From positions 1 through 64,000 of the forward strand of contig JAIQFB010000017.1 of assembly GCA_020073485.1 (NCBI GenBank): 64,000 nucleotides of DNA, written 5' to 3'. Source of the stretch: Terriglobia bacterium. GTDB lineage: Bacteria > Acidobacteriota > Terriglobia > Acidiferrales > UBA7541. Each line of letters opens with the position of its first letter. The stretch's first letter is position 1. The notes beneath the pieces are model-generated. The model ran no database searches. It saw nothing but the letters and a program-made list of their open reading frames with translations, and was not told the DNA's origin. Both the position numbers and the translations under genes were made by a program. Shown piece by piece: positions 1 through 64,000 of this stretch.

Positions 1-290
1 TGGCGGAAAATAGAGATGGCAATGGGTCTCTCCCACGCTTTCGAAACCCGATATCGGTAAAGGTCTTTTCGAGGCCGTCCAGTTTATGAGGACGAAAGCG
101 CGCGGATATCCATCATGGCCCGGAGTCACTGACTCCACTCAAGGCCGAATACATTGGCGCAGACCAACTGCCATTCTTCATTTTTCGCTTGCAACTCTGC
201 GGCGGACCATACATTCCGATAAGACGACTTCTCGGGACTTGGGACCCATTCAACCTAGTGCATCGTCGAACTTAGTGATTTAATGGCCAC
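1..290. other. Left-edge non-coding stretch
   Basis: No convincing gene is visible. A 65-codon open frame at 86-283 has no ribosome binding site I can see, and its C-terminal part is simply a translation of the hairpin repeat at 210-245. The start of the window may hold the end of a neighbouring gene, but nothing is recognisable. Confidence 0.4.
210..245 (+). repeat. REP-like hairpin repeat, family A, copy 1
   Basis: It has the core ACATTCCGATAAG-ACGA-CTT, followed by CTCGGGACTTGG. The right arm of the stem has diverged (CTTCTC instead of CTTATC), so this is an imperfect copy of the family seen at 958-993 and 2168-2203. Confidence 0.6.
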
Positions 291-881
291 ATGTTCACCA
301 AATGGGCTACGTTTTTGATCTTAGCAATGCTCTTCAATAGTGGCATTTGCTCTGCCCAAGAGAAGTCTCCGAGTAAACTAATCTTAAGAGCGGATCAAAC
401 TGTGAGTGGACCAGTCGGTCATCAGAAAGCGTCATCTTGTCTGAGGGTTTATTCCGACGGCAAAGTGTTCTATGCGAGTTGGTGGAATGGGCCGATGACC
501 ATTGTTGACCAGACCGGACGGGAGTATAGGCCCGAACACAAGGTTTCGGTTGAACACCAGCTAGAAAAAGGAGATGTGTTTGAACTTTCCACATTGTTCC
601 AATCCAAAGCGATTAAGAGGCTTCCGGAGAAGTTCGGTCCCCCTCATCCGCCGATCGATTATGCCGAGAATACATCTGTTCAAATCACTGGCCCGACAGG
701 CACACCGAAGCAGATTTCGACCCGCGAATTTTATGTCGCAAGTCTAGAAGAACGGACTCGTTACCCGGCTGCCCTCATTGTTCTTATGGAGAAGATCGAA
801 GCAATTGAGAAGGAAGCCTCCGTCAAAGGCAAGCCAACCGAAACTCCGCCTGATTGCCAACTAAAAGCAGAAGATCGCTGA
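291..881 (+). CDS. Secreted hypothetical protein
   Basis: A 196-residue protein that I do not recognise. Residues 1-22 form a clear Sec signal peptide: a positive MFTKW start, a hydrophobic LILAMLF core and a likely cleavage at CSA-QEK. The mature part is hydrophilic with no transmembrane segment, and contains a single short SSCLRVYSDGKVFYASWW stretch. It is probably periplasmic or extracellular. Base composition is clearly lower in GC than the housekeeping genes further right, and both flanks carry family A repeats, suggesting accessory DNA. The start was chosen because the signal peptide begins exactly at this ATG. The upstream ribosome binding site is weak. Confidence 0.6.
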   Translation: MFTKWATFLILAMLFNSGICSAQEKSPSKLILRADQTVSGPVGHQKASSCLRVYSDGKVFYASWWNGPMTIVDQTGREYRPEHKVSVEHQLEKGDVFELSTLFQSKAIKRLPEKFGPPHPPIDYAENTSVQITGPTGTPKQISTREFYVASLEERTRYPAALIVLMEKIEAIEKEASVKGKPTETPPDCQLKAEDR

Positions 882-883
882 GA

Positions 884-993
884 TTCCTCCTGCAATAGGC
901 ATATAGGTTGATAGACGGCATTATCGTGGGAATTTGACCCACTGAGGCCCCAAAAGCCACATTCCGAGAAGACGACTTATCAGGACTTGGGCA
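884..993 (+). repeat. REP-like hairpin repeat, family A, copy 2 with degenerate inverted partner
   Basis: The core at 958-993 reads CCACATTCCGAGAAG-ACGA then CTTATCAGGACTTGGGCAAAG. Upstream, at 888-940, the frame CCTCCTG...GTGGGAATTTG matches the minus-strand partner at 1544-1585, with an unrelated filling between. The unit is therefore probably an inverted pair. The right end overlaps the last codons and the stop of the minus-strand gene 980-1498. Confidence 0.6.
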
Positions 994-1498
994 AAGGCTG
1001 ACCGAAGTATTTGTACCAAAGACTCTGAATTGCCCAGCCGATGAGATACCACTGGAGGAACGACAGCAACATCGTGCCCAGAAGTCTGTAGCCATTTACC
1101 GATATTCCGAAGAGCAGATTGCCACCCCATGCGGTGGGATAACTGTTAAATAGCTTGTCCCCGTAAAAGCCGAGCGCACCGTTCAGTAATATTCCACCCG
1201 GAGGAACCCCGCCTAACAAGTTTTGAACCAGCGTCGCAAGAAAAAAGGAGGGCAATTCAACACAAACCGTTAGCTTCATAAAGGGAAGGACAAGTGGGTT
1301 CATCCCCATACCGATCGCATGTCCCCAGAAGATGTATGGATCAACGGGATGATCCATATAAAACGCCTGTTCGGTGGGCTGCGACGCCAACGCAAAACAG
1401 CTCCAGAAGTAAATCCAGAAGACGACATTTCCAGCCAGTGTCAGTGTCCTCAAGTCTGGGCTAGGAAAGTTAGAGCGATTACGCTTGAAGATCATCAT
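980..1498 (-). CDS. Hypothetical multi-pass membrane protein
   Basis: A 172-residue protein without a family I recognise. Hydrophobic segments lie at about residues 20-40 (LTLAGNVVFWIYFWSCFALA), 57-85, 92-112 and 135-160, so three or four membrane passes are likely. It begins with two ATG codons in a row (MMIFKRN), so the exact start may be 1498 or 1495. The last residues (FGQPLPKS) and the TGA stop lie inside the family A repeat, so the repeat has set the C-terminus. GC content is low compared with the rest of the window. It is convergent with the secreted protein at 291-881. Confidence 0.55.
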   Translation of the reverse strand: MMIFKRNRSNFPSPDLRTLTLAGNVVFWIYFWSCFALASQPTEQAFYMDHPVDPYIFWGHAIGMGMNPLVLPFMKLTVCVELPSFFLATLVQNLLGGVPPGGILLNGALGFYGDKLFNSYPTAWGGNLLFGISVNGYRLLGTMLLSFLQWYLIGWAIQSLWYKYFGQPLPKS

Positions 1499-1543
1499 TC
1501 CTCACCAACAGAAGCAAACTATATCGCGTAACCGAAGGCAGGA

Positions 1544-1650
1544 GCCACCTCCTGATAAAATGGCGTTCTCGGAATGTGGGAATTTGGCTACTCGAACCCC
1601 CCAAGAGCCACATTCCGATAAGACGACGACTTATCAGAACTTGGCAAAGA
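1544..1650. repeat. REP-like repeat, family A, copies 3 (minus) and 4 (plus) as an inverted pair
   Basis: The minus-strand copy at 1544-1580 reads, on its own strand, CCACATTCCGAGAACGCC then ATTTTATCAGGAGGTGGC. The plus-strand copy at 1606-1650 reads CCACATTCCGATAAGACG then ACGACTTATCAGAACTTGGC. They face away from a 25-bp centre (1581-1605), so the pair has the bipartite layout of bacterial REP doublets. Copy 4 has one extra ACG in its loop. Confidence 0.65.
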
Positions 1651-1737
1651 AACAGGAACGGAAATAGTGAGCCAGCCGAAGAATTATGTGATGAAATTGT
1701 AAGTGTTGCAGTGCTACGTATTTCAAAACAGAATCGG

Positions 1738-2181
1738 ATGCGACAAGTGAGTCTTCTTCCAAGAGACCTGATTGCCGGCCTTGCTGCGGCGGCGTTAACC
1801 TGCCTTCTGGGTTGCTCTCCATTGTGTACCGATACACAAGGGGAACAGGCACGCTCGCCTGACAATATGCTCGACGCGATTACAACGTACAGGGACTGCG
1901 GAGCGACGACGCCAGAGTACACGCGTATAACACTTCAGCCCGTATCTGGAAATCATAGCGATATTACGCAGATTGTCTTTTCATCTCGAAATCACCACGA
2001 AGTAGCTCTCTCTTGGGAGGGCGCATCTGAACTGACCGTAAAATGCCAAACCTGCTCGTCTAAGGACATCGAACTACAGATTGTGAAGTTCCGGTCAGTC
2101 GTGGTCACGTATTTGCTGGGGCCTGCACGCGTTGCTGGCGCTGATTTAGAGAACGAAAGTCTGAAACCCACATTCCGATAA
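1738..2181 (+). CDS. Hypothetical lipoprotein
   Basis: A 147-residue protein of unknown function. I place the start at the ATG at 1738 because it gives a lipoprotein signal: MRQVSLLPRD, then a hydrophobic LIAGLAAAALTCLLGC with a lipobox ending in LLGC at about residue 25. The same frame is open back to 1576, but that part runs through the family A repeat and is probably not translated. The mature part contains two Cys pairs (CTDT...DCG and CQTCSS). The C-terminal residues KPTFR and the TAA stop come from the next family A repeat at 2168. It is probably anchored in a membrane and exposed to the periplasm. Confidence 0.5.
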   Translation: MRQVSLLPRDLIAGLAAAALTCLLGCSPLCTDTQGEQARSPDNMLDAITTYRDCGATTPEYTRITLQPVSGNHSDITQIVFSSRNHHEVALSWEGASELTVKCQTCSSKDIELQIVKFRSVVVTYLLGPARVAGADLENESLKPTFR

Positions 2182-2203
2182 GACGACTTATCAGGACTTG
2201 GCG
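2168..2203 (+). repeat. REP-like hairpin repeat, family A, copy 5
   Basis: This is the cleanest copy. CCGATAAG-ACGA-CTTATC-A-GG folds into a perfect 6-bp stem (GATAAG with CTTATC) around the loop ACGA, extended by CC:GG across a single bulged A. It is followed by ACTTGGC. The TAA inside it ends the upstream lipoprotein gene. Confidence 0.7.
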
Positions 2204-2273
2204 GTGAAGTGAGATAGAATCGCGATGCTCACGCCATTCGCGGTCTTCTGCAATTTATGCACTCGGTTCTGCT

Positions 2274-2864
2274 ATGACGATCAAATCGCTGCATTACAAA
2301 TGGACCTGTCTCATCGGAATCATTTTTCTCGGATCACTCCTATGGTCGGTCACGCTTTGTGATTGGATCAGCGACTTGTTTGTTTTCTTGTCCTTCGTAT
2401 TTTTCCTCACGAGTGTCGTTGCGAGCGTCGTTTTAGGTGCGACTCACAGATCGAAGGATGCTGTCTACCGCATCATGATTAACGTGGTCTTTTGCCTGCT
2501 AGTTTTCCCTACGATACGTCTCGGCGGCTCTCTGCGAGACAGGCTTTTTCTGATGCGCCTTTCCAGATTCCAAGAAGTAACAAATCTCTTAGTCACGGAT
2601 GAATTGGCCAAAGCCAGTGGCGATTCTTTCTCAACCATAGTCTCTCTCCCGCCTCGATATTCAGACCTTAATGTCTTGGACAGAGTTCTTATTAGCTCGA
2701 CCAAGGAAAGCATTACGGTTCGTTTCGCTATGCGGGACTCGAACGCGTTGGGCCACAGGGGCTACATGTTTCGTTCAAATGACAATCCTGTGACGCTGAG
2801 CAAGGAATACCCAAAAACCGGATATACACGGGTCGCGCCGCATTGGTTCTTCTTTTCTGAATGA
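2274..2864 (+). CDS. Hypothetical membrane protein
   Basis: A 196-residue protein I cannot assign. Three hydrophobic segments lie at about residues 12-30 (CLIGIIFLGSLLWSV), 34-56 (LFVFLSFVFFLTSVVASVVL) and 66-84, followed by about 110 hydrophilic residues. The layout is a membrane domain with a soluble C-terminal tail of mixed alpha/beta character. No catalytic motif is visible. The ATG at 2274 has no obvious ribosome binding site. Low GC and flanking repeats again mark accessory DNA. Confidence 0.5.
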   Translation: MTIKSLHYKWTCLIGIIFLGSLLWSVTLCDWISDLFVFLSFVFFLTSVVASVVLGATHRSKDAVYRIMINVVFCLLVFPTIRLGGSLRDRLFLMRLSRFQEVTNLLVTDELAKASGDSFSTIVSLPPRYSDLNVLDRVLISSTKESITVRFAMRDSNALGHRGYMFRSNDNPVTLSKEYPKTGYTRVAPHWFFFSE

Positions 2865-2898
2865 CCGATCATCTGGTGCATGAACGGCCCAAGAGACG

Positions 2899-2945
2899 TT
2901 GGTCTCTTGCCAAGTCCTGAGAAACGGGATTCTCGGAAACTGTCC
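2899..2945 (-). repeat. REP-like hairpin repeat, family A, copy 6 (minus strand)
   Basis: Read on the minus strand it is TTCCGAGAA-TCCCG-TTTCTCAGG followed by ACTTGGCAAGAG. The stem is GAGAA with TTCTC, whereas copy 5 has GATAAG with CTTATC. Both arms changed together, which is the compensatory pattern expected if the hairpin is functional. It lies just before the right edge of the accessory stretch. Confidence 0.6.
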
Positions 2946-3027
2946 TGCCATCGGCAATCACGAATTGATGTTTTCAGACAGTTTTCAGGTCAATTGGACA
3001 GGACCAACCGACTTTCTCCGTCGATTT

Positions 3028-4698
3028 TCAAGCGCGCGGTGTGCTTTGCGCCGCCTCGCGGCCCGCGATGCGCCCGAAGACGATGGCGCGGGCGAGGCCG
3101 TGCTCGTTGAATCCGCCCGCCGTTTCGCCGGCGCAGTACAGGCCGGGAATGACTTTCCCCCACAGGTCGATCACCTGGGCCCTTGCGTTGATGCGCAGGC
3201 CGGAAAGGCAATCGTGGAGGCAGGGCGTGGACCACGCGGCGTAAAACGGCGGCGTCTGAATTTTGTATTTTGGCGCGGGTTTTCCAAAATCTTCGTCTTT
3301 GCCGGAATCAACGAAATGGTTATAGCGCGCGACGGTTTCTTCCAGTGCGGCGCCAGGCAGTGGTTGCTTCTGATACTTGCTGACGATCTTGCCCGCGAGT
3401 TCCTTCAGCGATTGGCCGGTGAAAAACCAGCCGCCCGGATCGACGAATGGAGGAGCGCAGGTCCAGTTCTCGCGCTTCACGGCGTCGGCGTCAAAGATGG
3501 CCCAGATGGGGCCGCCGCCTTCGCCTTTGCCGCCGTTTGCTTGCAGGCAGGGATTCCACCAATCGAAACCGGTGGCGAATTCATTCACGAATCTCCGGCC
3601 CACCTGATTCACGTGGATTAGATTTTGATAGTCCGCGACCTGGAGGCCGATCGCGCGCGCAAGGCCCGGGATGGGGCTATCCTTCAAATTTTCAGCGCGG
3701 CGGCCGCCGCCCTGCGGGTAGCCGAACTGGTTCCCGATCACATACGGCTTTTCAAAAATGTGCGAGCGCGCCTGCGTCTCGACCGTCTGGCTGGCAACTC
3801 CCCAGAGGGATGCGCCGACTTGCATAGCCGCGATTTCTCCGTCGCCGGACTGGCGCGACCACGGCTCGCCGACTACCTGGTATTCCTCGGTCAGGCGCGG
3901 GTCGAACATTCTCCGGAAATTCACGTTGCTGGTATGGCCGCCGGTGCCGAGGACGACGCCTCTCTTCGCTTCGATGTTCAGGGTCTTGCCCTGGTGCGTC
4001 GCCGTGATGCCCAGAACTTTTCCCGAGAAACTATCCTCGCGGATCACGCCGGTCATGCTGTGCTCCAGCAGAATTTGCACGCCGAGTTTTCGCGCGCTTG
4101 CTTCGAGCGGACGCATCAGCGACGTGCCGTTCCCGCCGTTCGGAGCGTAGGCGCTGACTTCGCCGCTCCAGCGTACGGTCTGCGAGCGCGGGACGTTTTG
4201 CGGGCCGCCATCGGCGCCGTTGGGGAAAACATCGGGAAACTTCACGCCGTGGGCCAGCAGAAAGTCGAAGGACGCCACACTTTCGTCGCAGAACGCGCGG
4301 ATCAGTTCATGGTCGCTGAAACGGTAGTCGTGCCACGCGACCAGGTCGCGATACATCGCGTCCGGAGAATCCACGATGCCGTATTTTTTCTGCAGGCTGG
4401 TGCCACCGCCCAGGGCGATGTTTCCGCCGCTTTCGATTCCGTGGCCGCCGACGTCGTGATTTTGCTCGATCACGATTACCTTTGCGCCGTGCTCGACGGC
4501 TTCAATGCACGCGGGGATTCCCGAGGCGCCGGCGCCGACCACGACGACGTCCGCGCTGAGGTCCCAATGACGCGGAGCCGCAGCGGGCGTCTCCTTCGCG
4601 GCGATTCCACCGAGGGCGGCTGCGCCGATTCCGGCGGCGGCCTTCTTGACGAAGTCCCTTCGTGGCAGAGGTTTCTTTCCCCCGTCATCATTGGCCAT
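3028..4698 (-). CDS. Tat-exported FAD-dependent oxidoreductase, fumarate reductase flavoprotein-like
   Basis: A 556-residue protein. A twin-arginine signal (PRRDFVKKAAAGIGAAALGG) lies at about residues 11-30. The FAD-binding Rossmann motif VVVGAGASGIPACIEAVEHG is at about 52-72, followed by GGHGIESGGNIALGGG. The C-terminal IPGLYCAGETAGGFNEHGLARAIVFGRIAG matches the FAD-binding end of the fumarate/urocanate reductase and 3-ketosteroid dehydrogenase superfamily. It probably reduces or oxidises a small substrate in the periplasm, but which one cannot be read from the sequence. No CXXCH is present, so electrons must come from a partner. The start at 4698 has a GGGAG/AGGA site. The frame extends upstream only through an intergenic repeat. 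The next gene on the same strand is also a Tat-type flavoenzyme, 208 bp upstream. Confidence 0.8.
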   Translation of the reverse strand: MANDDGGKKPLPRRDFVKKAAAGIGAAALGGIAAKETPAAAPRHWDLSADVVVVGAGASGIPACIEAVEHGAKVIVIEQNHDVGGHGIESGGNIALGGGTSLQKKYGIVDSPDAMYRDLVAWHDYRFSDHELIRAFCDESVASFDFLLAHGVKFPDVFPNGADGGPQNVPRSQTVRWSGEVSAYAPNGGNGTSLMRPLEASARKLGVQILLEHSMTGVIREDSFSGKVLGITATHQGKTLNIEAKRGVVLGTGGHTSNVNFRRMFDPRLTEEYQVVGEPWSRQSGDGEIAAMQVGASLWGVASQTVETQARSHIFEKPYVIGNQFGYPQGGGRRAENLKDSPIPGLARAIGLQVADYQNLIHVNQVGRRFVNEFATGFDWWNPCLQANGGKGEGGGPIWAIFDADAVKRENWTCAPPFVDPGGWFFTGQSLKELAGKIVSKYQKQPLPGAALEETVARYNHFVDSGKDEDFGKPAPKYKIQTPPFYAAWSTPCLHDCLSGLRINARAQVIDLWGKVIPGLYCAGETAGGFNEHGLARAIVFGRIAGREAAQSTPRA

Positions 4699-4756
4699 GA
4701 TCCTGCTCCCTTTAAATAAAATAGCTTTACAGCTTGCGGACAATTGCAAAACGCAG

Positions 4757-4853
4757 CCATTCCGAGGCATGCGATTTGCCGAGGAATCACTCTTTTCTTG
4801 AGGTTCAATCGAAGAGAGATTCCTCATCCGCAGGAGCGGGTTCGGAATGACAC
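4757..4853. repeat. Long hairpin repeat, family B, copy 1
   Basis: The left arm is CATTCCGAGGCATGCGATTT GCCGAGGAATC and the right arm is GAGATTCCTCATCCG ... TTCGGAATGACAC. The outer ends are inverted copies of each other, so the element can fold into a long hairpin. It lies in the leader of the FAD oxidoreductase gene. Confidence 0.6.
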
Positions 4854-4906
4854 AATCTTAAAATTGGCTGCAACCTGATCGACCGGCGCGCGCCGAGAAT
4901 CGCGAT

Positions 4907-6175
4907 TCATCCGTTCAAAACCAGAGAATCGCGCCGAATCTTCGCAATCGACGCGGCCCCGGTCTGCGCCATGATCACTTGCAGTTCGCGGCGCAGCAGT
5001 TCGATTACCGTCTCCACACCTTCCTGGCCGAACGAAGCGAGTCCCCAGATGTGCGGCCGGCCGATTCCCACCGCGGTCGCGCCGAGCGCCAGCGCCTTAA
5101 AAATATCCGCGCCCCCACGGAAGCCGCTGTCAATCAACACGGGAATTTTTCCCGCCGCGCCTTCGAGGACTTCCGGGAGGCACTCGATGGTGCCGCGCCC
5201 GCTGGCGTCTTCGTGGCCACCGTGGTTGGAGACGATCACTCCGTCGATTCCGTGCTGCACCGCGAGCGCCGCATCCTCGCGCGTGACGATGCCCTTGAGC
5301 ACCATCTTGAGTTTCGTCATGTCGCGCACGCGCTTCACGTCCTCCCAGCTGAGCTTCACGCTGTTTTCGCCCATCAGGGCGCCGACCGCGCCGAGGACGT
5401 CCATCGGAGTGCTGGCCTGAATTCTGGAAATTTGCGGCAACACGGCGTGGCAGCCGGCGCAGCGTTCGTCGGCGGCGCGGTCCAGATCGCGGACCCCGGC
5501 GCGCTGCACCGATTTCGCGCCGATCGTGTTCGCGCCGCCGTCATCGATCGTCCAGACCAGCACCGGGCTTCCGGTCGCTTCGATGCGGCGGACCAGATCC
5601 GGAGTGAGCATATCGCCCAGCCCTGCAATCCATACGGGTTCGCCGCGCGCCGCGTTCACCGCGTCGATCGCCGCTGGATTTTCAATGACGGCCGCCGAGC
5701 CCGAAAGGATCTGCAGCGTGCGCGTGGTCTTGGCGGCGCGCGCCACGACCACGGCGCCGTCCGGATGATAGGCGTTCATCCTGCCGATCGGGCTGATAAA
5801 AATGGGGGAATCCCAGCTTACGCCGAACAGGCGAATCGACTGGTCGACCTTGGTGATGCCGGTGAGGCGGCGCAGGCGAATTTCATATTTTGAGAAACCC
5901 GCGCGGTTGGCGAGCATGGTTTCGTTGTTGAACGAACCGTCCGTGATGAATTCATAATGGGCCGGCGAAAGTTTGGAGCGCGCTGCCGGCTCAAAATCGA
6001 AAATGTTCAGCGCTTCCTTGACCGACTTGATGACCACCGCATCCTGCTGTGGCAGCGGCGCGGCAAGCACTTTCTCGGCCCATCGCGAGGAAAACCCCGC
6101 ATAAGCCATGATCGGACTTGCAGCAAGAAAACTCAGGAATGCGCGGCGATCCGATAATTTACTGGATGGCGTCAT
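4907..6175 (-). CDS. Tat-exported FMN-dependent alpha-hydroxy-acid dehydrogenase-like protein with CXXCH
   Basis: A 422-residue protein of the glycolate/lactate oxidase FMN barrel family. The N-terminus (SDRRAFLSFLAASPIMAYAG) is a Tat-type signal. The barrel end LIDSGFRGGADIFKALALGA and GIGRPHIWGL bind the FMN phosphate, and MVLKGI holds the flavin lysine at about 294. The catalytic His is in VSNHGG at about 318, but the usual Arg three residues later is His here (HGGH). The tyrosine of the family motif QLY is also absent (VWIAGLGD). A heme-c type motif, CAGCH, sits at residues 239-243 in the loop after barrel strand 4. Substrate use is therefore uncertain. A paralogue that keeps the normal residues lies at 56707-57963. 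Confidence 0.8.
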   Translation of the reverse strand: MTPSSKLSDRRAFLSFLAASPIMAYAGFSSRWAEKVLAAPLPQQDAVVIKSVKEALNIFDFEPAARSKLSPAHYEFITDGSFNNETMLANRAGFSKYEIRLRRLTGITKVDQSIRLFGVSWDSPIFISPIGRMNAYHPDGAVVVARAAKTTRTLQILSGSAAVIENPAAIDAVNAARGEPVWIAGLGDMLTPDLVRRIEATGSPVLVWTIDDGGANTIGAKSVQRAGVRDLDRAADERCAGCHAVLPQISRIQASTPMDVLGAVGALMGENSVKLSWEDVKRVRDMTKLKMVLKGIVTREDAALAVQHGIDGVIVSNHGGHEDASGRGTIECLPEVLEGAAGKIPVLIDSGFRGGADIFKALALGATAVGIGRPHIWGLASFGQEGVETVIELLRRELQVIMAQTGAASIAKIRRDSLVLNG

Positions 6176-6282
6176 TGTCCCCTGCCCCTTTCGTGCATAA
6201 GTGGAAATTCTAATCGTGTGAGAGCAGCATAACCCAAAGGCAGTGGAGGCAGTTCAACATGTTGCGGCAAGGCTCGTTTTAG

Positions 6283-6360
6283 GTGTCATTCCGAACAAAG
6301 TGAGGAATCTCTCCGAATTTGAAACTCAAGCGGGATTCCTCGCTCCGCACGGATTGACGC
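6283..6360. repeat. Hairpin repeat, family B, copy 2 (partial)
   Basis: It holds GTCATTCCGAACAAAGTGAG GAATCTC, then GGGATTCCTCGCTCCGCACGG. The closing GGAATGAC arm has been lost, so this is a degenerate copy. It lies between the FMN dehydrogenase gene and the PIN/TRAM gene. Confidence 0.5.
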
Positions 6361-6384
6361 AAGATTGGGATTTTCCGCAATCCA

Positions 6385-7629
6385 TCAATCCGGTTCGTGG
6401 GATGTATCCGGAACCACCGAGCGCGGCCCGCGTTCGCCACCGGCAACGGCCTCGCCCCGGCCAGCTTGTTCTGCCTGACGTGGAATCTCGTTGATGGCGT
6501 GCGCCTGAGGCCCTCGAGGGACCTGCGGTTCGGTTCGCTCATCGAGGCGTCCAAAAATCATTTTGCCGGCAGTGGTCTGATGGACGGAAGTCACGGTGAT
6601 GTCGACGGTCTTGTTGATCATGCGGCGCGCGCCGTCAACTACGACCATGGTGCCGTCATCCAGATACGCAACGCCCTGATTGTATTCCTTGCCTTCGCGC
6701 AGGATGAACACGCGCATGATTTCGCCGGGCAGCACCACGGGCTTCAGCGCATTGGCCAGCTGGTTGACGTTCAGGATTTCAATGCCCTGGAGCGTGGCCA
6801 CTTTGTTCAGGTTGTAATCGTTGGTAATGATCTTGCCGTCGTAGCGCTTGGCGAGTTCGATGAGTTTCAGGTCGACATCGGCTACGTTCGCGAAATCGTC
6901 GTCCGCGATTTCCACTTCCAGATGCGCCATTTTCTGGATGCGCTGCAGAACTTCCAAGCCCCGGCGGCCGCGCTGGCGCTTCATGGAGTCGGCCGAATCG
7001 GCCACCAGTTGCAGTTCCCGCAATACGAATTGGGGAATGAGCATGACGCCGTCCAGAAAATGCGCTTCGCAAATGTCGGCGATGCGGCCGTCGATGATCA
7101 CGCTGGTGTCCAGCACCTTGGGCATGCGCCGAGTGCTGCGCTCGCTGCCGAACAGGCCGCCCAGCGCCTGCAGGTTGAGCATGTCTCCCTTGTTCGCGCC
7201 AACCACCAGGCCGATGTAGGTCATCACCAGGAGCAGCCCGACGTCCAGGAACGACCGCGAGCCCTCCGGGATCGAAGTGCGCGCCAGGACCAGGCCCATC
7301 AAATACGCGCCCAGAATGCCCAAAATCGAGCCCACCGCCGCGCCAATCAGGCGGCGCATGCTGGCGCGCTGCAGGCGAATCTCAAACAGAAATACGGAAA
7401 TGGAGAACGCAAAGCCTACCCCCGCGGCCACCAGGTTCGACAGCCCGAACGGGTGAAAGTGGTAGCCCGCAGCCACGCACGCAATGGAAAAAATCGCGCG
7501 CACCAGCATGTGGTCCCACCAACTGCCGAATTCAGGAGCTACTCGAGCCGGCGTCGCAGGCCGCAAAGGAAACGGAGCCGATTCCACGGGAGGGGCCGAA
7601 TTTCCTGGCCGGGTATAAGGACGGGACAT
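6385..7629 (-). CDS. PIN and TRAM domain membrane protein, YacL-like
   Basis: A 414-residue protein with the YacL layout: a variable N-terminus, four hydrophobic segments between about residues 42 and 150, then a PIN domain starting at KVLDTSVIIDGRIADICEAH (about 171). It keeps the acidic residues of a PIN nuclease (LDTS, the DVDLKLIELA region and IITNDYNLN). A TRAM-like beta domain follows at about 300-365, and a proline/arginine-rich tail closes it. The family is widespread and its role is poorly defined. An RNA-binding nuclease at the membrane is the usual inference. It follows alr, 289 bp downstream on the same strand. Confidence 0.8.
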   Translation of the reverse strand: MSRPYTRPGNSAPPVESAPFPLRPATPARVAPEFGSWWDHMLVRAIFSIACVAAGYHFHPFGLSNLVAAGVGFAFSISVFLFEIRLQRASMRRLIGAAVGSILGILGAYLMGLVLARTSIPEGSRSFLDVGLLLVMTYIGLVVGANKGDMLNLQALGGLFGSERSTRRMPKVLDTSVIIDGRIADICEAHFLDGVMLIPQFVLRELQLVADSADSMKRQRGRRGLEVLQRIQKMAHLEVEIADDDFANVADVDLKLIELAKRYDGKIITNDYNLNKVATLQGIEILNVNQLANALKPVVLPGEIMRVFILREGKEYNQGVAYLDDGTMVVVDGARRMINKTVDITVTSVHQTTAGKMIFGRLDERTEPQVPRGPQAHAINEIPRQAEQAGRGEAVAGGERGPRSVVPDTSHEPD

Positions 7630-7918
7630 GGGACCTCATTTCATTTGTGAGCAGACGAAAGAATGCGCCGACAGCACTCATTCGGTATGAACCTGTATCA
7701 AACTGGGCTGAACTGGGACGAAGTTATAAGAAACCAGCCCGATTGCTACTTCCAGATATCGCATTTCGTCAGGCAGAGTCAAGCTTTATAAACTTTGCGT
7801 AAAGACGGGGAAGGCGAATCGCGCGGCTGGATACGCGGACTGATACGAATCGTTCACGGCAGGCGGCCACAGCACCGAAGAGCCTGCACGGACTGGGTTA
7901 GGCCAAATTTTTCGTTCT

Positions 7919-9127
7919 TCAGGGCAAGTAGAACCGGGGGACGCGTTTTCCGAGGGCGCAGAGGAGTTCGGCGCTGGCGGTGTTAGCGACGCGGGCGACG
8001 TCGGGAACGCTCTGCGTGGTGCCGCCGTCGGTGCCGTAAATGGTGGCGATGTCTCCCACGCGCGCTTCGGAAATTCCGGTGACGTCGGCGGCGGTGAGGT
8101 CCATCGAAACCGTGCCGATGATGGGCGCAAACTGGCCGCGGACGATGATGCGGCCTTTGTTGGAGAGCACGCGCACCAGGCCGTCGGCATAGCCCGCGGC
8201 GAGGACCGCGACGCGCGAAGGTTTATCGGCGGTCCAGCGGGCGTTGTATCCCACGCGCGCGCCGGGCGCCAGCTCCTTGAGCGAGATAATGCGCGCGCGA
8301 AAAGAAAGCACGGGGCGCACCGGAAGCTTCGCTTCCATTTCCGGATTGAGCGTGGATGGCTCGAAGAACTGGTGATACCCATAGAGGATCGCGCCGGGGC
8401 GCACCATCTGGTACCAGGTCGAAGGGCGGCTGACGATCGCGGCACTATTGGCCATGTGCACGATGCCGGGGTCCAGGCCGAGCGAATTCATGCAGGCGAG
8501 CGCGGCGCGGAACGATTTTTCCTGCTCGATGGTTTGCTCCGTGGTGAATACTTCCGACGAGGCGATGTGCGTGAACGTGCCGGACAGGCGCAGGTGCGGA
8601 CACTCGGCCAGCACGCGCGCAAAGGCGGGAAGTTCCGGCGGCGCAATGCCCAGGCGGTTCATTCCGGAATCGATTTTGAGGTGGAAATCGACCGGCCCCT
8701 TGCGCGGCTTGCGCGCCCTCTTGTAGGAATGAGCGGCGGCCTTTTCCAGCAGGCGCAGCTGCTCGGGCCGCATGATCGCGGGCGTGAGATGGTGCTCCAG
8801 AATGCGCTGTTCCTCGCCGGCCCAGAATCCGGTGAGAATCAGGATCGGTTCGCGGATGCCGCTCTCACGCAGCTCGGCGCCTTCGGCCGAGCAGGTGACG
8901 CCGAACCAATCGGCGCGGGCGCGGGACAGCGCGCGCGCGACCGGCACGATGCCGTGGCCGTAGGCGTTGCTCTTGATGACGGCGAGGATTTTTCTGCGTG
9001 GGTGGCGCGCTCCCGGCGCGCCGGCGGGGTTCACATGATTGCGAATCGCGCGCAAATTCTGCGTCAGCGCTCCCAGGCTTACTTCCGCCCAGATCGGGCG
9101 TCCATCGAATTTAACGGTTCGTGTCAT
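7919..9127 (-). CDS. alr: Alanine racemase
   Basis: A 402-residue PLP enzyme interconverting L- and D-alanine for peptidoglycan. The start PIWAEVSLGALTQNLRAIRN is typical. The PLP lysine is in LAVIKSNAYGHG at about residue 56, and the second catalytic residue is the tyrosine in ARVGYNARWT. Substrate-site motifs GMNRLGI and VSMDL are present. I moved the start to the ATG at 9127. The open frame runs 45 codons further upstream, but only through an intergenic repeat (9213-9290), and the conserved N-terminus begins here. It lies between dnaB and the PIN/TRAM gene on the same strand. Confidence 0.92.
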   Translation of the reverse strand: MTRTVKFDGRPIWAEVSLGALTQNLRAIRNHVNPAGAPGARHPRRKILAVIKSNAYGHGIVPVARALSRARADWFGVTCSAEGAELRESGIREPILILTGFWAGEEQRILEHHLTPAIMRPEQLRLLEKAAAHSYKRARKPRKGPVDFHLKIDSGMNRLGIAPPELPAFARVLAECPHLRLSGTFTHIASSEVFTTEQTIEQEKSFRAALACMNSLGLDPGIVHMANSAAIVSRPSTWYQMVRPGAILYGYHQFFEPSTLNPEMEAKLPVRPVLSFRARIISLKELAPGARVGYNARWTADKPSRVAVLAAGYADGLVRVLSNKGRIIVRGQFAPIIGTVSMDLTAADVTGISEARVGDIATIYGTDGGTTQSVPDVARVANTASAELLCALGKRVPRFYLP

Positions 9128-9212
9128 AGGAATCTTCACAGCGTAACCGATCTTGGAGCGGAAGAAAAATCGCTCCTGCTCCACGGCGTGCCGGTTGGTT
9201 ACTAGCCGAATC

Positions 9213-9290
9213 TGTAGGACGGGCTTCAGCCTGTCTGGTTCTTGATTTTCATTTCCGGTCATAAACCCGACAGGCTGAAGCCTGCCCTAC
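9213..9290. repeat. Hairpin repeat, family C, copy 1
   Basis: The left arm GTAGGACGGGCTTCAGCCTG and the right arm CAGGCTGAAGCCTGCCCTAC are near-perfect inverted copies around a 38-bp centre. It sits in the alr leader. Confidence 0.7.
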
Positions 9291-9508
9291 CCGGAAGAAC
9301 CAGCCAATCAGGAATGGAGCAATCCCGATTCCGTACATGCGCAAGAAAGGGAGAAATCCGGATTGGCACTAAGTTGTTGAACGGAATTGAGCTATCGGAT
9401 TCGAGTAAAGGGCGGGAGGGAAACTACCTGCTTGGTACGCAATGAGACTGCTGCAAACGCGACACACCTGTGGGAGGGTGAATACACCTGCTGGAGACGT
9501 GAGAATGG

Positions 9509-10870
9509 CTACGATTCGCTCCAGGCGTCGGGGGCACGGAGTTCAAAGCGCGTGAACGAGCCCTGAAACACGAAGCGGATCGCATCGGTCGGGCCGTTTC
9601 TCTGCTTGGCGATGATCAAGTCGGTTTCGCCGCGCTCTTCCATGCTCACTTCGTCCGATTTCTTATAAAAATTCGGCCGGTGAATGAACATGACGACGTC
9701 CGCGTCCTGCTCGATGGCGCCCGATTCGCGCAGGTCCGCCAGGCGTGGCTCGCGGTCTTCACGTTCCGGGGCGCGCGTGAGCTGCGAAAGGACCAGCACG
9801 GGAACCTTGAGTTCCTTGGCCAGGCCCTTCAGGCCGCGCGTGATGCTGGAAACCTCCTCGTTGCGGTTGCCGAATTTACCGCGCCCGCTAACCAGTTGGA
9901 GGTAGTCGACGATCACCAGCGAAAGGCCCTTGTCGCGCTTCAGGCGGCGAAGCTTCGCGCCCATTTCCACGACCGTTGCGGAGCCCGCGTCGTCAATCCA
10001 AAGCGGCGCTTCGGACAAGTGGCTCAAGGATCGCGGAATTTTTGCCTTGTCCTCCTGATTCAAGTGGCCGGTGCGGAATTTATGCGAGTCAATGTGCGCG
10101 TCGGCCGAGAGCAAGCGCAGCAGGAGCGATTCCTTCGACATTTCCAGGCTGAAAATCGCGACCGGCTTGTTTCCGCGCACGGCCACGTTTTCCGCGAGGT
10201 TGAGCGCGAACGCCGTTTTTCCCATGGAAGGGCGCGCCGCCAGAATCAGAAGCTCGGAACTTTGGAATCCGCTGGTCAGGTTGTCGAGCGAATCATAGCC
10301 GGTGGAGAGCCCCGTGATGCGGTGGCCGCCTTCGTAAATATGGGCGATACGCTGGCTGCTTTCGGTGACGACGTCATGCAACGTCACCAGGCCGCTGCGC
10401 GCGCGGTCCTCGGCAAGCTGGAAAATGGAGGACTCCGCGCGGTCCAAAATCGCGTCGGCGTCTTCTTCCGCCTCCAGCGCCTGTTGCTGGATGGCCTGCG
10501 TCGCATGGATCAGGCCGCGCAGCAGCGCTTTTTCCTTCACGATGCGCGCGTAATGCTCGACGTTCGAGACGTGCGGCACGCCGTCCATCAACTGCGCGAC
10601 GTACGCCGCGCCGCCGGAGGATTCCAATTCGTTCGAGCGGTGAAGCTGGTCGGTAAGCGTCACCAGGTCGATGGCCTGCTGCGTCTCGCCCAGCGTGATC
10701 ATCTGCTGGTAGATGCGGCGGTGATGATCGTGAAAAAAGTCCTCGGGCTTGAGCAGCTCGACGGCCGCGTTGAGGGCGTTGTTGTCGAGCAGGATCGCGC
10801 CAAGGATGCTGCGCTCGGCCTCCAGGTTCTGGGGCAGCGGACGTTCGAGAGATGTAGTCGGTGTAGCCAT
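9509..10870 (-). CDS. dnaB: Replicative DNA helicase DnaB
   Basis: A 453-residue hexameric helicase that unwinds DNA at the fork. The N-terminal domain (PQNLEAERSILGAILLDNNA) and the RecA-like domain are both complete. Walker A is LAARPSMGKTAFALNLA at about residue 215, Walker B is LVIVDYLQLV, and the DNA-binding and arginine-finger region is ESGAIEQDADVVMFIHRP. The length matches the family and there is no intein. It is downstream of the rpsF-rpsR-rplI block on the same strand, a linkage common in many bacteria. Confidence 0.95.
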   Translation of the reverse strand: MATPTTSLERPLPQNLEAERSILGAILLDNNALNAAVELLKPEDFFHDHHRRIYQQMITLGETQQAIDLVTLTDQLHRSNELESSGGAAYVAQLMDGVPHVSNVEHYARIVKEKALLRGLIHATQAIQQQALEAEEDADAILDRAESSIFQLAEDRARSGLVTLHDVVTESSQRIAHIYEGGHRITGLSTGYDSLDNLTSGFQSSELLILAARPSMGKTAFALNLAENVAVRGNKPVAIFSLEMSKESLLLRLLSADAHIDSHKFRTGHLNQEDKAKIPRSLSHLSEAPLWIDDAGSATVVEMGAKLRRLKRDKGLSLVIVDYLQLVSGRGKFGNRNEEVSSITRGLKGLAKELKVPVLVLSQLTRAPEREDREPRLADLRESGAIEQDADVVMFIHRPNFYKKSDEVSMEERGETDLIIAKQRNGPTDAIRFVFQGSFTRFELRAPDAWSES

Positions 10871-11201
10871 AATTCGCCTTAGTTTCGCCTGAATGGTACT
10901 CTCGTGTCAACCGCGCCGCGCGAGACATTTTCCCTGGCCAAAAAATATTCTACGGGCAGCACAATGCACAAGAATACTGGCGGGTCCTCGCCAGGATGTA
11001 AAACAAAAAAGCGCTTGCGTGTCTGTTGAAAAAAATTATCTTGTGGATTTAGCGGAAAAGCGTTCGAAGGCCAAGCGAGAGAGAAAATTCCACGAGAATG
11101 GACGGAGTGACAGCCCAATCTCGCACCGTTTAACCGCAGGGGCACGGTCCGTGTCGGCGGATGACCCTACAAGTCAGGCGTCAAAGTGCCAGGATCAAAC
11201 A
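10871..11201. other. Intergenic region upstream of dnaB
   Basis: A 331-bp gap with no gene. It holds a perfect small hairpin at 10977-10994 (CTGGCG-GGTCCT-CGCCAG) followed by an A-rich plus strand. The gap probably contains the dnaB promoter and the end of the transcript of the small gene at 11202-11483, but no clear terminator T-run follows the hairpin on the minus strand. Confidence 0.4.
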
Positions 11202-11483
11202 TCAATCGGCGGAAGCATCCCAATTGGGGATGAACCAGATTTCCGTGAACTGCTTATGCTTGCGATCATGGCCGTGATCCTCGGCGAGCATCTCCCGGAG
11301 CTTCCTGGGGAGGCTGTCGGTCTCGTGCGAGGAGTTCGCGGAAGGCTTGCAGGCCTGGTGGTACCCGATGCCAAACCGGGCGCCGCAGCAATCGCAGAGC
11401 TCGAACGTTTCGATCGTGTATAACGGGTACTTTGCGATTTCCTTATCGAGAATCGCAACCGGGCTGTTCACGTCATTGGTCAT
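11202..11483 (-). CDS. Small Cys-rich hypothetical protein
   Basis: A 93-residue protein. The start at 11483 is strongly supported by GGAGG six bases upstream. A cluster FELCDCCGARFGIGYHQAC at about residues 28-45 has four cysteines and a histidine and could hold zinc. The remaining sequence is charged (REMLAEDHGHDRKHKQ) and ends in an aromatic FTEIWFIPNW segment. No known family is recognised. It stands alone between the DnaA-box region and dnaB, so it may have its own promoter inside the AT-rich stretch upstream. Confidence 0.65.
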   Translation of the reverse strand: MTNDVNSPVAILDKEIAKYPLYTIETFELCDCCGARFGIGYHQACKPSANSSHETDSLPRKLREMLAEDHGHDRKHKQFTEIWFIPNWDASAD

Positions 11484-11613
11484 GTCATCCTCCGCTGGGG
11501 TGAGGATTCCCTGGCTTAAATGGCGGTCGCTTGGTGCAGCACGTCGTGGGGCGGAACCGGGACTTGGTGTCCCCGACCAAGGTAATTTTACCGCTGTAAG
11601 AATAATTTTGCTC

Positions 11614-11708
11614 TGTGGAATTCGTGTGAACCTGTGAATAACTTTTCGAAATTTTCGTTCCGGCATACCTGTGGAAAACATGAGGAAAATTGTGCAACAT
11701 TTTGCACA
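11614..11708. promoter_or_regulatory. Cluster of DnaA-box-like sites
   Basis: Taking TTWTNCACA as the consensus, three sites match fully: TTATTCACA (minus strand, 11633-11641), TTTTCCACA (minus, 11670-11678) and TTTTGCACA (plus, 11700-11708). TGTTGCACA (minus, 11691-11699) has one mismatch and AATTCCACA (minus, 11614-11622) has two. The stretch is AT-rich compared with its surroundings. It could be a DnaA-regulated promoter, a DnaA titration site or part of an origin. The nearby dnaB gene makes a replication link plausible but does not prove it. Confidence 0.5.
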
Positions 11709-11773
11709 CTGTCTGGTTTGAAATGGCGACCATCCAAGCCCGCCATTGGAGACCTATCAAACGGGGTCCGGAT

Positions 11774-11818
11774 AAAACACAAACGCCGCCGCGCTGGAAC
11801 GATCCCGGCGCGGCGGCG
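11774..11818 (-). terminator. Rho-independent terminator of the rplI transcript
   Basis: A perfect 11-bp stem, CGCCGCCGCGC (11784-11794) with GCGCGGCGGCG (11808-11818), has a 13-base loop. On the minus strand it is followed by TTTGTGTTTTAT. It starts 23 bp after the rplI stop. Confidence 0.85.
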
Positions 11819-11841
11819 CTAAGAGCAGTCTGGAGTGGAGT

Positions 11842-12288
11842 CTAGGCTTCCTTTTCGACAATGACCTTAAATTCGGCGGTGACGCCGTGAACCAGCTTCA
11901 CGGTGACCATGGACTCGCCGATGGTCTTGATGGGCTCGGCAAGCTCAATGCGGCGCTTGTCGATCTCAAAGCCCTGGGCCTTAAGCGCTTCGGCAAGATC
12001 ACCGGAGGTGACCGAGCCGAACAGCTGGTCGGTTTCGCCGGCCTTGCGGGCGAATTTCAAAACGACCTGATTCAGCAGGGCGGCCTGCTGGAGCGCGGCG
12101 TCTTTTTCCGTCGCGGTACGCTTGGCCAACGTGATGCGGATCTTCTCCAGGCGCTTGATGTTATTGGCGGTGGCCTCAAGGCCCAATTTTTGGGGCAACA
12201 AAAAATTGCGCGCGTAGCCGGCGGCTACCTCCACCACTTCGCCGCGGGTGCCCAGTTTTTCGACGTCTTCCTGCAGAATGATTTGCAT
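11842..12288 (-). CDS. rplI: 50S ribosomal protein L9
   Basis: A 148-residue protein, the usual bL9 length. The N-terminal rRNA-binding domain MQIILQEDVEKLGTRGEVVEVAAGYARNFLLPQ is intact, followed by the long connecting helix and the C-terminal domain with DQLFGSVTSGDLAEAL. AGAGGAAG lies just upstream of the ATG. It is the last gene of the rpsF-rpsR-rplI block and is followed by a strong terminator. Confidence 0.96.
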   Translation of the reverse strand: MQIILQEDVEKLGTRGEVVEVAAGYARNFLLPQKLGLEATANNIKRLEKIRITLAKRTATEKDAALQQAALLNQVVLKFARKAGETDQLFGSVTSGDLAEALKAQGFEIDKRRIELAEPIKTIGESMVTVKLVHGVTAEFKVIVEKEA

Positions 12289-12359
12289 GGCTTCCTCTTC
12301 TGTTTTACTTCTAGAATCGATTGTGCGATTTCAATCGCATTAACAATGCGTAAGTCAAA

Positions 12360-12512
12360 ATCTTTAAACACAGTGAACATAGAGTTCACAGAGAAAAACA
12401 AGATTCAAAGATTGCAGAACCGATCCGCGGCACGGAGTAAGATATTTCCTTGTTCCTAACTCTATTTTCCTACTCTGTGCTCTCTGCGTCCTCTGTGTTG
12501 AACGCCTTTGCC
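12360..12512. repeat. Hairpin repeat, family D, copy 1
   Basis: The left side carries AAACACAGTGAAC...TTCACAGAG and the right side CTCTGTGCTCTCTGCGTCCT followed by CTGTGTTGAACGCCTTTG. These are the CACAGAG/CTCTGTG blocks shared by three other gaps in the window. It lies between rpsR and rplI. Confidence 0.55.
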
Positions 12513-12525
12513 GTTCTCATTCCCT

Positions 12526-12978
12526 CTACAGCTCGGTCGCGAACGGCAGCAGCGCGATGTTACGCGCGCGCTTGATGGCTTCGCCCAGCCAGCGCTGGTG
12601 GCGCGAGCAGGTGCCGGTCATGCGGCGCGGCAGGATCTTGCCTCGCTCCTGCACGAAGGGCTGGAGCATCTCGACCTTCTTGTAGTCGATGAAGTCGACG
12701 CGCTCGACGCAGAAGCGGCACACCTTCTTCTTGCGGAAATACTGCCGCTTGCCGCCGCGCCGCGGGCCCCCAGGACCGCCGCCAGGACCTCCCGGGCCGC
12801 CGCCTTCACGGCGCTGGCCTCCTCCGCCACCGCCAAAACCTTCACGGCGCGGCGCGCCGCCGCCCGAATGACCCTCCGAGCGGTGGCCTCCTCCGCCGGA
12901 GTGGCCTTCGGGGCGAGGTGCACTGGGAGCGGGTGCGGCGCTGGGTGTTTCTGCTGCTGGTATCGGCTGATCGGACAT
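12526..12978 (-). CDS. rpsR: 30S ribosomal protein S18 with long glycine-rich N-terminal extension
   Basis: 150 residues, about twice the usual S18 length of 75-90. The S18 core starts near residue 76 ([15 protein letters not shown]) and runs through [27 protein letters not shown] and [10 protein letters not shown]. The set C-x2-C ... C-x2-H looks like the zinc-binding form. The first 75 residues are Pro/Ala-rich and then Gly/Arg-rich with repeated EGHSGGG and RREGFGGGG blocks. The early start is supported by GAGAGAGG ahead of the ATG, and the whole extension is in frame. It may bind RNA through its RGG-like arginines, which is inference. Confidence 0.93.
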
Positions 12979-13021
12979 CGTGTTTCCTCTCTCTCAAAAA
13001 ATCTGCTACTAGGACGGACCA

Positions 13022-13096
13022 GTGGCACAGGCTTCAGCCTGCGCGGTCCCAATTCCCTTGCACCTTAAGTTCGCACAGGCTGAAGCCTGTGCCACC
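13022..13096. repeat. Hairpin repeat, family C, copy 2
   Basis: GTGGCACAGGCTTCAGCCTG and CAGGCTGAAGCCTGTGCCAC are perfect inverted arms. It lies between rpsF and rpsR, where many bacteria carry ssb. Confidence 0.7.
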
Positions 13097-13177
13097 AAAA
13101 GGCGTTTCACATCGCCATGCAACGCGGGCGATTCGCAACCAGAAACATACCCAATCCGCGCCTGCGAAAAACGCAGC

Positions 13178-13606
13178 TTAGCTGGCTGCGGGCTGCTCGG
13201 CGGCCGGCGGAACCGGCTGCTGCGGAGCCGGCGCTGGCGCGGCCTGCTTGCGCGGGCGGCGGCTGGCGCGGCGTTCGCGATGATGAACGAGTTTCTTCTG
13301 GCGCTTGAGTTCCTCATCGAGGCGGATGGTCTGGTACTTGATGACCGCGTCGGACACTTTCAGGCGCCGCTCGAGTTCCTTGATGATGTCGCCCTGCGTG
13401 CTTTGGATGACCATGTAGACGAAAAAACCCTCGCGGTGCTTGGACACGCGGTAGGCCAGGCGGCGCGTTCCCCATCGTTCGGTTTTCTCGACCTTGCCGC
13501 CGTGCTCGGCGGCGGAATGTTCGATCGTGGTCACGATTTTGTTGATTTCTTCCTCCGGCGTGGCCGGTCGGCAGATAAAAATCAGGTCGTATTGGCGTTC
13601 GTCCAT
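13178..13606 (-). CDS. rpsF: 30S ribosomal protein S6
   Basis: 142 residues. The bS6 core MDERQYDLIFICRPATPEEE ... KTERWGTRRLAYRVSKHREGFFVYM ... RLDEELKRQKKLV is complete at residues 1-110. The last 30 residues are a low-complexity Arg-then-Pro/Ala tail (APAPAPQQPVPPAAEQPAA), longer than in model species. It pairs with S18 in the ribosome platform. The S18 gene follows on the same strand without an ssb gene between them. Confidence 0.95.
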   Translation of the reverse strand: MDERQYDLIFICRPATPEEEINKIVTTIEHSAAEHGGKVEKTERWGTRRLAYRVSKHREGFFVYMVIQSTQGDIIKELERRLKVSDAVIKYQTIRLDEELKRQKKLVHHRERRASRRPRKQAAPAPAPQQPVPPAAEQPAAS

Positions 13607-13679
13607 ATTTAAATGACTCCGTTTCTCAAACTTTCAATTCGCTGCGCGTATTACGGTATTCTCAATCTTTCGTCTAACT

Positions 13680-13723
13680 CCCGCCTCTGATCCTTCGCTT
13701 CCGCTCGGGGCAAGAGAGGCGGG
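13680..13723. repeat. GC-rich hairpin in the rpsF leader
   Basis: CCCGCCTCT (13680-13688) and AGAGGCGGG (13715-13723) form a perfect 9-bp stem with a 26-base loop, between pth and rpsF. It may be another repeat type or an attenuating structure for the ribosomal genes. It does not have the T-run of a terminator. Confidence 0.5.
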
Positions 13724-13742
13724 CTACAAAAACCTAAGACCG

Positions 13743-14339
13743 TTAATACTCGGTTTCGTTCTCGCCCGGCGGCGCCACGCGGCGATTGAAGCGGTTCATC
13801 GCGGCCTGCGTCCCTTCCGCCAGGATCACTTTCACGGCCTCGGCGGCTTGCTCGATTTCCTCGGCCACCAGGTCTTCCTCATCGCGGCGAATCTGACGAA
13901 GCACGTACTCTTTCAAGTCGCCGCGAAATTCCTCGGGCTGCACGCCCAGCCGCACGCGTGGAAATTCCATGGTGCCGAGCGAACTAATCACGGACTTGAG
14001 CCCGTTGTGCCCGCCAGCCGAGCCGCGTTCCCGCACGCGAATCATTCCCCAGGGCAGCGCGATGTCGTCGCACAGGACGATCACGTCCGAGGGCTCGCAT
14101 TCCGCGCGCCGAATCAGTTCGCCCACCGCGAGGCCGCTCAGATTCATCATCGTCTGCGGCTTGGCGAGCACCACTTCCTGGCCGGCGATCTGGCCAACGC
14201 CGGCCAGCGACTTCGCCTCAGGCCGCGTGACGCGAATACCGGCCAGTTCGGCCAACTTGTCCACGACCAGAAAGCCCAGGTTATGCGGCGTCCAAGCGTA
14301 CTCGATTCCGGGATTGCCGAGACCCACAATCAGGCGCAT
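13743..14339 (-). CDS. pth: Peptidyl-tRNA hydrolase
   Basis: A 198-residue enzyme that frees tRNA from dropped-off peptidyl-tRNA. The N-terminus MRLIVGLGNPGIEYAWTPHNLGFLVVD carries the catalytic His in TPHNLG. KPQTMMNLSG, DDIALPWGMIRVRERGSAGGHNGLKS and PRVRLGV are all present. I start at 14339 because the family begins exactly with this motif. A further ATG lies 14 codons upstream. It follows rplY by 75 bp. Confidence 0.94.
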   Translation of the reverse strand: MRLIVGLGNPGIEYAWTPHNLGFLVVDKLAELAGIRVTRPEAKSLAGVGQIAGQEVVLAKPQTMMNLSGLAVGELIRRAECEPSDVIVLCDDIALPWGMIRVRERGSAGGHNGLKSVISSLGTMEFPRVRLGVQPEEFRGDLKEYVLRQIRRDEEDLVAEEIEQAAEAVKVILAEGTQAAMNRFNRRVAPPGENETEY

Positions 14340-14414
14340 GCGTGTGACCTGTTCCGCCGCTGTCTGCTTTGCGCCCAACAAAATCCCCGAAACAACTCCG
14401 AGCGCCGGCGCGTG

Positions 14415-15119
14415 TTACTTCTTCTTTTCCTTCTCGGGGGCGGCTGCCTCTTCGCCTTCCTCGCCCTCTTCGGCTTCCTTCTTGCCCTTCTTGATCAGTT
14501 CGGGCTCGGCCGGAGTTGCGGCTTCGGCGGCGGCTGCTTCGGCGGGCTTTTCTTCCTCGACGCGCAAGGCCACGACGTGGGCCAGTACGCGGGTCGGATC
14601 GGTGATGATTTTGATCTTCGCCGGATCAACCTGGATGTCTCCCGCGCGGAGTTGCATGCCCATCATCAAGCCGGAAATGTCCATGCGGAATTCCGTGGGA
14701 ATGTCGGCGGGCAAGCACTCCACCTCGACTTCGCGGATGACCATCTCGAAGACGCCGCCCTGCAGCTTGACGCCCTGGGCCTCGCCGAACACATGCACCG
14801 GGACCTTGACACGCATGCGCACGTCCATGGCGATGCGCAACAGGTCCACGTGAATCAACGTGCCCTTGACCGGATCGACTTGCCAGTCTTTCACGATGGC
14901 GGGCTGTTCGGCGGTCTGGGTCTTCACCTTAAAAATCGTGTTGTGCCCGGAAACCGAGCGCAGGATGGCCGATACCTGCTTGGTGTTCACCGCCAGGGAC
15001 TGCGCGCCTTCCTTGCCCCCGTATAGAGTAGCGGGAACTTGTCCGGCAACGCGCAGGCGGCGCGCCGCGTTTTTGCCCCGGGTGTCGCGCGGGGCTGCTT
15101 CCACAATGATCTGATCCAT
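14415..15119 (-). CDS. rplY: 50S ribosomal protein L25, general stress (CTC) type
   Basis: 234 residues. The L25 domain (residues 1-95, with TRGKNAARRLRVAGQVPATLYG) is followed by the TL5/CTC C-terminal domain (FGEAQGVKLQGGVFEMVIREVEVECLPADIP) and then an Ala/Glu/Lys-rich acidic tail of about 45 residues. It binds 5S rRNA. The start has AAGGAAGG about nine bases upstream. The frame upstream of it only covers a repeat. Confidence 0.94.
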   Translation of the reverse strand: MDQIIVEAAPRDTRGKNAARRLRVAGQVPATLYGGKEGAQSLAVNTKQVSAILRSVSGHNTIFKVKTQTAEQPAIVKDWQVDPVKGTLIHVDLLRIAMDVRMRVKVPVHVFGEAQGVKLQGGVFEMVIREVEVECLPADIPTEFRMDISGLMMGMQLRAGDIQVDPAKIKIITDPTRVLAHVVALRVEEEKPAEAAAAEAATPAEPELIKKGKKEAEEGEEGEEAAAPEKEKKK

Positions 15120-15143
15120 AAGACCTTCCTTCTCCAAAAACCA

Positions 15144-15209
15144 TCCGGGGTTAAAACCCCTGAAAAACCACTGACTTATTTGCGCGGCTAAAGCCGCAAC
15201 CTGCAAACC
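15144..15209. repeat. Hairpin repeat, family C variant, copy 3
   Basis: It contains GGGGTTAAAACCCC and GCGGCTAAAGCCGCAACCTG, the GGCTAAAGCC/GGCTGAAGCC type found also at 28566, 43101 and 43848. It lies between prs and rplY. Confidence 0.5.
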
Positions 15210-15249
15210 ACTCGCGCGTGGAACAAAAACTTGCGCGAACTGCAAAACT

Positions 15250-16194
15250 TCAGAAAAACAATTCGCTGATCGAGGACTCTTCGTGAATCGAATGAATCCC
15301 GCGAGCCAGCAGCGGGGCGACGCTGAGTACCTTGATCTTCGAAACCTTTTTGGCCGCCTCGGTCAGCGGCACCGAATCGGTGACGATGACTTCCTCGATG
15401 CGCGAGGCGCAAATGCGATCGACGGCGGGGCCGGAAAGCACCGGGTGGGTGCAGGCGGCGTACACTTTCGTCGCGCCTTCTTTCAGTAGGGCTTCGGCCG
15501 TTTTCACCAGCGTGCCAGCGGTGTCGATGATGTCGTCGATGATCAGCGTGGCGCGGCCGCGAACATCGCCGATCAGGTGCATGACTTCGCTGACATCGAT
15601 ATCCACGCGGCGCTTATCGACGATGGCCAGCGGCGAATCGAGTTTCTTGGCAAAGGCGCGCGCGCGCTCCACGCCGCCCGCGTCCGGAGAAACCACCGTC
15701 AGATTCTGAATGTTCTTGCCCTTGAAATAATCGATGAGCACCGGCGACGCGTACAGATGATCGACCGGCACGTTGAAATATCCCTGAATCTGCGGCGCAT
15801 GCAGGTCCAGCGTCAGGGCACGGTTCGCTCCAGCGGTCTCCAGAAGATCGGCTACCAGCTTGGCGGAAATCGGCACGCGGGGCTTGTCCTTGCGGTCCTG
15901 GCGCGCGTAGCAGTAGTAGGGCATCACGGCGGTAATGCGCCAGGCCGACGCCCGCTTGAAGGCATCGATCATCATCAACAATTCCACCAGGTGAAAATCC
16001 GCGGGGTTCGTGCCGGGCTGCACCACGAACACATCCGCGCCGCGCACGTTCTCAAGGATCTGAAAATAGACTTCGCCGTCGCTGAATTTGCCCAGCTTGG
16101 CTTCGCCGAGTGTCACACCCAGGTTTTGGCAGATCGCCGCAGCCAGGCGCGGATTCGCGCTGCCGCTAAAAATTTTGAACTTGTCGTCGGTCAA
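15250..16194 (-). CDS. prs: Ribose-phosphate pyrophosphokinase
   Basis: 314 residues making PRPP from ribose 5-phosphate and ATP for purine, pyrimidine, His and Trp synthesis. Motifs are the ATP loop YYCYARQDRKDKPRVPISAKLVADLL, LTLDLHAPQIQGYF, the flexible loop VVSPDAGGVERARAFA and the PRPP loop LIIDDIIDTAGTL. The frame opens with TTG (MTDDKFKIFSG). I see no ATG nearby in frame, and AGGAT lies about nine bases upstream, so a TTG start is likely. It sits between ispE and rplY, as in many bacteria. Confidence 0.95.
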   Translation of the reverse strand: MTDDKFKIFSGSANPRLAAAICQNLGVTLGEAKLGKFSDGEVYFQILENVRGADVFVVQPGTNPADFHLVELLMMIDAFKRASAWRITAVMPYYCYARQDRKDKPRVPISAKLVADLLETAGANRALTLDLHAPQIQGYFNVPVDHLYASPVLIDYFKGKNIQNLTVVSPDAGGVERARAFAKKLDSPLAIVDKRRVDIDVSEVMHLIGDVRGRATLIIDDIIDTAGTLVKTAEALLKEGATKVYAACTHPVLSGPAVDRICASRIEEVIVTDSVPLTEAAKKVSKIKVLSVAPLLARGIHSIHEESSISELFF

Positions 16195-16245
16195 AGTCGA
16201 TGATCCTAAATTTGCACGGGTGCGGCTTCATTTTACGGAGACTGT

Positions 16246-17178
16246 TCAGGCAAAATCCAGCGCGCCCAATTTCCGGCGAAACTCCGCCCTCGAAAGCGTG
16301 GAGCAGACGAAAACCTGGTCGTTCGGAAACGCCCGAGCAGCTCGGCGCGCCATCGCTGGGTTCCGGAATATTCCAAACACCGCCGAACCGCTACCCGCCA
16401 GCGAGGCCCCTGCAGCTCCTTGCCGAAGCAGTTCCCGCTTGATCGAAGCTAAACGGGGATACCTGGGGAAAACCGCGGCCTCGAAATCGTTGCTGAGGGC
16501 GCCCCCCTGAGGGCTCCAGCAGAGAGCACAGAACCCCCATAGTTTAGGGGGCGCTGGGCGCTTTGTCAATGCTCCGCTGGGCTCCAAGTAGAGCCCAGAC
16601 CCGCTTTCCGCGAGCCATCGGTAGGCGTCCACTGTTGGGACCGCAATATCGCGAGGCGAAACCACAAGCACCGATCGCCGCGCGTCTTCCGGCAACGGAT
16701 AAATTTCATCTCCGCGGCCGATGCCCAGGGCGCGTCCGCCGTGCAGGAAGAATGGGACGTCCGCGCCAAGGCCGGAGGCAATTTCCGTGAGGCGCGCGCC
16801 ATCGATACGTTTCCCGGTCAGGCGCAGCAGGCCGATGAGCCCCGCCGCAGCGTCGCTCGATCCGCCGCCCAAGCCGCGGCCCACCGGAATACGCTTGGAC
16901 AGCACGGCGCGCACGCCCCGGCGAAAGCCGAGGGCGCGGCTCAGGTCGCGGATCGCTCGGTAGACGAGGTTGTCCGGACCCGGCTCGCCGGCAAGTTGCG
17001 AATTTCCGGTGATGTGCAATTCGATTCCGGGTTGCCGCTTAATTTCGAGTGTGAGCGTATCGTGCAGCGAAATGCTCTGAAAGATGGTGCGCAACTCGTG
17101 ATAGCCGTCCGCGCGGCGGCCGAGAATTTCCAGGCGCAGGTTGACCTTGGCATATGCGGGGACGCGGACGGAATTCAT
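16246..17178 (-). CDS. ispE: 4-diphosphocytidyl-2-C-methyl-D-erythritol kinase
   Basis: 310 residues, a GHMP kinase of the MEP isoprenoid pathway. The start VPAYAKVNLRLEILGRRADGYHELRTIFQ is diagnostic. The ATP loop is PVGRGLGGGSSDAAAGLIGLL and the C-terminal motif is SLAGSGSAVFGIF. Between about residues 205 and 230 it carries RPAPPKLWGFCALCWSPQGG, a loop not present in E. coli IspE, encoded by DNA with inverted C5/G5 runs. It is 14 bp downstream of the TPR gene and 51 bp upstream of prs. Confidence 0.93.
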   Translation of the reverse strand: MNSVRVPAYAKVNLRLEILGRRADGYHELRTIFQSISLHDTLTLEIKRQPGIELHITGNSQLAGEPGPDNLVYRAIRDLSRALGFRRGVRAVLSKRIPVGRGLGGGSSDAAAGLIGLLRLTGKRIDGARLTEIASGLGADVPFFLHGGRALGIGRGDEIYPLPEDARRSVLVVSPRDIAVPTVDAYRWLAESGSGLYLEPSGALTKRPAPPKLWGFCALCWSPQGGALSNDFEAAVFPRYPRLASIKRELLRQGAAGASLAGSGSAVFGIFRNPAMARRAARAFPNDQVFVCSTLSRAEFRRKLGALDFA

Positions 17179-17192
17179 AGGCAGGTATGCTA

Positions 17193-19301
17193 CTACGGCT
17201 TGGCGTCGCCGGGGGTTTTCTGCTGAGCCAGGCGCCGCTTGAGCGCCGTGATTTTCTGCTGCACTTCGGCCAGGCGCGTCGGCTCAAAATCGCCCGGCAG
17301 GACGCGGTGCCATTCATCGATGGATTTTTGCCATTGCGCCTCGGCCAGGCCGTCCTTGCCCATCTTGGCGTAGACGTCGCCCAGGTGACTCAAAATCGTG
17401 GGGTCGTGGCTTTCGCGGCTCACCGCCTTGCGCAGCAACTCCTCGGCCTCCGGTAGCATGTCCTGCTTGTAGTAGGCCCATCCCAGGCTGTCCTGGTAGG
17501 CGGCGTTGTTCGGATCCTCGACCAAGGCGCGCTTGATCAGGTCGGTGGCTTCCGGAAGGCGGACGCCGCGGTCCGCCAGCATGTATCCGTAATAGTTGAG
17601 GGTCGCGGGGTTGCGCGGATTGTCCGCGAGCACCTGGCGGAATTGCTCCTCGGCCTGGTCGAATTTTTTCTGGCGCTCGAAAATCGCGCCGAGCAGGAAT
17701 GCGGCTGTCTCTTTTTCGGAGGGTCCGGGAACAATTTTTTCCGCTGCGTGAGCTGCCTGTTCGGCTTCCGGCCAGCGCTTGCCCTGTTCGTAGACTTGCG
17801 CGAGGTCCAATTGAATTTCAAAATCGGCGGCTGAGCCGTCCAGCATGGCACGAAGCAGCGACGCGGCCTGATCGGTCTGCGCGTTTTCGCCAAACAGCAA
17901 GGCCTGGGTGACGCGAATGGCGCGATCCTTGGGATAGGCGTCGAGCGCTTTGCGCGAGGCGTCCAGGGCCTTGGGAATGTCCCGGGCATCGCGGTAAGTG
18001 TCGATGATCATGGCGCGCGCGCGGCGGTCTTCCTCCGGGCCGAGGCGCAGCATTTCTTCAAAGGTATTCACCGCGGCGGTGTAATTGCTCGTTTCCCGGT
18101 AGAGCTGTCCCAGTTGCTGGTACAGAATCGCCAGTGTGCGGCGGCGCGACGGCGTGAATTCGGATTGCGATTTCACGCCCGCCACCGCGTCGGAAAGCAC
18201 GCGAATCGAATCGTCGAAGCGGCCCTCGGCCTCGTAGATGGACGACTCGTAGTAGATCACTTCGAGATTTCCGGGGGCGCGCTGCTTGGCAAGCAGGACG
18301 TTCTGCTCAGCCTTGTCCAGTTGCTGCATCTGCTTGTAGATTTCGGCCAGACGCAAGTAATTATCCGGATCGTCGGCGTCCATCTGTACCAGGCGCTGAA
18401 ATTCCTCGATGGCTTCCGGATATTTTTCCTCGGCCAGCAATGTCTGCGCGAGGCCGCGGCGGTGGCCGATCTCGCCTGGCTGCAATTCGGTGGCTCTGCG
18501 GTACGCCTGCTCCGCATTCGGCAGGTCGTGAATCTGCGTGTCGGCGGAGCCAAGCATGTCCCAAAGACTGGCCGTGGGCGCCCGCTGCAGGATTCCCTGC
18601 AGGGTGGAGACGGCCTCCTGCGTTTTCCCTTCGTCGAGCAAAAGCTGCGTCAACTGTTCGACGCCATTTTCGTTTTCCGGCTCGCGCGCCAGTAGGGTGC
18701 GCAGCACGGATTCGGCCTTGTCGTGTTCGTTCTGCAGGCGGTAGAGACGCGCCAGCCAGAGCGCGGCGTCGGAATCGGCGGGATCGAGCCGCAGGATTTC
18801 GGCGTATTGCTCGGCGGCGCGCACCAGCGTGTCACGCTGTCCCGAGGTGTTGCTCAGATCGCCCAGGGTGCGGATGTAGATGCGTGCCAGCAAACGGTGC
18901 GCGCCGAGATTTTCAGGGTCCCGTGCCAGCATGGATTGCGCTTCGGTGACGGCGTCGCGAATGTGCTGGGACTGAAAATAGATTTCGGCAAGCTCATCGC
19001 CGATCTGCTGGCTGGACGAATCCAGCACGAAGGCCTTCTTGTAAAAATCGATGGCCTTGTTGGCGTCCTCGGACTGGCTGGTGACTTGGTACCGCTGGGC
19101 GTAATAATGGCCCATTAAGAAATCGTAGTAAGCCTCGGTGTCCTTCGAGGTATCCGGCTGAGCGGGGGAGGCGGCTTGCTGCCCCGCGGGCGATTGGATT
19201 GCGGGGCGGCTTGGTTGGCGTGCGGACGCGGCGTGCGCTTCCGCCAGGAGCCCGGGCAGAAGAAAGACCAGTACTGCGGCAAGCTGCCTGTTGGTTGTCA
19301 T
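17193..19301 (-). CDS. Secreted tetratricopeptide-repeat protein
   Basis: 702 residues. A Sec signal peptide (MTTNRQLAAVLVFLLPGLLAEAHA) is followed by about fifteen TPR units with the usual W/L/G/Y/A/P spacing, e.g. AYYDFLMGHYYAQRY, LGAHRLLARIYIRTLG and PATLNYYGYMLADRG. The last units (AYQDSLGWAYYKQDMLPEAEELL) resemble those of YfgC-type or tetratricopeptide scaffolds. I chose the ATG at 19301 over the GTG 11 codons upstream because it begins the signal peptide. It is probably a periplasmic scaffold. The tight spacing to ispE suggests co-transcription. Confidence 0.85.
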   Translation of the reverse strand: MTTNRQLAAVLVFLLPGLLAEAHAASARQPSRPAIQSPAGQQAASPAQPDTSKDTEAYYDFLMGHYYAQRYQVTSQSEDANKAIDFYKKAFVLDSSSQQIGDELAEIYFQSQHIRDAVTEAQSMLARDPENLGAHRLLARIYIRTLGDLSNTSGQRDTLVRAAEQYAEILRLDPADSDAALWLARLYRLQNEHDKAESVLRTLLAREPENENGVEQLTQLLLDEGKTQEAVSTLQGILQRAPTASLWDMLGSADTQIHDLPNAEQAYRRATELQPGEIGHRRGLAQTLLAEEKYPEAIEEFQRLVQMDADDPDNYLRLAEIYKQMQQLDKAEQNVLLAKQRAPGNLEVIYYESSIYEAEGRFDDSIRVLSDAVAGVKSQSEFTPSRRRTLAILYQQLGQLYRETSNYTAAVNTFEEMLRLGPEEDRRARAMIIDTYRDARDIPKALDASRKALDAYPKDRAIRVTQALLFGENAQTDQAASLLRAMLDGSAADFEIQLDLAQVYEQGKRWPEAEQAAHAAEKIVPGPSEKETAAFLLGAIFERQKKFDQAEEQFRQVLADNPRNPATLNYYGYMLADRGVRLPEATDLIKRALVEDPNNAAYQDSLGWAYYKQDMLPEAEELLRKAVSRESHDPTILSHLGDVYAKMGKDGLAEAQWQKSIDEWHRVLPGDFEPTRLAEVQQKITALKRRLAQQKTPGDAKP

Positions 19302-19467
19302 CGAATCGTCACCGCTTGAAAAATTATCCGCCACGCCCGGTTGCGAGTCAAAATTATTGTTCCCCGATTCGGTTTCTAATCCGAAATGGCACTGTTCGAG
19401 ACCTGCGGTTGCCCGGGGAAAAACTGCACGCTCGTTGGATGCCGCCCGCGCTCCCGGGGTTCCTTTG

Positions 19468-19541
19468 GTAGCGTAGACTTCAGCCTGCGCGGGTTTCGGC
19501 AGCCCGGGCGAAAAAACCGCGCAGACTGAAGTCTACGCTAC
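19468..19541. repeat. Hairpin repeat, family C, copy 4
   Basis: GTAGCGTAGACTTCAGCCTG then CGCGGG, mirrored by CGCGCAGACTGAAGTCTACG then CTAC. It touches the purH stop codon. Confidence 0.7.
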
Positions 19542-21115
19542 TAGTGCCGGAAATGCCGCACGCCGCAAAACACCATGGCCATGCCCAGACGGTCCGCGGC
19601 GGCGATGACTTCAGGGTCGCGAACCGACCCGCCGGGTTGAATCACGGCGGTGGCTCCGGCCTTTCCGGCTTCCTCGACCCCGTCGGGAAACGGAAAAAAT
19701 GCGTCGGAAGCCACCACGCTGCCCGCCAGCGGCAATTGCGCTTTCATCACCGCGATTTTCACCGAATCGACGCGGCTCATTTGACCCGCGCCGACGCCGA
19801 CAGTCTGCCCCGGACGCGCAAAGACGATCGCGTTGGACTTTACATGCTTGCAGACTTTCCAGCCAAAAAGCATGGCATCGACTTCCTGGCGGGACGGCGC
19901 GCGCCGTGTAACCACTTTCAGATCCGCTTCGCCCAACTCGTGACGGTCCGGTTCCTGCACCAGCAGCCCGCCGGAAATGCGCTTCAGTTCCCGCTCGAAT
20001 TCGCGCGCGGAGGGTTCGACAGCAGGCAACTGCAGCAGCCGCAGATTTTTCTTGGAGGCAAGTTTTTCCAGCGCGGCCGGAGCGTAGCCCGGCGCGACGA
20101 TGCACTCGACGAACAACTTTGCGATTTCCTCGGCTGTGCCCGCATCGAGCGGGCGATTGAATGCCATCACACCCCCGTACGCGGAAACCGGATCGCAGGC
20201 CAGCGCTTTGGTGTAGGCATCGACCAGCGCATCCTGCTCGGCCACGCCGCAAGGATTGTTGTGCTTCACGATGACCGCGGCGGGCCGGCGGAATTCACCG
20301 GCAAGTTCCAGGGCCGCTTCCAGGTCCACCAGATTGTTGTAGGAAAGCTCCTTACCTTGCAGCTGATGCGCCGAGGCCAAGCCTGTGGATGCGGCTCCGG
20401 CGGGAACGTAGAGCGCCGCGCGCTGGTGCGGGTTTTCGCCGTAGCGCAATTCCTGGCGGCGCGTGAACGCGAAGTGGAGGCGCTGGGGAAGCAGCATGCG
20501 TTCGGCTAATTCGATTGAGCCCGTTGCGGCCGACAAACGCTCAAGCTCCGTGGCGATCATGCCGTCGTAACGCGCGGTGAGCGCGAACGCCTTGCGCGCC
20601 AGTTCCAGCCGCGTCGCCAGGCTGACTTCACCACGCTCCGCGATTTCCGAGGCTACGGCGGCATAATCGGCCGGGTCGGTGACGACGGCGACGCTTTCAA
20701 AATTTTTCGCGGCCGAGCGGACCATGGTGGGCCCGCCGATATCGATGTTTTCGATCAATTCTTCCGGCGTGAGGCCGGGCTTTGCGGCCGTCGCCTCGAA
20801 GGGGTAGAGATTCACAACCACGAGATCGATGGGCGCGATCTTGTGTTCCGCGGTCTGCTGGTGGTCGCCGGGCTCCCCGCGGCGAAATAAAATCCCGCCG
20901 TGCACTTTCGGATGCAGGGTTTTCACGCGCCCGCCCAGCATCTCCGGCCATCCGGTAAGCTCGGAGACATCGCGCACCTCGATTCCCGCCTCGCGCAGCA
21001 GTTTCGCCGTGCCACCGGTCGAAACAATTTCAATTCCACGCGCGGCCAGCTGCCGCACAAATTCAGTCAGACCACTCTTGTCATAGACGCTAACCAGCGC
21101 GCGTTCGATCGCCAC
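19541..21115 (-). CDS. purH: Bifunctional AICAR formyltransferase / IMP cyclohydrolase
   Basis: 524 residues catalysing the last two steps of IMP synthesis. The cyclohydrolase (MGS-like) domain starts at [20 protein letters not shown] and includes [14 protein letters not shown] and [16 protein letters not shown]. The formyltransferase domain includes [26 protein letters not shown] and DAFFPFPDG. The best start is the GTG at 21115, which gives the normal length and follows GGGGGA. The open frame continues 39 codons further without family similarity. It is divergent from the gene at 21288. Confidence 0.94.
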
Positions 21116-21287
21116 GGATTCCCCCACGGGTGAATGGAAAGGGTTTATTGTAAGGGCGCGCGGGGAAATCGAGAAGAGAGAACTCCTCCAACCCCTGAAT
21201 GATTCAAGATTCATTGCATGGGGGCCGCGCATGTGATTATATGCACGACACTTACATGATTGTTTATCTAGCCCGGAGAATAGTTCG

Positions 21288-22225
21288 ATGAGCGCCGTGG
21301 AGCTCCGCCCTCTCAGTCTTGGAGAACTGCTCGACCGGCGTTCCTTCTCTACCGCGGAAATCTTTGGTTGTTTGTCGGGATTATGGCGATCCCATCCTGC
21401 CTAATTGTCCCTTTTCAGTTTTACTATATGCGAGCCAGAGGGAACCCGTTTCCGTTCACCAGGCCGGCCGCGCAGCCCCACTCCGGAGGATTGGCCCTCG
21501 CATTCATTTTCGTGACCTGGCTCCTTTTTTGGATTGTGAACGGGGCAACGACTTGCGCGGTCTCCGAGGTGTATTTCGGACGCTGCCCCACAATTCGGGA
21601 GGCATTCGACGGAATCCGCGCGCGCATATTTGGAATCATCGGCCTGTTTTTCAATGTCGGGATTCGTGCGGCAGGTTTGATCATTTTGTTCGCATCGGCC
21701 GGCCTATCGGTAGGAGTGATATTTGCGGTCATTGCGGGCGGCAGCGGCCCGAAGGCGGAAAGTCTTGGAGCGGGGCTCGGCGTCGGATTGGGCTTGGTGG
21801 GGTTGGGAGTCGGCTCGTGGCTCTCTATGCGGTATGCCCTCGCGATGCAAGCGATGCTCCTGGAGGACGCAAAGGGCCGCGCGGCGATCCGCCGCAGCGT
21901 GCAACTCAGCCGCGGCCGCCGAGGCCCCTTGTTTCATGCCTTCCTGCTGACCGTTGTGATCGCTTATGCGGGGGTTATCGTATTTCAGGGGCCGTTCTAC
22001 TTGGCCATTGCCTTGATGAGGGTCAACGGCCGGCTGCCCAGCTGGATGGCGCTATGCCTCTCCGCGTCAGGCTCGGTGGGGGGAGCTATTACCGGCCCGC
22101 TGTTCATGATTGTTGTGGTTCTCTTCTACTACGACTTGCGAATCCGCAAAGAAGGTTTTGACCTGCAATTCATGATGACATCCCTTCCCGAACCCAAGCC
22201 CACGGATTCGACTCCCGCAAATTAG
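21288..22225 (+). pseudogene. Glycerophosphoryl-type multi-pass membrane protein, frameshifted near its N-terminus
   Basis: Starting at the ATG at 21288 (GGAGA eleven bases upstream), the first frame reads MSAVELRPLSLGELLDR. It then loses sense, while a different frame continues AFLLYRGNLWLFVGIMAIPS to the end of the gene at 22225. Adding one base at about 21334-21340 would join them into a protein of about 312 residues, whose opening is typical of DUF975/glycerophosphoryl diester phosphodiesterase membrane-domain-like proteins. Five or six hydrophobic segments follow. The single-base loss is either an assembly error or a real inactivation. Its stop codon TAG lies in the target duplication of the adjacent transposon. 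Confidence 0.65.
22218..22225. repeat. Left 8-bp target-site duplication
   Basis: CAAATTAG, repeated exactly at 24291-24298 directly outside the other transposon end. It includes the stop codon of the upstream gene. Confidence 0.9.
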
Positions 22226-22247
22226 GGCAATAATATACTTGACTCAG
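22226..22247 (+). repeat. Left terminal inverted repeat
   Basis: 22 bp identical to the reverse complement of 24269-24290. It contains a TATAAT-like stretch (AATAATATACTT) that could act as a promoter element for the passenger genes. Confidence 0.9.
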
Positions 22248-22326
22248 GGCACTTGGGCGGTGTCCAATGAGGGGACAGTCTCTATGGGAATCTTCTTTGC
22301 CTGTTCCCGTGCAGCCGGAGGACTGG

Positions 22327-23094
22327 ATGGCGCATTTCCATATCTATGCTGACGAAAGCGGAAAATACGAAACGCCAAACTGCGAGTACACATCAATGTG
22401 CGGCTACCTGGGCCATGCTTCGGAATGGAATAAATTCTCCGAAGATTGGATGAATTGCAGGTTACGCTGGGCCGCTCCGCCGATTCATATGGGGAAAATT
22501 TACCATGCGGATGAACACCCGGAATGGTTGAGATTACAAAACAAGTGGGGGATTGAGTGGGATGAGCTACGCGAAAGAATGCTCTTGGAATTCGCTAAGA
22601 TAGTGGCCCGCTCTAATCTTGTCTGCATAGCGGCTGTCGTGGATGCAGCTTACTTTCGAGCACTCCCTGATTCCGCCTTCAAGAGGACTAATCTTGGTCC
22701 AATTGAAATGTCTTTCCATCGATTAGTAACAATGGGGATAGCAAGAACGGAAGTGATCGACAGGCACTCTTCGATTGGCCTTGTGCTTGATGACGACGCG
22801 GCATCCTATGCGCGATATTACCAATACCTGCTTGCATTAAAGTCGATGAACCCTAAAGTAAAAGAAAGAATAGCTTCCCTCTGTTTCGTAAATGATGAGG
22901 CGTATCCTGGGGTGCAAGCCGCAGACATGGTGTCTTATGATGCCCGCAGCTATATGTGGGCCAAGAAGAGCAATCCAGACATGGAAGTACCGAACAGGCT
23001 GAAGTTTTTAAGCAACTCAAACATGCACATACCGGATTTTTATGGACCTAAGGCGTTGGATGCCCTGAACGCTGGAGGAGGATACGGGGAATGA
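22327..23094 (+). CDS. DUF3800 family protein, transposon passenger
   Basis: 255 residues. The ATG at 22327 follows GGAGGAC and begins MAHFHIYADESGKY, the typical DUF3800 opening with the DESG motif. Other likely active-site parts are IGLVLDDDA at about 170 and PGVQAADMVSYDARSY at about 215. DUF3800 is thought to have an RNase H-like fold, but its function is not established. The frame extends 20 codons further upstream without similarity. The stop overlaps the start of the next gene by four bases (ATGA), so the two are translationally coupled. Base composition matches the transposase and is lower in GC than the chromosome around it. Confidence 0.85.
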   Translation: MAHFHIYADESGKYETPNCEYTSMCGYLGHASEWNKFSEDWMNCRLRWAAPPIHMGKIYHADEHPEWLRLQNKWGIEWDELRERMLLEFAKIVARSNLVCIAAVVDAAYFRALPDSAFKRTNLGPIEMSFHRLVTMGIARTEVIDRHSSIGLVLDDDAASYARYYQYLLALKSMNPKVKERIASLCFVNDEAYPGVQAADMVSYDARSYMWAKKSNPDMEVPNRLKFLSNSNMHIPDFYGPKALDALNAGGGYGE

Positions 23095-23264
23095 AAGCAC
23101 AGACTGAGGCAAGCAACTTTGAACAGCTAATGAAGTCCGTACTTTCCGTTTCGCACGATGAAATCAAGAAGCGAGAAAAAGAATGGAAGGACAGGCGGGT
23201 TCGGGGAAAGAAGGGGCGCCCTAAGACTGCGCCCGCTTCCCGCGTGGCAACCGTAAAGGATTAG
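23091..23264 (+). CDS. 57-residue basic protein, transposon passenger
   Basis: A short frame starting in the ATGA overlap with the DUF3800 gene. It reads MKAQTEASNFEQLMKSVLSV then SHDEIKKREKEWKDRRVRGK, with a basic tail KGRPKT. It is highly charged, probably a helix followed by a flexible basic end, with no family I recognise. The four-base overlap with the preceding stop and the four-base convergent overlap with the transposase stop show that the element is packed end to end. A role as partner or regulator of the DUF3800 protein is inference. Confidence 0.7.
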   Translation: MKAQTEASNFEQLMKSVLSVSHDEIKKREKEWKDRRVRGKKGRPKTAPASRVATVKD

Positions 23265-24229
23265 TTGGTCGTGGAGGAACCCACCTTGCCAGTGACTTCG
23301 GCATAGGTGAGACGCTTGCCAAGAATATGAGACAGAACGCTATCAAACCGCTCGCCATCATGAATCGGGGAATCCTTGCTTCCACGATTGTTAAACCGGA
23401 AAGCCTGTTCGTCGAGATACCGGAACAGGTGGAACGGCTCGACGCTCACATAGGTTCCCTTGATGCCACGCTTGAGCAAGCTCCAGTAGTTTTCCAGTCC
23501 GTTGGTATGCACGATCCCGTCCGCGTAGGCAACTGCATGGTCAATGACTTTGTGGGCATAATCTTCTTCGAGATCGTTGTACGAGGGAAGCGCGTCGGTA
23601 AAGAGAATCGAACCAACGCCTACATTCTTTTTGACTTCCTCGTGCAAGGTTCCCTTGCGGCGATTCTTCGGCATCGAAGTGCGAACCTTGCCGCCACGTT
23701 CGAGGAATCCGACAACAAGAGTTTTGTCCCGGCCATCAGTGCCTTGAATCTTCCGGGCGCGAACTGCCTTGTGCATGTTGCGGGACAGGCCGCCGATGAA
23801 AGTCTCGTCCACTTCGACGGTCTTTCCATTCCCGCCGAGCTTCATGAAAGAACCGCTCTGCATGGCAAGGCGAATCCGGTGCATCATAAACCATGCGGAC
23901 TTCTGAGTGACGCCGATAGCTCGGGCCACTTCGTAGGAACTGATACCGTTCTTGCAATTCGCAATCATCCACATGGCAGTAAGCCATTTGTCGAGGCCGA
24001 CCGGGGAATCTTCAAAGATCGTTCCCACTTTCATGCTGAATTGCTTGCGGACATGCTTGTGTTTGCACTCCCACATGCGGCGAGTGGAGATATGACGGAC
24101 TTCGCTACTCCCGCAAGTTGGGCAGATGACGCCATTCGGCCAGCGCCGCGCAATCATGAACTTGAGGCAGTTGTCGAGGTTGGAAAAGTAGGTGATAGCT
24201 TGCTGGAGTGTTTTTGGCTCGGCGCTCAT
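23261..24229 (-). CDS. IS1595 family transposase
   Basis: 322 residues. The N-terminal zinc ribbon is RWPNGVICPTCGSSEVRHIS ... MWECKHKHVRKQFSMKVGTIFEDS. The ISXO2-like DDE domain has VEVDETFIGG, the second Asp in LFTDALPSYNDL, and HTNGLENYWSLLKRGIKGTY for the last acidic/polar position. The ATG at 24229 follows GAGGGA. The protein is full length with no stop or frameshift, so the transposon may still be active. Confidence 0.95.
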   Translation of the reverse strand: MSAEPKTLQQAITYFSNLDNCLKFMIARRWPNGVICPTCGSSEVRHISTRRMWECKHKHVRKQFSMKVGTIFEDSPVGLDKWLTAMWMIANCKNGISSYEVARAIGVTQKSAWFMMHRIRLAMQSGSFMKLGGNGKTVEVDETFIGGLSRNMHKAVRARKIQGTDGRDKTLVVGFLERGGKVRTSMPKNRRKGTLHEEVKKNVGVGSILFTDALPSYNDLEEDYAHKVIDHAVAYADGIVHTNGLENYWSLLKRGIKGTYVSVEPFHLFRYLDEQAFRFNNRGSKDSPIHDGERFDSVLSHILGKRLTYAEVTGKVGSSTTN

Positions 24230-24268
24230 TGTGTCCCTCACAAGCCAAACTTTAGCAGAAATGGGTTA

Positions 24269-24290
24269 CTGAGTCAAGTATATTATTGCC
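24269..24290 (-). repeat. Right terminal inverted repeat
   Basis: 22 bp, the perfect reverse complement of 22226-22247. It is followed directly by CAAATTAG. Confidence 0.9.
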
Positions 24291-24298
24291 CAAATTAG
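24291..24298. repeat. Right 8-bp target-site duplication
   Basis: CAAATTAG, identical to 22218-22225. Confidence 0.9.
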
Positions 24299-24401
24299 GG
24301 GCATCAAGTATCCGGAACTCTGTCCGCCCCAGTTCTTTCGCCATTCCATTTCCCCAGCCTACGGACTAAACTCCTGGCTCAATTCAGTTTCTGGAGGATG
24401 G

Positions 24402-26276
24402 ATGTCCGTTGTAGACGTACTTCTCGGAAAGCCGCTGGCGACGTCGGACGAGCGCGCCGAGCAGATCGGCGCTGCCGCCGGGATTCCGATCTTCGGCCTG
24501 GATGCGCTCAGTTCCGCCGCATACGGGCCCGAAGCCGCACTGACATTGCTGATTCCGCTGGGCGCAGCGGGGATTTTCTACATCGTGCCCGTCAGCCTCA
24601 GCATCATCGCGCTGCTGACCATTGTTTATTTTTCCTACCGCCAGACCATCGCGGCATATCCCGGCGGGGGCGGCTCCTACACGGTAGCGTCAGAGAATCT
24701 AGGCACGTACACGGGACTGCTCGCCGCCGCGGCCCTCATGATCGATTACATCCTGGTCGCGGCGGTGGGAATTTCCGCCGGAGTGGGCGCGCTGGTTTCC
24801 GCCGTGCCGGAACTTCAGCCGCATACGCTGGCGATGTGCCTGGCAATCCTGGTGGCGGTGACCCTCGTGAATCTGCGCGGCGTGCGCGAAGCGGGCGTGG
24901 CCTTCATGATTCCCACTTACGCGTTTCTGGGCTCGCTGCTGATCGCCATTTTCATTGGAGTCACAAAAACGGTTTTGGCGGCGGGGCATCCGGTGGCCGT
25001 CGCTGCGCCCCCCGCGACGGTGGCGCTGCCGGTGACAGCCACGGTGAGTTTGTGGCTGATCCTGCAGGTGTTTTCCAACGGCTGCACGGCCATGACGGGA
25101 GTCGAAGCCGTCAGCAACGGCGTGCGCGCATTCCGCGAACCGACCGTCCCGAACGCGCAGCGCACGCTGACCGTCATCATCGGCCTCCTCGCGGTTCTCC
25201 TGGCGGGTATCGCCTATCTGGTGCGCGCCTATGGCATCCAAGCCACCGATCCGGGCAAGTCCGGGTACCAAAGCGTGATCTCGCTGCTGGTGGCGGCCGT
25301 GGTGGGACGCGGCGTGTTTTATTATTTCACGATTGGCTCGGTCCTGGTGATTCTGTCGCTCTCGGCGAACACGGCATTCGCCGATTTCCCGCGCCTGTGC
25401 AAGGCGGTTTCGCACGACGGATTTTTGCCGCATTCGTTCGGCTATCGCGGGCGCCGCCTGGTCTACTCCGAGGGAATCATTGTGCTGGCGATTCTAGCGG
25501 GGATTTTGCTGATCACTTTTCAGGGCGTGACCGACCGGTTGATTCCGCTGTTCGCGATTGGCGCGTTTCTGGCGTTCACGCTGTCGCAGGCGGGAATGGT
25601 GGCGCACTGGCGCAGAACGCGCGGGCCGGGCGCGCTGCACAGCATGATCGTGAACGGTCTGGGCGCGGCGGCCACGGGCGTAACGCTGGTGGTCGTGCTG
25701 GTCGCGAAATTCACATCGGGCGCGTGGGTCAGCATGCTGCTGATCGGCGGGATCATGGCCACGATGCTATGGGTGCGTCGCCATTACGGCGAAGTCGCCA
25801 GGGAGACGCAGATTTCCGCCCCGCTCCAGATTGAAAGTCTCGGCCCGCCCATTGTGATTGTGCCCATTCAGGCATGGACCACAATTTCCCAGCGCGCCCT
25901 GCAATTTGCGCTGACGCTTTCGCCGGAAGTTCACGCGCTGCATATCGGCACGGAGGAAGAATCCGGCGACTTGCAGAAGAATTGGCAGCGACTGATCGCC
26001 AAGCCCGTGGAGGATGCCGGCGGCACGGCGCCGAATCTGGTGACGCTGCCCTCACCGTACCGGTTTGTCATCAAGCCGATCCTGGAATACGTGCTGGAAA
26101 TGGAAACGCGGAACCCGGCGAGGCAAATTGCGGTGGTTGTGCCGGAACTGGTCGAGCGGCACTGGTATCACTACCCCTTGCACAACCAGCGCGCGGAAGT
26201 GCTGAAGGCGCTGTTGCTGATCCGAGGCAGCCGTAACATCGTGCTCATCAATGTGCCGTGGTATATCGAAGCGTGA
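24402..26276 (+). CDS. APC superfamily permease, KimA/YdaO-like
   Basis: 624 residues. Twelve hydrophobic segments fill residues 30-470, beginning with the signature FGLDALSSAAYGPEAALTLL shared with the KimA potassium importers. AYPGGGGSYTVASENLG and TGVEAVSNGVRAF are the other family blocks. A soluble C-terminal domain of about 150 residues follows (VIVPIQAWTTISQRALQFAL). High-affinity potassium uptake is the best guess by family, and amino-acid transport is the alternative. GGAGG lies just upstream of this ATG. Another ATG four bases earlier is out of frame. Confidence 0.8.
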   Translation: MSVVDVLLGKPLATSDERAEQIGAAAGIPIFGLDALSSAAYGPEAALTLLIPLGAAGIFYIVPVSLSIIALLTIVYFSYRQTIAAYPGGGGSYTVASENLGTYTGLLAAAALMIDYILVAAVGISAGVGALVSAVPELQPHTLAMCLAILVAVTLVNLRGVREAGVAFMIPTYAFLGSLLIAIFIGVTKTVLAAGHPVAVAAPPATVALPVTATVSLWLILQVFSNGCTAMTGVEAVSNGVRAFREPTVPNAQRTLTVIIGLLAVLLAGIAYLVRAYGIQATDPGKSGYQSVISLLVAAVVGRGVFYYFTIGSVLVILSLSANTAFADFPRLCKAVSHDGFLPHSFGYRGRRLVYSEGIIVLAILAGILLITFQGVTDRLIPLFAIGAFLAFTLSQAGMVAHWRRTRGPGALHSMIVNGLGAAATGVTLVVVLVAKFTSGAWVSMLLIGGIMATMLWVRRHYGEVARETQISAPLQIESLGPPIVIVPIQAWTTISQRALQFALTLSPEVHALHIGTEEESGDLQKNWQRLIAKPVEDAGGTAPNLVTLPSPYRFVIKPILEYVLEMETRNPARQIAVVVPELVERHWYHYPLHNQRAEVLKALLLIRGSRNIVLINVPWYIEA

Positions 26277-26309
26277 AATCGCCACACAAGCGGAGGCCGG
26301 CGAAGCCTC

Positions 26310-26933
26310 TTACGACTTCGCCCGAGCTTTCAGCCGCACATGCAAGCCTTCCAGCGAAACGATATACTCGACTTCGCCCGCGCTGGTTTGCTTCTTGATT
26401 TGATCGGTCTTCTTGCGCACAAACTCCTGAAACGCTTCCCTGGACAGCGCATCCGCCTTTTCGCCGGTTTTTTCCTTTGCAGCGCGGAAGGCCTCGAACA
26501 GTTCCTCGACCTTCTTCAGTTCCTGGTCGGGATCCTTGCAGGATACGGTGAACGGGAACTGCGTTGCGGCGCGCGATTTTGTGGCGGCCGCCTGCTGGGC
26601 GGCCCGCTGTTTTTCGATTTCGCGGGCGGCCGCGCCAAAATGCCGCTGCACGGTGCCTTCCTCTTTTTGCTTCATGCGCTTGCGGAAAATATCGCGGAAC
26701 TTCGAGTACATCTGCACCAGGTTGCCGTAGCGGAATCGCTGGCCGTAGTTCATATCCGCGCCCCGATCGCTGTAGCGCTTCACCAGAGTTTCGAGGCGCC
26801 ATTCGATTTCCGTGGGGGGCTTCTTCTTGCCTCCGCCAAAGTACTGTTCGTATTCGATTTTCAGCTGGCGGATATCTCGCTCGAACATCCCGAGGTCGGC
26901 GTCGATATCGGAATTGGTGGGTTTGGGCGGCAT
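26310..26933 (-). CDS. Conserved coiled-coil protein, MXAN_5187 C-terminal-like
   Basis: 207 residues, charged and mostly helical with no signal peptide or membrane segment. Two parts can be seen. Residues 1-95 (MFERDIRQLKIEYEQYFGGG, then RLETLVKRYSDRGADMNYGQRFRYGNLVQMYSKF) form a conserved block resembling the C-terminal domain of myxobacterial MXAN_5187. Residues 100-207 include an Ala/Gln/Lys-rich linker and an EELFEAFRAAKEKTGE helix. It is probably cytoplasmic and its function is unknown. It is convergent with the permease gene, 33 bp apart. Confidence 0.7.
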   Translation of the reverse strand: MPPKPTNSDIDADLGMFERDIRQLKIEYEQYFGGGKKKPPTEIEWRLETLVKRYSDRGADMNYGQRFRYGNLVQMYSKFRDIFRKRMKQKEEGTVQRHFGAAAREIEKQRAAQQAAATKSRAATQFPFTVSCKDPDQELKKVEELFEAFRAAKEKTGEKADALSREAFQEFVRKKTDQIKKQTSAGEVEYIVSLEGLHVRLKARAKS

Positions 26934-27071
26934 GCTTCTGAAGTCTTCCCGATGCTAAAGGGCGAAGAGGGTGGGGTCAACGCGCAAGGCATGTCCCGTT
27001 ACGGAACAGGCAACTCCGATGCGTCGGCCTGAGTTGCCTGCCTGTGCGTCCTATGTTCCAATGCGTTTTCG

Positions 27072-28061
27072 ATGCTTGCCGCGATCACACGCCGGAGCCA
27101 GATTGTGGCGGTGCAAATAGCCGTGCCGCGATTGCGGAGCGGGTGGGCGCTCGTGCGTGTGCACCTCGCGGGAATCTGCAATACCGACGTCGAAATCCTG
27201 CGCGGATATCACAATTTTCATGGGACGCTCGGGCACGAATACGTGGGCGAAGTGGTGCGCGTCGCGAATTCCAAAGACCGCGGTTGGATCGGGCGGCGCG
27301 TCGTGGGAGAGATCAATCTGGCGTGCGCGGGGCTTGGGTTCTCTGCGCGTTGCAGCTATTGCCTTCGCGGAATTCCGACGCATTGCGCGCGGCGGCGCGT
27401 GCTGGGGATTATCGGCCATGACGGCGCCTTTGCCGAATTTTTGGCGCTGCCCATCCTGAATCTGCATCGCGTCCCGGACGGTGTCCCCGACGAAGCGGCC
27501 GTATTCACCGAACCGGTTGCCGCAGCGTGCGAAATCCTCGAGCAAGTGGAGGTGCGCGGGCATCGCGAGGCGTGCGTGATCGGCGACGGCAAGCTGGCGC
27601 AACTGATTGCGCGCGTGCTGCAAGCATCCGGGCCGCGCGTATTGATGATCGGCAAACACGAGAAGAAACTCCGCCTGGCGCGCCTGGCCGGCATCACGAC
27701 CGCGAAGCTGGCTTCTGCACGGGCGCGCCGCGCCGATGCATTTTCTTTGACCATCGAGGCGACCGGTTCGCCTTCGGGACTCGCGCTGGCGCAGCAGATC
27801 ACGCGGCCGCGCGGCACGCTGGTGCTGAAGTCGACATTTCACGGGGCCGCGAACGTCGAAACCTGGCCGATCGTGGTGAAGGAACTGACGGTCATCGGCT
27901 CGCGCTGCGGCCCTTTTGCGCCCGCTCTGGCGCTGCTCGCCTCGGGGCGCATTGATCCGCGTCCGCTGATTTCCCGCGTTTTTCCCTTGCGGCAAGCCGC
28001 GGAGGCAATCCGCCACGCGCAGCGCCCGGGCGTTATGAAGGTGCTGCTGCGGCCGGAGTGA
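27072..28061 (+). CDS. Zinc-type medium-chain dehydrogenase/reductase
   Basis: 329 residues. The catalytic domain has the zinc Cys in LAGICNTDVEILRGYHNFHG, then GHEYVGEV, and a structural-zinc remnant (ARCSYCLRGIPTHCARR). PVAAACEILE and the nucleotide fold VIGDGKLAQLIARVLQASG follow. In the latter the usual GxGxxG is GDGKLA. The family is alcohol/polyol dehydrogenases and the substrate is unknown. The first 20 residues (MLAAITRRSQIVAVQ) do not resemble the family opening as well as the rest, so the true start or a small frameshift upstream is uncertain. Confidence 0.75.
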   Translation: MLAAITRRSQIVAVQIAVPRLRSGWALVRVHLAGICNTDVEILRGYHNFHGTLGHEYVGEVVRVANSKDRGWIGRRVVGEINLACAGLGFSARCSYCLRGIPTHCARRRVLGIIGHDGAFAEFLALPILNLHRVPDGVPDEAAVFTEPVAAACEILEQVEVRGHREACVIGDGKLAQLIARVLQASGPRVLMIGKHEKKLRLARLAGITTAKLASARARRADAFSLTIEATGSPSGLALAQQITRPRGTLVLKSTFHGAANVETWPIVVKELTVIGSRCGPFAPALALLASGRIDPRPLISRVFPLRQAAEAIRHAQRPGVMKVLLRPE

Positions 28062-28093
28062 AACGGGATTTTGGAGAACCGTAAGGAGGGGCG

Positions 28094-28546
28094 ATGAATG
28101 AACTGAGTGAAAAGCTGACGCGAGTGGTGGATGCGGCGCAAATCGTGCTGCGACAGGTGACCGAACCGGAGAGCCTCAAGCCTGTTTTATCGGGCGGTTG
28201 GTCCCGCAAGCAGGTGCTGGGACACCTCATCGATTCCGCTTCCAACAATCATCAGCGATTTGTGCGCGCATCGTTGCAGGCTTCGCTCGAGTTGCCCGGA
28301 TACGATCAGGACGGCTGTGTGCGCGTGCAAGCGGTGCAGGAGGCTCCCTGGCCTCTGCTGGTCGCGCTGTGGGGAGAATACAACCGCTATCTGGCTCACG
28401 TCATCGCGCACCTGCCCGCCGCCAAACTGGAAACCATTTGCCGCATCGGAGCGAATGAGCCGGTGACGCTGCGTTTCCTGGCGGAAGATTATCTGGAACA
28501 CCTGCTGCATCATCTCCGCCAAATTGGAGCTGCGGAGCCTGCTTGA
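28094..28546 (+). CDS. DinB-like family protein
   Basis: 150 residues forming the four-helix DinB/YfiT-type bundle. GGWSRKQVLGHLIDSASNNHQRFVRA contains the first metal-ligand His, and DYLEHLLHHLRQIG the C-terminal His pair. Members are predicted metal-dependent thiol transferases or related enzymes. The start has GGAGG about eight bases upstream. It follows the dehydrogenase by 32 bp and may be in the same transcript. Confidence 0.85.
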   Translation: MNELSEKLTRVVDAAQIVLRQVTEPESLKPVLSGGWSRKQVLGHLIDSASNNHQRFVRASLQASLELPGYDQDGCVRVQAVQEAPWPLLVALWGEYNRYLAHVIAHLPAAKLETICRIGANEPVTLRFLAEDYLEHLLHHLRQIGAAEPA

Positions 28547-28565
28547 GAATTTCAATTCCGATACG

Positions 28566-28630
28566 CCAGCGGCAAAAGCCGCATTGCGTCGTACGCATTA
28601 CGGCGCGGCTGAAGCCGTGCCCTACAAACA
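28566..28630. repeat. Hairpin repeat, family C variant, copy 5
   Basis: AGCGGCAAAAGCCGC and GGCGCGGCTGAAGCCGTGCC then CTACAAA, the GGCTGAAGCC type. It lies in the 226-bp gap between the DinB-like and SnoaL-like genes. Confidence 0.5.
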
Positions 28631-28772
28631 TTTGCCGCACCTTACACAGACCATTCAGCAGCGCGAACAGAGTGATGTACACTCATCGGTCAGGGAAGCC
28701 TGAACCATAGGCCCTGCGTTGCATTGTCGGTTCCGGGGCCAGGCAATCGAAATCCAATCGAGAGGTTGTGTC

Positions 28773-29246
28773 ATGAAGATTATGCAGATCGCGGCTCTGG
28801 CAGCATGCCTGGCGATGCCTTCGCTGGCTCGCGCCCAGGCGCCGGATGCGAAGAACAGCAAGGCCGCTCAGGAAATTATCGAATTCCGGAACAAATATAT
28901 CGCGGCGGAAGAAAATCGCGACGGCGCGTACATGGAGAAAATCTTCGCGGACGATTTCTACGCGTTGAATCCGCAGGGGCAGCTGCTCGATAAGGCCCAC
29001 CAGATCGCGAACCTGCTGAGGCCCGAGCGCACGCTGAAGCTGAGCCCTCCCACCGAGGTCTCGGTACATTTCCACGGCGACACGGCCATCATGTGGGAGC
29101 GTGTGACCGTGACGGGAACCGACAAAGGCAAACCCTTTGGCGGGGATTTCCGGTTCAGCCGCGTCTTCGTGAAGGACCATGGACAGTGGAAGGTAGTGCT
29201 GGCGCAGGGCGCTCCCGTTACGGCTGCGCAGGCGGAAGCGAAGTAG
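28773..29246 (+). CDS. Secreted SnoaL-like / DUF4440 protein
   Basis: 157 residues. The signal peptide MKIMQIAALAACLAMPSLARAQA ends at residue 23. The mature part is one NTF2-like cone: IIEFRNKYIAAEENRDGAYMEKIFADDFYALNPQGQLLDK, then SVHFHGDTAIMWERVTVTG and FSRVFVKDHGQWKVVLAQGAPV. Such proteins are exported binding or isomerase-like folds with unknown ligands. I chose the ATG at 28773 because the signal peptide starts there. Confidence 0.85.
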   Translation: MKIMQIAALAACLAMPSLARAQAPDAKNSKAAQEIIEFRNKYIAAEENRDGAYMEKIFADDFYALNPQGQLLDKAHQIANLLRPERTLKLSPPTEVSVHFHGDTAIMWERVTVTGTDKGKPFGGDFRFSRVFVKDHGQWKVVLAQGAPVTAAQAEAK

Positions 29247-29250
29247 GGCC

Positions 29251-29288
29251 GGTGAAGCGGCGCAAACCTTAGTCTGCGCCGCTTCACC
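29251..29288. terminator. Bidirectional terminator-like hairpin between convergent genes
   Basis: A perfect 14-bp stem: GGTGAAGCGGCGCA (29251-29264) with TGCGCCGCTTCACC (29275-29288), 10-base loop. It sits immediately after the plus-strand stop (29246) and before the minus-strand stop (29300). No T-run follows on either side, so the mode of termination is uncertain. Confidence 0.55.
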
Positions 29289-29299
29289 GCCGCCGATCC

Positions 29300-29563
29300 T
29301 TAGCCGATCACGCGGGCGATCTGTTCATCATTGATGACCGGAGTCACCTCGAACGTCAAAAGGTCGGTCCAATCCTGGAGCCACTTCGCGATGGCCAAGG
29401 CATCGGAGGATTCGGCTAGCACGAATCCTTTCTGTCCTTGCGCGCAGTGCCAGCGCGCGATCATGGTCACGCCGGCCGGAGGAAGTCCTCCCGTGCTCTT
29501 TAGCCGCTGCTGCGCGGTATTTCGGTTCTCCGGTGTTAACTTGTACGTGATGTGGAAAGTCAT
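29300..29563 (-). CDS. DUF3303-like small protein
   Basis: 87 residues, one small alpha/beta domain: MTFHITYKLTPENRNTAQQR ... ARWHCAQGQKGFVLAESSDALAIAKWLQDWTDLLTFEVTPVINDEQ. The layout matches the DUF3303 ferredoxin-like family. It has no signal peptide or membrane part. The start at 29563 follows AAAGGA. The frame continues 15 codons upstream without similarity. Confidence 0.7.
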   Translation of the reverse strand: MTFHITYKLTPENRNTAQQRLKSTGGLPPAGVTMIARWHCAQGQKGFVLAESSDALAIAKWLQDWTDLLTFEVTPVINDEQIARVIG

Positions 29564-29711
29564 CTGGCGCGTCCTTTCTGTTTTGTGAAATGAGTTTTGT
29601 GCCGCCAAGCATGCAACCGAACTTCAACGGGGTATGGAAGTTGAGCCTGGGCGAGAGCAATTTCGGATTTCTCCCGCCGCCGCGCTAAGAAATAAGAGCA
29701 ATTCTCCAGTG

Positions 29712-30308
29712 CTATTGCGGTTTGTGGAAGAGCCCCATGTACACGGCCTTGGCAAGGATGTGCCCCTGAATCGCTTTCATGACGGCGGTGCGCGTCTCGA
29801 ACGCGTCAGTACCAGGCTGGACATCGACCTTGGTGTCCAGTGCAAGAAGTTCAAACGTGTAGTGGTGCTTCGGGCCGGCAGCCGGAGCGCCGGGGCCGCG
29901 ATACACCTGCCCGCTCGCGCTCAGTTGAAAGGCGCCGTTCGCCATCTGCGCGCCCGACGGGATTCCTTCCGGAAGGCCGGTGGCGGTGCCGGGAATATTC
30001 CAGACCAGCCAGTGGAGTTGATCGTCCGAAGTGTGATTGCGGCTGACTTCCATGTCATGCATGTGCAGCAGGAATGTCACCGTGCCGGCGGGAGGGTTGG
30101 CCCAGGTGATCGCGGGTGACGTCTGGTTGCCGGCCTGCGTGTATTTCGCGGGAATATCGGAACCATCGGCGAAACCTGCGATGGTCATCGTCATCATGGA
30201 GATTGGCGCGGCGGCAGGGGCAGCTTGCGCTCCCGCGGATTGAGCCGCAAGCGTTACGGCCAGCACGAACATCAGCGAGAAAACCGAAATCATTCGGTGA
30301 AATTTCAT
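29712..30308 (-). CDS. Secreted PEBP-like (YbhB/YbcL) protein
   Basis: 198 residues. A signal peptide (MKFHRMISVFSLMFVLAVTLAAQ...SAGA) leads into a phosphatidylethanolamine-binding fold: FADGSDIPAKYTQAGNQTSPAITW, TFLLHMHDMEV, DQLHWLVWNIPG and the conserved end YRGPGAPAAGPKHHYTFELLALD. The ligand pocket residues Asp and His (DQLHW, PKHHY) are present. Bacterial members are of unknown role. Confidence 0.88.
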   Translation of the reverse strand: MKFHRMISVFSLMFVLAVTLAAQSAGAQAAPAAAPISMMTMTIAGFADGSDIPAKYTQAGNQTSPAITWANPPAGTVTFLLHMHDMEVSRNHTSDDQLHWLVWNIPGTATGLPEGIPSGAQMANGAFQLSASGQVYRGPGAPAAGPKHHYTFELLALDTKVDVQPGTDAFETRTAVMKAIQGHILAKAVYMGLFHKPQ

Positions 30309-30398
30309 TTGCGTTTCCCTCCATGAATTTGTTGCGGGTTGCGAGCATACAATTCCAAACGGCGTTTTACAATCGCGCGAATTTGCGGCGACGAAGAG

Positions 30399-31097
30399 CT
30401 AAGCGGGCGCCGCAATTTTGGTTTTCGCGGCGCTCGCCCGGTTGCGGAGAAGGTCTTGCACCTGCAGGATGACGTCCCCGACGAATATGGAGCAAACCGT
30501 GCACGACCACACAATCGTTTCGTTGACGTGCGAGCCGAGGTTTTCCCAGCCCGTAACCCCGCCGATCACGCGAACCGCGAGGAAAATCAACGGCCCGGTG
30601 CAATAGCTGCGCGTCATCCATTGACGATGCGCCTGGACGTTTCCCCGGAGAATGAGAGCCAGGGCGATCGCCGTGGTGGCGAACCACAGACCTCCCTGGA
30701 ATGCAGTTTCAATCGTAAAGGACCGGGCATCACCCAGGGACTCATTATAATGTTCGATGATGACGCCCATCGGAGCGGCAATGAAAGTGCCCACGATATA
30801 AATATATCCGACCACATGGTGAAGCCCCGTGAACCGCTTGCGCAGGCGATCGGAAAACTGCATCGGCCCGAGCAGCAGAGCGCAGGCGCCCGCGAGACCA
30901 TGCGGCAGCAGCCACCACCGAAACGTCTGGATGTGCCGCCACTCCGCGTCGGTCTTATCGATCAGGAAGTATTCGTCGTGCCGGAGGACGTACGCGAGCA
31001 TCAGGCCCATGAATGCAAACAGCAGGTACTTTGGGCGCAGCCACGAGCGGCGCCGCGGTGGATTTGTCCCTAAGGACTGTTGGGCCGATGCGCTCAT
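30399..31097 (-). CDS. DUF2306 family membrane protein
   Basis: 232 residues with six or so hydrophobic helices. Family features are the paired histidines (LLPHGLAGACALLLGPMQF, then RFTGLHHVVGYIYIVGTF and AHRQWMTRSY). Conserved His residues in helices suggest metal or heme binding, but this is inference. The start at 31097 removes 48 upstream codons that do not look like protein. Confidence 0.75.
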   Translation of the reverse strand: MSASAQQSLGTNPPRRRSWLRPKYLLFAFMGLMLAYVLRHDEYFLIDKTDAEWRHIQTFRWWLLPHGLAGACALLLGPMQFSDRLRKRFTGLHHVVGYIYIVGTFIAAPMGVIIEHYNESLGDARSFTIETAFQGGLWFATTAIALALILRGNVQAHRQWMTRSYCTGPLIFLAVRVIGGVTGWENLGSHVNETIVWSCTVCSIFVGDVILQVQDLLRNRASAAKTKIAAPA

Positions 31098-31236
31098 CGG
31101 TTTTCTCCGATCCTCAACGGGATAGCCGACTCCCGCCTGTGCGCGCATCTTAGGACGTATCTTGTCACGGATGCAATGCGTTTGCCGGAGGACCGGGGCC
31201 TGGCCCCGCCGCATCAGAGACCTACAAATAAACGTT

Positions 31237-31335
31237 GTCATTCCGAGGCATGCAGTTTGCCGAGGAATCTCTCATTCTTTTAACTCTAAACCGAAGAGAG
31301 ATTCCTCGGGCCACAAACCGGCCCTCGGAATGACG
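31237..31335. repeat. Long hairpin repeat, family B, copy 3
   Basis: GTCATTCCGAGGCATGCAGT then GCCGAGGAATCTCTC, mirrored by GAGAGATTCCTCGGGCC and CCCTCGGAATGACGC. It nearly equals copy 1 (4757), which shows the same GGCATGC insert. Confidence 0.65.
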
Positions 31336-31386
31336 CGATAGAAAACTTTTTAGACGACGTAGGTCAGGCCCGCGCGAGCGTTTCAC

Positions 31387-32589
31387 TCAGTGCACGTTCT
31401 TATCAATCCAGCTTTGCAGGAATTTTGAGATGGCCGCGCTGTTCTTTTCCGCCATCATAATGTGGCCGTTGCCGCGCAAGCCTACATCTTCCAGGTTCAC
31501 GTACGTGGTCTTCACGCCCGCCTGATTGAGCCACTTCGCGATGCAGTGCGAGTACGGGCGGTGATAGCTCGCCTCGCCGGAAACGTCCAGGACCGGGATT
31601 CCCACCAGGTTAATGAGTTTGCGCGCGGGCTCCTTCTGCACCCAGCACGGGATCAGGTCGGGCCCATCCGCCTTGTCCTGGCGAACGGTCTGCAATTCGG
31701 ACGCTTGCTTGATCGGCGGATCGTAGTGAACGGGAAGATTCGTCAGGCCCCACAGGCGTCCCGGCCCGGTTTGCCCTCTCTCCGCATTTTCGATGGGCGG
31801 GGCGACAGGTTCGGCGGCGACAATTCCCTTGATGAGTTTCGGCCGGGCGTCGGCGAGTTCCCACCCGGAAGTAGACACGCCCGAATGCAGAAGCAGGATC
31901 ACCGGCTGGCCGATTGCATCCAGCAGCGAAATCAGGGCGTCAGTGGTGTATTTCTCCACGTTGCCGCCCAGTACGACCGGGAGTTCGGTCTTGGCAAAGG
32001 CATCGAAGATCGGGTCGCCCATTTTTCCTTTTTTCGGACCATCACCCGGCCATTGCGTTTGCTTCGTGTGTTGCGGCCAGGTGCTCTGCAGGGTCGAGGG
32101 CGGGCGGCCTCCCGACCAGACCTCCTCCATCAAGGGCGAAGTTCGAGGGGCGGACAACTTTCCGTCCGCGTCCGAGTTTGGCAAATACAGCGAACGCCCG
32201 CGGCCCGGATAATCCATTACGTACACGGTGTAGCCCGCATTCAGAAAATCATAGGCCCAGCCCGGCCGCCCGTCCGGAGTTTGCAGCACGGTCACGGCGG
32301 TTTGACCGGCGCCTCCAGTAATGAACACGACCGGATAGGGATGCCGGATCTTTTTGGGGACCATCACTTCAACATACATGGCTCCGAACAGGATCTCCTG
32401 GCCCGGCGCTCCCTCGTAATGGCCGCCGACGTAGAAATGGCCTTCGCGGCCGATGTTGTCCGTGGGAAAAGTGGGGATCGACGCGGGTGGAGCGCCCTTG
32501 GCGGCATCCTGGGCGTTCGCCGCGAACCAGCCGCTTACTAAAAGTGCAGCCAGCGCAGGAAGTATCGCGGTCCGAATTCTTAAGTTCAT
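31387..32589 (-). CDS. Secreted alpha/beta hydrolase
   Basis: 400 residues. A signal peptide (MNLRIRTAILPALAALLVSGWFAANAQ) precedes an alpha/beta hydrolase fold: YPVVFITGGAGQTAVTVLQTPDGRPGWAYDFLNAGYTVYVMDYPGRGRS, the nucleophile region VILLLHSGVSTSGWELADARP, VLDVSGEASYH and the terminal His in LRGNGHIMMAEKNS. The nucleophile elbow deviates from G-x-S-x-G, since the Ser after His is flanked by Leu-His and Gly-Val. It is an exported esterase-like enzyme of unknown substrate. Confidence 0.8.
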   Translation of the reverse strand: MNLRIRTAILPALAALLVSGWFAANAQDAAKGAPPASIPTFPTDNIGREGHFYVGGHYEGAPGQEILFGAMYVEVMVPKKIRHPYPVVFITGGAGQTAVTVLQTPDGRPGWAYDFLNAGYTVYVMDYPGRGRSLYLPNSDADGKLSAPRTSPLMEEVWSGGRPPSTLQSTWPQHTKQTQWPGDGPKKGKMGDPIFDAFAKTELPVVLGGNVEKYTTDALISLLDAIGQPVILLLHSGVSTSGWELADARPKLIKGIVAAEPVAPPIENAERGQTGPGRLWGLTNLPVHYDPPIKQASELQTVRQDKADGPDLIPCWVQKEPARKLINLVGIPVLDVSGEASYHRPYSHCIAKWLNQAGVKTTYVNLEDVGLRGNGHIMMAEKNSAAISKFLQSWIDKNVH

Positions 32590-32917
32590 GAAATTTCTCT
32601 CTTTCTATTCTTCCCGGGATTTGCCATGGAGATGTTGCGTTAATTTTGGCTTTGAGAGTAATACAATTCGACGTCCTAAGTTGTAAAGCATTTGCGTCCG
32701 GCTGTCATTTGGTTTTCGCGGGGATTGAAAATTCTAGTGCCTCTGTTCCAGACAACTCGGGGGAAACGCAATCATCGGAATGGGACTCGACGCTAATCCA
32801 GGATCAAGCCCACATTCCGACTGGAGGCCTTCTCAGGAAATGGCGCAACATTGCGATGCCGCTTCTGCCCCATCTCGGTCCGTATAAATTTCTATCAAGC
32901 GGCTGCCCGCAACCTGG
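32590..32917. other. Intergenic stretch with a diverged family A repeat
   Basis: A 328-bp gap without a convincing gene. It has lower GC than its neighbours and carries at 32780-32850 the frame CGGAATGGGACTCG...CCCACATTCCGACTGG then CTTCTCAGGAAATGG, a diverged copy of the inverted-pair repeat otherwise confined to 200-2950. Confidence 0.4.
32780..32850 (+). repeat. REP-like repeat, family A, diverged copy 7
   Basis: It shares CCCACATTCCGA, TTCTCAGGA and TGGCGCAA with the family and the upstream mirror CGGAATGGGA. The inner stem is different from the copies at the left end. Confidence 0.45.
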
Positions 32918-33265
32918 CTAAGCTCTCCGGTTGCCAATCAGCGCAGAGACAAGGAGCGCGACGCCCGCCCCAATACACAAGATAGGTATCAGGCCGACAC
33001 GAACACTAAGCATTTCCCAGACGCCACCTACAACAAAGAGCGCTCCGACCAGGACCCAGAATGCCTCAAATCGCAGGGTCATATACCTCCGAGCCATTTG
33101 CCCACCGAGTATGAGAATGCCAACGCCGAGGAGACCCACGCCCCAACTAAGATTCGCAAGCAATGCGATCCCTATCCAAATGAAGAACAGGCCCCATCCG
33201 ATTGCGTTCAGTTTCTGCACTGCGACTTGTTTGTCTGCCACCGTTCCAACAGCATGGTTTGCCAT
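32918..33265 (-). CDS. Small hypothetical membrane protein
   Basis: 115 residues with four hydrophobic helices: IGWGLFFIWIGIALLANLSW, GVGLLGVGILILGGQ, FEAFWVLVGALFVVGGVWEM and VGLIPILCIGAGVALLVSALIG. The ATG at 33265 follows GAGGTGG, better than the GTG three codons upstream. The layout resembles DUF5668 or LiaF-type small membrane domains, but the family is not certain. A perfect CRP/FNR-type palindrome lies 59 bp upstream. Confidence 0.65.
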   Translation of the reverse strand: MANHAVGTVADKQVAVQKLNAIGWGLFFIWIGIALLANLSWGVGLLGVGILILGGQMARRYMTLRFEAFWVLVGALFVVGGVWEMLSVRVGLIPILCIGAGVALLVSALIGNRRA

Positions 33266-33323
33266 GGCTACCACCTCATAGATATCTCCGGCACGCAGTC
33301 TACAAGCGCCTAACGTCGAGAAC

Positions 33324-33339
33324 TGTGATACGAGTCACA
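33324..33339. promoter_or_regulatory. CRP/FNR-type operator
   Basis: TGTGA-TACGAG-TCACA is a perfect match to the CRP consensus TGTGA-N6-TCACA. It is centred about 67 bp upstream of the ATG of the minus-strand membrane protein, a position typical of class I or II activation. It is also 208 bp upstream of ubiX on the other strand. Confidence 0.5.
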
Positions 33340-33546
33340 CATTGCGGTGTCGCATCTTTTTCGACCCTCCTGCGATCACATCCTAATTGGATGGCCCAGT
33401 TCGCCGGAATTAACGGCAAACAAGAGAGCAGCCACACGCATGAGTCCCGATAAGCGGTGGTATCGGTTAAACACTCAGAGTCGTCCTGTCCCTTTTCTTG
33501 ACATTCCTCCGAACGGCACCCTAGACTGAAATTCATCGCGCAAACC

Positions 33547-34182
33547 ATGAGCCTGGCGGAAAACAAGACGATCGTTGTGGCTGTCACCGGCGCCTCGGGC
33601 GCGGTGCTGGCGCAGGCCACGCTGCGGCTGTTGGAGGCCGACGCGCGCGTGGGGCGCATTCATTTGGTGGTCACCGACACGGGGGCGCGGCTGCTGGCGC
33701 ACGAATTGGGCATTGCGACGAGCGACGCGAAAAAACTTCCTTCGCTGCTGATTGGCGAGCGCGCACTGAAGACGGACGTTTTGCCGAACAAGGATGTGGG
33801 CGCGTCGATCGCCTCGGGCAGCTATCCGGTGGACGCCATGGTGGTGATTCCGTGCTCCATGGGCACGCTGGCGACGATCGCGGCGGGGACAAGCGACGAT
33901 CTGATCGCGCGCGCAGCAGACGTTTGCCTGAAAGAGGGGCGGCGGCTTGTGCTCTGCGTGCGCGACACGCCGTTCAGCAGGATTCACCTGGAAAACCTGC
34001 TGCGCGCGCAGCAGGCCGGCGCGGTGATCATGCCGGCGATCGTGGCGTTCTATCATCAGCCGAAGACGATTGACGATCTGGTGGCGCAGTACGTGTATCG
34101 CGTGCTCGCGCAGATGGGCTTGCCGCAGGAGCAGATGTACCGCTGGGAAGGGCAGGCGAAGAATAAGGCGCGCGAAGTTTAG
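33547..34182 (+). CDS. ubiX: UbiX-type flavin prenyltransferase
   Basis: 211 residues. VAVTGASGAVLAQATLRLLE binds FMN, DAMVVIPCSMGTLATIAAGTSDDLIARAADVCLKEGRRLVLCVRDTP is the family core, and FSRIHLENLLRAQQAGAVIMPA completes it. The enzyme prenylates FMN for a UbiD-type decarboxylase. With the prenyltransferase and mqnE genes downstream, it most likely serves the decarboxylation step of the futalosine menaquinone pathway. No UbiD partner is in this window. The ribosome binding site is weak. Confidence 0.9.
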   Translation: MSLAENKTIVVAVTGASGAVLAQATLRLLEADARVGRIHLVVTDTGARLLAHELGIATSDAKKLPSLLIGERALKTDVLPNKDVGASIASGSYPVDAMVVIPCSMGTLATIAAGTSDDLIARAADVCLKEGRRLVLCVRDTPFSRIHLENLLRAQQAGAVIMPAIVAFYHQPKTIDDLVAQYVYRVLAQMGLPQEQMYRWEGQAKNKAREV

Positions 34183-34205
34183 ATGGCGGCCAGCGCACTG
34201 CCAAG

Positions 34206-34361
34206 GCAAAAGCTTTAACACAGAGAGCGCAGAGTACACAGAGGAAACCAGAAAGATAAATCAAATGCTATTCCGCTCAGATTTTTTATTCATTCCGGTT
34301 TCGTCTCATGTATTTCTCTGTGACCTCTGTGCCCTCAGTGTCCTCTGTGTTAAAGCCTTTG
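34206..34361. repeat. Hairpin repeat, family D, copy 2
   Basis: The left side is GCTTTAACACAGAGAGCGCA then GAGTACACAGAGG and the right side is TCTCTGTGACCTCTGTGCCC then TCAGTGTCCTCTGTGTTAAAGC. The two ends are inverted copies. It fills the gap between ubiX and the prenyltransferase gene. Confidence 0.65.
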
Positions 34362-34371
34362 GTGTTTCCCG

Positions 34372-35262
34372 GTGAGCCCGAACCGCATCCGCACGATCCT
34401 CGAAATGATCAAGTTCGAGCACTCGGTGTTCGCGCTGCCGTTTGCTCTGACAGGGGCGCTGCTGGCGGCGCGCTATGCCCAGATTCCGGGCGTGGCGCCG
34501 GGGTGGCCGTCGTGGAGGCAGATCGCGTGGATCGTCGTGGCCATGGTCGGTGCGCGCTCCGCGGCCATGACCATGAATCGCATCATCGATTTGCGCTACG
34601 ACCGCGAAAATCCCCGTACGCGCACGCGGGCGCTGGCGACCGGCGCGCTCACCGTCAGCTTCGCGTGGGTCTTCGCGGCGGGGGCGGCCGCGGTGCTGGC
34701 GGTTGCCGCATGGCAATTAAATCCTCTCGCGCTCAAACTTTCTCCGGTCGCGCTCGCCGTGCTGTTTTTCTACTCCTACACCAAGCGATTTACTTCGTGG
34801 TCGCACCTGGTGTTGGGATTCTGCCTGGGGATGTCGCCGGCGGCGGCGTGGATCGCCATCGCGGGATCGCTCGACGCGCGCATGCTGATTCTTTGCGCGG
34901 CCGTCACGCTCTGGGTGGGCGGCTTCGACGTGCTGTATGCCTGCCAGGACATCGAGTACGACCGGTCGGTGGAGCTTTTTTCCGTGCCGAAGCGGTTCGG
35001 CGTGGCGCGCGCGCTGGCGATTGCGCGCGCGATGCACGTGGTGATGATCGCGCTGCTCGCGTGGCTGGCGTGGAGTTTTCTGCTGCCGTGGCCGGCATGG
35101 GCCGGGATCGCCGTGGTGGCCGGATTGCTCGCCTACGAGCATTCACTGGTCTCGCCGAACGACTTGAACCGGATGAATGCTGCGTTTTTCACGGTGAACG
35201 GTTATATTAGTCTCTTGTTCCTGCTGTTCTGGGGCGCGGCGGTGGCGGTGGCGCGGCCGTGA
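34372..35262 (+). CDS. mqnP: UbiA-type prenyltransferase of menaquinone synthesis
   Basis: 296 residues with eight or nine membrane helices. The first Asp-rich motif is NRIIDLRYDRENPRTRTRAL (NxxDxxxD) and the second is YACQDIEYDRSVELFSVPKRFG (DxxxD type). It attaches a polyprenyl chain to an aromatic acid. Placement between ubiX and mqnE suggests the futalosine-pathway enzyme rather than the ubiquinone one; the gene name rests on that context. It starts with GTG (MSPNRIRTILEM). Confidence 0.85.
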   Translation: MSPNRIRTILEMIKFEHSVFALPFALTGALLAARYAQIPGVAPGWPSWRQIAWIVVAMVGARSAAMTMNRIIDLRYDRENPRTRTRALATGALTVSFAWVFAAGAAAVLAVAAWQLNPLALKLSPVALAVLFFYSYTKRFTSWSHLVLGFCLGMSPAAAWIAIAGSLDARMLILCAAVTLWVGGFDVLYACQDIEYDRSVELFSVPKRFGVARALAIARAMHVVMIALLAWLAWSFLLPWPAWAGIAVVAGLLAYEHSLVSPNDLNRMNAAFFTVNGYISLLFLLFWGAAVAVARP

Positions 35263-35267
35263 TTTGG

Positions 35268-35342
35268 CAGCGTGGACTTCAGTCTGCGCGGGTTTCTTGC
35301 ATCTGGATGAGATCGAAGAGCGCAGACTGAAGTCTACGCTAC
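35268..35342. repeat. Hairpin repeat, family C, copy 6
   Basis: GCAGCGTGGACTTCAGTCTG then CGCGGG, mirrored by GCGCAGACTGAAGTCTACGC then TACG. The same type as copy 4 (19468-19541). Confidence 0.65.
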
Positions 35343-35349
35343 GAAAACC

Positions 35350-36501
35350 ATGAGCGAACTACGCATCAACGACGAGCAGCTGAAACCGATCGCGGACAAA
35401 GTCATCGCGGGCGAGCGCCTGTCCCTGGACGACGGCATCGCCATGTACCGCTCGCCGGACCTGCTGGCGCTCGGATGGCTTGCGAATTCCGTGCGCGAGA
35501 AGCGCCACGGCGACACCTGTTTTTTCAACGTCAACCGCCACATCAATCCCACGAACATTTGCGTCGCGCATTGCAAGCTGTGCGCCTTTGGCCGCGATCC
35601 GAACGCGCCCGGCGCCTACAATTTCGCGCTGGAGGAAATCTACCAGCGTGCCGAACAGGGTATGCGAGAAGGCGCGACTGAATTCCACATGGTCGGAGGA
35701 CTGCACCCCGACCTGCCGTTTGAATATTTTCTGGACCTGATGCGCGGCCTGAAGAAGCGCTGCCCGAGCGTGCACCTTAAGGCGTTCACGATGGTCGAGG
35801 TGGGATATTTTTCGCGCATCTCGAAAAAATCGATTCGCGAAGTGCTCGTCGCGCTCAAGGAAGCGGGCGTTGATTCGCTTCCCGGCGGCGGCGCCGAAAT
35901 TTTCCATCCGCGCGTGCGCAAAATCATCTGCGACCACAAAGTCAGCGGCCAGCAGTGGCTGAACATCGCGCGCACGGCGCACGAAATCGGACTGCGGTCG
36001 AACGCAACTATGCTCTACGGCCACGTGGAAACCGAGGAAGAGCGCGTCGATCATCTGCTGAAGCTACGGGAACTGCAGGACGAGACGCACGGCTTTTCCG
36101 CGTTCATTCCGTTGGCATTTCATCCGGCCAATACGGGCCTGGCCCACTTGCCGCCGACCACGGGCTACCACGACCTGAAATCCATCGCCATTTCGCGCCT
36201 GCTGCTCGATAATTTCGAGCACATCAAGGCCTACTGGGTGATGCTCACGCCGAGCATCGCGCAGATCGCGCTCAGATTCGGGGCCGACGATCTCGACGGC
36301 ACCGTCGTCGAGGAAAAGATCTACCACGACGCCGGCGCTAAAACAGCCGAGTTCACCCCGCGCGCGGAGCTCGAGCGCCTGATCCGCGAAGCCGGCCGCG
36401 TCCCGGTCGAGCGCGACACGTTATATCGCCCGGTGGACCGGTCGAAAATGCCTCCCCCGCCGGGCCCTCGGCCGGATGTCACGATTTCCATTAACATCTG
36501 A
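35350..36501 (+). CDS. mqnE: Aminofutalosine synthase
   Basis: 383 residues, a radical-SAM enzyme of the CofH/MqnC-MqnE group. The cluster motif is NICVAHCKLCAFGRD (CxxxCxxC) at about residues 71-82. HMVGGLHPDLPFEYFLDLMRGL, LPGGGAEIFHPRVRKIICDHK, TMLYGHVET and HLPPTTGYHDLKSIAISRLLLDNFEHIKAYWVM are as in MqnE. It condenses chorismate-derived 3-enolpyruvyl-benzoate with SAM to make aminofutalosine. It follows the prenyltransferase gene, so menaquinone is made by the futalosine route. Confidence 0.92.
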   Translation: MSELRINDEQLKPIADKVIAGERLSLDDGIAMYRSPDLLALGWLANSVREKRHGDTCFFNVNRHINPTNICVAHCKLCAFGRDPNAPGAYNFALEEIYQRAEQGMREGATEFHMVGGLHPDLPFEYFLDLMRGLKKRCPSVHLKAFTMVEVGYFSRISKKSIREVLVALKEAGVDSLPGGGAEIFHPRVRKIICDHKVSGQQWLNIARTAHEIGLRSNATMLYGHVETEEERVDHLLKLRELQDETHGFSAFIPLAFHPANTGLAHLPPTTGYHDLKSIAISRLLLDNFEHIKAYWVMLTPSIAQIALRFGADDLDGTVVEEKIYHDAGAKTAEFTPRAELERLIREAGRVPVERDTLYRPVDRSKMPPPPGPRPDVTISINI

Positions 36502-36520
36502 GGATGCATTCATTGCATCG

Positions 36521-37009
36521 ATGAGTATCCCTGCGCAACCTGTTGAAATAAGATCCTTCCCGCGCGATGGAACTGCAAACAAAACGATTTACTTTATGCC
36601 GCTTCAGCAGCTTAGTCTTTGGCCCGAGAAGATTTCGCTGCCATCTCGCCACTTTGGCGTTCTTCTGCTCTGCGACGGGAACGCAATCCCAGATTCCACA
36701 GTGGTCAATCTCGCAAGCAGAATGCTGAGCCAAGGCCTTGCATACCTTTGCGCGTGGGGACCAGACTGTGAGCGTATTCACGATCTCTTCGACGAAGCAA
36801 TAATAGAGAATCCGAATGATCTGATCAAATCGGATTCCGTCATTATGACGACATCGCACGACGAACCTCTGGAAGACGCCGTTTGGTATTTCTTGTATTT
36901 GACAGTCGGCGCAGGAGAATACTGGAAGACCTGTCAATCATGGATCGTTGTCCCGGTCGAACGCGCCGACTGGACAGAGAAAGCGCGGCTGCTGGCATTG
37001 GAGTTGTAA
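36521..37009 (+). CDS. Hypothetical cytoplasmic protein
   Basis: 162 residues, no signal peptide or membrane helix. It begins MSIPAQPVEIRSFPRDGT and has FGVLLLCDGNAIPDSTVVNLASRML, GLAYLCAWGPDCERIHDLFD and MTTSHDEPLEDAVWYFLYLT, probably an alpha/beta domain. I do not recognise the family with certainty. The frame opens 15 codons earlier inside the mqnE end, but the ATG at 36521 is more likely. GC is lower than that of mqnE, suggesting acquired DNA. Confidence 0.6.
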   Translation: MSIPAQPVEIRSFPRDGTANKTIYFMPLQQLSLWPEKISLPSRHFGVLLLCDGNAIPDSTVVNLASRMLSQGLAYLCAWGPDCERIHDLFDEAIIENPNDLIKSDSVIMTTSHDEPLEDAVWYFLYLTVGAGEYWKTCQSWIVVPVERADWTEKARLLALEL

Positions 37010-37131
37010 AACTTTTCGCTCCGAGAATAAGACTAGATGAAAACGCGAGTCGCGGAACAGTAAGTAGTCGAATGCCGCCTGCGTCGAGACAAGAAACGCC
37101 GCTCCCGATGGTTTCGCACTGCTTTTCGCCG

Positions 37132-37218
37132 CCATTCCGAGCGAAGCGAGGAATCTCTCTGTAGTTTTGGTCGCCGGGACAAAAGAGGGAGGGATTCCTC
37201 GCTTCGCTCGGAATGACG
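37132..37218. repeat. Long hairpin repeat, family B, copy 4
   Basis: CCATTCCGAGCGAAGCGAGG AATCTC and GGGATTCCTCGCTTCGCTCG GAATGACGG form a long near-perfect hairpin. It lies between two convergent genes. Confidence 0.7.
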
Positions 37219-37259
37219 GCACTTTTTTAATGCGCTTCTAAGAAGCCGCCTCAGGCGAG

Positions 37260-38567
37260 CTACCCCGCCTGTTTCCGCCGCAGAAACTCCCACCCCAGCA
37301 ACGCATAAAACGGCGCGTAGCACAGCCACTGAAACAGCGGATCAAACTCCCACACGCCGAGCGCGCGGTAGTTGATGAAGATTTTGTAGGAGAGAAACTG
37401 CAGAATCGTGAGCAGCAGCCACGCCGGGCTCGGAAAAAAGCACAGCAGCGGCACGATCCACGTGAAATACCACGAATAGCCATTGGGCGCGAAGAGCAGT
37501 ATCGTGCCGATCAGGAGGAACGCCGCGCGCGTCGGGTCCACGCGGCGCAAGGCGAGCCACAAGGCGAGGCCAAGGACAACGCCCTCGCCTACGCCCCCAG
37601 CAACTTCGTGCGAGCCCGAGAACCAGAGCAGGACCGGATAGATGCTCGAGTGGTAGTTCCGAAAAATAAACTCGTAATATTTGAGCATCGCCAGGAATTC
37701 GCGCCAGCCGTGGCGGTACGGCCAAACGCAGGAGACGGCAAGCGTCCCGCAGCCAACCGCAGCGATCCACCCACGCAACTTGCCGGGCCAGCCGGCGCGC
37801 AGCAAGGCCAGCGGTAACAGCGTGACAGGAAAGGCTTTAGCGAGCGCTCCAGCCGTAAGTGTGAGCGTTGACATTGCCGGAAACCGCCGTATAATCAGCA
37901 GCGTTGCGACGACTGCGGCTATGGCCAGCGCGTCGTTGTGGCCGCTGGAGGCGAATTCGATCACGACCAGCGGATTCCAGGCGTAGATCGCTATCTGGTA
38001 GATGCGTCCCCCAGTCGACCGGATCCACCACGCGATCATTGCCAGGACGGCCAGGTCGGCCAGCAGAAACGGCAGTTTGAAGCTGACCGGGCCGGGCAGC
38101 ACGCGCCACGTCGCGCGAAACACAAGTTCCGAGAGCGGCGGGTACATCGTGGGAATTTCCGGCACGGGCATCACCGCCCAGCCCGGATCGCGCAGCGGGG
38201 CAAGGCGCGGATCGGTGGGCGCCACCGCATACGGATTCCATCCCGCGTTCTGAACGTGGCCGTCCCAGCGGTAACGATGCACGTCGGTGGAAAGCGACGG
38301 CGGGTACGGGAACAGCGTCAAGCGAAACGCGAGCGCGCCGAGCAGGACGAGCCAGAGCACGGCGCGGTCATCGCGCGTATGTTCCAGGGCGTAGAGGGCG
38401 ATGAAGTAAAGCACGCCCGCGCCGAGCGCCAGGGCCATGAATTCGGGGATGTGGACCGAAAGATCTCCGAGACGCGCCATGGCCGCGAACACGGCTTCGA
38501 GCGCGACGATCGAGACGAGCGCGATAGCCACTTGCGGCTGCGCACGTCGCGGCGCGGCGCTTACCAT
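37260..38567 (-). CDS. Polytopic glycosyltransferase, GT87-like mannosyltransferase
   Basis: 435 residues with about eleven membrane helices and no cytosolic domain. The first periplasmic loop has STDVHRYRWDGHVQNAGWNPY with the Asp expected in GT-C enzymes. YPPLSELVFRATW, GHNDALAIAAVVATLL, GALAKAFPVTLLPLALLR and APNGYSWYFTWIVPLL are typical of DUF2029/GT87 proteins using lipid-linked sugars. I start at the ATG at 38567. A GTG further upstream would overlap the divergent GT2 gene. The pair of divergent glycosyltransferase genes suggests a shared envelope glycan role. Confidence 0.78.
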   Translation of the reverse strand: MVSAAPRRAQPQVAIALVSIVALEAVFAAMARLGDLSVHIPEFMALALGAGVLYFIALYALEHTRDDRAVLWLVLLGALAFRLTLFPYPPSLSTDVHRYRWDGHVQNAGWNPYAVAPTDPRLAPLRDPGWAVMPVPEIPTMYPPLSELVFRATWRVLPGPVSFKLPFLLADLAVLAMIAWWIRSTGGRIYQIAIYAWNPLVVIEFASSGHNDALAIAAVVATLLIIRRFPAMSTLTLTAGALAKAFPVTLLPLALLRAGWPGKLRGWIAAVGCGTLAVSCVWPYRHGWREFLAMLKYYEFIFRNYHSSIYPVLLWFSGSHEVAGGVGEGVVLGLALWLALRRVDPTRAAFLLIGTILLFAPNGYSWYFTWIVPLLCFFPSPAWLLLTILQFLSYKIFINYRALGVWEFDPLFQWLCYAPFYALLGWEFLRRKQAG

Positions 38568-38590
38568 TTGAAAGAGTTTCGCACGGGGGG

Positions 38591-40252
38591 ATGAACGCTT
38601 TGAATTTTTCGCAACATGCACTCGATTTGTTCGCTGCCGCGGCGCAGAGCCCGTTCACGAATTATTGGTCCAAGCTCACCGACCCGAACCGCAATCCCTT
38701 TCGCGGGCTGTATCAGCTGAACTCGTTCGATCTGGCCATCATGATTCCATATTTCCTCGTGCTGGTTATCCTGGCCGCGTACGGCATGCATCGCTACTAC
38801 CTGGTGTACGAATATTTCAAGAATCGCAAGAATGTCCCCGGCCCGCCGCCTCCGGTCACCGAGTGGCCCAAGGTTACCATACAGCTTCCGATCTACAACG
38901 AACGCTACGTGATCGAGCGCCTGGTGGACGCGGTCGCGCGCTTTGATTATCCGCGCGAACTGCTCGATATCCAGGTGCTGGACGATTCAACCGACGAAAC
39001 GCAGGAAGTGGCTCGCGCGTGCGTCGAGCGCTACCAGGCGCTGGGATTGCCGATCCATTATCTGCATCGCAACGACCGCACCGGGTACAAGGCCGGGGCG
39101 CTTGCGGCGGGCCTGGAATCGGCCAAGGGCGAGTTCGTGGCCATCTTCGACGCCGACTTTCTTCCCTCGCCGGATTTTCTGCGGCGCACCGTTCCGTATT
39201 TTTCCGATCCCAAGATCGCCATGGTGCAGACGCGCTGGACGTACCTCAACCGGCACTACTCGGCCCTCACCGAGGTGGAAACCATCCTGCTCGACGGCCA
39301 CTTCGTGATGGAGCATGGCGCGCGTTCGCGCAGCGGCAGCTTTTTCAATTTCAACGGCACGGCGGGCGTATGGCGGCGGTGCGTGATCGATGAGGCCGGC
39401 GGCTGGCAGCATGACACGCTTACCGAGGACACCGATCTTTCCTACCGCGCGCAACTGCTGGGCTGGAAATTTCTTTATCTGCCGGACATCGAATGCGCTT
39501 CCGAATTGCCCGTGGAGATGAACGCGTTCAAAGCGCAGCAGGCGCGCTGGGCCAAGGGCCTGATGCAGACAGCGAAAAAAATCCTGCCGCGTGTGCTGCG
39601 CTCGAACGAATCCACGCAAGTGAAGGCCGAGGCCGTGTTTCACCTCACGGCCAACATCAGTTACCCGTTCATGGTCGTGCTGTCGACCCTGCTGCTGCCC
39701 GCAATGATCGTGCGCTTCTATCAGGGCTGGTTCCAGATGTTGTTCATCGATCTGCCGCTGTTCATCGCGTCGAGCTGCTCGATTTCCGGATTTTATCTGG
39801 CGTCGCAGCGGGCTCTGTATCCGAAGACGTGGAAGCGCTCAATCGTCTACATGCCGTTCGTGATGGCCGTGGGCATCGGCCTATCGGTGCGCAACGCCAA
39901 GGCCGTCCTCGAAGCGATTTTCGGCATGCAATCGGAATTCGCGCGCACGCCGAAATTCAATATCGACGGCCAGACCGGCACGTGGAAGAAAAAGCTGTAC
40001 CGCAACAAGGCCGGCTGGATGCCGTATCTGGAAATCGCGCTGGGCCTCTACTTCGCGATAACCATCGTCTATGCGATTCAAAACGAAAATTACGCCACCG
40101 CGCCGTTTTTGTTCCTCTTCGTCTGGGGGTTCCTCTATACCGGCGTGATGTCGGTCGCGCAAGGCTGGATCGAGCGACTGCGCTTCGGCGCGCGTCCGGC
40201 GACCGCGCCTTCGGAAGCGCGCGCAGCGGCTTCCGGCGCGCCGGGGTTTTAG
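38591..40252 (+). CDS. Membrane glycosyltransferase family 2, cellulose-synthase-like
   Basis: 553 residues. A membrane helix at about 50-72 precedes a GT2-A domain: WPKVTIQLPIYNERYVIERLVDAV, LDDSTDET, GYKAGALAAGLESAKGEFVAIFDADFLP (DxD), TEDTDLSYRAQLLGW (TED) and QQARWAKGLMQ (QxxRW). Four further helices end the protein. The complete D, DxD, TED and QxxRW set indicates a processive synthase such as a glucomannan or cellulose-like enzyme. The polymer is unknown. GGGGGG precedes the ATG. Confidence 0.88.
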   Translation: MNALNFSQHALDLFAAAAQSPFTNYWSKLTDPNRNPFRGLYQLNSFDLAIMIPYFLVLVILAAYGMHRYYLVYEYFKNRKNVPGPPPPVTEWPKVTIQLPIYNERYVIERLVDAVARFDYPRELLDIQVLDDSTDETQEVARACVERYQALGLPIHYLHRNDRTGYKAGALAAGLESAKGEFVAIFDADFLPSPDFLRRTVPYFSDPKIAMVQTRWTYLNRHYSALTEVETILLDGHFVMEHGARSRSGSFFNFNGTAGVWRRCVIDEAGGWQHDTLTEDTDLSYRAQLLGWKFLYLPDIECASELPVEMNAFKAQQARWAKGLMQTAKKILPRVLRSNESTQVKAEAVFHLTANISYPFMVVLSTLLLPAMIVRFYQGWFQMLFIDLPLFIASSCSISGFYLASQRALYPKTWKRSIVYMPFVMAVGIGLSVRNAKAVLEAIFGMQSEFARTPKFNIDGQTGTWKKKLYRNKAGWMPYLEIALGLYFAITIVYAIQNENYATAPFLFLFVWGFLYTGVMSVAQGWIERLRFGARPATAPSEARAAASGAPGF

Positions 40253-40324
40253 CCGGCACGCTCCGTCCAACAACGCCGCGGCGTTTGCACGTCGCACTCA
40301 CATAATCCGCACATAAAACGCAGT

Positions 40325-40415
40325 CGTCATTCCGGGCGAATCGAGAAATCCCTGCTTCATTTGTGGTGAACCACCAAGAACCAGGAGGGATTCCTCGCTT
40401 CGCCCGGAATGACGG
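40325..40415. repeat. Long hairpin repeat, family B, copy 5
   Basis: GTCATTCCGGGCGAATCGAG AAATCCC and GGGATTCCTCGCTTCGCCCG GAATGACGG are inverted arms around a 35-bp centre. Confidence 0.7.
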
Positions 40416-40503
40416 TGCGGGGAAGCGGGGCGGCTAGGCAGGGTGGGATTTGCGGCCCGCAACGTGGTATGTTTTTGCGTGAGTGGTATCGTGAGGTGAA
40501 GCG

Positions 40504-41883
40504 ATGAAAAGACCAATCGTGACATTGCGCGGCAGCCTCATTTCCCTCCTTATTCTTGGATGCCTCGCGGCGCTGGCGCCTCTGGCAGCGGCCTGGGAGC
40601 GCGAACCCGGCAGCGTCTTCGCCGAGCGGCGCGCGAAGCTTGAGGCCGCGCTCAATGCGCCGATCGTCCTGTTCGGCTACACGGGTCACGAGGAAGCGAA
40701 TCCTTCCTACGTCTTCATGCAGGAAGAGAATTTCTACTACCTTACCGGGCACAACGAGGAAGGCGCGGCGATGCTGCTGGTGCCGGAATCGGCCGTGCAG
40801 AAGGGCTGGACGGGACCGCGCGAGATTTTGTACCTGCCGCCGCGCGATTTGGCCGAGGAGAAATGGAACGGCCCGCGGTTGGGGCCGGACGATCCGGGAA
40901 TCAAGGAAAAAACCGGGTTCGCCGATGTCGAGTCGTTCGTGAAACTGCATGAAACTCTTGCCAATCTGAGCCGCGATTTCCCGGAGATCTATACCGAATT
41001 ACCGGGGCCGCACGACGAAGGCTACCCCCACGCGGCCAACTGGTCCAACTGGGTCAAAGGCGCGGCGCCGCACGCGACGCTCAAGGATGTCTCCTCCGCG
41101 GTTGGGACTTTGCGCGCGATCAAGACGCCGGGCGAACTTGCGCTGATCCAGAAGGCCATCGATCCTTCGATCGACGCGCAACTCGCGGCCATGAAGATGA
41201 TGCGATCCGGGCTGTACGAGTATCAGGTGGCGGCGAAGATGGTGGAGATTCACGCCGCGGCCGGATGCGAGACCGAGTCCTACGCTCCGATTGTCGGCTC
41301 GGGAATCAATTCCACCGTGCTGCATTACAACAAGCTCGACCGGCAGATCGACGGCGGCGAAATTGTTCTGCTCGACGTGGCCGGGCAGTATTCGGGCTAC
41401 GCGTCGGACATCACGCGCACGATTCCAGCGGACGGAAAATTCTCGCCGCGCCAGCGTGAGATCTACGAAATCGTTCTGGGCGCGCAGAACGCGGCGCTTG
41501 CGGCGCTCAAGCCGGGCATGACCCTAGGCGGGCAGGGCGACACGAGCCTGCAGAAGATCGCCATGGAGTACATCGATTCACACGGGAAGGACAAGGAAGG
41601 TCGATCGCTCGGACGGTATTACATTCACGGGCTGAGCCATCACGTCGGCCTGGACGTCCACGATGCCAGCGGCCTGCCGCACCCGCTCGAAGCCGGCATG
41701 GTCATTACCATCGAGCCGGGCATTTATATTCCCGAGGAAAATCTCGGCGTGCGCATCGAGGACGACGTGCTCATCACGCCCACCGGCTATAAATTGCTTA
41801 CGGCGCGCCTGCCGCGCTCGCCGGACGAGATTGAAAAAATCATGGCCGAAGGGAAAGCAGAGCGGGAGAAACATCCGCAGTAG
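40504..41883 (+). CDS. pepP: Secreted aminopeptidase P (Xaa-Pro aminopeptidase)
   Basis: 459 residues of the M24B family. A signal peptide (residues 1-30, ISLLILGCLAALAPLAAA) is followed by the N-terminal domain, then the pita-bread fold. Metal ligands are the two Asp (EIVLLDVAGQYSGYASDITRTI), the His in YIHGLSHHVGLDVHD, and the Glu in ITIEPGIYIPEENLGVRIEDDVLIT. It releases an N-terminal residue ahead of proline. Export is less common for the family and fits a peptide-scavenging periplasm. Confidence 0.9.
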   Translation: MKRPIVTLRGSLISLLILGCLAALAPLAAAWEREPGSVFAERRAKLEAALNAPIVLFGYTGHEEANPSYVFMQEENFYYLTGHNEEGAAMLLVPESAVQKGWTGPREILYLPPRDLAEEKWNGPRLGPDDPGIKEKTGFADVESFVKLHETLANLSRDFPEIYTELPGPHDEGYPHAANWSNWVKGAAPHATLKDVSSAVGTLRAIKTPGELALIQKAIDPSIDAQLAAMKMMRSGLYEYQVAAKMVEIHAAAGCETESYAPIVGSGINSTVLHYNKLDRQIDGGEIVLLDVAGQYSGYASDITRTIPADGKFSPRQREIYEIVLGAQNAALAALKPGMTLGGQGDTSLQKIAMEYIDSHGKDKEGRSLGRYYIHGLSHHVGLDVHDASGLPHPLEAGMVITIEPGIYIPEENLGVRIEDDVLITPTGYKLLTARLPRSPDEIEKIMAEGKAEREKHPQ

Positions 41884-41892
41884 CTTCCTCCA

Positions 41893-41964
41893 GGTTTCTC
41901 TGCGTTCTCTGCGCTCTCTGTGATGAAATTCCATAAGCTTTAACGCAGAGGGGGCACAGAGAGA
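41893..41964. repeat. Hairpin repeat, family D, copy 3
   Basis: TCTCTGCGTTCTCTGCGCTC then TCTGTG faces TAACGCAGAGGGGGCACAGA then GAG. It lies between two convergent genes and might also end transcription. Confidence 0.6.
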
Positions 41965-41977
41965 TTGTCTCGTCCCA

Positions 41978-42667
41978 TCATTTCTGATTTTCACTTTTCT
42001 TTTTTCTTCGTTGCGCGAGCCGAACCGCGTCTTCCAGCATCCTGGAAGTGCGGCGGACGCGGGCTTCCACACTTTGATAGTAGAAAATTCCCAGTAAATG
42101 CCCGCGCCGGCGGCCATGCGACATCAACTGCCAGCCTTCATGGGCAAGGGAATTGTGTTGCAACGCAAGTTGCAAGGCGGGTGGAAGTTCGCGTTCCGCT
42201 TCCATGGTGGACAGAAGGCGTTCCGCCATCTGTTCGGCGCGGCGAGATCGTGAGGAGGAACTCTTCGCCTGACCGATCCATTTGCAGATCTCGTTTCGCA
42301 TGGATGGGCTCAGGCCGTCATACCATTTCCGCAGCGAGCGCTCTTGCGACAGCGTGCGCTTGAATTCCGCGGGCGCGGCGACCGCGCGCCGCCCGCTGTC
42401 CGGTGCCACCCGGAATTTCGCGGTCATGCCCGGGGCGGCCTTGGCGCCGCGCAGCATCGCTTTGGTTACCAGCAGACGGTGGCCGCCTTTGCCGTCCGGA
42501 AACAGCGAGGCGCGAAAGGTGAAGCCGTTGATCTCGCCCTTCACCCTGAGCTGGCCGCGCGTTCCCCAAACTTTTCCGGCATCGAACGGGACGCGGGCCA
42601 TCACCCATTGCAAAGGGGAGTCGATCCGTTCCAGCGTGGCCTGAAACACTCGAGCGCCCGGTTTCAT
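41978..42667 (-). CDS. DUF1905 / YdeI-like (OmpD-associated) two-domain protein
   Basis: 229 residues. Residues 1-95 (FQATLERIDSPLQWVMARVPFDAGKVWGTRGQLRVKGEINGFTFRASLFPDGKGGHRLLV) form the DUF1905 barrel. Residues 100-160 (PAEFKRTLSQERSLRKWYDGLSPSMRNEICKWIGQAKSSSSRSRRAEQM) match the bacteriocin-protection YdeI/OmpD-associated helical domain. The last 60 residues are basic. It is cytoplasmic and its biochemical role is unknown. Confidence 0.82.
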   Translation of the reverse strand: MKPGARVFQATLERIDSPLQWVMARVPFDAGKVWGTRGQLRVKGEINGFTFRASLFPDGKGGHRLLVTKAMLRGAKAAPGMTAKFRVAPDSGRRAVAAPAEFKRTLSQERSLRKWYDGLSPSMRNEICKWIGQAKSSSSRSRRAEQMAERLLSTMEAERELPPALQLALQHNSLAHEGWQLMSHGRRRGHLLGIFYYQSVEARVRRTSRMLEDAVRLAQRRKKKSENQK

Positions 42668-42704
42668 GGTCGGCTTCCTGCGGAGTGGGATCGGTTCCGC
42701 GCGG

Positions 42705-42947
42705 CTACTTCTCTTTCAGCTTCAGCTTGCTCTTGTTCTCTTCGAGGAATTCGCGCAGCTTTGGCGCGGTGTCCAGCAGCCGGATCCACTGCTCGTAATA
42801 CAATGTGACGGGAAAGCGGCCCAGGCCGTAGACGCTCACGCCGCCTTTTTCACCGATTTTGAAATCCAGTTCGCCGGTCCTGCGAGCCGCTTTTTTCTCC
42901 AGTTCGGCAATCCGGGCTTGCAGTTCCTCGTAGGTCGGTTCCGCCAT
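42705..42947 (-). CDS. Small hypothetical protein with coiled coil
   Basis: 80 residues. The start MAEPTYEELQARIAELEKKAARRTGELDFKIGEKGGVSVYGLGRFP has GGGAGGA just upstream, decisive against the longer frame. An N-terminal coiled coil is followed by a short conserved GGVSVYGLGRFPVTLYYEQWIRLL block. No known function is recognised. It is 37 bp upstream of the DUF1905 gene on the same strand and probably co-transcribed. Confidence 0.72.
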   Translation of the reverse strand: MAEPTYEELQARIAELEKKAARRTGELDFKIGEKGGVSVYGLGRFPVTLYYEQWIRLLDTAPKLREFLEENKSKLKLKEK

Positions 42948-43100
42948 GTTTCCTCCCGCTGGTAAGTTTGGATCGGGGATAATTGTACTCCAAACCGCGC
43001 GGGATCCACGCCATCCCATTCTTGATACAGGCATCGCTGTCGTTGACCGTTCGTCACCGCGGCGCTTATAATTGTAAGCTGTTGGCTGGTAAGGGTCGGC

Positions 43101-43165
43101 CCCAGGGGCTAAAGTTATCGTCAGCCAAGCCATGGAATTTCACGGCTGAAGCCGTGACCCACAAA
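43101..43165. repeat. Hairpin repeat, family C variant, copy 7
   Basis: CCCCAGGGGCTAAAG ... CACGGCTGAAGCCGTGACCC ACAAA, the GGCTGAAGCC type. It lies in the efp leader region. Confidence 0.5.
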
Positions 43166-43230
43166 CAGCGTTTGTGAGAACTCTTTTAGCGGCCTGCCGC
43201 AAGACCCCGTAGGCATCAGGAGCGAATGAA

Positions 43231-43785
43231 ATGCGAGCAACACAACTGCGTCCCGGAATGACCATCCGCCATGAAGGCGACCTGTACACGGTGCACACCG
43301 TCGAGCACCGCACTCCGGGCAACAAGCGCGCCGCCATGGCCACCAAGATGCGCAATCTGCGCAGCGGGTCGATCATCGATTACCGGTTCCGAGCGGAAGA
43401 CGATATCGAGCGCGCCATCTTCGACGAGATCGAGCACGAATACCTGTACTCGGACAATGAAGGCTACCACTTCATGAATACGGAGTCCTACGAGCAGTTT
43501 CACCTGAACGCGGACGTGCTGGGCGAGGCGGTGTATTACCTGATCCCGAACACCACGGTGAAGCTGGAATTTTACGAAGGCAAGGCGATTGGCGTGGTGC
43601 TGCCGGACACGATGGACCTGGTTGTGGTCGACACCGAGCCGACCGTGCAGAAGGCCACCGCCAGCGCGGTGATGAAGGCCGCAAAACTCGAGACTGGACT
43701 TACGATTCAGGTGCCGCCGTTCGTCAACACCGGCGACAAAGTGCGGGTGGATACGTCGGAAGCACGCTACGTGCAGCGCGTATAA
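43231..43785 (+). CDS. efp: Elongation factor P
   Basis: 184 residues in three beta-barrel domains: MRATQLRPGMTIRHEGDLYTVHTVEHRTPGNKRAAMATKMRNLRSG, FMNTESYEQFHLN, and the C-terminal LETGLTIQVPPFVNTGDKVRVDTSEARYVQRV. It relieves ribosome stalling at proline runs. The loop that normally carries the modified Lys (PGK in B. subtilis) reads PGNKR here, with Asn at that place and Lys next to it. The start has AGGAGC upstream. It lies alone between two repeats. Confidence 0.95.
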   Translation: MRATQLRPGMTIRHEGDLYTVHTVEHRTPGNKRAAMATKMRNLRSGSIIDYRFRAEDDIERAIFDEIEHEYLYSDNEGYHFMNTESYEQFHLNADVLGEAVYYLIPNTTVKLEFYEGKAIGVVLPDTMDLVVVDTEPTVQKATASAVMKAAKLETGLTIQVPPFVNTGDKVRVDTSEARYVQRV

Positions 43786-43847
43786 ATCTCTCCTGCTGTT
43801 TTGCGAGCTATCCCCGTAACGGATAGCCTCTAACTCGATAGGCTTTC

Positions 43848-43911
43848 AGGGGCTAAAGCCCTTGCATTTAAGACCGTTGGATGTCGCGGCTGAAGCCGCA
43901 ACCCACAAAAA
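43848..43911. repeat. Hairpin repeat, family C variant, copy 8
   Basis: CAGGGGCTAAAGCCCTTG and GTCGCGGCTGAAGCCGCAAC then CCACAAAA. It sits between efp and the convergent HD-GYP gene. Confidence 0.5.
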
Positions 43912-43929
43912 TTACTTCTGAAACGGCTC

Positions 43930-44922
43930 TTAAGCGGCGCTGGTGGAAAACGCCAGCGGCGATTCCTGCAAGAGCCCCTGCAATGCGCCCACAAGATCCG
44001 GGTCCCACCAGCCCCGGCGCGTCTCTTCCCACATCAATTCGATGGCTGTTTCTTGCGAAAGCGCCTTGCGGTAGGGCCGGTCAGTGGTCAGCGAATCGTA
44101 GATATCCACGGTTTGCAGGATGCGCGCGGTGAGCGGAATATCCCGGCCCTTCAAATGGTCCGGATATCCAGTGCCGTCCTGCTTTTCATGGTGGGAGCGG
44201 ATGATGGGCAGGACGTTGCGGAAGGATTTGAGCGGAGCGCAAATGCGTTCGCCGGCGATAGTGTGCTGCTCCATGATCTTGCGCTCGGCCGCATCCAGAG
44301 GGCCGGGTTTGAGCAGGACGAATTCCGGCACGGCCACCTTGCCGATATCGTGCACAATGCCACCGCGGCGCAGGGCCACGAGTTGCTCGCCGGATAGGCC
44401 AAGCGTTTCGCCGAGCGACACGGTGTAGCGCGACAATCGGTCGCAGTGTCCCTCGGTGTAGGGATCCTTCGCCTCGATGCTGCGCGCCAGCGTGCATAGT
44501 ACGGTTTCCGCGTTATCCAGCTCGTCGGTGAACCTCTTCAGACGCACCAGCGAGCGCACCCGCGCCAGCAGCTCTTCCTTCTTCACCGGCTTGTTCAGAA
44601 AATCGTCCGCGCCCGCTTCGATGCCGCGAATGCGGTCGTCGGCGCTGCCCAGCCCGGTCACGAGCACGATGGGAATCAGGCGCGTCTCCGGCCGGGATTT
44701 CACGGCGCGGCAAACCGCGAAGCCGGATTGCCCCGGCATCATCACGTCCAGCAGTGCAAGGTCCACTGGTTGCGAGCAAATTTCCTGCAGAGCCTGCTCC
44801 CCGTTGTCCACGGCGATCACCCGGTAACCCTGCAGGCGCAGCATTTCGGTTAGCGGATCGCGAATCGACTCGTTATCATCCGCGACCAGAATAGTTCCTT
44901 GATAGGGTCCTTTAAGCGACAC
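43930..44922 (-). CDS. HD-GYP response regulator, cyclic di-GMP phosphodiesterase
   Basis: 330 residues. The receiver domain (residues 8-125) has VADDNESI, the phospho-Asp in DLALLDVMMPGQSG and the switch Lys in DFLNKPVKKEEL. The HD-GYP domain has GHCDRLSRYTV, GGIVHDIGKVAVPE, IIRSHHEKQDGTGYPDHLKG and VDIYDSLTTDRPYR, a complete metal and GYP set, so it should hydrolyse c-di-GMP. The start is a GTG at 44922 with GGAGG seven bases upstream. The longer frame lacks any such site. No histidine kinase gene is adjacent. Confidence 0.92.
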   Translation of the reverse strand: MSLKGPYQGTILVADDNESIRDPLTEMLRLQGYRVIAVDNGEQALQEICSQPVDLALLDVMMPGQSGFAVCRAVKSRPETRLIPIVLVTGLGSADDRIRGIEAGADDFLNKPVKKEELLARVRSLVRLKRFTDELDNAETVLCTLARSIEAKDPYTEGHCDRLSRYTVSLGETLGLSGEQLVALRRGGIVHDIGKVAVPEFVLLKPGPLDAAERKIMEQHTIAGERICAPLKSFRNVLPIIRSHHEKQDGTGYPDHLKGRDIPLTARILQTVDIYDSLTTDRPYRKALSQETAIELMWEETRRGWWDPDLVGALQGLLQESPLAFSTSAA

Positions 44923-45143
44923 GATTTCCTCCAACCTAAAGGGGATGCGGAATATGACAGAGAGGGCAGGTTCCCGCACGACGCATGAACAAGATGAATC
45001 CGAAGGGAAGTGCAGTTTCGGACGTTGCGGCAGGTGTGTCAAGAGGTTACGGCGCGTCGTCCGGCAGCCAAGTTCAAACAGGAACATTGCCCATGCGCCG
45101 GGGCAAGAAAGGCCCGAGCATTCGATCCGAGATTAGAAAATTC

Positions 45144-46451
45144 TCAGGCGAACACCCGGGCAAAAATCGCGTCCACATAGCGAAGCTGGCGGTTCAGATC
45201 GAAAGTGCGCTCCAGCGCCTCGCGGTCCAGAAAAACCTTGATGCGTGCATCGTTGACCACGCGCTGGCGGAAACTTGTCTCCGTTTCCCACGCCGCCATG
45301 GCGTGTTCCTGCACCCACTTGTAAGCGTCCTCACGGGCGGCGCCCGCTTCGACCAGATCCTGCAGGAGCTGTCCGGAAAAAACCAAGCCTCCGGTGGCGT
45401 CCAGGTTGCGGCGCATGCGCTCGGGAAAAACGCGCATACCGGAAACGATGTCGGTCATGCGCGCGAGAAGATAATCGGCAAGGATGGTGGAATCCGGCAG
45501 GATGACGCGCTCGACCGAGCTGTGCGAGATGTCGCGCTCGTGCCACAGGGCGATGTTTTCAAATGCGGCGCCTGCGTTGGCGCGCACCACGCGCGCCAGG
45601 CCGCAGACCTGCTCACTCGATACCGGATTGCGCTTGTGCGGCATCGCCGAACTGCCGCGCTGCTCGCCGCCGAAGGGTTCCTCGGCCTCGCGCACTTCGG
45701 TGCGTTGCAGGTGGCGGATTTCCAGCGCGATTTTTTCCAGCGTGGCCGTCAGAATCGCAAGCGCGGAAAGATACTGCGCGTGGCGGTCGCGCTGAATCAC
45801 CTGCGACGCCACCGGAGCCACATCCAGACCCAGCCGCTTGCAGATGGCGGCCTCCGCGTCGGTCCCCAGGTGCGAAGCGTTCCCCACCGCTCCGGAAATT
45901 TTCCCGACGGCCATTTGCCGCGCGGCCTGCCCGAAGCGTTCGAGGTTGCGGCGATTTTCGGCGAACCAGTTGGCGACCTTCAGGCCGAAGGTGATGGGCT
46001 CGGCGTGCACGCCGTGGGTGCGGCCGATCTGCGGGGTGTGCCGGAATTCCTGGGCGCGGCGTTCGAGCACTTCGCCGAAGCGAATCATGCCGTGTTCGAT
46101 GCGGCGCGACGCTTCGCGCAACTGCAGGGCTTGCGCCGTGTCCACGACGTCGTTGGAGGTCAGCCCATAGTGCAGCCACCGAGCGGCTTCCGGATCGCCG
46201 ATGGTTTCGCCGATCGCGATGGTGAAGGCGATCACGTCGTGCTTCACCTTGGCTTCGAGCTCCGCAATGCGCTTCACGACGCCGGCATCGACGCGCGCCT
46301 TCTCGCGAATTTTCGCGGCCGCCTCCGCGGGCACGATGCCGCTCTCCGCGAGCGTCTCGGTGGCGGCCAGTTCCACCTCCAGCCAGCGGAGGAATTTGCC
46401 CTCTTCGGTCCAGACCTTGCCCATCTCTTCGCGCGTGTATCGTGAAATCAA
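45144..46451 (-). CDS. purB: Adenylosuccinate lyase
   Basis: 435 residues. The N-terminus MISRYTREEMGKVWTEEGKF, LTSNDVVDTAQALQL, RTHGVHAEPITFGLK, the catalytic loop RGSSAMPHKRNPVSSEQVCGLARVVR and DISHSSVERVILPD are as in the family. It acts twice in purine synthesis. It is apart from purH in this window, so the purine genes are not one operon. Confidence 0.95.
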   Translation of the reverse strand: MISRYTREEMGKVWTEEGKFLRWLEVELAATETLAESGIVPAEAAAKIREKARVDAGVVKRIAELEAKVKHDVIAFTIAIGETIGDPEAARWLHYGLTSNDVVDTAQALQLREASRRIEHGMIRFGEVLERRAQEFRHTPQIGRTHGVHAEPITFGLKVANWFAENRRNLERFGQAARQMAVGKISGAVGNASHLGTDAEAAICKRLGLDVAPVASQVIQRDRHAQYLSALAILTATLEKIALEIRHLQRTEVREAEEPFGGEQRGSSAMPHKRNPVSSEQVCGLARVVRANAGAAFENIALWHERDISHSSVERVILPDSTILADYLLARMTDIVSGMRVFPERMRRNLDATGGLVFSGQLLQDLVEAGAAREDAYKWVQEHAMAAWETETSFRQRVVNDARIKVFLDREALERTFDLNRQLRYVDAIFARVFA

Positions 46452-46814
46452 TCTCGGCTCCCTGGGGCGCGCGCCGTCGAATCCTGCGCGGCGGATAAAA
46501 CGATATGCGTGGGGAAATTCCCTTGATGATGATACCCGAATTCAGGTTGTCCTGTCGCGGCGTCGGGTAAGTCGGTTTGGGCATGCATTTTGGACAAAAG
46601 TCTTACTAGATAGTGACAACGGTGAAAGTTTTAAATCGGGGACAAGGTTCCTGGGCATGTAACAGATTGTGACAAAGACCGAAATGGCATTGGAGCGGCA
46701 CAATAGATAACCATGCAACTCACTGATTAAAAGAGATTTACAAACTATTGGGAGTGGTCAAAAAAGTGCTTGAGTCAACAGGGTGCGCTAAGAAGATGGG
46801 CACTCGAGGAACTT
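46452..46814. other. Intergenic region upstream of the pilin operon
   Basis: A 363-bp gap without a gene between the divergent purB and pilin genes. It is AT-richer than the flanks and carries a sigma-54-like promoter at 46685-46700. The purB promoter must also lie here. Confidence 0.5.
46685..46700 (+). promoter_or_regulatory. Possible sigma-54 promoter of the pilin operon
   Basis: TGGCATTGGAGCGGCA has the GG and GC elements ten bases apart (TGGCAT-N5-CGGCA against TGGCAC-N5-TTGCA). It is 114 bp upstream of the first pilin start. Pilin genes are often RpoN/PilR dependent, which supports the reading, but the -12 block is imperfect. Confidence 0.4.
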
Positions 46815-47411
46815 GTGATCACAACGCGTAGCAATCAAAAACTCTGTAAGAATCGAGCTGGGTTTACTCTCCTCGAAGTGGTCATGGTGATGTTGGTTGT
46901 CATCATCATCTCAGGAATGACGATTCCAATGGTTGTCCGGATCGCTCAAAACATCAGGACCGGCGGCGATGCCCGCGACCTCAACGGTGCGATCCTGGTC
47001 GCCAAGATGCGGGCCTCGTCGGATTACGCCCAGGCGCGATTGCACGTGAATCTGGACGCGAACTCGTTCTGGGTTGAGGTGGAACCGGCGGGATCAACCA
47101 CCTGGACCACGGAAGGCGGGGTTCAGTACCTCTCCAAGAACGTGACATTCGGCTATGGCTCGCTGAGTTCCCCGCCGAGCGGCACGCAGACCACGCTGGC
47201 GCAAGCGACCGCCTGCTCGGGATTTTCGAACTCGGCATGCATCATCTTCAACTCCCGGGGAATCCCAGTTGACATCACGAATTCGCCATACGGCAACTAC
47301 GCAATTTATGTAACGGATGGGAAGTCCGTGTCTGGAGTAACAGTCTCCGTCACGGGAGTAACGAGTATCTGGCGCACGGATGCGTCCAGCGCAAGTTGGA
47401 TTGCGCGCTAA
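46815..47411 (+). CDS. Prepilin-like protein, GspH/FimT type
   Basis: 198 residues. A short basic leader with the prepilin peptidase site KNRAG-FTLLEVVMVMLVVIIISGMTIP (Gly before Phe, Glu at +5) is followed by an about 150-residue globular head containing a TACSGFSNSACIIFNSRGIPVD motif of GspH/FimT pseudopilins. The start is the GTG at 46815 with GAGGA seven bases upstream. It is the first of four pilin-like genes with spacings of 0-9 bp, so they form one operon. Confidence 0.85.
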   Translation: MITTRSNQKLCKNRAGFTLLEVVMVMLVVIIISGMTIPMVVRIAQNIRTGGDARDLNGAILVAKMRASSDYAQARLHVNLDANSFWVEVEPAGSTTWTTEGGVQYLSKNVTFGYGSLSSPPSGTQTTLAQATACSGFSNSACIIFNSRGIPVDITNSPYGNYAIYVTDGKSVSGVTVSVTGVTSIWRTDASSASWIAR

Positions 47412-47420
47412 GGGAATCTC

Positions 47421-47969
47421 ATGCCAAAGAAGATATTTTCCAAGCCGGTTCGCGGCACGCTCCAAGCGGGAATGTCGCTGCTGGAAACCATGGTGGCGCT
47501 CACAATCCTGATCATTACGACCGTGGGAATTCTGACGATGAACATGGTGGCGTCAGGCACAACGGAAAATCAGGGTCACTTGGCGGCTCGCACGGCCGAA
47601 TATGCCCAGGACAAACTGGAGCAGCTCATCAGCCTGGCGTGGACGGATTCCGCCACCGACACAACGGTACTTCCGGTCGGTACAAGCGGCACGGGGCTTA
47701 CGGTCGGCGGGAGTTCGAATCCCGCCTCTCCTTCGACCGGCTACGTCGATTATCTGGATAATAGCGGCAATCTTCTGACCTACACGGGAGGGACGCCGCC
47801 TAGTAATTGGTATTACGTTCGCGTCTGGCAGATTTCGATTCCAGACGCCACGAATTATCCAAACATTAAGCAGATCACAGTAACGGCCAAGGTCAGGGCT
47901 CAAGTGGGGGCGCCACAGGGCGCGCTTCCCCAAGCCACGGTCACCACGCTGAAATCGAACCCATTCTAA
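47421..47969 (+). CDS. Prepilin-like protein, PilV type
   Basis: 182 residues. The leader ends in LQAG-MSLLETMVALTILIITTVGILTMN, with Met instead of Phe at +1 and Glu at +5. The head begins ENQGHLAARTAEYAQDKLEQLISL, typical of PilV minor pilins. It probably helps prime the type IV pilus or a related secretion pseudopilus. The head is Ser/Thr/Gly-rich. Confidence 0.85.
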   Translation: MPKKIFSKPVRGTLQAGMSLLETMVALTILIITTVGILTMNMVASGTTENQGHLAARTAEYAQDKLEQLISLAWTDSATDTTVLPVGTSGTGLTVGGSSNPASPSTGYVDYLDNSGNLLTYTGGTPPSNWYYVRVWQISIPDATNYPNIKQITVTAKVRAQVGAPQGALPQATVTTLKSNPF

Positions 47970-47978
47970 GGAGAAGCC

Positions 47979-48962
47979 GTGACGCATTGTGAAAGATCGA
48001 AGAAGAGCGCTTCCACAAAGCGCGTTCACGGATTCTCACTATTGGAAATGATGGTGGCCCTGATCATTCTCCTGAGCGTCACCGGTATCGTCATGCGCGC
48101 CATCACTCAAATGTCGCAGGCTTCGGGGACCGTCGGCAACCGGACGGAAATGCACAGTAGCGTCCGCAGCGCCACGGAAGTGCTGCAGCAGGAAATTGGA
48201 CAGGCGGGCAGAATCCCGGCCCTGCCGCAGGCGGTGACTTTGAGCGCTGCCGTAGCCGCCGGAACCGCGGTGACCGCTACGGTAACCTGCGCCTCTGGCG
48301 TAAACTGCGTCAACGGCATGTTTAATAACGAGTTATTGGTGATAGACGCCGGCCAGATGGGAACGGGTTCCCAGAATCCCGAAACTGTCGCGATATCAAA
48401 CATCAACACTGCGGCAAATACGTTTCAGGCTACTTTTGCCTTCCCGCATTTGATTGGAGCGCCGGTCGTCGTGGCCGGCGCTTTTCCGAGCGGAATCATT
48501 CCCACAGACGCCGCGGCGAGTCCTTCCACCGGCAACATTCTCCGAATGTTCGGGGACATCAACGGGGATGGCAACATGGTGTATGTGGAATACAACTGCG
48601 ACACAACCAATGGGAACCTGACACGCAGCGTAACACCCTATAACGCAACAACCAAGAATACTGCGGCAGTGATTTTGCCCAATATCTCGCCGAATCCTCC
48701 GTCCAGCAGCCCGACGCCGTGTTTTCAATATCAGCAAAAACCAAATGGCACAGGGACCAGCAGCGTCGTGGACGTAACCGTCACATTGACCGTGCACACG
48801 CAAACCGTCGACCCGCAAACCCACGTGTATCAGACCGAAACTAAGGCCTTGCTGAACGTCGCGCCCAGGAATGTGTTCGATGCCTGGTTGCTGGGCGGCG
48901 GATCCGTAACCAGCCGTCTGCAACCGATGCCGGCAAGCGTGGCGACACTGGCCGGCCAATAA
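47979..48962 (+). CDS. Prepilin-like protein, PilW type
   Basis: 327 residues. The cleavage site is VHG-FSLLEMMVALIILLSVTGIVMRA. The head is long, as in PilW (TEVLQQEIGQAGRIPAL and a Ser/Thr-rich middle), ending in YQTETKALLNVAPRNVFDAWLLG. The start is GTG with AAGGAG upstream. It is nine bases after the PilV-type gene and directly joined to the next. Confidence 0.83.
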   Translation: MTHCERSKKSASTKRVHGFSLLEMMVALIILLSVTGIVMRAITQMSQASGTVGNRTEMHSSVRSATEVLQQEIGQAGRIPALPQAVTLSAAVAAGTAVTATVTCASGVNCVNGMFNNELLVIDAGQMGTGSQNPETVAISNINTAANTFQATFAFPHLIGAPVVVAGAFPSGIIPTDAAASPSTGNILRMFGDINGDGNMVYVEYNCDTTNGNLTRSVTPYNATTKNTAAVILPNISPNPPSSSPTPCFQYQQKPNGTGTSSVVDVTVTLTVHTQTVDPQTHVYQTETKALLNVAPRNVFDAWLLGGGSVTSRLQPMPASVATLAGQ

Positions 48963-50507
48963 ATGCACCAACGAGGAATGATGAGCAACCAAAAGGAAAA
49001 GGGTATCGCGCTGATCATCACGCTGATTCTGGTCCTGGTGATGTCCGTCATGGCCGTCTCGCTGATGTTCATCTCGCAAACCGAGACGTGGTCCAGCCTG
49101 AATTACCGGCTCACCTCGCAGGCCAGAGACGGCGCCGAAGCTGGCGTCAACTCCGCTGCCAATTTCTTAATGAATACCTACACTCCACCGGCGCCAGGCA
49201 GCACATCCGATCCCCTCACCGGTTATAACTACACGTCGGTCTATCCAGTGCAGGCCGGAGCCGCAAACACGAGCGGCCACGACGTGTACTTGTCCGCGAA
49301 TACGTCGGCGCAGACGGGGACTTATCCGGCTTCCGCTGTCCAAAGTGCTTTCAATTCAACAGGTGCAGGCAAGGGTAGCATCACCGCGGGGAACACAACG
49401 ATTAACTACGCCACCTATGCCCGATTGCTTTCCATGACAAAGTTGAATTCCGCCGTGTCGGGCTCGAGGGCCGTCGTACAAAGATGGGAAATTACGTCCG
49501 ATGGGACAATTGCGGGCATCCGAGCCGCCAAAGTGGAAGTTTCCGCAATTCTGGAGCAGACAATTGTTCCGACCTTTGTGTATGCCGCCTTCGCAACGAA
49601 TAGCGGATGTAGCGCTCTCACCTTTGGCGGCGGTGGCACCACGGACAGCTACGATTCGGGCACCTACGGCGGAAGCGGAACCCCTACAATATCGCTTTCT
49701 TCCGGAAACGTGGGCACCAATGGAAACCTCTCCACCTCTGGCAATCCCACGACGATCAATGGCAACCTCTCGACGCCGCGAACCGGCACCGGAACCTGCA
49801 CCTCCAACAATGTCACTGCCTGGACGGGCACTTCCGGACATGTGACTGGAAGCATCATTGAATTGCCGCAGCCCGTCGTGTATCCAACTCCTCCGGTGCC
49901 CAGCCCCATGCCTCCCACTACAAGCGCGACTCTAAACAATAACGCTACAAATTGCGCCGGCATCGTAGGTTGCACATACGTGGGTGGAGATTTTTATTTG
50001 GCGCCCGGCACCTGCCCCCCATCCGCCCTCGGACCAGGGCTTTATGGAAATATCACGATCAAGGGAAATGTCCACTTATCAGCTGTCGCTGGAGTTGGCT
50101 GTTATAACTTCAATAGCTTGACGGAAAATGGGCAGGGAAAACTCTACATTGATTCCGGACCGGTGGTCCTCAATCTGGCGGGGACCGGGCAAACTACTCC
50201 GATTGATCTTACCGGCGGCGGACTAGTCAATACGGTGACGCCCGCATATGATCCAATGAGTTTTCAGATCCTCTACGCAGGGACCGGCAATATCAAACTG
50301 GCGGGAAACTCGAACGCGATTGGCGTGATGTACGCTCCAAATGCCTCGTATTCCCTTACTGGCGGGTCCACCTGGTATGGCGCTCTTATTGGTGCGTCGT
50401 TAACGGACATGGGCGGCACCGCCATTCACTATGACCGCAGGCTGCAAGTGGAAGATTATGTGCCCGGCAACTGGATGCTCGAATCATTCAGTTGGAAGAA
50501 AGATTGA
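48963..50507 (+). CDS. PilX-like protein with long Gly/Ser/Thr-rich domain
   Basis: 514 residues. The N-terminus KEKGIALIITLILVLVMSVMAVSLMFISQTETWSSLNYRLTSQARDGAEAGVN is the PilX type, without a strict prepilin cleavage site. Residues 190-500 are a Gly/Asn/Thr-rich beta-type region (SLSSGNVGTNGNLSTSGNPT, then GLYGNITIKGNVHLSAVAGVG), as in exposed adhesin-like pilin tips. The ATG at 48963 directly follows the previous stop. Another start at 48978 or 48981 is possible because GAGGA lies just before it. Confidence 0.78.
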   Translation: MHQRGMMSNQKEKGIALIITLILVLVMSVMAVSLMFISQTETWSSLNYRLTSQARDGAEAGVNSAANFLMNTYTPPAPGSTSDPLTGYNYTSVYPVQAGAANTSGHDVYLSANTSAQTGTYPASAVQSAFNSTGAGKGSITAGNTTINYATYARLLSMTKLNSAVSGSRAVVQRWEITSDGTIAGIRAAKVEVSAILEQTIVPTFVYAAFATNSGCSALTFGGGGTTDSYDSGTYGGSGTPTISLSSGNVGTNGNLSTSGNPTTINGNLSTPRTGTGTCTSNNVTAWTGTSGHVTGSIIELPQPVVYPTPPVPSPMPPTTSATLNNNATNCAGIVGCTYVGGDFYLAPGTCPPSALGPGLYGNITIKGNVHLSAVAGVGCYNFNSLTENGQGKLYIDSGPVVLNLAGTGQTTPIDLTGGGLVNTVTPAYDPMSFQILYAGTGNIKLAGNSNAIGVMYAPNASYSLTGGSTWYGALIGASLTDMGGTAIHYDRRLQVEDYVPGNWMLESFSWKKD

Positions 50508-50594
50508 TCCCCGACGGCGCTCCGCGTCACGCGACGCTGCATTCCGTATCGAGGTGGCTTGCTCCTCCGGCAGGGCACGAGGATCTGTGAGCAG

Positions 50595-50621
50595 AGACCC
50601 GTGGGCCCGGTTGTCGGGTCT
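50595..50621. terminator. Hairpin after the pilin operon
   Basis: AGACCCG (50595-50601) pairs with CGGGTCT (50615-50621). It is 88 bp after the operon and just before the next gene. No T-run follows, so termination is weakly supported. Confidence 0.3.
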
Positions 50622-50646
50622 GCACCTTCATGTAAACTAAGGGGCG

Positions 50647-51216
50647 ATGCGGAACGCGAAACAAATTACGCTCCTGATCCTGATTGTCGTTGCTGTTATC
50701 TTCTTGGTCTGGCTGGTCCGACATGAATTTCCTTCGCTTGTAAATCAATCGCCCGCGGGGCATGAAGCGCCCCAGGCCCATGTGGGCCCCGCGGATATTT
50801 ATCCCGATCCTGCCAGGACTCCCGGCGCGGTGAATCCGGATATCACCCAGGAAAACATCCGCGAAACCATCTGCAACCCCCGGTGGAGCACGAAATCGAT
50901 CCGCCCGGAGGCGAGCTACACCAATCGATTGAAGGTCCGACAGATTAACGAATACGGCTATGCCGATTCCAAATTGAGGGATTATGAGGAAGACCATTTC
51001 ATTCCCCTCGAACTGGGCGGCAATCCCACCAATCCGAAAAACCTTTGGCCCGAACCGTTTGAGACGTCCATCGCCGACGGCGGCGCGCACGCCAAGGACA
51101 GGGTGGAAAATTATCTTCACGCGGAAGTCTGCTCCGGCAGCCTGACCCTGGAGCAGGCGCAGCGCGAAATTGCCGATGACTGGTACCGGGTGTATTCGAC
51201 ATCGGTTCCACATTGA
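50647..51216 (+). CDS. Membrane-anchored HNH-nuclease-like protein
   Basis: 189 residues. One membrane helix (ITLLILIVVAVIFLVWLV, residues 7-24) places the rest outside the cytoplasm. The C-terminal domain holds YEEDHFIPLELGGNPTNPKNLWPEP, an HNH-type His-Asn motif as in HNH endonucleases. ICNPRWSTKSIRPEASYTNRLKVRQINEYGYAD precedes it. An exported or surface nuclease is possible, but the first His and metal site are not proven. It lies 139 bp after the pilin operon on the same strand. Confidence 0.7.
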   Translation: MRNAKQITLLILIVVAVIFLVWLVRHEFPSLVNQSPAGHEAPQAHVGPADIYPDPARTPGAVNPDITQENIRETICNPRWSTKSIRPEASYTNRLKVRQINEYGYADSKLRDYEEDHFIPLELGGNPTNPKNLWPEPFETSIADGGAHAKDRVENYLHAEVCSGSLTLEQAQREIADDWYRVYSTSVPH

Positions 51217-51388
51217 TGCAAAACAGCTATGGGTGTATCTTTTCGCAAGCTGTAGAGCCCCGTTTGCTCAAGACTAACCCACGTTGAATCCGGAAGGCAG
51301 AAATCAGTGTAACGCCGCTTGCGAACAGCGAGTCGTAATGGCATTGCCCGGTTCGCGGAGGAAACAATCGCGCGGCAAGGAGAATCCG

Positions 51389-52978
51389 ATGAAAACGAAA
51401 GTCCTGGCCTTCGGGACAATGGCCCTGGCGGCTTGCTCCCTGCTGGCTGCCGACGCTCCGGATGGAACGCGCTGGTGGTCGTACGTGCAGTTTCTGGCTT
51501 CCGACAAGCTGGAGGGCCGCAACACCGGCAGCGAAGGACATCGCAAGGCCGCGGAATTTGTGGCCGCGCAATTCGAGCGCGACGGCCTGAAACCGGCGGG
51601 CAAGCAAGGGTACATTCAGCCTGTAAAATTCAATACTTTGCAGCTGGATGAGAGCGCTTCGAGCTTGCTCCTTAGTAACGGCGACGAGAGCAAGCCGATG
51701 GAACTTGGCGAGGACGCCATCATCGGCACGCGCGTCGACCCGGCGCCGTCCGTGGAAGCCGGACTGGTTTTTGTCGGCTACGGATTGCGTGCGCCGGACG
51801 ACAACTACGACGATTTCGCCGAACTCGATACAAAGGGGAAGATCGCCGTGTACATCGCGGGCGCTCCCAGTTCGATGTCCAGCGCGCTTGCCGCGCATTA
51901 TCAATCGGCCGCCCAGCGCTGGGCGGCGCTCAGAACCGCGGGGATGATCGGCGCAATTTTCATTGCGAATCCGCATCACATGGATATTCCGTGGCCAAGG
52001 GTCGCACTGAACCGCTTTCAGATGACCATGCAGCTGGCCGAGCCGGGCATGGATGAAACCGAAGGCGAACAAATCGGCGTCACCTGGAACCCCGCTCACG
52101 CGCAGGAACTGTTCGAGGGCAGCGGGCACACCTTTGACGAACTGGTGGCCATTGCGGAAACGGGAAAGCAGCTTCCGCGATTTGCGCTTCAGGCAAGGCT
52201 GAAAGCGCGAACGGCGGTTAAGCGCGGCAGCGTGGAATCGCAGAATCTTGCCGCTATCTATCCGGGTTCCGACGCAAAGTTGAAGGACGAATACGTGGTG
52301 ATGTCGGCGCACATCGACCACCTGGGAATCGCCAAACCGATCAACGGAGATCCGATTTACAACGGCGCGATGGACAATGCGGCGGGAGTGGCCTCGATCC
52401 TGGAAGTGGCCGACCACTTGAAGGAAGCGAACATAAAGACGAAGCGCTCGATCATGTTCGTCGTCGTGACCGGAGAAGAAAAAGGGCTGCTCGGATCCAG
52501 ATACTTCGCGGTGAATCCCACGGTGCCCGCGCGCAGCATCGTCGCGGACATCAACACGGACATGTATCTGCCGCTCTACCCTCTCAAGATTGTCACAGTG
52601 TATGGGCTCGACGAATCCACGATTGGCGACGATGCCCGCGCGGTTGCCGCGCAGATGGAAATCAAGGCCCAGCCCGATCCCAACCCCGCGCGCAATGTTT
52701 TTATCCGCAGCGACCAGTACAGCTTCGTCCGCCAGGGAATCCCGTCCGTGATGCTCGATTTCGGCAACGAGAAGGGTTCGCCGGAAGAAGCCATCGCAAA
52801 GAAGTGGCTCACCGAACGCTACCACGCGCCTTCCGACGATCTGGAGCAGCCCGTGGACAAGCAGGCTGCGGCGCAGTTCAACCTGCTGGTGGAAGGCGTG
52901 ATTGAACGCGTCGCGAACGCCGATGCCAGACCGGCCTGGAAACCGAATTCCTTTTTCCGGCGGTACGCGAGTAACTGA
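51389..52978 (+). CDS. Lipoprotein M28 zinc peptidase
   Basis: 529 residues. A lipoprotein signal ends MALAAC at residue 16. A PA-like domain interrupts the front half (AGLVFVGYGLRAPDDNYDDF). The M28 zinc ligands are visible: His in SAHIDHLG, bridging Asp in GAMDNAAGVASI, catalytic and ligand Glu in VTGEEKGLLGS, Asp in DINTDMYLPL and His in YHAPSDD. It is an aminopeptidase acting outside the inner membrane. The start at 51389 has GGAGA upstream. Confidence 0.9.
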   Translation: MKTKVLAFGTMALAACSLLAADAPDGTRWWSYVQFLASDKLEGRNTGSEGHRKAAEFVAAQFERDGLKPAGKQGYIQPVKFNTLQLDESASSLLLSNGDESKPMELGEDAIIGTRVDPAPSVEAGLVFVGYGLRAPDDNYDDFAELDTKGKIAVYIAGAPSSMSSALAAHYQSAAQRWAALRTAGMIGAIFIANPHHMDIPWPRVALNRFQMTMQLAEPGMDETEGEQIGVTWNPAHAQELFEGSGHTFDELVAIAETGKQLPRFALQARLKARTAVKRGSVESQNLAAIYPGSDAKLKDEYVVMSAHIDHLGIAKPINGDPIYNGAMDNAAGVASILEVADHLKEANIKTKRSIMFVVVTGEEKGLLGSRYFAVNPTVPARSIVADINTDMYLPLYPLKIVTVYGLDESTIGDDARAVAAQMEIKAQPDPNPARNVFIRSDQYSFVRQGIPSVMLDFGNEKGSPEEAIAKKWLTERYHAPSDDLEQPVDKQAAAQFNLLVEGVIERVANADARPAWKPNSFFRRYASN

Positions 52979-52996
52979 CGCCCATCCGCGAGGAAC

Positions 52997-53290
52997 CTAT
53001 ATTTTTGAGCACTTCGTAAGGTCGATCGCCCCTTCCACCAGATCGGGAATTCTCGCGTGAAAGGCCTGCATGTGCGGGGTCTGGAAATGCGCGTCCAGGT
53101 CCGCTTCCGTCTTCCACGTTTCGTAGAACACAAACAGGCCCGGCTCGGTGTTGGATTCGTGCAGGTCGTAGCAAACGCAGCCTGGCTCGGCGCGCGTCGG
53201 CGTTACCAGGCTGAGCAACTGCTGCCGCAGCCGCCCTTGCTGCCCGGCCTTGGCGCGTATCCGTGCGATCACCGTCAATAGTTCGCTCAT
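52997..53290 (-). CDS. Antibiotic biosynthesis monooxygenase-like (ABM) protein
   Basis: 97 residues, one ferredoxin-like ABM domain: ELLTVIARIRAKAGQQGRLRQQLLSLVTPTRAEPGCVCYDLHES then FVFYETWKTEADLDAHFQTPHMQAFHARI. This is the YgiN/quinol-monooxygenase type. Members act on quinol or polyaromatic substrates without a cofactor or serve other roles. It is convergent with the M28 gene. Confidence 0.88.
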   Translation of the reverse strand: MSELLTVIARIRAKAGQQGRLRQQLLSLVTPTRAEPGCVCYDLHESNTEPGLFVFYETWKTEADLDAHFQTPHMQAFHARIPDLVEGAIDLTKCSKI

Positions 53291-53323
53291 GCTGGCTCCT
53301 TCGGATTTGGAACGCCGCGCGAT

Positions 53324-54208
53324 TTACAAATCGAGTGTGGGGTGCGGAGTCGCCTGCGAGGCGACAATCAGTTCGCCGGAAAATGCCGCCGGGCCGGTGC
53401 GCCGGGCAAGCGCTTCGGCCGCGGAGATGCGCGCCACGTCGGGATTGTTGTTGTTCTCGGAAAGATGCGCGAGCACCACGTAGCGCGCGCGCCCGTCAAA
53501 CGCTTCCGTATCGGAAAAAAACTCGCTCACGGTGTGGTTGGAAAGGTGTCCGGTGCGGCTCATCACGCGCTGCTTGATGTGCCAGGGGTATGGCCCCACC
53601 TTCAGCATGTCGAGATCGTGATTGGATTCCAGCATCAGGCAGTCGGAATCGCGCAGGTGTACTTTCACCAGTTCCGGCAGATAGCCCAGGTCGGTGACAA
53701 TCGCCACTTTCGTGCCGCTGGCGCGGAACGTGAACCCCAGTGGGTCCACGGCATCGTGCGGAATGGAAATTGGAGACACTTCGATGTCGCCAACGATAAA
53801 TCGCTGCCCGGCGCGGATGTGCTCCACGCGGTCCAGGCGTTTGTGGGAGGTTTCCGGCAGGATGCGCAGGACCTCGGTGTGCGTCGCTTCGGTCAGATAG
53901 ACGGTGGCGCGCCACTGGCCCAGCACTTGCGCCAGCGACCCGATGTGGTCGCTGTGTTCGTGGGAAATGACAATGCCGTCGAGACGGTCGACCTGGCGGC
54001 CAACCTCGGCAAGTCGCCGCAGCGTTTCTTTTTTGCCGAGACCTGCATCCACCAGAAGACGCGTCCGCTCGGTTTCGAGCAGCGTGCAGTTGCCCGAACT
54101 CCCCGATCCCAGTATGGTGACGCGCAGGCTGATATTTTCTCCCCGAAGAACCGGCCCGGCAAATCCGCAGGCCCACGGAATAATGACAAAGTGCGGCGGC
54201 GGCGTCAA
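53324..54208 (-). CDS. Metallo-beta-lactamase fold hydrolase, WalJ/YycJ-like
   Basis: About 294 residues, core 265. VTILGSGSSGNCTLLETERTRLLVDAG opens the fold. The zinc motif is ISHEHSDHIGSL, with ISIPHDAVDPLGF and CLMLESNHDLDML following. The group includes WalJ and related single-strand nucleases. There is no ATG at the likely start. The listed start is TTG at 54208, and a CTG or ATA nearer to VTILGSG with GGGGAGA upstream is equally possible. Confidence 0.8.
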   Translation of the reverse strand: MTPPPHFVIIPWACGFAGPVLRGENISLRVTILGSGSSGNCTLLETERTRLLVDAGLGKKETLRRLAEVGRQVDRLDGIVISHEHSDHIGSLAQVLGQWRATVYLTEATHTEVLRILPETSHKRLDRVEHIRAGQRFIVGDIEVSPISIPHDAVDPLGFTFRASGTKVAIVTDLGYLPELVKVHLRDSDCLMLESNHDLDMLKVGPYPWHIKQRVMSRTGHLSNHTVSEFFSDTEAFDGRARYVVLAHLSENNNNPDVARISAAEALARRTGPAAFSGELIVASQATPHPTLDL

Positions 54209-54275
54209 TCGGAGTCGATAGTTAAAAGTTAAGAGTCGAGAGTTGAGAGAAAACCTTCCAAGAGAGAACTCTCGA

Positions 54276-55559
54276 CTAGTTGTCCCACCCGAGCAACTCG
54301 GTCTTCGGCTTGAACCCGCTCAGGTCGCCCAGCACGGTGAGCGCGAACTGGCCCGGCGCGAAGAAATCGCGGGCGATTTCCAGAACTTCCTCGCGCGTCA
54401 CTTTTTCGATTGAGCCTAGCATTTCGTCGAGCGAGAGAAACTTGTGGAAATACATGGCCTGCCGCGCGAGGTTGGACATGCGCGCGCTGGTCGATTCCAG
54501 CGAAAGCATCATCGAACCCTTCAGGTGATCCTTGGCGCGGCGCAACTCCTCACAGCTTACGGCTTCCCCCTGGATGCGCCGGAATTCCTCGATCACCGAG
54601 CGGATCAATTGCTCCGCAGATTCCCGCGAAGTTCCCGCGTACACCGAAAGCACACCGGCATCGGTATAGGGAGAAAGATCGCTGCCGATGGCGTAGGCCA
54701 GCCCCTGGCGTTCGCGAATATTTTGAAACAGCCGCGAAGACATTCCGCCGCCGAGAATGATATTCAACAGCGACGCCGCGTACCGGCGCTCGTGCGCCAG
54801 CGGGTAGGAAGGCACGCCAATCACCAGATGGACCTGTTCGAGTTCTTTTTTGTGGCGGTGCTCGATCCCCGGGTAAGTTTTAGGCGGCGTTCGCACCGTT
54901 TCCGGCGCGCCGCGCGCCACGCCGCCAAATTCCCGCGCGGCCAGGTCCACCAGGCGCGCGTGTTCCAGATTTCCCGCCGCCGTAATCACCGTGTTGTTCG
55001 GGGCATACCACGAAGCAAAGCATTCGCGCAGCGCGGCACTGGAAAATTGTGGCACCGTTTCCGGCGTCCCCAGGATCGGCAGCCCCAGCGGGTGCCCGCG
55101 CCAGAACTTTTGCGTGAACAGCTCGTGGATCAGGTATTCGGGATTGTCCTCGTCCATCTTGATTTCCTCGAGGACCACCTGTTTTTCCTTGGCGATGTCG
55201 GCGTCGTCAAATCGCGGGCGCAAAACCAGGTCGGAGAGAACGTCGAAGGCGACGGGCAAATGCTCGTCGAGCACCTTAGCGTTGAAGCTGGTCATTTCCT
55301 TGGCCGTGAACGCGTCCATCATCCCGCCCACTGCGTCCATCGTCTGCGCGATTTCCTCGGCGGTGCGCTTCTCGGTGCCCTTGAAAACCATGTGCTCGAT
55401 GAAGTGGGCGATGCCGTTGCGCTCGGGCGATTCGCCGCGCGATCCCGTGCCCAGCCAGATGCCCACCGAGACCGAGCGCACGTGCGGCATCCTTTCGGTG
55501 ACGATCACCAGGCCGTTCGGCAGCACCGCTTTCTCAATGTCACGCACCGGCTGAGTCAT
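54276..55559 (-). CDS. M16 family zinc peptidase
   Basis: 427 residues. The inverted zinc motif is GIAHFIEHMVFKGTEKRTAEEIAQ (HxxEH) with the distal Glu about 75 residues on (KQVVLEEIKMDEDNPEY). The C-terminal half includes GGGMSSRLFQNIRERQGLAYAI. It is of the single-chain, two-domain kind close to mitochondrial processing peptidase beta and bacterial PqqL/YmxG. No signal peptide is visible, so it is probably cytoplasmic. Confidence 0.9.
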   Translation of the reverse strand: MTQPVRDIEKAVLPNGLVIVTERMPHVRSVSVGIWLGTGSRGESPERNGIAHFIEHMVFKGTEKRTAEEIAQTMDAVGGMMDAFTAKEMTSFNAKVLDEHLPVAFDVLSDLVLRPRFDDADIAKEKQVVLEEIKMDEDNPEYLIHELFTQKFWRGHPLGLPILGTPETVPQFSSAALRECFASWYAPNNTVITAAGNLEHARLVDLAAREFGGVARGAPETVRTPPKTYPGIEHRHKKELEQVHLVIGVPSYPLAHERRYAASLLNIILGGGMSSRLFQNIRERQGLAYAIGSDLSPYTDAGVLSVYAGTSRESAEQLIRSVIEEFRRIQGEAVSCEELRRAKDHLKGSMMLSLESTSARMSNLARQAMYFHKFLSLDEMLGSIEKVTREEVLEIARDFFAPGQFALTVLGDLSGFKPKTELLGWDN

Positions 55560-55604
55560 TCTGTAATTGTGGCATAGGCGGCCTGCGAAGGCGAACTGCC
55601 GGAT

Positions 55605-56573
55605 TCAACTCGCGGCGCTCGCGCCGTACGCGCTGGCGCGGTTCAGCAGTTCGATGGAAGACTGGTCCAATTTGAGTTCGACGGATGCGATCAGATCGTC
55701 GAGTTGTTTGAGATTCGTGACGCTGACAATCGGCGCGGTGATGCTGGGGCGCGCCAGCAGCCACGCGAGGGATATTTTCGGCGGAGTGGCGCCCGACCGT
55801 TTCGCAACTTCGTCCAGCGCATCTAAAATCTTCAGCCCGCGCTCGTTAAGATATTTTTTCACGGTCCTGGCGCGCGCTTTGTCGCCCATGTCCGCTTCGG
55901 ACCGGTATTTGCCGGAAAGAAATCCGCCGCCAAGCGGAAAATAATTGATGACGCCCAGGCCTTGCTTGACGCACACGGGCTCGAGCTGCGATTCGTACTC
56001 CTCGCGGTCGTAGAGATTGTAGTTGGGCTGCAGGCTCTGGTACTTCGGCAGGCCGAGTTTCGCGCTGATATCAAGCGCCGAAGCCAAGCGATCGGCTTTG
56101 TGATTGGACGCGCCAATGAATCGCACTTTGCCTTGCGCGATCAGGTCCGCGTAGGCTCGCAACGTCTCTTCCTGCGGCGTCTCGGGGTCATCCACATGCG
56201 ACTGGTACAAATCGATGTAGTCGGTCTGCAGGCGGCGAAGGGAATTTTCGGCCGAGCGCAGGATGTAGTCCCGCGACAATCCCTTTTGCCCCGGCCCGCG
56301 GTCCCAGCCCACTTTCGTAAAGATGGCGACTTTGTCCCGGTTCCCGCTGCGCTTCAGCCACTTGCCGATGATCGTTTCCGATTCCCCGCCTACGTGCCCG
56401 GGCACCCATTGAGAATAGCTGTCCGCCGTGTCAATGGCGTTGAACCCCGCGGCAACAAACGCGTCCAGCAGCGTGAATGCCGTGGCCTCATCGATGGTCC
56501 AGCCGATCACGTTTCCGCCGAATACGAACGGAGAAATTTCTAGATCCGAGCCGCCGAGTTTGCGCTTCTTCAT
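55605..56573 (-). CDS. Aldo/keto reductase
   Basis: 322 residues. The start MKKRKLGGSDLEISPFVFGG is typical. The catalytic residues are the Asp and Tyr in NAIDTADSYSQW, the Lys in VAIFTKVGW and the His in LYQSHVDDPETP. NADPH-binding residues lie in FPLGGGFLSGKY and the C-terminal LAWLLARPSITAPIVSVTNLKQL. Substrate unknown. The longer frame to 56663 has no family similarity. Confidence 0.9.
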   Translation of the reverse strand: MKKRKLGGSDLEISPFVFGGNVIGWTIDEATAFTLLDAFVAAGFNAIDTADSYSQWVPGHVGGESETIIGKWLKRSGNRDKVAIFTKVGWDRGPGQKGLSRDYILRSAENSLRRLQTDYIDLYQSHVDDPETPQEETLRAYADLIAQGKVRFIGASNHKADRLASALDISAKLGLPKYQSLQPNYNLYDREEYESQLEPVCVKQGLGVINYFPLGGGFLSGKYRSEADMGDKARARTVKKYLNERGLKILDALDEVAKRSGATPPKISLAWLLARPSITAPIVSVTNLKQLDDLIASVELKLDQSSIELLNRASAYGASAAS

Positions 56574-56706
56574 TTCGATCCTTTCCACACCCGCGCTGCC
56601 GAATTCCGCACACACGTTGGATGAAACCGAGACAAGAATGGTACACCAGGAACCGAAGGCCATGGCTTGTCAATGCGTCCGGCCGGCGCTACCATTCGCA
56701 ACCATT

Positions 56707-57963
56707 ATGAGACGCCTGTCCTCGACCTCCCTGGCCCGCCGTGAATTTTTGAAGTTCATGGCCGCAAGCCCGTATGTTGCCGCCTTCGGCGGAGTCGCCG
56801 CTTTCCTCCGGCAAAGCGCGCTGGCCCAGACTACTGCTCAGAAAGGTCCGGCCGTCTCCGATGTCATCGGCGCTCCTTCCGAGGCCCTCGACGTTTTCGA
56901 TTTTGAGGAGGCCGCGCACCGCAAGGTCCGCGACAGCCATTGGGCGTACATGGTGAGCGGCGTGGACGACGACGCCACGCTGCGCGCCAATCGCGAGGGT
57001 TACCAGCACGTGCAATTGCGTCCGCGTCGCCTGCGCGACGCCACCAAAGTGGACATGCACGTCGAGTTGTTCGGCACGGTCTACGACAGCCCGCTCTTCC
57101 TGTGCCCGACCTCCGGTCACAAAGCGTTTTGGCCGAATGGGGAAGAGGCGGTCGCCCGTGCAGCCAAGGCGCGCGGCACTCTGCAGTTCCTGTCGTCGGC
57201 TTCCTCTACCGGCGTTGAAGACGTCAACAAGGCCCTGGGCCGTCCGGTGTGGTATCAGGTCTACGCGCCGAGCACCTGGGAAGCCTGCGAACAACTCCTG
57301 AGGCGCGTCGAAGCGGCCGGATGCCTGGTGATAGCCCTCACCGTGGATAACACCACCGGACGCAACAGCGAAACCTATTTGCGCATGCGCCCCAAGGACC
57401 TGACGCAGTGCGCCGCCTGCCACAAGGGCGAGCCATTCACGGACATGCACGAACTCCCCATGTACGACGGCATTAACATGAACGGCGTAACCATCCTGAA
57501 CCCTGCCCTGGATTGGGCCTTTGCCGACCGCATGCGCAAATTCTGGAAAGGAAAATTCTTCATCAAGGGAATCGACACGCGCGAGGACGCGCGCCTGGCC
57601 ATCGAGCACGGCCTCGACGGAATTCTGGTCTCGAACCACGGCGGTCGCGCCACGGAAACCCTGCGCCCTACAGTTCAGGCGCTGCCGGAAGTTGTTGAGG
57701 AAGTCGGCGGGCGCATTCCCGTTTTCGTCGATGGAGGAATTCGCCGCGGCACCGATATTTTCAAGGCGCTCGCGCTGGGTGCAAAGGCCGTGGGAATCGG
57801 CCGCCCCTATCTCTGGGGATTGGGAGCGTTCGGCCAGGCGGGCGTCGACCGTGTGCTCGAAATCCTGCAGGGCGAATTGAAAATGGTGATGGGCAATTGC
57901 GGCACCCAGAAGGTTGCCGAGATCACCCGCGCGTACATCGCCACGCCAGGTTGGAAAATCTAG
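56707..57963 (+). CDS. Tat-exported FMN-dependent alpha-hydroxy-acid dehydrogenase with CXXCH
   Basis: 418 residues. The start MRRLSSTSLARREFLKFMAASPYVAAFGG is a Tat-type signal. The barrel has the family Tyr in VWYQVYAPS, FMN Lys in FFIKGIDT, catalytic His and Arg in LVSNHGGRATET (311 and 314), and VDGGIRRGTDIFKALALGA plus GIGRPYLWGLG for the FMN phosphate. CAACH is at residues 235-239, the same place as CAGCH in the protein at 4907-6175. It probably oxidises a 2-hydroxy acid in the periplasm and may pass electrons through a c-type heme. The longer frame from 56428 has no support. Confidence 0.85.
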   Translation: MRRLSSTSLARREFLKFMAASPYVAAFGGVAAFLRQSALAQTTAQKGPAVSDVIGAPSEALDVFDFEEAAHRKVRDSHWAYMVSGVDDDATLRANREGYQHVQLRPRRLRDATKVDMHVELFGTVYDSPLFLCPTSGHKAFWPNGEEAVARAAKARGTLQFLSSASSTGVEDVNKALGRPVWYQVYAPSTWEACEQLLRRVEAAGCLVIALTVDNTTGRNSETYLRMRPKDLTQCAACHKGEPFTDMHELPMYDGINMNGVTILNPALDWAFADRMRKFWKGKFFIKGIDTREDARLAIEHGLDGILVSNHGGRATETLRPTVQALPEVVEEVGGRIPVFVDGGIRRGTDIFKALALGAKAVGIGRPYLWGLGAFGQAGVDRVLEILQGELKMVMGNCGTQKVAEITRAYIATPGWKI

Positions 57964-58023
57964 GCGAGTGCGCGAGCCGGAAATGCCGGCAGCGTTTCGG
58001 ACCGAGGGAAACATATTTTCGCC

Positions 58024-58047
58024 GCCATTCCGGAACTCGGAATGACG
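58024..58047. repeat. Hairpin repeat, family B, short copy 6
   Basis: CCATTCCG-GAACT-CGGAATGACGG, only the outer arms of the repeat with the middle removed. It sits in the 237-bp gap before rlmN. Confidence 0.5.
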
Positions 58048-58200
58048 GCTTCGCAAGCTTTTTCGCGGCCTGCCTGGCAACGCCGGATTTCGCTCTATAA
58101 ACCACCACATCTGAAACTGTCCGACCAGGGAACCGCGTCGGACACTCCGGGCCCCGAATGCGCATGTTAAGATGAGGATATTGCATCAGGGAGACCGCAA

Positions 58201-59265
58201 GTGCCCGTGGAACTGCTCGGAAAATCGGCGGAGGAACTGCGCGATTTCGTCGTCTCGCTCGGCGAGAAGCCGTATCGCGGCCCGCAGATTTATCACGCCC
58301 TCTACAAGGAACGGCGATTTGAATTCGCCGCGATGACGAATCTTCCTGCGGCCCTGCGAGAGCGGCTCGCGCAAGAAGCGCGCATCACGCTGCCGCGCAT
58401 CCTGCGCCGGTTTCAGTCCGTGGACGGTTCCATCCGGTATCTATTTTCGATTGGAAGCGAAGGCGCAAAACCCGCGCAGATCGAAGCGGTCTTCATGCCG
58501 CGCGACGGCCGCCAGACGATTTGCATTTCCACCCAAGCCGGCTGCGCCATCGATTGCCACTTCTGCCTCACCGCGCAACTGGGCCTGATTCGCAATCTCA
58601 CGGCCGGAGAAATCGTGGGGCAAGTGCTGGTTGCGCTGGAGGAAAATCGCGAGCACCTTGCGCCGCAGACCAACGTGGTGCTGATGGGCCAGGGCGAGCC
58701 GTTGCTCAACTATGACGCGACGATGGCCGCCGTGCGTATCCTGCTCGATCCCAAGGCCGTCGGCCTCGGCCCGCGCCACGTCACGCTCTCAACCAGCGGC
58801 ATCGTTCCCGGCATCGAGCGGCTGGGGCAGGAAAAAATCCGTCCCAGCCTGGCCATTTCGCTCAATGCATCGAGTGATGAGCAGCGCGACGCGCTCATGC
58901 CCATCAACCGCAAGTATCCGCTCGCTGTGCTGCTCGAGGCCTGCCGGAAATATCCCCTGCGCCCGCGCGAATATTTCACGTTTGAGTACGTTCTGCTGGG
59001 CGGACTGAACGATACGCCGGAAGATGCTCGCCGCGTCGTGCGCCTGCTCGCGCACATCCGCGCCAAAGTGAATCTAATTCCGTGGAATCCGGGGAATTTG
59101 CCGTATCGCGCGCCCACCGAGGAAAGCATCGAGAAGTTTCAGGAGATTCTGGTGGAGAAAGGCGTTCCGTCATTTATACGTTACTCGCGAGGACAGGATG
59201 TGTTCGCCGCCTGCGGCCAGCTGGCGTCGATGGAATCCGCGGGTCCGCTTGTCTCTCTGCAATAA
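58201..59265 (+). CDS. rlmN: 23S rRNA / tRNA adenine C2-methyltransferase
   Basis: 354 residues, a dual-specificity radical SAM methylase. The cluster motif is AGCAIDCHFCLTAQLGLIRNLTAGEIVGQV (CxxxCxxC). VLMGQGEPLLNYDATMAAV, HVTLSTSGIVPGIERL and FAACGQLAS (the methyl-carrying Cys near the end) are present. It methylates A2503 of 23S rRNA and A37 of some tRNAs. The start is GTG (MPVELLGKSAEELRDFV). Confidence 0.94.
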   Translation: MPVELLGKSAEELRDFVVSLGEKPYRGPQIYHALYKERRFEFAAMTNLPAALRERLAQEARITLPRILRRFQSVDGSIRYLFSIGSEGAKPAQIEAVFMPRDGRQTICISTQAGCAIDCHFCLTAQLGLIRNLTAGEIVGQVLVALEENREHLAPQTNVVLMGQGEPLLNYDATMAAVRILLDPKAVGLGPRHVTLSTSGIVPGIERLGQEKIRPSLAISLNASSDEQRDALMPINRKYPLAVLLEACRKYPLRPREYFTFEYVLLGGLNDTPEDARRVVRLLAHIRAKVNLIPWNPGNLPYRAPTEESIEKFQEILVEKGVPSFIRYSRGQDVFAACGQLASMESAGPLVSLQ

Positions 59266-59267
59266 AA

Positions 59268-59353
59268 GTAGCGTCGACTTCCGTGTGCGCTCCGCAGTTA
59301 AGGCGCACGACGAAAACCAACGGCAAAACCAAACATGCTGAAGCCTGTTCTAC
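59268..59353. repeat. Hairpin repeat, family C, degenerate copy 9
   Basis: GTAGCGTCGACTTCCGTGTG on the left and CATGCTGAAGCCTGTTCTAC on the right keep the outer parts only. It fills the gap between the convergent rlmN and pgeF genes. Confidence 0.45.
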
Positions 59354-60315
59354 TTTCCGCCGCGCACGCCAATCGCCGCCATCATCCGCCCGGTCTTCGC
59401 TCCTTCCTGGCGATAGCTGAACAGCAAATCCGGGCGGCATGCCGTGCAAAGATCGCTCACGTCAATTTGCGATTCCGGTACTCCGGCGTCCGCCAATTGC
59501 CAGCGGTTTGCGGCACGCAAATCGAGTTGCACGCGCGGAGGCGGCGGCACGTGCCCCGGCGGCATCATCGTCAGCCACGGCAGCCAGAGCGGCTCTTCGC
59601 CGTGCGATAACTGCTCGAAAGGGCCGTCAAACCAGTCCGCCGCGGCGGGAAATTGCATCGCGAACGCCTGCGCGACTTCCGAGCCGACTTCATAGCAGCA
59701 GCGCCCGATCGCCGGGCCAATCGCCGCGACGACGTCTTGCGGCCGCGTCCCGAATTCCATGCGCATGCGCCCCAACGCCTTTACCGCGATGCGCGCCAGC
59801 GTCCCGCGCCATCCCGCATGAACCGCGGCCACGGCGCGGTGCCGTGTATCCGCCAAAAGGATCGGCACGCAGTCGGCCGTTTGGACACCGAGCAAGAGCC
59901 CCGGAACGCGCGCCGCCAGCGCATCTGCCCGCGGCGCCTCTTCCGCGGGCGTTGGCGGTGCGGACACCAAATGAATTACGTCGGAATGAAACTGTCGCAG
60001 CGCAACCAGCGGCATTTCGCGCGCCCGCAGCGCCGCCGAAAATGCCGCGCGATTCTTCTCCACGCGCGCCCGCTCGTCCCAATCCGTGAAACCCAGATTC
60101 AGCGCGGGTTTGCCATCCACCACGCTATCGCCCCCGGGCCGCGTGCTGAATCCGTGCACCAGCCAGCCTAGCTTCGCTAGCGCGCGGGACTCCACGATTT
60201 GCAACCCGCCCGCGCGGCGCACAGCCCAGCCGTGGCTTTCCTTCCGGACAGACGCGGAAGCGCCTCGGGGGGAAACCCCGCGCCTTGCCGTCCGGGTTTT
60301 CATCGCTCGAGCCAT
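59350..60315 (-). CDS. pgeF: Purine nucleoside phosphorylase / polyphenol oxidase-like protein PgeF
   Basis: 321 residues of the YfiH/LACC1 family. VHGFSTRPGG, the Cys motif LGVQTADCVPILLAD, the His in AAVHAGWRGTLARIAVKAL and AIGPAIGRCCYEVGSEV make the zinc-type site. Members were first called laccases and are now known as purine nucleoside phosphorylases and peptidoglycan-editing factors. About 40 arginine-rich residues precede the domain, so a start nearer residue 30 is possible. Confidence 0.88.
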   Translation of the reverse strand: MARAMKTRTARRGVSPRGASASVRKESHGWAVRRAGGLQIVESRALAKLGWLVHGFSTRPGGDSVVDGKPALNLGFTDWDERARVEKNRAAFSAALRAREMPLVALRQFHSDVIHLVSAPPTPAEEAPRADALAARVPGLLLGVQTADCVPILLADTRHRAVAAVHAGWRGTLARIAVKALGRMRMEFGTRPQDVVAAIGPAIGRCCYEVGSEVAQAFAMQFPAAADWFDGPFEQLSHGEEPLWLPWLTMMPPGHVPPPPRVQLDLRAANRWQLADAGVPESQIDVSDLCTACRPDLLFSYRQEGAKTGRMMAAIGVRGGK

Positions 60316-60456
60316 TGGTACCGTGTGCCCTACTCACCACTTTAGCGTAACGCGTCAGTTCCTGTCTCTACCGGGCGCGCAAGGTATACTTTCCAGGCGC
60401 GGTTTGCAGCTCTTTTTGCGTGTCTGGCAGGGCACCCCGAGAGAACCGGAGAGAAA

Positions 60457-60834
60457 ATGATCGTCGGCCTGGGCGTGGACATCACCGAAGTCAGCCGCAT
60501 CGAAGCCGCCATCGCTCGCAGCGGAGCGTTATTCCTCAAGCGCATTTACACGCCCGCGGAGATCGCCTACTGCGAAAAGCACCGCAACCGCGCCGAGCGC
60601 TTCGCCGGCCGATTTGCCGCCAAGGAAGCCGCCATGAAAGCCCTCGGTACCGGATGGTCGCGCGGCGTGCGCTGGGTGGACATCGAAGTAGTCCGCGAAC
60701 CCAGCGGCAAACCCACGCTGAAATTGTCCGGCGCGTCGCAGGAGATCGCCCGCGGCCTCGGCGTCAAGCATATCGCCCTCACGATTACTCACACCGGAAA
60801 TACCGCTCTTGCACAGGTCATCTTTGAAACCTGA
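60457..60834 (+). CDS. acpS: Holo-[acyl-carrier-protein] synthase
   Basis: 125 residues. MIVGLGVDITEVSRIEAAI, the metal-binding RFAGRFAAKEAAMKALGTGW and the C-terminal HIALTITHTGNTALAQVIFE are the full family set. It attaches phosphopantetheine from CoA to ACP. GGAGAG lies upstream of the ATG. It is divergent from pgeF. Confidence 0.94.
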   Translation: MIVGLGVDITEVSRIEAAIARSGALFLKRIYTPAEIAYCEKHRNRAERFAGRFAAKEAAMKALGTGWSRGVRWVDIEVVREPSGKPTLKLSGASQEIARGLGVKHIALTITHTGNTALAQVIFET

Positions 60835-60841
60835 GACCCCG

Positions 60842-60980
60842 CAAATATTTGCCACAGGGACACGGAGCTGGAATGAATTCAGGAATAAACTCTGGGGCTG
60901 TGCATCGATGATACCGTGGATCTGTTTTCTCTGTGCCCTCTGTGATCTATAAGGCCTCTGTGTTAAGGATTTTAAGTTTC
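60842..60980. repeat. Hairpin repeat, family D, copy 4
   Basis: GCCACAGGGACACGGAG on the left; TTCTCTGTGCCCTCTGTGAT then GCCTCTGTGTTAAGG on the right. It fills the gap between the convergent acpS and mtaB genes. Confidence 0.5.
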
Positions 60981-60991
60981 AGGTTCCAGCA

Positions 60992-62374
60992 CTAGGAAGC
61001 TGCACCCACAAGGGCATCGTCCTTCACGCCGCTGATTCGCGCATCGAGAAAATCGTTGGCCGGCCAGCGCCCCGCGACGCGCACATCCAGATAATTTCCT
61101 GAAATCGCGCGTGTCCACGGCCCGGCAGCATCTTCCCCGCTGCGATGCAGCGTGATCACACGCAGCGTTCGCCCGGCTTGCATTTTCAGAAACGCCGATT
61201 TCTTATCAGCGCCCAGGGCGCGCAGTTCGCGCGCCCTGCGGTTGATCAGCGCATCAGGGACTTGATCGCGCAGCTCCGCAGCGGCTGTCCCCGGCCGCGC
61301 CGAAAACGAAAACACATGCAGATACGTCAGCGGCAGACGCTCGATCAGCGCCAGCGTCGCGCGATGATCATCTTCGGTTTCCCCCGGAAATCCGGCGATC
61401 ACGTCCGCACCGATGGCCGCATCCGGAAGCCACTCGCGCACCAGCTCCGCGCGCCGCGCGTAGTGCTCGGCGCGATACCACCGGTGCATGGCCGCGAGCA
61501 TGCGGTCCGAACCGGATTGCATCGGCATGTGGAAATGCCGCGCCATGCGATCGCTGGCCGCAAACAGCGCGATCAGGTCTTCGTTCACATCGATGGGCTC
61601 GATGGAGCTGACGCGCAGCCGTTCGATGGGCGTCTCGTCGAGAATGCACCGAAGCGTTTCACTCAATTCCGCGCGCGGTGAAAGATCGCGCCCGTAATTG
61701 CCCAGATCGATTCCACTCAGCACCACTTCGCCCGCGCCGCCGTCGCACAGTTTGCGGATTTCCTCGACCACCAGGTCCGGCGCAAGGCTCCGGCTGCGCC
61801 CGCGCACTTGCGGAATCACGCAGTAGGAGCACCGCTTGTCGCAACCGTCCTGAATTTTGAGCACCGGGCGCGTGTGCCCTGCTTCGCCGCCGAGGACCGG
61901 CGCGACCAGAAGTTCCCGCTGCTCCAGAATGTTGCCGGTGAGAATTTTTGCCATGCCTTGTTCGAGCGAAAGGAATTGGCCTCGAATCGCCGACAGAGGC
62001 ACAAATTGCGGTGAATCGCCGTGCGGCGCGCGCGTGTTCATCTCACCGATCAGGCGCGGGATTTCCGGCTTGTGCGAATTTCCCACCACCCAGGAAACGC
62101 CCGCGAGCGCGGCAAGTTCCTCGGGCGCGCGCTGCGCGTAGCAACCGGTCACCACGATTCGTGCCTTGGGATTTTCACGGTGAATCGCGTGAATCGCCTG
62201 GCGCGCCTGCATGTCCGCGGCTGCCGTCACCGTGCACGTATTCACCACGACCACGTCGGCGGAATTCGCCTCCCGCGACACGCCGTAGCCGCGCTCGCGC
62301 AGTTGCCGCTCCAGAGCCGCCGCGTCGGCTTGCGTGGCCCGGCATCCGAATTGTTCGATGAAGAAAGTAGCCAT
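60992..62374 (-). CDS. mtaB: tRNA t6A37 methylthiotransferase
   Basis: 460 residues of the MiaB/MtaB radical-SAM family. The N-terminal cluster Cys are in EQFGCRATQAD, VVNTCTVT and VVTGCYAQRAP. The radical-SAM motif is DGCDKRCSYCVIPQVRGRSRS, and a TRAM-like C-terminus follows. The MtaB subgroup is suggested by FGCR...Q at the first Cys and by GIDLGNYGRDL. It adds a methylthio group to t6A37 of tRNA. The ATG at 62374 was chosen because the conserved start MATFFIEQFGC begins there. Confidence 0.92.
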   Translation of the reverse strand: MATFFIEQFGCRATQADAAALERQLRERGYGVSREANSADVVVVNTCTVTAAADMQARQAIHAIHRENPKARIVVTGCYAQRAPEELAALAGVSWVVGNSHKPEIPRLIGEMNTRAPHGDSPQFVPLSAIRGQFLSLEQGMAKILTGNILEQRELLVAPVLGGEAGHTRPVLKIQDGCDKRCSYCVIPQVRGRSRSLAPDLVVEEIRKLCDGGAGEVVLSGIDLGNYGRDLSPRAELSETLRCILDETPIERLRVSSIEPIDVNEDLIALFAASDRMARHFHMPMQSGSDRMLAAMHRWYRAEHYARRAELVREWLPDAAIGADVIAGFPGETEDDHRATLALIERLPLTYLHVFSFSARPGTAAAELRDQVPDALINRRARELRALGADKKSAFLKMQAGRTLRVITLHRSGEDAAGPWTRAISGNYLDVRVAGRWPANDFLDARISGVKDDALVGAAS

Positions 62375-62601
62375 TCCCCGGCCTGAAATATTTCTCTGGT
62401 TCAAACAGCGCCAATCCAGCGCGCAACGCAGCGAAGATTATAGCAGGGGAATCGGCTTCCCCTGATGCTGTGAGATGGCGATGCTTTCGGGCGTCCCAAG
62501 AGGCGCCTCTTGGCAGGCGTCACGAAACCATCCACGAGATCAGTTGCAGAAACCCATGCACCTGAACGAAGATAGCGCTTCTGCGTTGCCAAGGAGAGCG
62601 A

Positions 62602-62991
62602 GTGGCCTGGATCTATGCGCTGATCGGTGTGGGGGTCGGAATCCTGGTTGGCTTCATGGGCGTTGGCGGCGGCGTGATTTTAATTCCTGCGCTGGTGTAC
62701 GGAATGCACATGCAGCAGCACATCGCGCAGGGAACATCGTTGTTCCTGCAGCTGCCGCCGCTCGGCGTGGGAGCGCTGCTGATGTACTGGAAGCGGGGAA
62801 AAGTGGACTGGGTCGCGGGCGGGATCTGCGCCTTGGGTATTCTGCTGGGCGGATATTTCGGCAGCGAGTTCGCCATCGGACTTTCGTCGAAGGCGCTGAG
62901 TGAATGGTTTGGCGTGTTCTTGATCGTCGCGGCAGTATTGTTGTGGCGTAAATCCAATCCACGGCCGGCCGCTGCGAAGGCAGCCGAATGA
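62602..62991 (+). CDS. TauE/SafE-type half-size membrane transporter 1
   Basis: 129 residues, four membrane helices. The family repeat is GFMGVGGGVILIPALVYGMHMQQHIAQGTSLFLQLPPLGVGALLMY, ending in a basic tail. A normal TauE/SafE protein has two such repeats in about 250 residues; this gene encodes one. The start is a GTG with AAGGAG upstream. Its stop overlaps the next start by four bases (ATGA), so both are made together. It may export sulfite or sulfonates; the substrate is unknown. Confidence 0.85.
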   Translation: MAWIYALIGVGVGILVGFMGVGGGVILIPALVYGMHMQQHIAQGTSLFLQLPPLGVGALLMYWKRGKVDWVAGGICALGILLGGYFGSEFAIGLSSKALSEWFGVFLIVAAVLLWRKSNPRPAAAKAAE

Positions 62992-63368
62992 TATCTTACA
63001 AACGCTCCTTCTTCATTTTTCTGATGGCCTTCGGGGTCGGGCTGGCCAGCGGCTTGTTTGGCGTCGGAGGAGGAGTGTTCCTGGTGCCCATGCTGGTAGT
63101 GGTCTTCGGATACGATCAGCACACGGCGCAAGGCACCAGCCTGGTGGCCATGGTGCCGCCCACCGGATTGCTGGCCTTCCTCAACTACGCCGCCGCGGGC
63201 GAGGTCAATTGGACCGCCGGACTCTGGATCATGCCCGGGGTCTTCTTCGGCGCCATGGCCGGATCGCGCCTGGCAAACAGGCTTTCCGCGGAGGGTTTGC
63301 GCCGCGTGGTTGCCGTGCTGGTCTTCGCGATCGGTCTGTGGGAAGTTTCGGCCGTATTGCGAAAATGA
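62988..63368 (+). CDS. TauE/SafE-type half-size membrane transporter 2
   Basis: 126 residues, four membrane helices: GLFGVGGGVFLVPMLVVVFGYDQHTAQGTSLVAMVPPTGLLAFLNY, then WIMPGVFFGAMAGSRLANRLSAEGL. It is clearly related to the preceding protein along its whole length. The two half-size proteins, coupled by ATGA overlap, probably assemble into one heterodimeric transporter with the normal eight helices. Confidence 0.85.
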   Translation: MISYKRSFFIFLMAFGVGLASGLFGVGGGVFLVPMLVVVFGYDQHTAQGTSLVAMVPPTGLLAFLNYAAAGEVNWTAGLWIMPGVFFGAMAGSRLANRLSAEGLRRVVAVLVFAIGLWEVSAVLRK

Positions 63369-63438
63369 GAACGCCGATCCATTCCTGATTGTTTGCCGGT
63401 GCCGATTCGCGTATCTTGCCTAGCAGCAGACTTTTGCC

Positions 63439-64000
63439 ATGGTTGACATTCATTGCCACATACTTCCTGGGATGGACGACGGCGCGGATACGATGGAAAC
63501 GTCGATTCAGATGGCGGAAATGGCCATCGCCGACGGAGTCACCCACGTGGTGGGCACGCCGCACGCCAATTCCAACTTCAAATTCGATCCGGAATTGATC
63601 CGCCAGCGCCGCGACGAATTGCAGGCCGCCGTGGGCGACCGGCTGAAGCTGGCGACCGGCTGCGATTTTCATCTCAACTATGAGAACTTGCAGGACCTGC
63701 AAAACAATCCGCAGAAATATACGATCAACCAGAAAAACTACCTGCTCGTGGAGTTCGCCGATTTCTCGATTCCGCCGTCCATGGACGGCACCATGCACCA
63801 GCTGCAGCTCATGGGGTTGTCGCCGATCATCACGCACCCCGAACGAAACGCGATGCTGCGCACCAAGCCCGAACGCATGTACCGCTGGCTGCATCAGGGC
63901 GCCTACGTGCAGATCACCGCGCAGTCCCTCACCGGGCGTTTCGGAAGCGCGGCGCAGCATAACGCCGAAAAATGGCTTGACGAGGACCGCGTCCACTTCG
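63439..64000 (+). CDS. CpsB/CapC-type PHP-family tyrosine phosphatase (cut by window end)
   Basis: 187 residues visible and the end is beyond the window. MVDIHCHILPGMDDGADTMETSIQMAEMA holds the first metal ligands (HCH), then GVTHVVGTPHANSNF, LATGCDFHLNYENL, ILVEF-like YLLVEFADFSIP and PIITHPERNAML, the metal set of manganese-dependent PHP phosphatases that control capsule or exopolysaccharide kinases. The ATG at 63439 has only a weak ribosome binding site. Confidence 0.88.
   Translation, partial: MVDIHCHILPGMDDGADTMETSIQMAEMAIADGVTHVVGTPHANSNFKFDPELIRQRRDELQAAVGDRLKLATGCDFHLNYENLQDLQNNPQKYTINQKNYLLVEFADFSIPPSMDGTMHQLQLMGLSPIITHPERNAMLRTKPERMYRWLHQGAYVQITAQSLTGRFGSAAQHNAEKWLDEDRVHF

What the first reader, a model, noticed from the sequence alone, without database searches (positions are those of the whole stretch)
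22226..24290. IS1595-type transposon carrying a DUF3800 gene and a coupled 57-residue gene
Perfect 22-bp ends and an exact 8-bp duplication define the element precisely, and the passenger genes are clearly inside. The DUF3800 stop overlaps the small gene start (ATGA), and the small gene overlaps the convergent transposase stop, so the three genes are packed without gaps. A predicted RNase H-like protein with a small basic partner travelling on a transposon suggests a defence, addiction or transposition-aid module. I know of no assigned function for this pair.
Basis: partly seen in the sequence, partly recalled or inferred. Interest (0 to 1): 0.65.

Follow-up and report, generated by a model that had tools for sequence, protein, structure and literature searches.

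The report
Transposon with swappable defence-type cargo
This is a small jumping gene of a known family, in which a transposase and a tiny previously undescribed protein form a fixed frame, while the third gene (here a nuclease-like one) is interchangeable cargo that sister elements replace with known anti-virus genes.

Summary
The idea that DUF3800 and the small gene form a co-inherited pair does not hold. Across about 180 related loci from several bacterial phyla, the small gene belongs with the transposase. It occurs in 58 of 66 elements with defined ends. 80 of 113 genomic copies lie within 5 kb of such a transposase (0.57 expected by chance). It tracks the transposase, and sister elements stay similar through transposase plus small gene and lose all similarity at the small gene's start. 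DUF3800 tracks neither. It sits in an exchangeable slot, filled elsewhere by AbiU, PD-Lambda-5, GmrSD, AriA/AbiLi-type ATPases, methyltransferases or unrelated DUF3800s. The window's DUF3800 is predicted to have an RNase H2 fold with its acidic residues kept, so a defence nuclease is the best guess. The small protein (two helices, basic tail, no known family) is probably a DNA-binding helper or regulator of transposition; that step is inference. I found no description of it in searchable literature. Verdict: ordinary element type, unreported fixed second gene.

The parts
22218..22225 (.). left target-site duplication CAAATTAG (its TAG is also the stop codon of the upstream gene 21368-22225)
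22226..22247 (+). left (distal) terminal inverted repeat
   Evidence: same motif in 65 related elements
22267..23094 (+). DUF3800 gene = exchangeable cargo; RNase H2-like fold; likely true start ATG 22327 (Shine-Dalgarno GGAGGA 22317-22322)
   Evidence: Pfam; model pLDDT 83.5, pTM 0.80; fold match; residues 1-20 mostly have pLDDT under 50
23091..23264 (+). 57-codon gene of the conserved small basic protein, part of the fixed frame with the transposase; ATGA overlap with the DUF3800 stop
23261..24241 (-). IS1595-family transposase (zinc ribbon + DDE; D145, D216, E250)
24249..24277 (-). promoter-like site for the transposase; its TTGACT lies inside the right inverted repeat (TTGACT-17-TAAAGT); a consensus match only, no more than shuffles give
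24269..24290 (-). right terminal inverted repeat
24291..24298 (.). right target-site duplication CAAATTAG

Best explanation
The element is a cargo-carrying IS1595-family insertion sequence with a fixed frame (inverted repeats, transposase and a conserved ~55-residue basic protein) and one exchangeable cargo slot between the start of the small gene and the distal repeat. In the window the slot holds a DUF3800 gene. Shown by sequence comparison: the frame/slot organisation, the co-inheritance of transposase and small gene, and the replacement of the cargo. Inferred: the small protein, a helical hairpin with a basic, sometimes AT-hook-like tail, binds DNA (element ends or target) or the transposase and helps or regulates transposition. 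Inferred: DUF3800 is a metal-dependent RNase H-like nuclease acting as a defence gene, because its slot is filled by known defence genes in sister elements. The confidence given is for the frame/slot organisation; the small protein's transposition role alone I put near 0.4 and the DUF3800 defence role near 0.5.
For: Small-protein profile found inside 58 of 66 delimited elements and never in their flanks. In 299 class genomes, 80 of 113 small-gene hits lie within 5 kb of a full-scoring transposase against 0.57 expected; 52 genomes hold both, Fisher p 2.5e-25; with looser transposase detection 63 of 70 loci read. Distance correlation transposase~small r 0.53 (n 72, p 2e-4) and r 0.30 (n 29, p 0.001); transposase~DUF3800 r -0.06 and small~DUF3800 r -0.07, not significant. 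L040/L041: 93% identical from the end repeat through transposase and small gene, then nothing until the last 41 bp; L083/L109 break exactly at the small gene's start codon; L026/L042 carry DUF3800 proteins 17% identical on a frame 78% identical in DNA. 88 of 91 sister pairs share no cargo DNA. Small gene dN/dS 0.12-0.30 in 12 of 13 pairs. Cargo elsewhere: AbiU E 5e-171, PD-Lambda-5_B E 2e-108, GmrSD, AriA/AbiLi-type ATPase, type II methyltransferase, PIN, PemK, Fic. DUF3800 model: RNase H2 fold, D220 invariant and D29 nearly so.
Against: 45 of 125 full-scoring transposases have no recognised small gene within 5 kb, some of them at contig ends, so it is not strictly required. 7 of 70 small-gene loci show no transposase; L161 is a 1487-bp element of DUF3800 + small gene alone. 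In the L108/L113 lineage the small gene diverges (43-47%) while the transposase is 91% identical. Small and DUF3800 ORFs are fused in frame in L077 and L141, which could mean a functional link. In one very close pair (L112/L113, few differences) dN/dS was not below 1. No direct evidence for DNA binding, nuclease activity or defence.
Confidence: 0.8

Rival explanations
1. DUF3800 and the small protein form a two-gene functional module (toxin-antitoxin, defence or addiction); other passengers replaced DUF3800 later and the small gene lingers.
For: 26 of 70 sampled small-gene loci have a DUF3800-like gene, mostly directly upstream on the same strand with overlapping or near-overlapping start; in-frame fusions L077, L141; transposase-less L161 keeps both.
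Against: DUF3800 and small-gene distances are uncorrelated, r -0.07; most DUF3800 genes have no small gene; the small gene stays in place convergent to the transposase when DUF3800 is on the other strand (L026, L042, L040, L155); fused to a methyltransferase in L060; kept with AbiU, GmrSD, RM and other cargo.
Confidence: 0.1
2. The small protein is an expression or stability helper of the cargo slot (for example a regulator, or a terminal cistron that keeps the cargo operon and convergent transposase transcripts apart) rather than a transposition factor.
For: It is usually the last cistron of the cargo operon and meets the transposase end to end; it is retained in some elements without a transposase.
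Against: It tracks the transposase, not the cargo; orientation and position vary among elements; it is protein-conserved with purifying selection.
Confidence: 0.25
3. The DUF3800 protein is not a defence gene but takes part in transposition or RNA processing of the element itself.
For: RNase H-like folds occur in transposases and nucleases; DUF3800 genes elsewhere are linked to structured RNAs and to a Cas12a2 branch (PMC10910872; PMC11701678).
Against: Most sister elements lack DUF3800; none of the Rfam DUF3800 motifs was found in the window or in 13 DUF3800-bearing loci.
Confidence: 0.15

Closest known systems
IS1595 family insertion sequences, in particular the members with passenger genes ('transporter IS'; Siguier, Gagnevin and Chandler 2009, from my own knowledge; family features quoted in PMC8101967)
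   Same: transposase zinc ribbon + DDE domain, 8-bp duplications, short inverted ends, internal passenger genes
   Different: a second gene conserved with the transposase across dozens of elements and several phyla, and a cargo slot with a sharp border at that gene; I found no description of either in the searchable papers, but the 2009 paper and ISfinder could not be read here
DUF3800 (PF12686) proteins, including the TPR-DUF3800 proteins linked to Cas12a2 (PMC10910872)
   Same: Pfam match over the cut-off, predicted RNase H-type fold, conserved acidic residues
   Different: stand-alone, carried as transposon cargo, no TPR domain or CRISPR, no DUF3800 RNA motif nearby
IS1 InsA-type regulators (from my own knowledge)
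   Same: small DNA-binding protein encoded by the element, as hypothesised here
   Different: InsA shares its start with the transposase reading frame; here it is a separate convergent gene without sequence similarity to a known family
Defence-gene-carrying transposons in general
   Same: AbiU, PD-Lambda-5, GmrSD, AriA/AbiLi-like and restriction-modification genes as cargo of sister elements
   Different: very small (about 2-4 kb) insertion-sequence-like carrier with one slot

Membership tests
IS1595 family | DDE_Tnp_IS1595 domain with catalytic triad | tested here: met
   PF12762 E 4.2e-37, NF033547 E 2.9e-51; D145, D216, E250
IS1595 family | N-terminal zinc ribbon (all groups but IS1016) | tested here: met
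   PF12760 E 1e-11
IS1595 family | 8-bp target duplication and inverted ends starting GG | tested here: met
IS1595 family | assignment to one of the seven named subgroups | not testable with these tools
   ISfinder reference sequences not held
DUF3800 | Pfam PF12686 score over the curated cut-off | tested here: met
   31 bits against 21
DUF3800 | RNase H-type fold with acidic residues | tested here: met
   predicted model only: RNase H2 Z 11.6, 172 residues aligned, rmsd 4.0; D220 invariant, D29 nearly so
DUF3800 | nuclease activity | not testable with these tools
Toxin-antitoxin or defence gene pair (DUF3800 + small gene) | the two genes are co-inherited | tested here: not met
   distances uncorrelated; most DUF3800 genes lack the small gene; the small gene occurs with other cargo
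Known anti-phage system | match to a PADLOC model | tested here: not met
   no hit for any of the three window proteins
Known protein family (small gene) | match in Pfam, NCBIfam, PHROGs, PADLOC or PDB sequences | tested here: not met
   only TORC_N at E 0.021, below cut-off; none; no Foldseek match

The most novel reading that the evidence does not exclude
A large, multi-phylum clade of IS1595 elements works as a general shuttle for defence genes: a dedicated small DNA-binding cofactor, undescribed so far, acts with the transposase, and a cassette-like slot lets the cargo be exchanged while the frame is kept.
Probability: 0.3. Interest if true: 0.75.

Novelty: new variant of a known kind. Interest (0 to 1): 0.55.

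Why it matters
If right, one of the smallest known carriers of bacterial defence genes has a fixed two-gene frame, which gives (1) a marker, the small protein, for finding such elements and the unknown genes in their slots, many of them candidate defence genes; (2) a guilt-by-slot argument that DUF3800, an unassigned and widespread RNase H-like family, often acts in defence; and (3) a testable question of how a simple insertion sequence exchanges cargo without losing its frame.

Tried and rejected
Close relatives of the window's DUF3800 in viral contigs, plasmids, phages and 84,980 species genomes: none. DUF3800-associated RNA motifs: none in the window or 13 loci. Known family or fold for the small protein: none. 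Small family in plasmids by tblastn with L014's 45-residue protein: none. Small-protein profile on eight plasmid IS1595 loci with transposases 30-40% identical: no hit, so the small gene marks a clade, not all IS1595. Empty insertion site in relatives: only the right-hand flank gene aligned well (77-83%), no intact empty site found. A second copy in the genome: none beyond the end repeats. Early worry that the small ORF is a non-coding antisense frame: rejected, it does not overlap the transposase beyond 4 bp and is under purifying selection. Literature: no paper found on a second conserved gene in IS1595 elements.

Full report
1. What is there. The element runs from 22226 to 24290, with perfect 22-bp inverted ends and an exact 8-bp duplication CAAATTAG on either side. 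It holds an IS1595-family transposase on the minus strand (zinc ribbon and DDE domain; D145, D216, E250) and, convergent to it, a DUF3800 gene and a 57-codon gene joined by ATGA. The small gene's stop overlaps the transposase stop by 4 bp. The likely DUF3800 start is ATG 22327 (GGAGGA four bases upstream), since the first 20 residues of the long form are predicted disordered. The element is single-copy in its 5.05-Mb draft genome. It inserted at the stop codon of a membrane-protein gene, whose TAG is part of the duplication.

2. Related elements. Close DUF3800 relatives were not found in the collections, but the transposase does have relatives: 30 viral-contig loci and 80 genome loci, mostly Acidobacteriota, with Verrucomicrobiota, Planctomycetota, Actinomycetota, Alphaproteobacteria and Cyanobacteria represented. 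A script looking for end repeats plus an exact 8-bp duplication delimited 66 elements including the window's. Nearly all carry 1-4 kb of other genes between the transposase stop and the distal repeat. So passenger carriage is the rule in this clade.

3. The small gene is part of the frame. A profile built from the 57-residue protein finds a homologue in 58 of the 66 delimited elements, never in their flanks, and in 85 loci in all. The proteins are short (median 55 aa) and basic (median net charge +8), with one invariant Phe, a nearly invariant Val, a consensus F..F.........VPH.EI..R....K and a Lys/Arg tail. In a sample of 299 genomes of the window's class, not chosen by transposase, 80 of 113 small-gene hits lie within 5 kb of a full-scoring transposase (61 within 300 bp); 0.57 would be expected. 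Reading 70 of these loci with a more sensitive transposase profile gives 63 of 70, 35 of them delimited by ends and duplication. The small gene is under purifying selection in 12 of 13 pairs tested (dN/dS 0.12-0.30).

4. Frame and slot. Small-gene distances follow transposase distances (rank r 0.26, n 125; r 0.30 among 29 DUF3800-bearing elements; plain r 0.53, n 72). DUF3800 distances follow neither (r -0.06 and -0.07, p above 0.7). The DNA shows why. L040 and L041 are 93% identical from the end repeat through transposase and small gene, then share nothing until the last 41 bp at the distal end. L083 and L109 lose similarity exactly at the small gene's start codon and regain it only for the 25-bp end. 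L022 and L051 also break at the small start. L026 and L042 carry DUF3800 proteins only 17% identical on a frame 78% identical in DNA. Of 91 pairs with transposases 68-98% identical, 88 share no detectable cargo DNA. The window's own nearest frame, L173 (transposase 72%), carries a DUF3800 only about 15-19% identical to the window's. One swapped element (L040) lacks a matching duplication, which could mean exchange by recombination between elements; this is inference.

5. What travels in the slot. Pfam gives DUF3800 in 9 of 103 passenger ORFs and otherwise singletons or pairs: AIPR, PemK, PIN, Fic, GmrSD, DNA methylases with restriction domains, protein kinase, AAA_15/AAA_21 ATPases, DUF7689, DUF3226. 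PADLOC names AbiU (L067, E 5e-171), PD-Lambda-5_B (L060, E 2e-108), AbiLi/AriA-type ATPases (L109) and type II methyltransferases (L061). Yet only 1 of the 30 best DUF3800 loci in the class has the small gene, so DUF3800 genes mostly live without it. The ORFs were called mechanically, so single assignments among unmatched ORFs are uncertain.

6. DUF3800. An alignment of 30 relatives gave a confident model (pLDDT 83.5, pTM 0.80). Foldseek and VIA-align place it with RNase H2 (Z 11.6, rmsd 4.0 over 172 residues to 1eke). The strand-1 DES motif (D29) and helix D220 are conserved, in line with the published remark that DUF3800 has an RNase H fold with a rearranged active site (PMC10910872). I therefore take it as a nuclease. 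The defence role rests on the company its slot keeps and is inference.

7. The small protein. The model is two helices (6-19, 22-40) joined at the conserved V-[SP]-[HK] turn, followed by a poorly ordered basic tail (pLDDT 77.5). About a quarter of the homologues (20 of 75) have a GRP/RGPK-like motif in the tail (window: KKGRPK), which resembles an AT-hook; the ends of these elements are AT-rich. I suggest DNA or transposase binding and a helper or regulatory role in transposition, perhaps 40% likely on its own. It cannot be strictly essential, since some elements lack it. Seven of 70 loci have it without a transposase, including L161, a 1487-bp element with ends, a 7-of-8 duplication, DUF3800 and the small gene only. 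In-frame fusions to DUF3800 (L077, L141) and to a methyltransferase (L060) occur; as the cargo differs, I read them as consequences of tight overlap.

8. Limits. Most loci are metagenome bins; contig ends hide some transposases. The small and DUF3800 profiles were iterated on session sequences. Distance tests treat related elements as separate points. The original IS1595 paper and ISfinder were not readable here, so absence of a description is not proof of novelty.

9. Verdict. Observation confirmed; the pair interpretation is rejected in favour of frame plus cargo. New variant of a known kind.

Noticed in passing
L235:5274-5459, L236:3122-3310, L240:4121-4261, L242:3489-3635, L243:3486-3629: Alphaproteobacterial IS1595 elements on plasmids carry a different small protein (46-62 aa, RF.EAAREL..DDE..F...L..IA.QKP) beside the transposase or after a PIN-containing cargo; not matched by the window's small-protein profile. 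In L243 no IS1595 transposase is annotated nearby. Possibly an analogous or distantly related frame gene.
   Followed up: partly
L161:3128-4614: Transposase-less 1487-bp element: matched ends, 7-of-8 duplication, containing only DUF3800 and the small gene.
   Followed up: partly
L053 and L055 between small gene and transposase (element 1067-1360 and 1020-1319): A second recurrent short ORF (97-99 aa) between small gene and transposase in two elements.
   Followed up: no
L010, L011, L039, L045, L055, L056, L084, L102 (element ORFs of about 280-330 aa): A recurrent cargo family in eight elements; three members scanned, no Pfam match over cut-off; a candidate unknown defence family.
   Followed up: partly
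G000:C6:149422-149706 and G000:C28:185342-185941: Two further DUF3800 genes in the window's genome, without the small gene.
   Followed up: no
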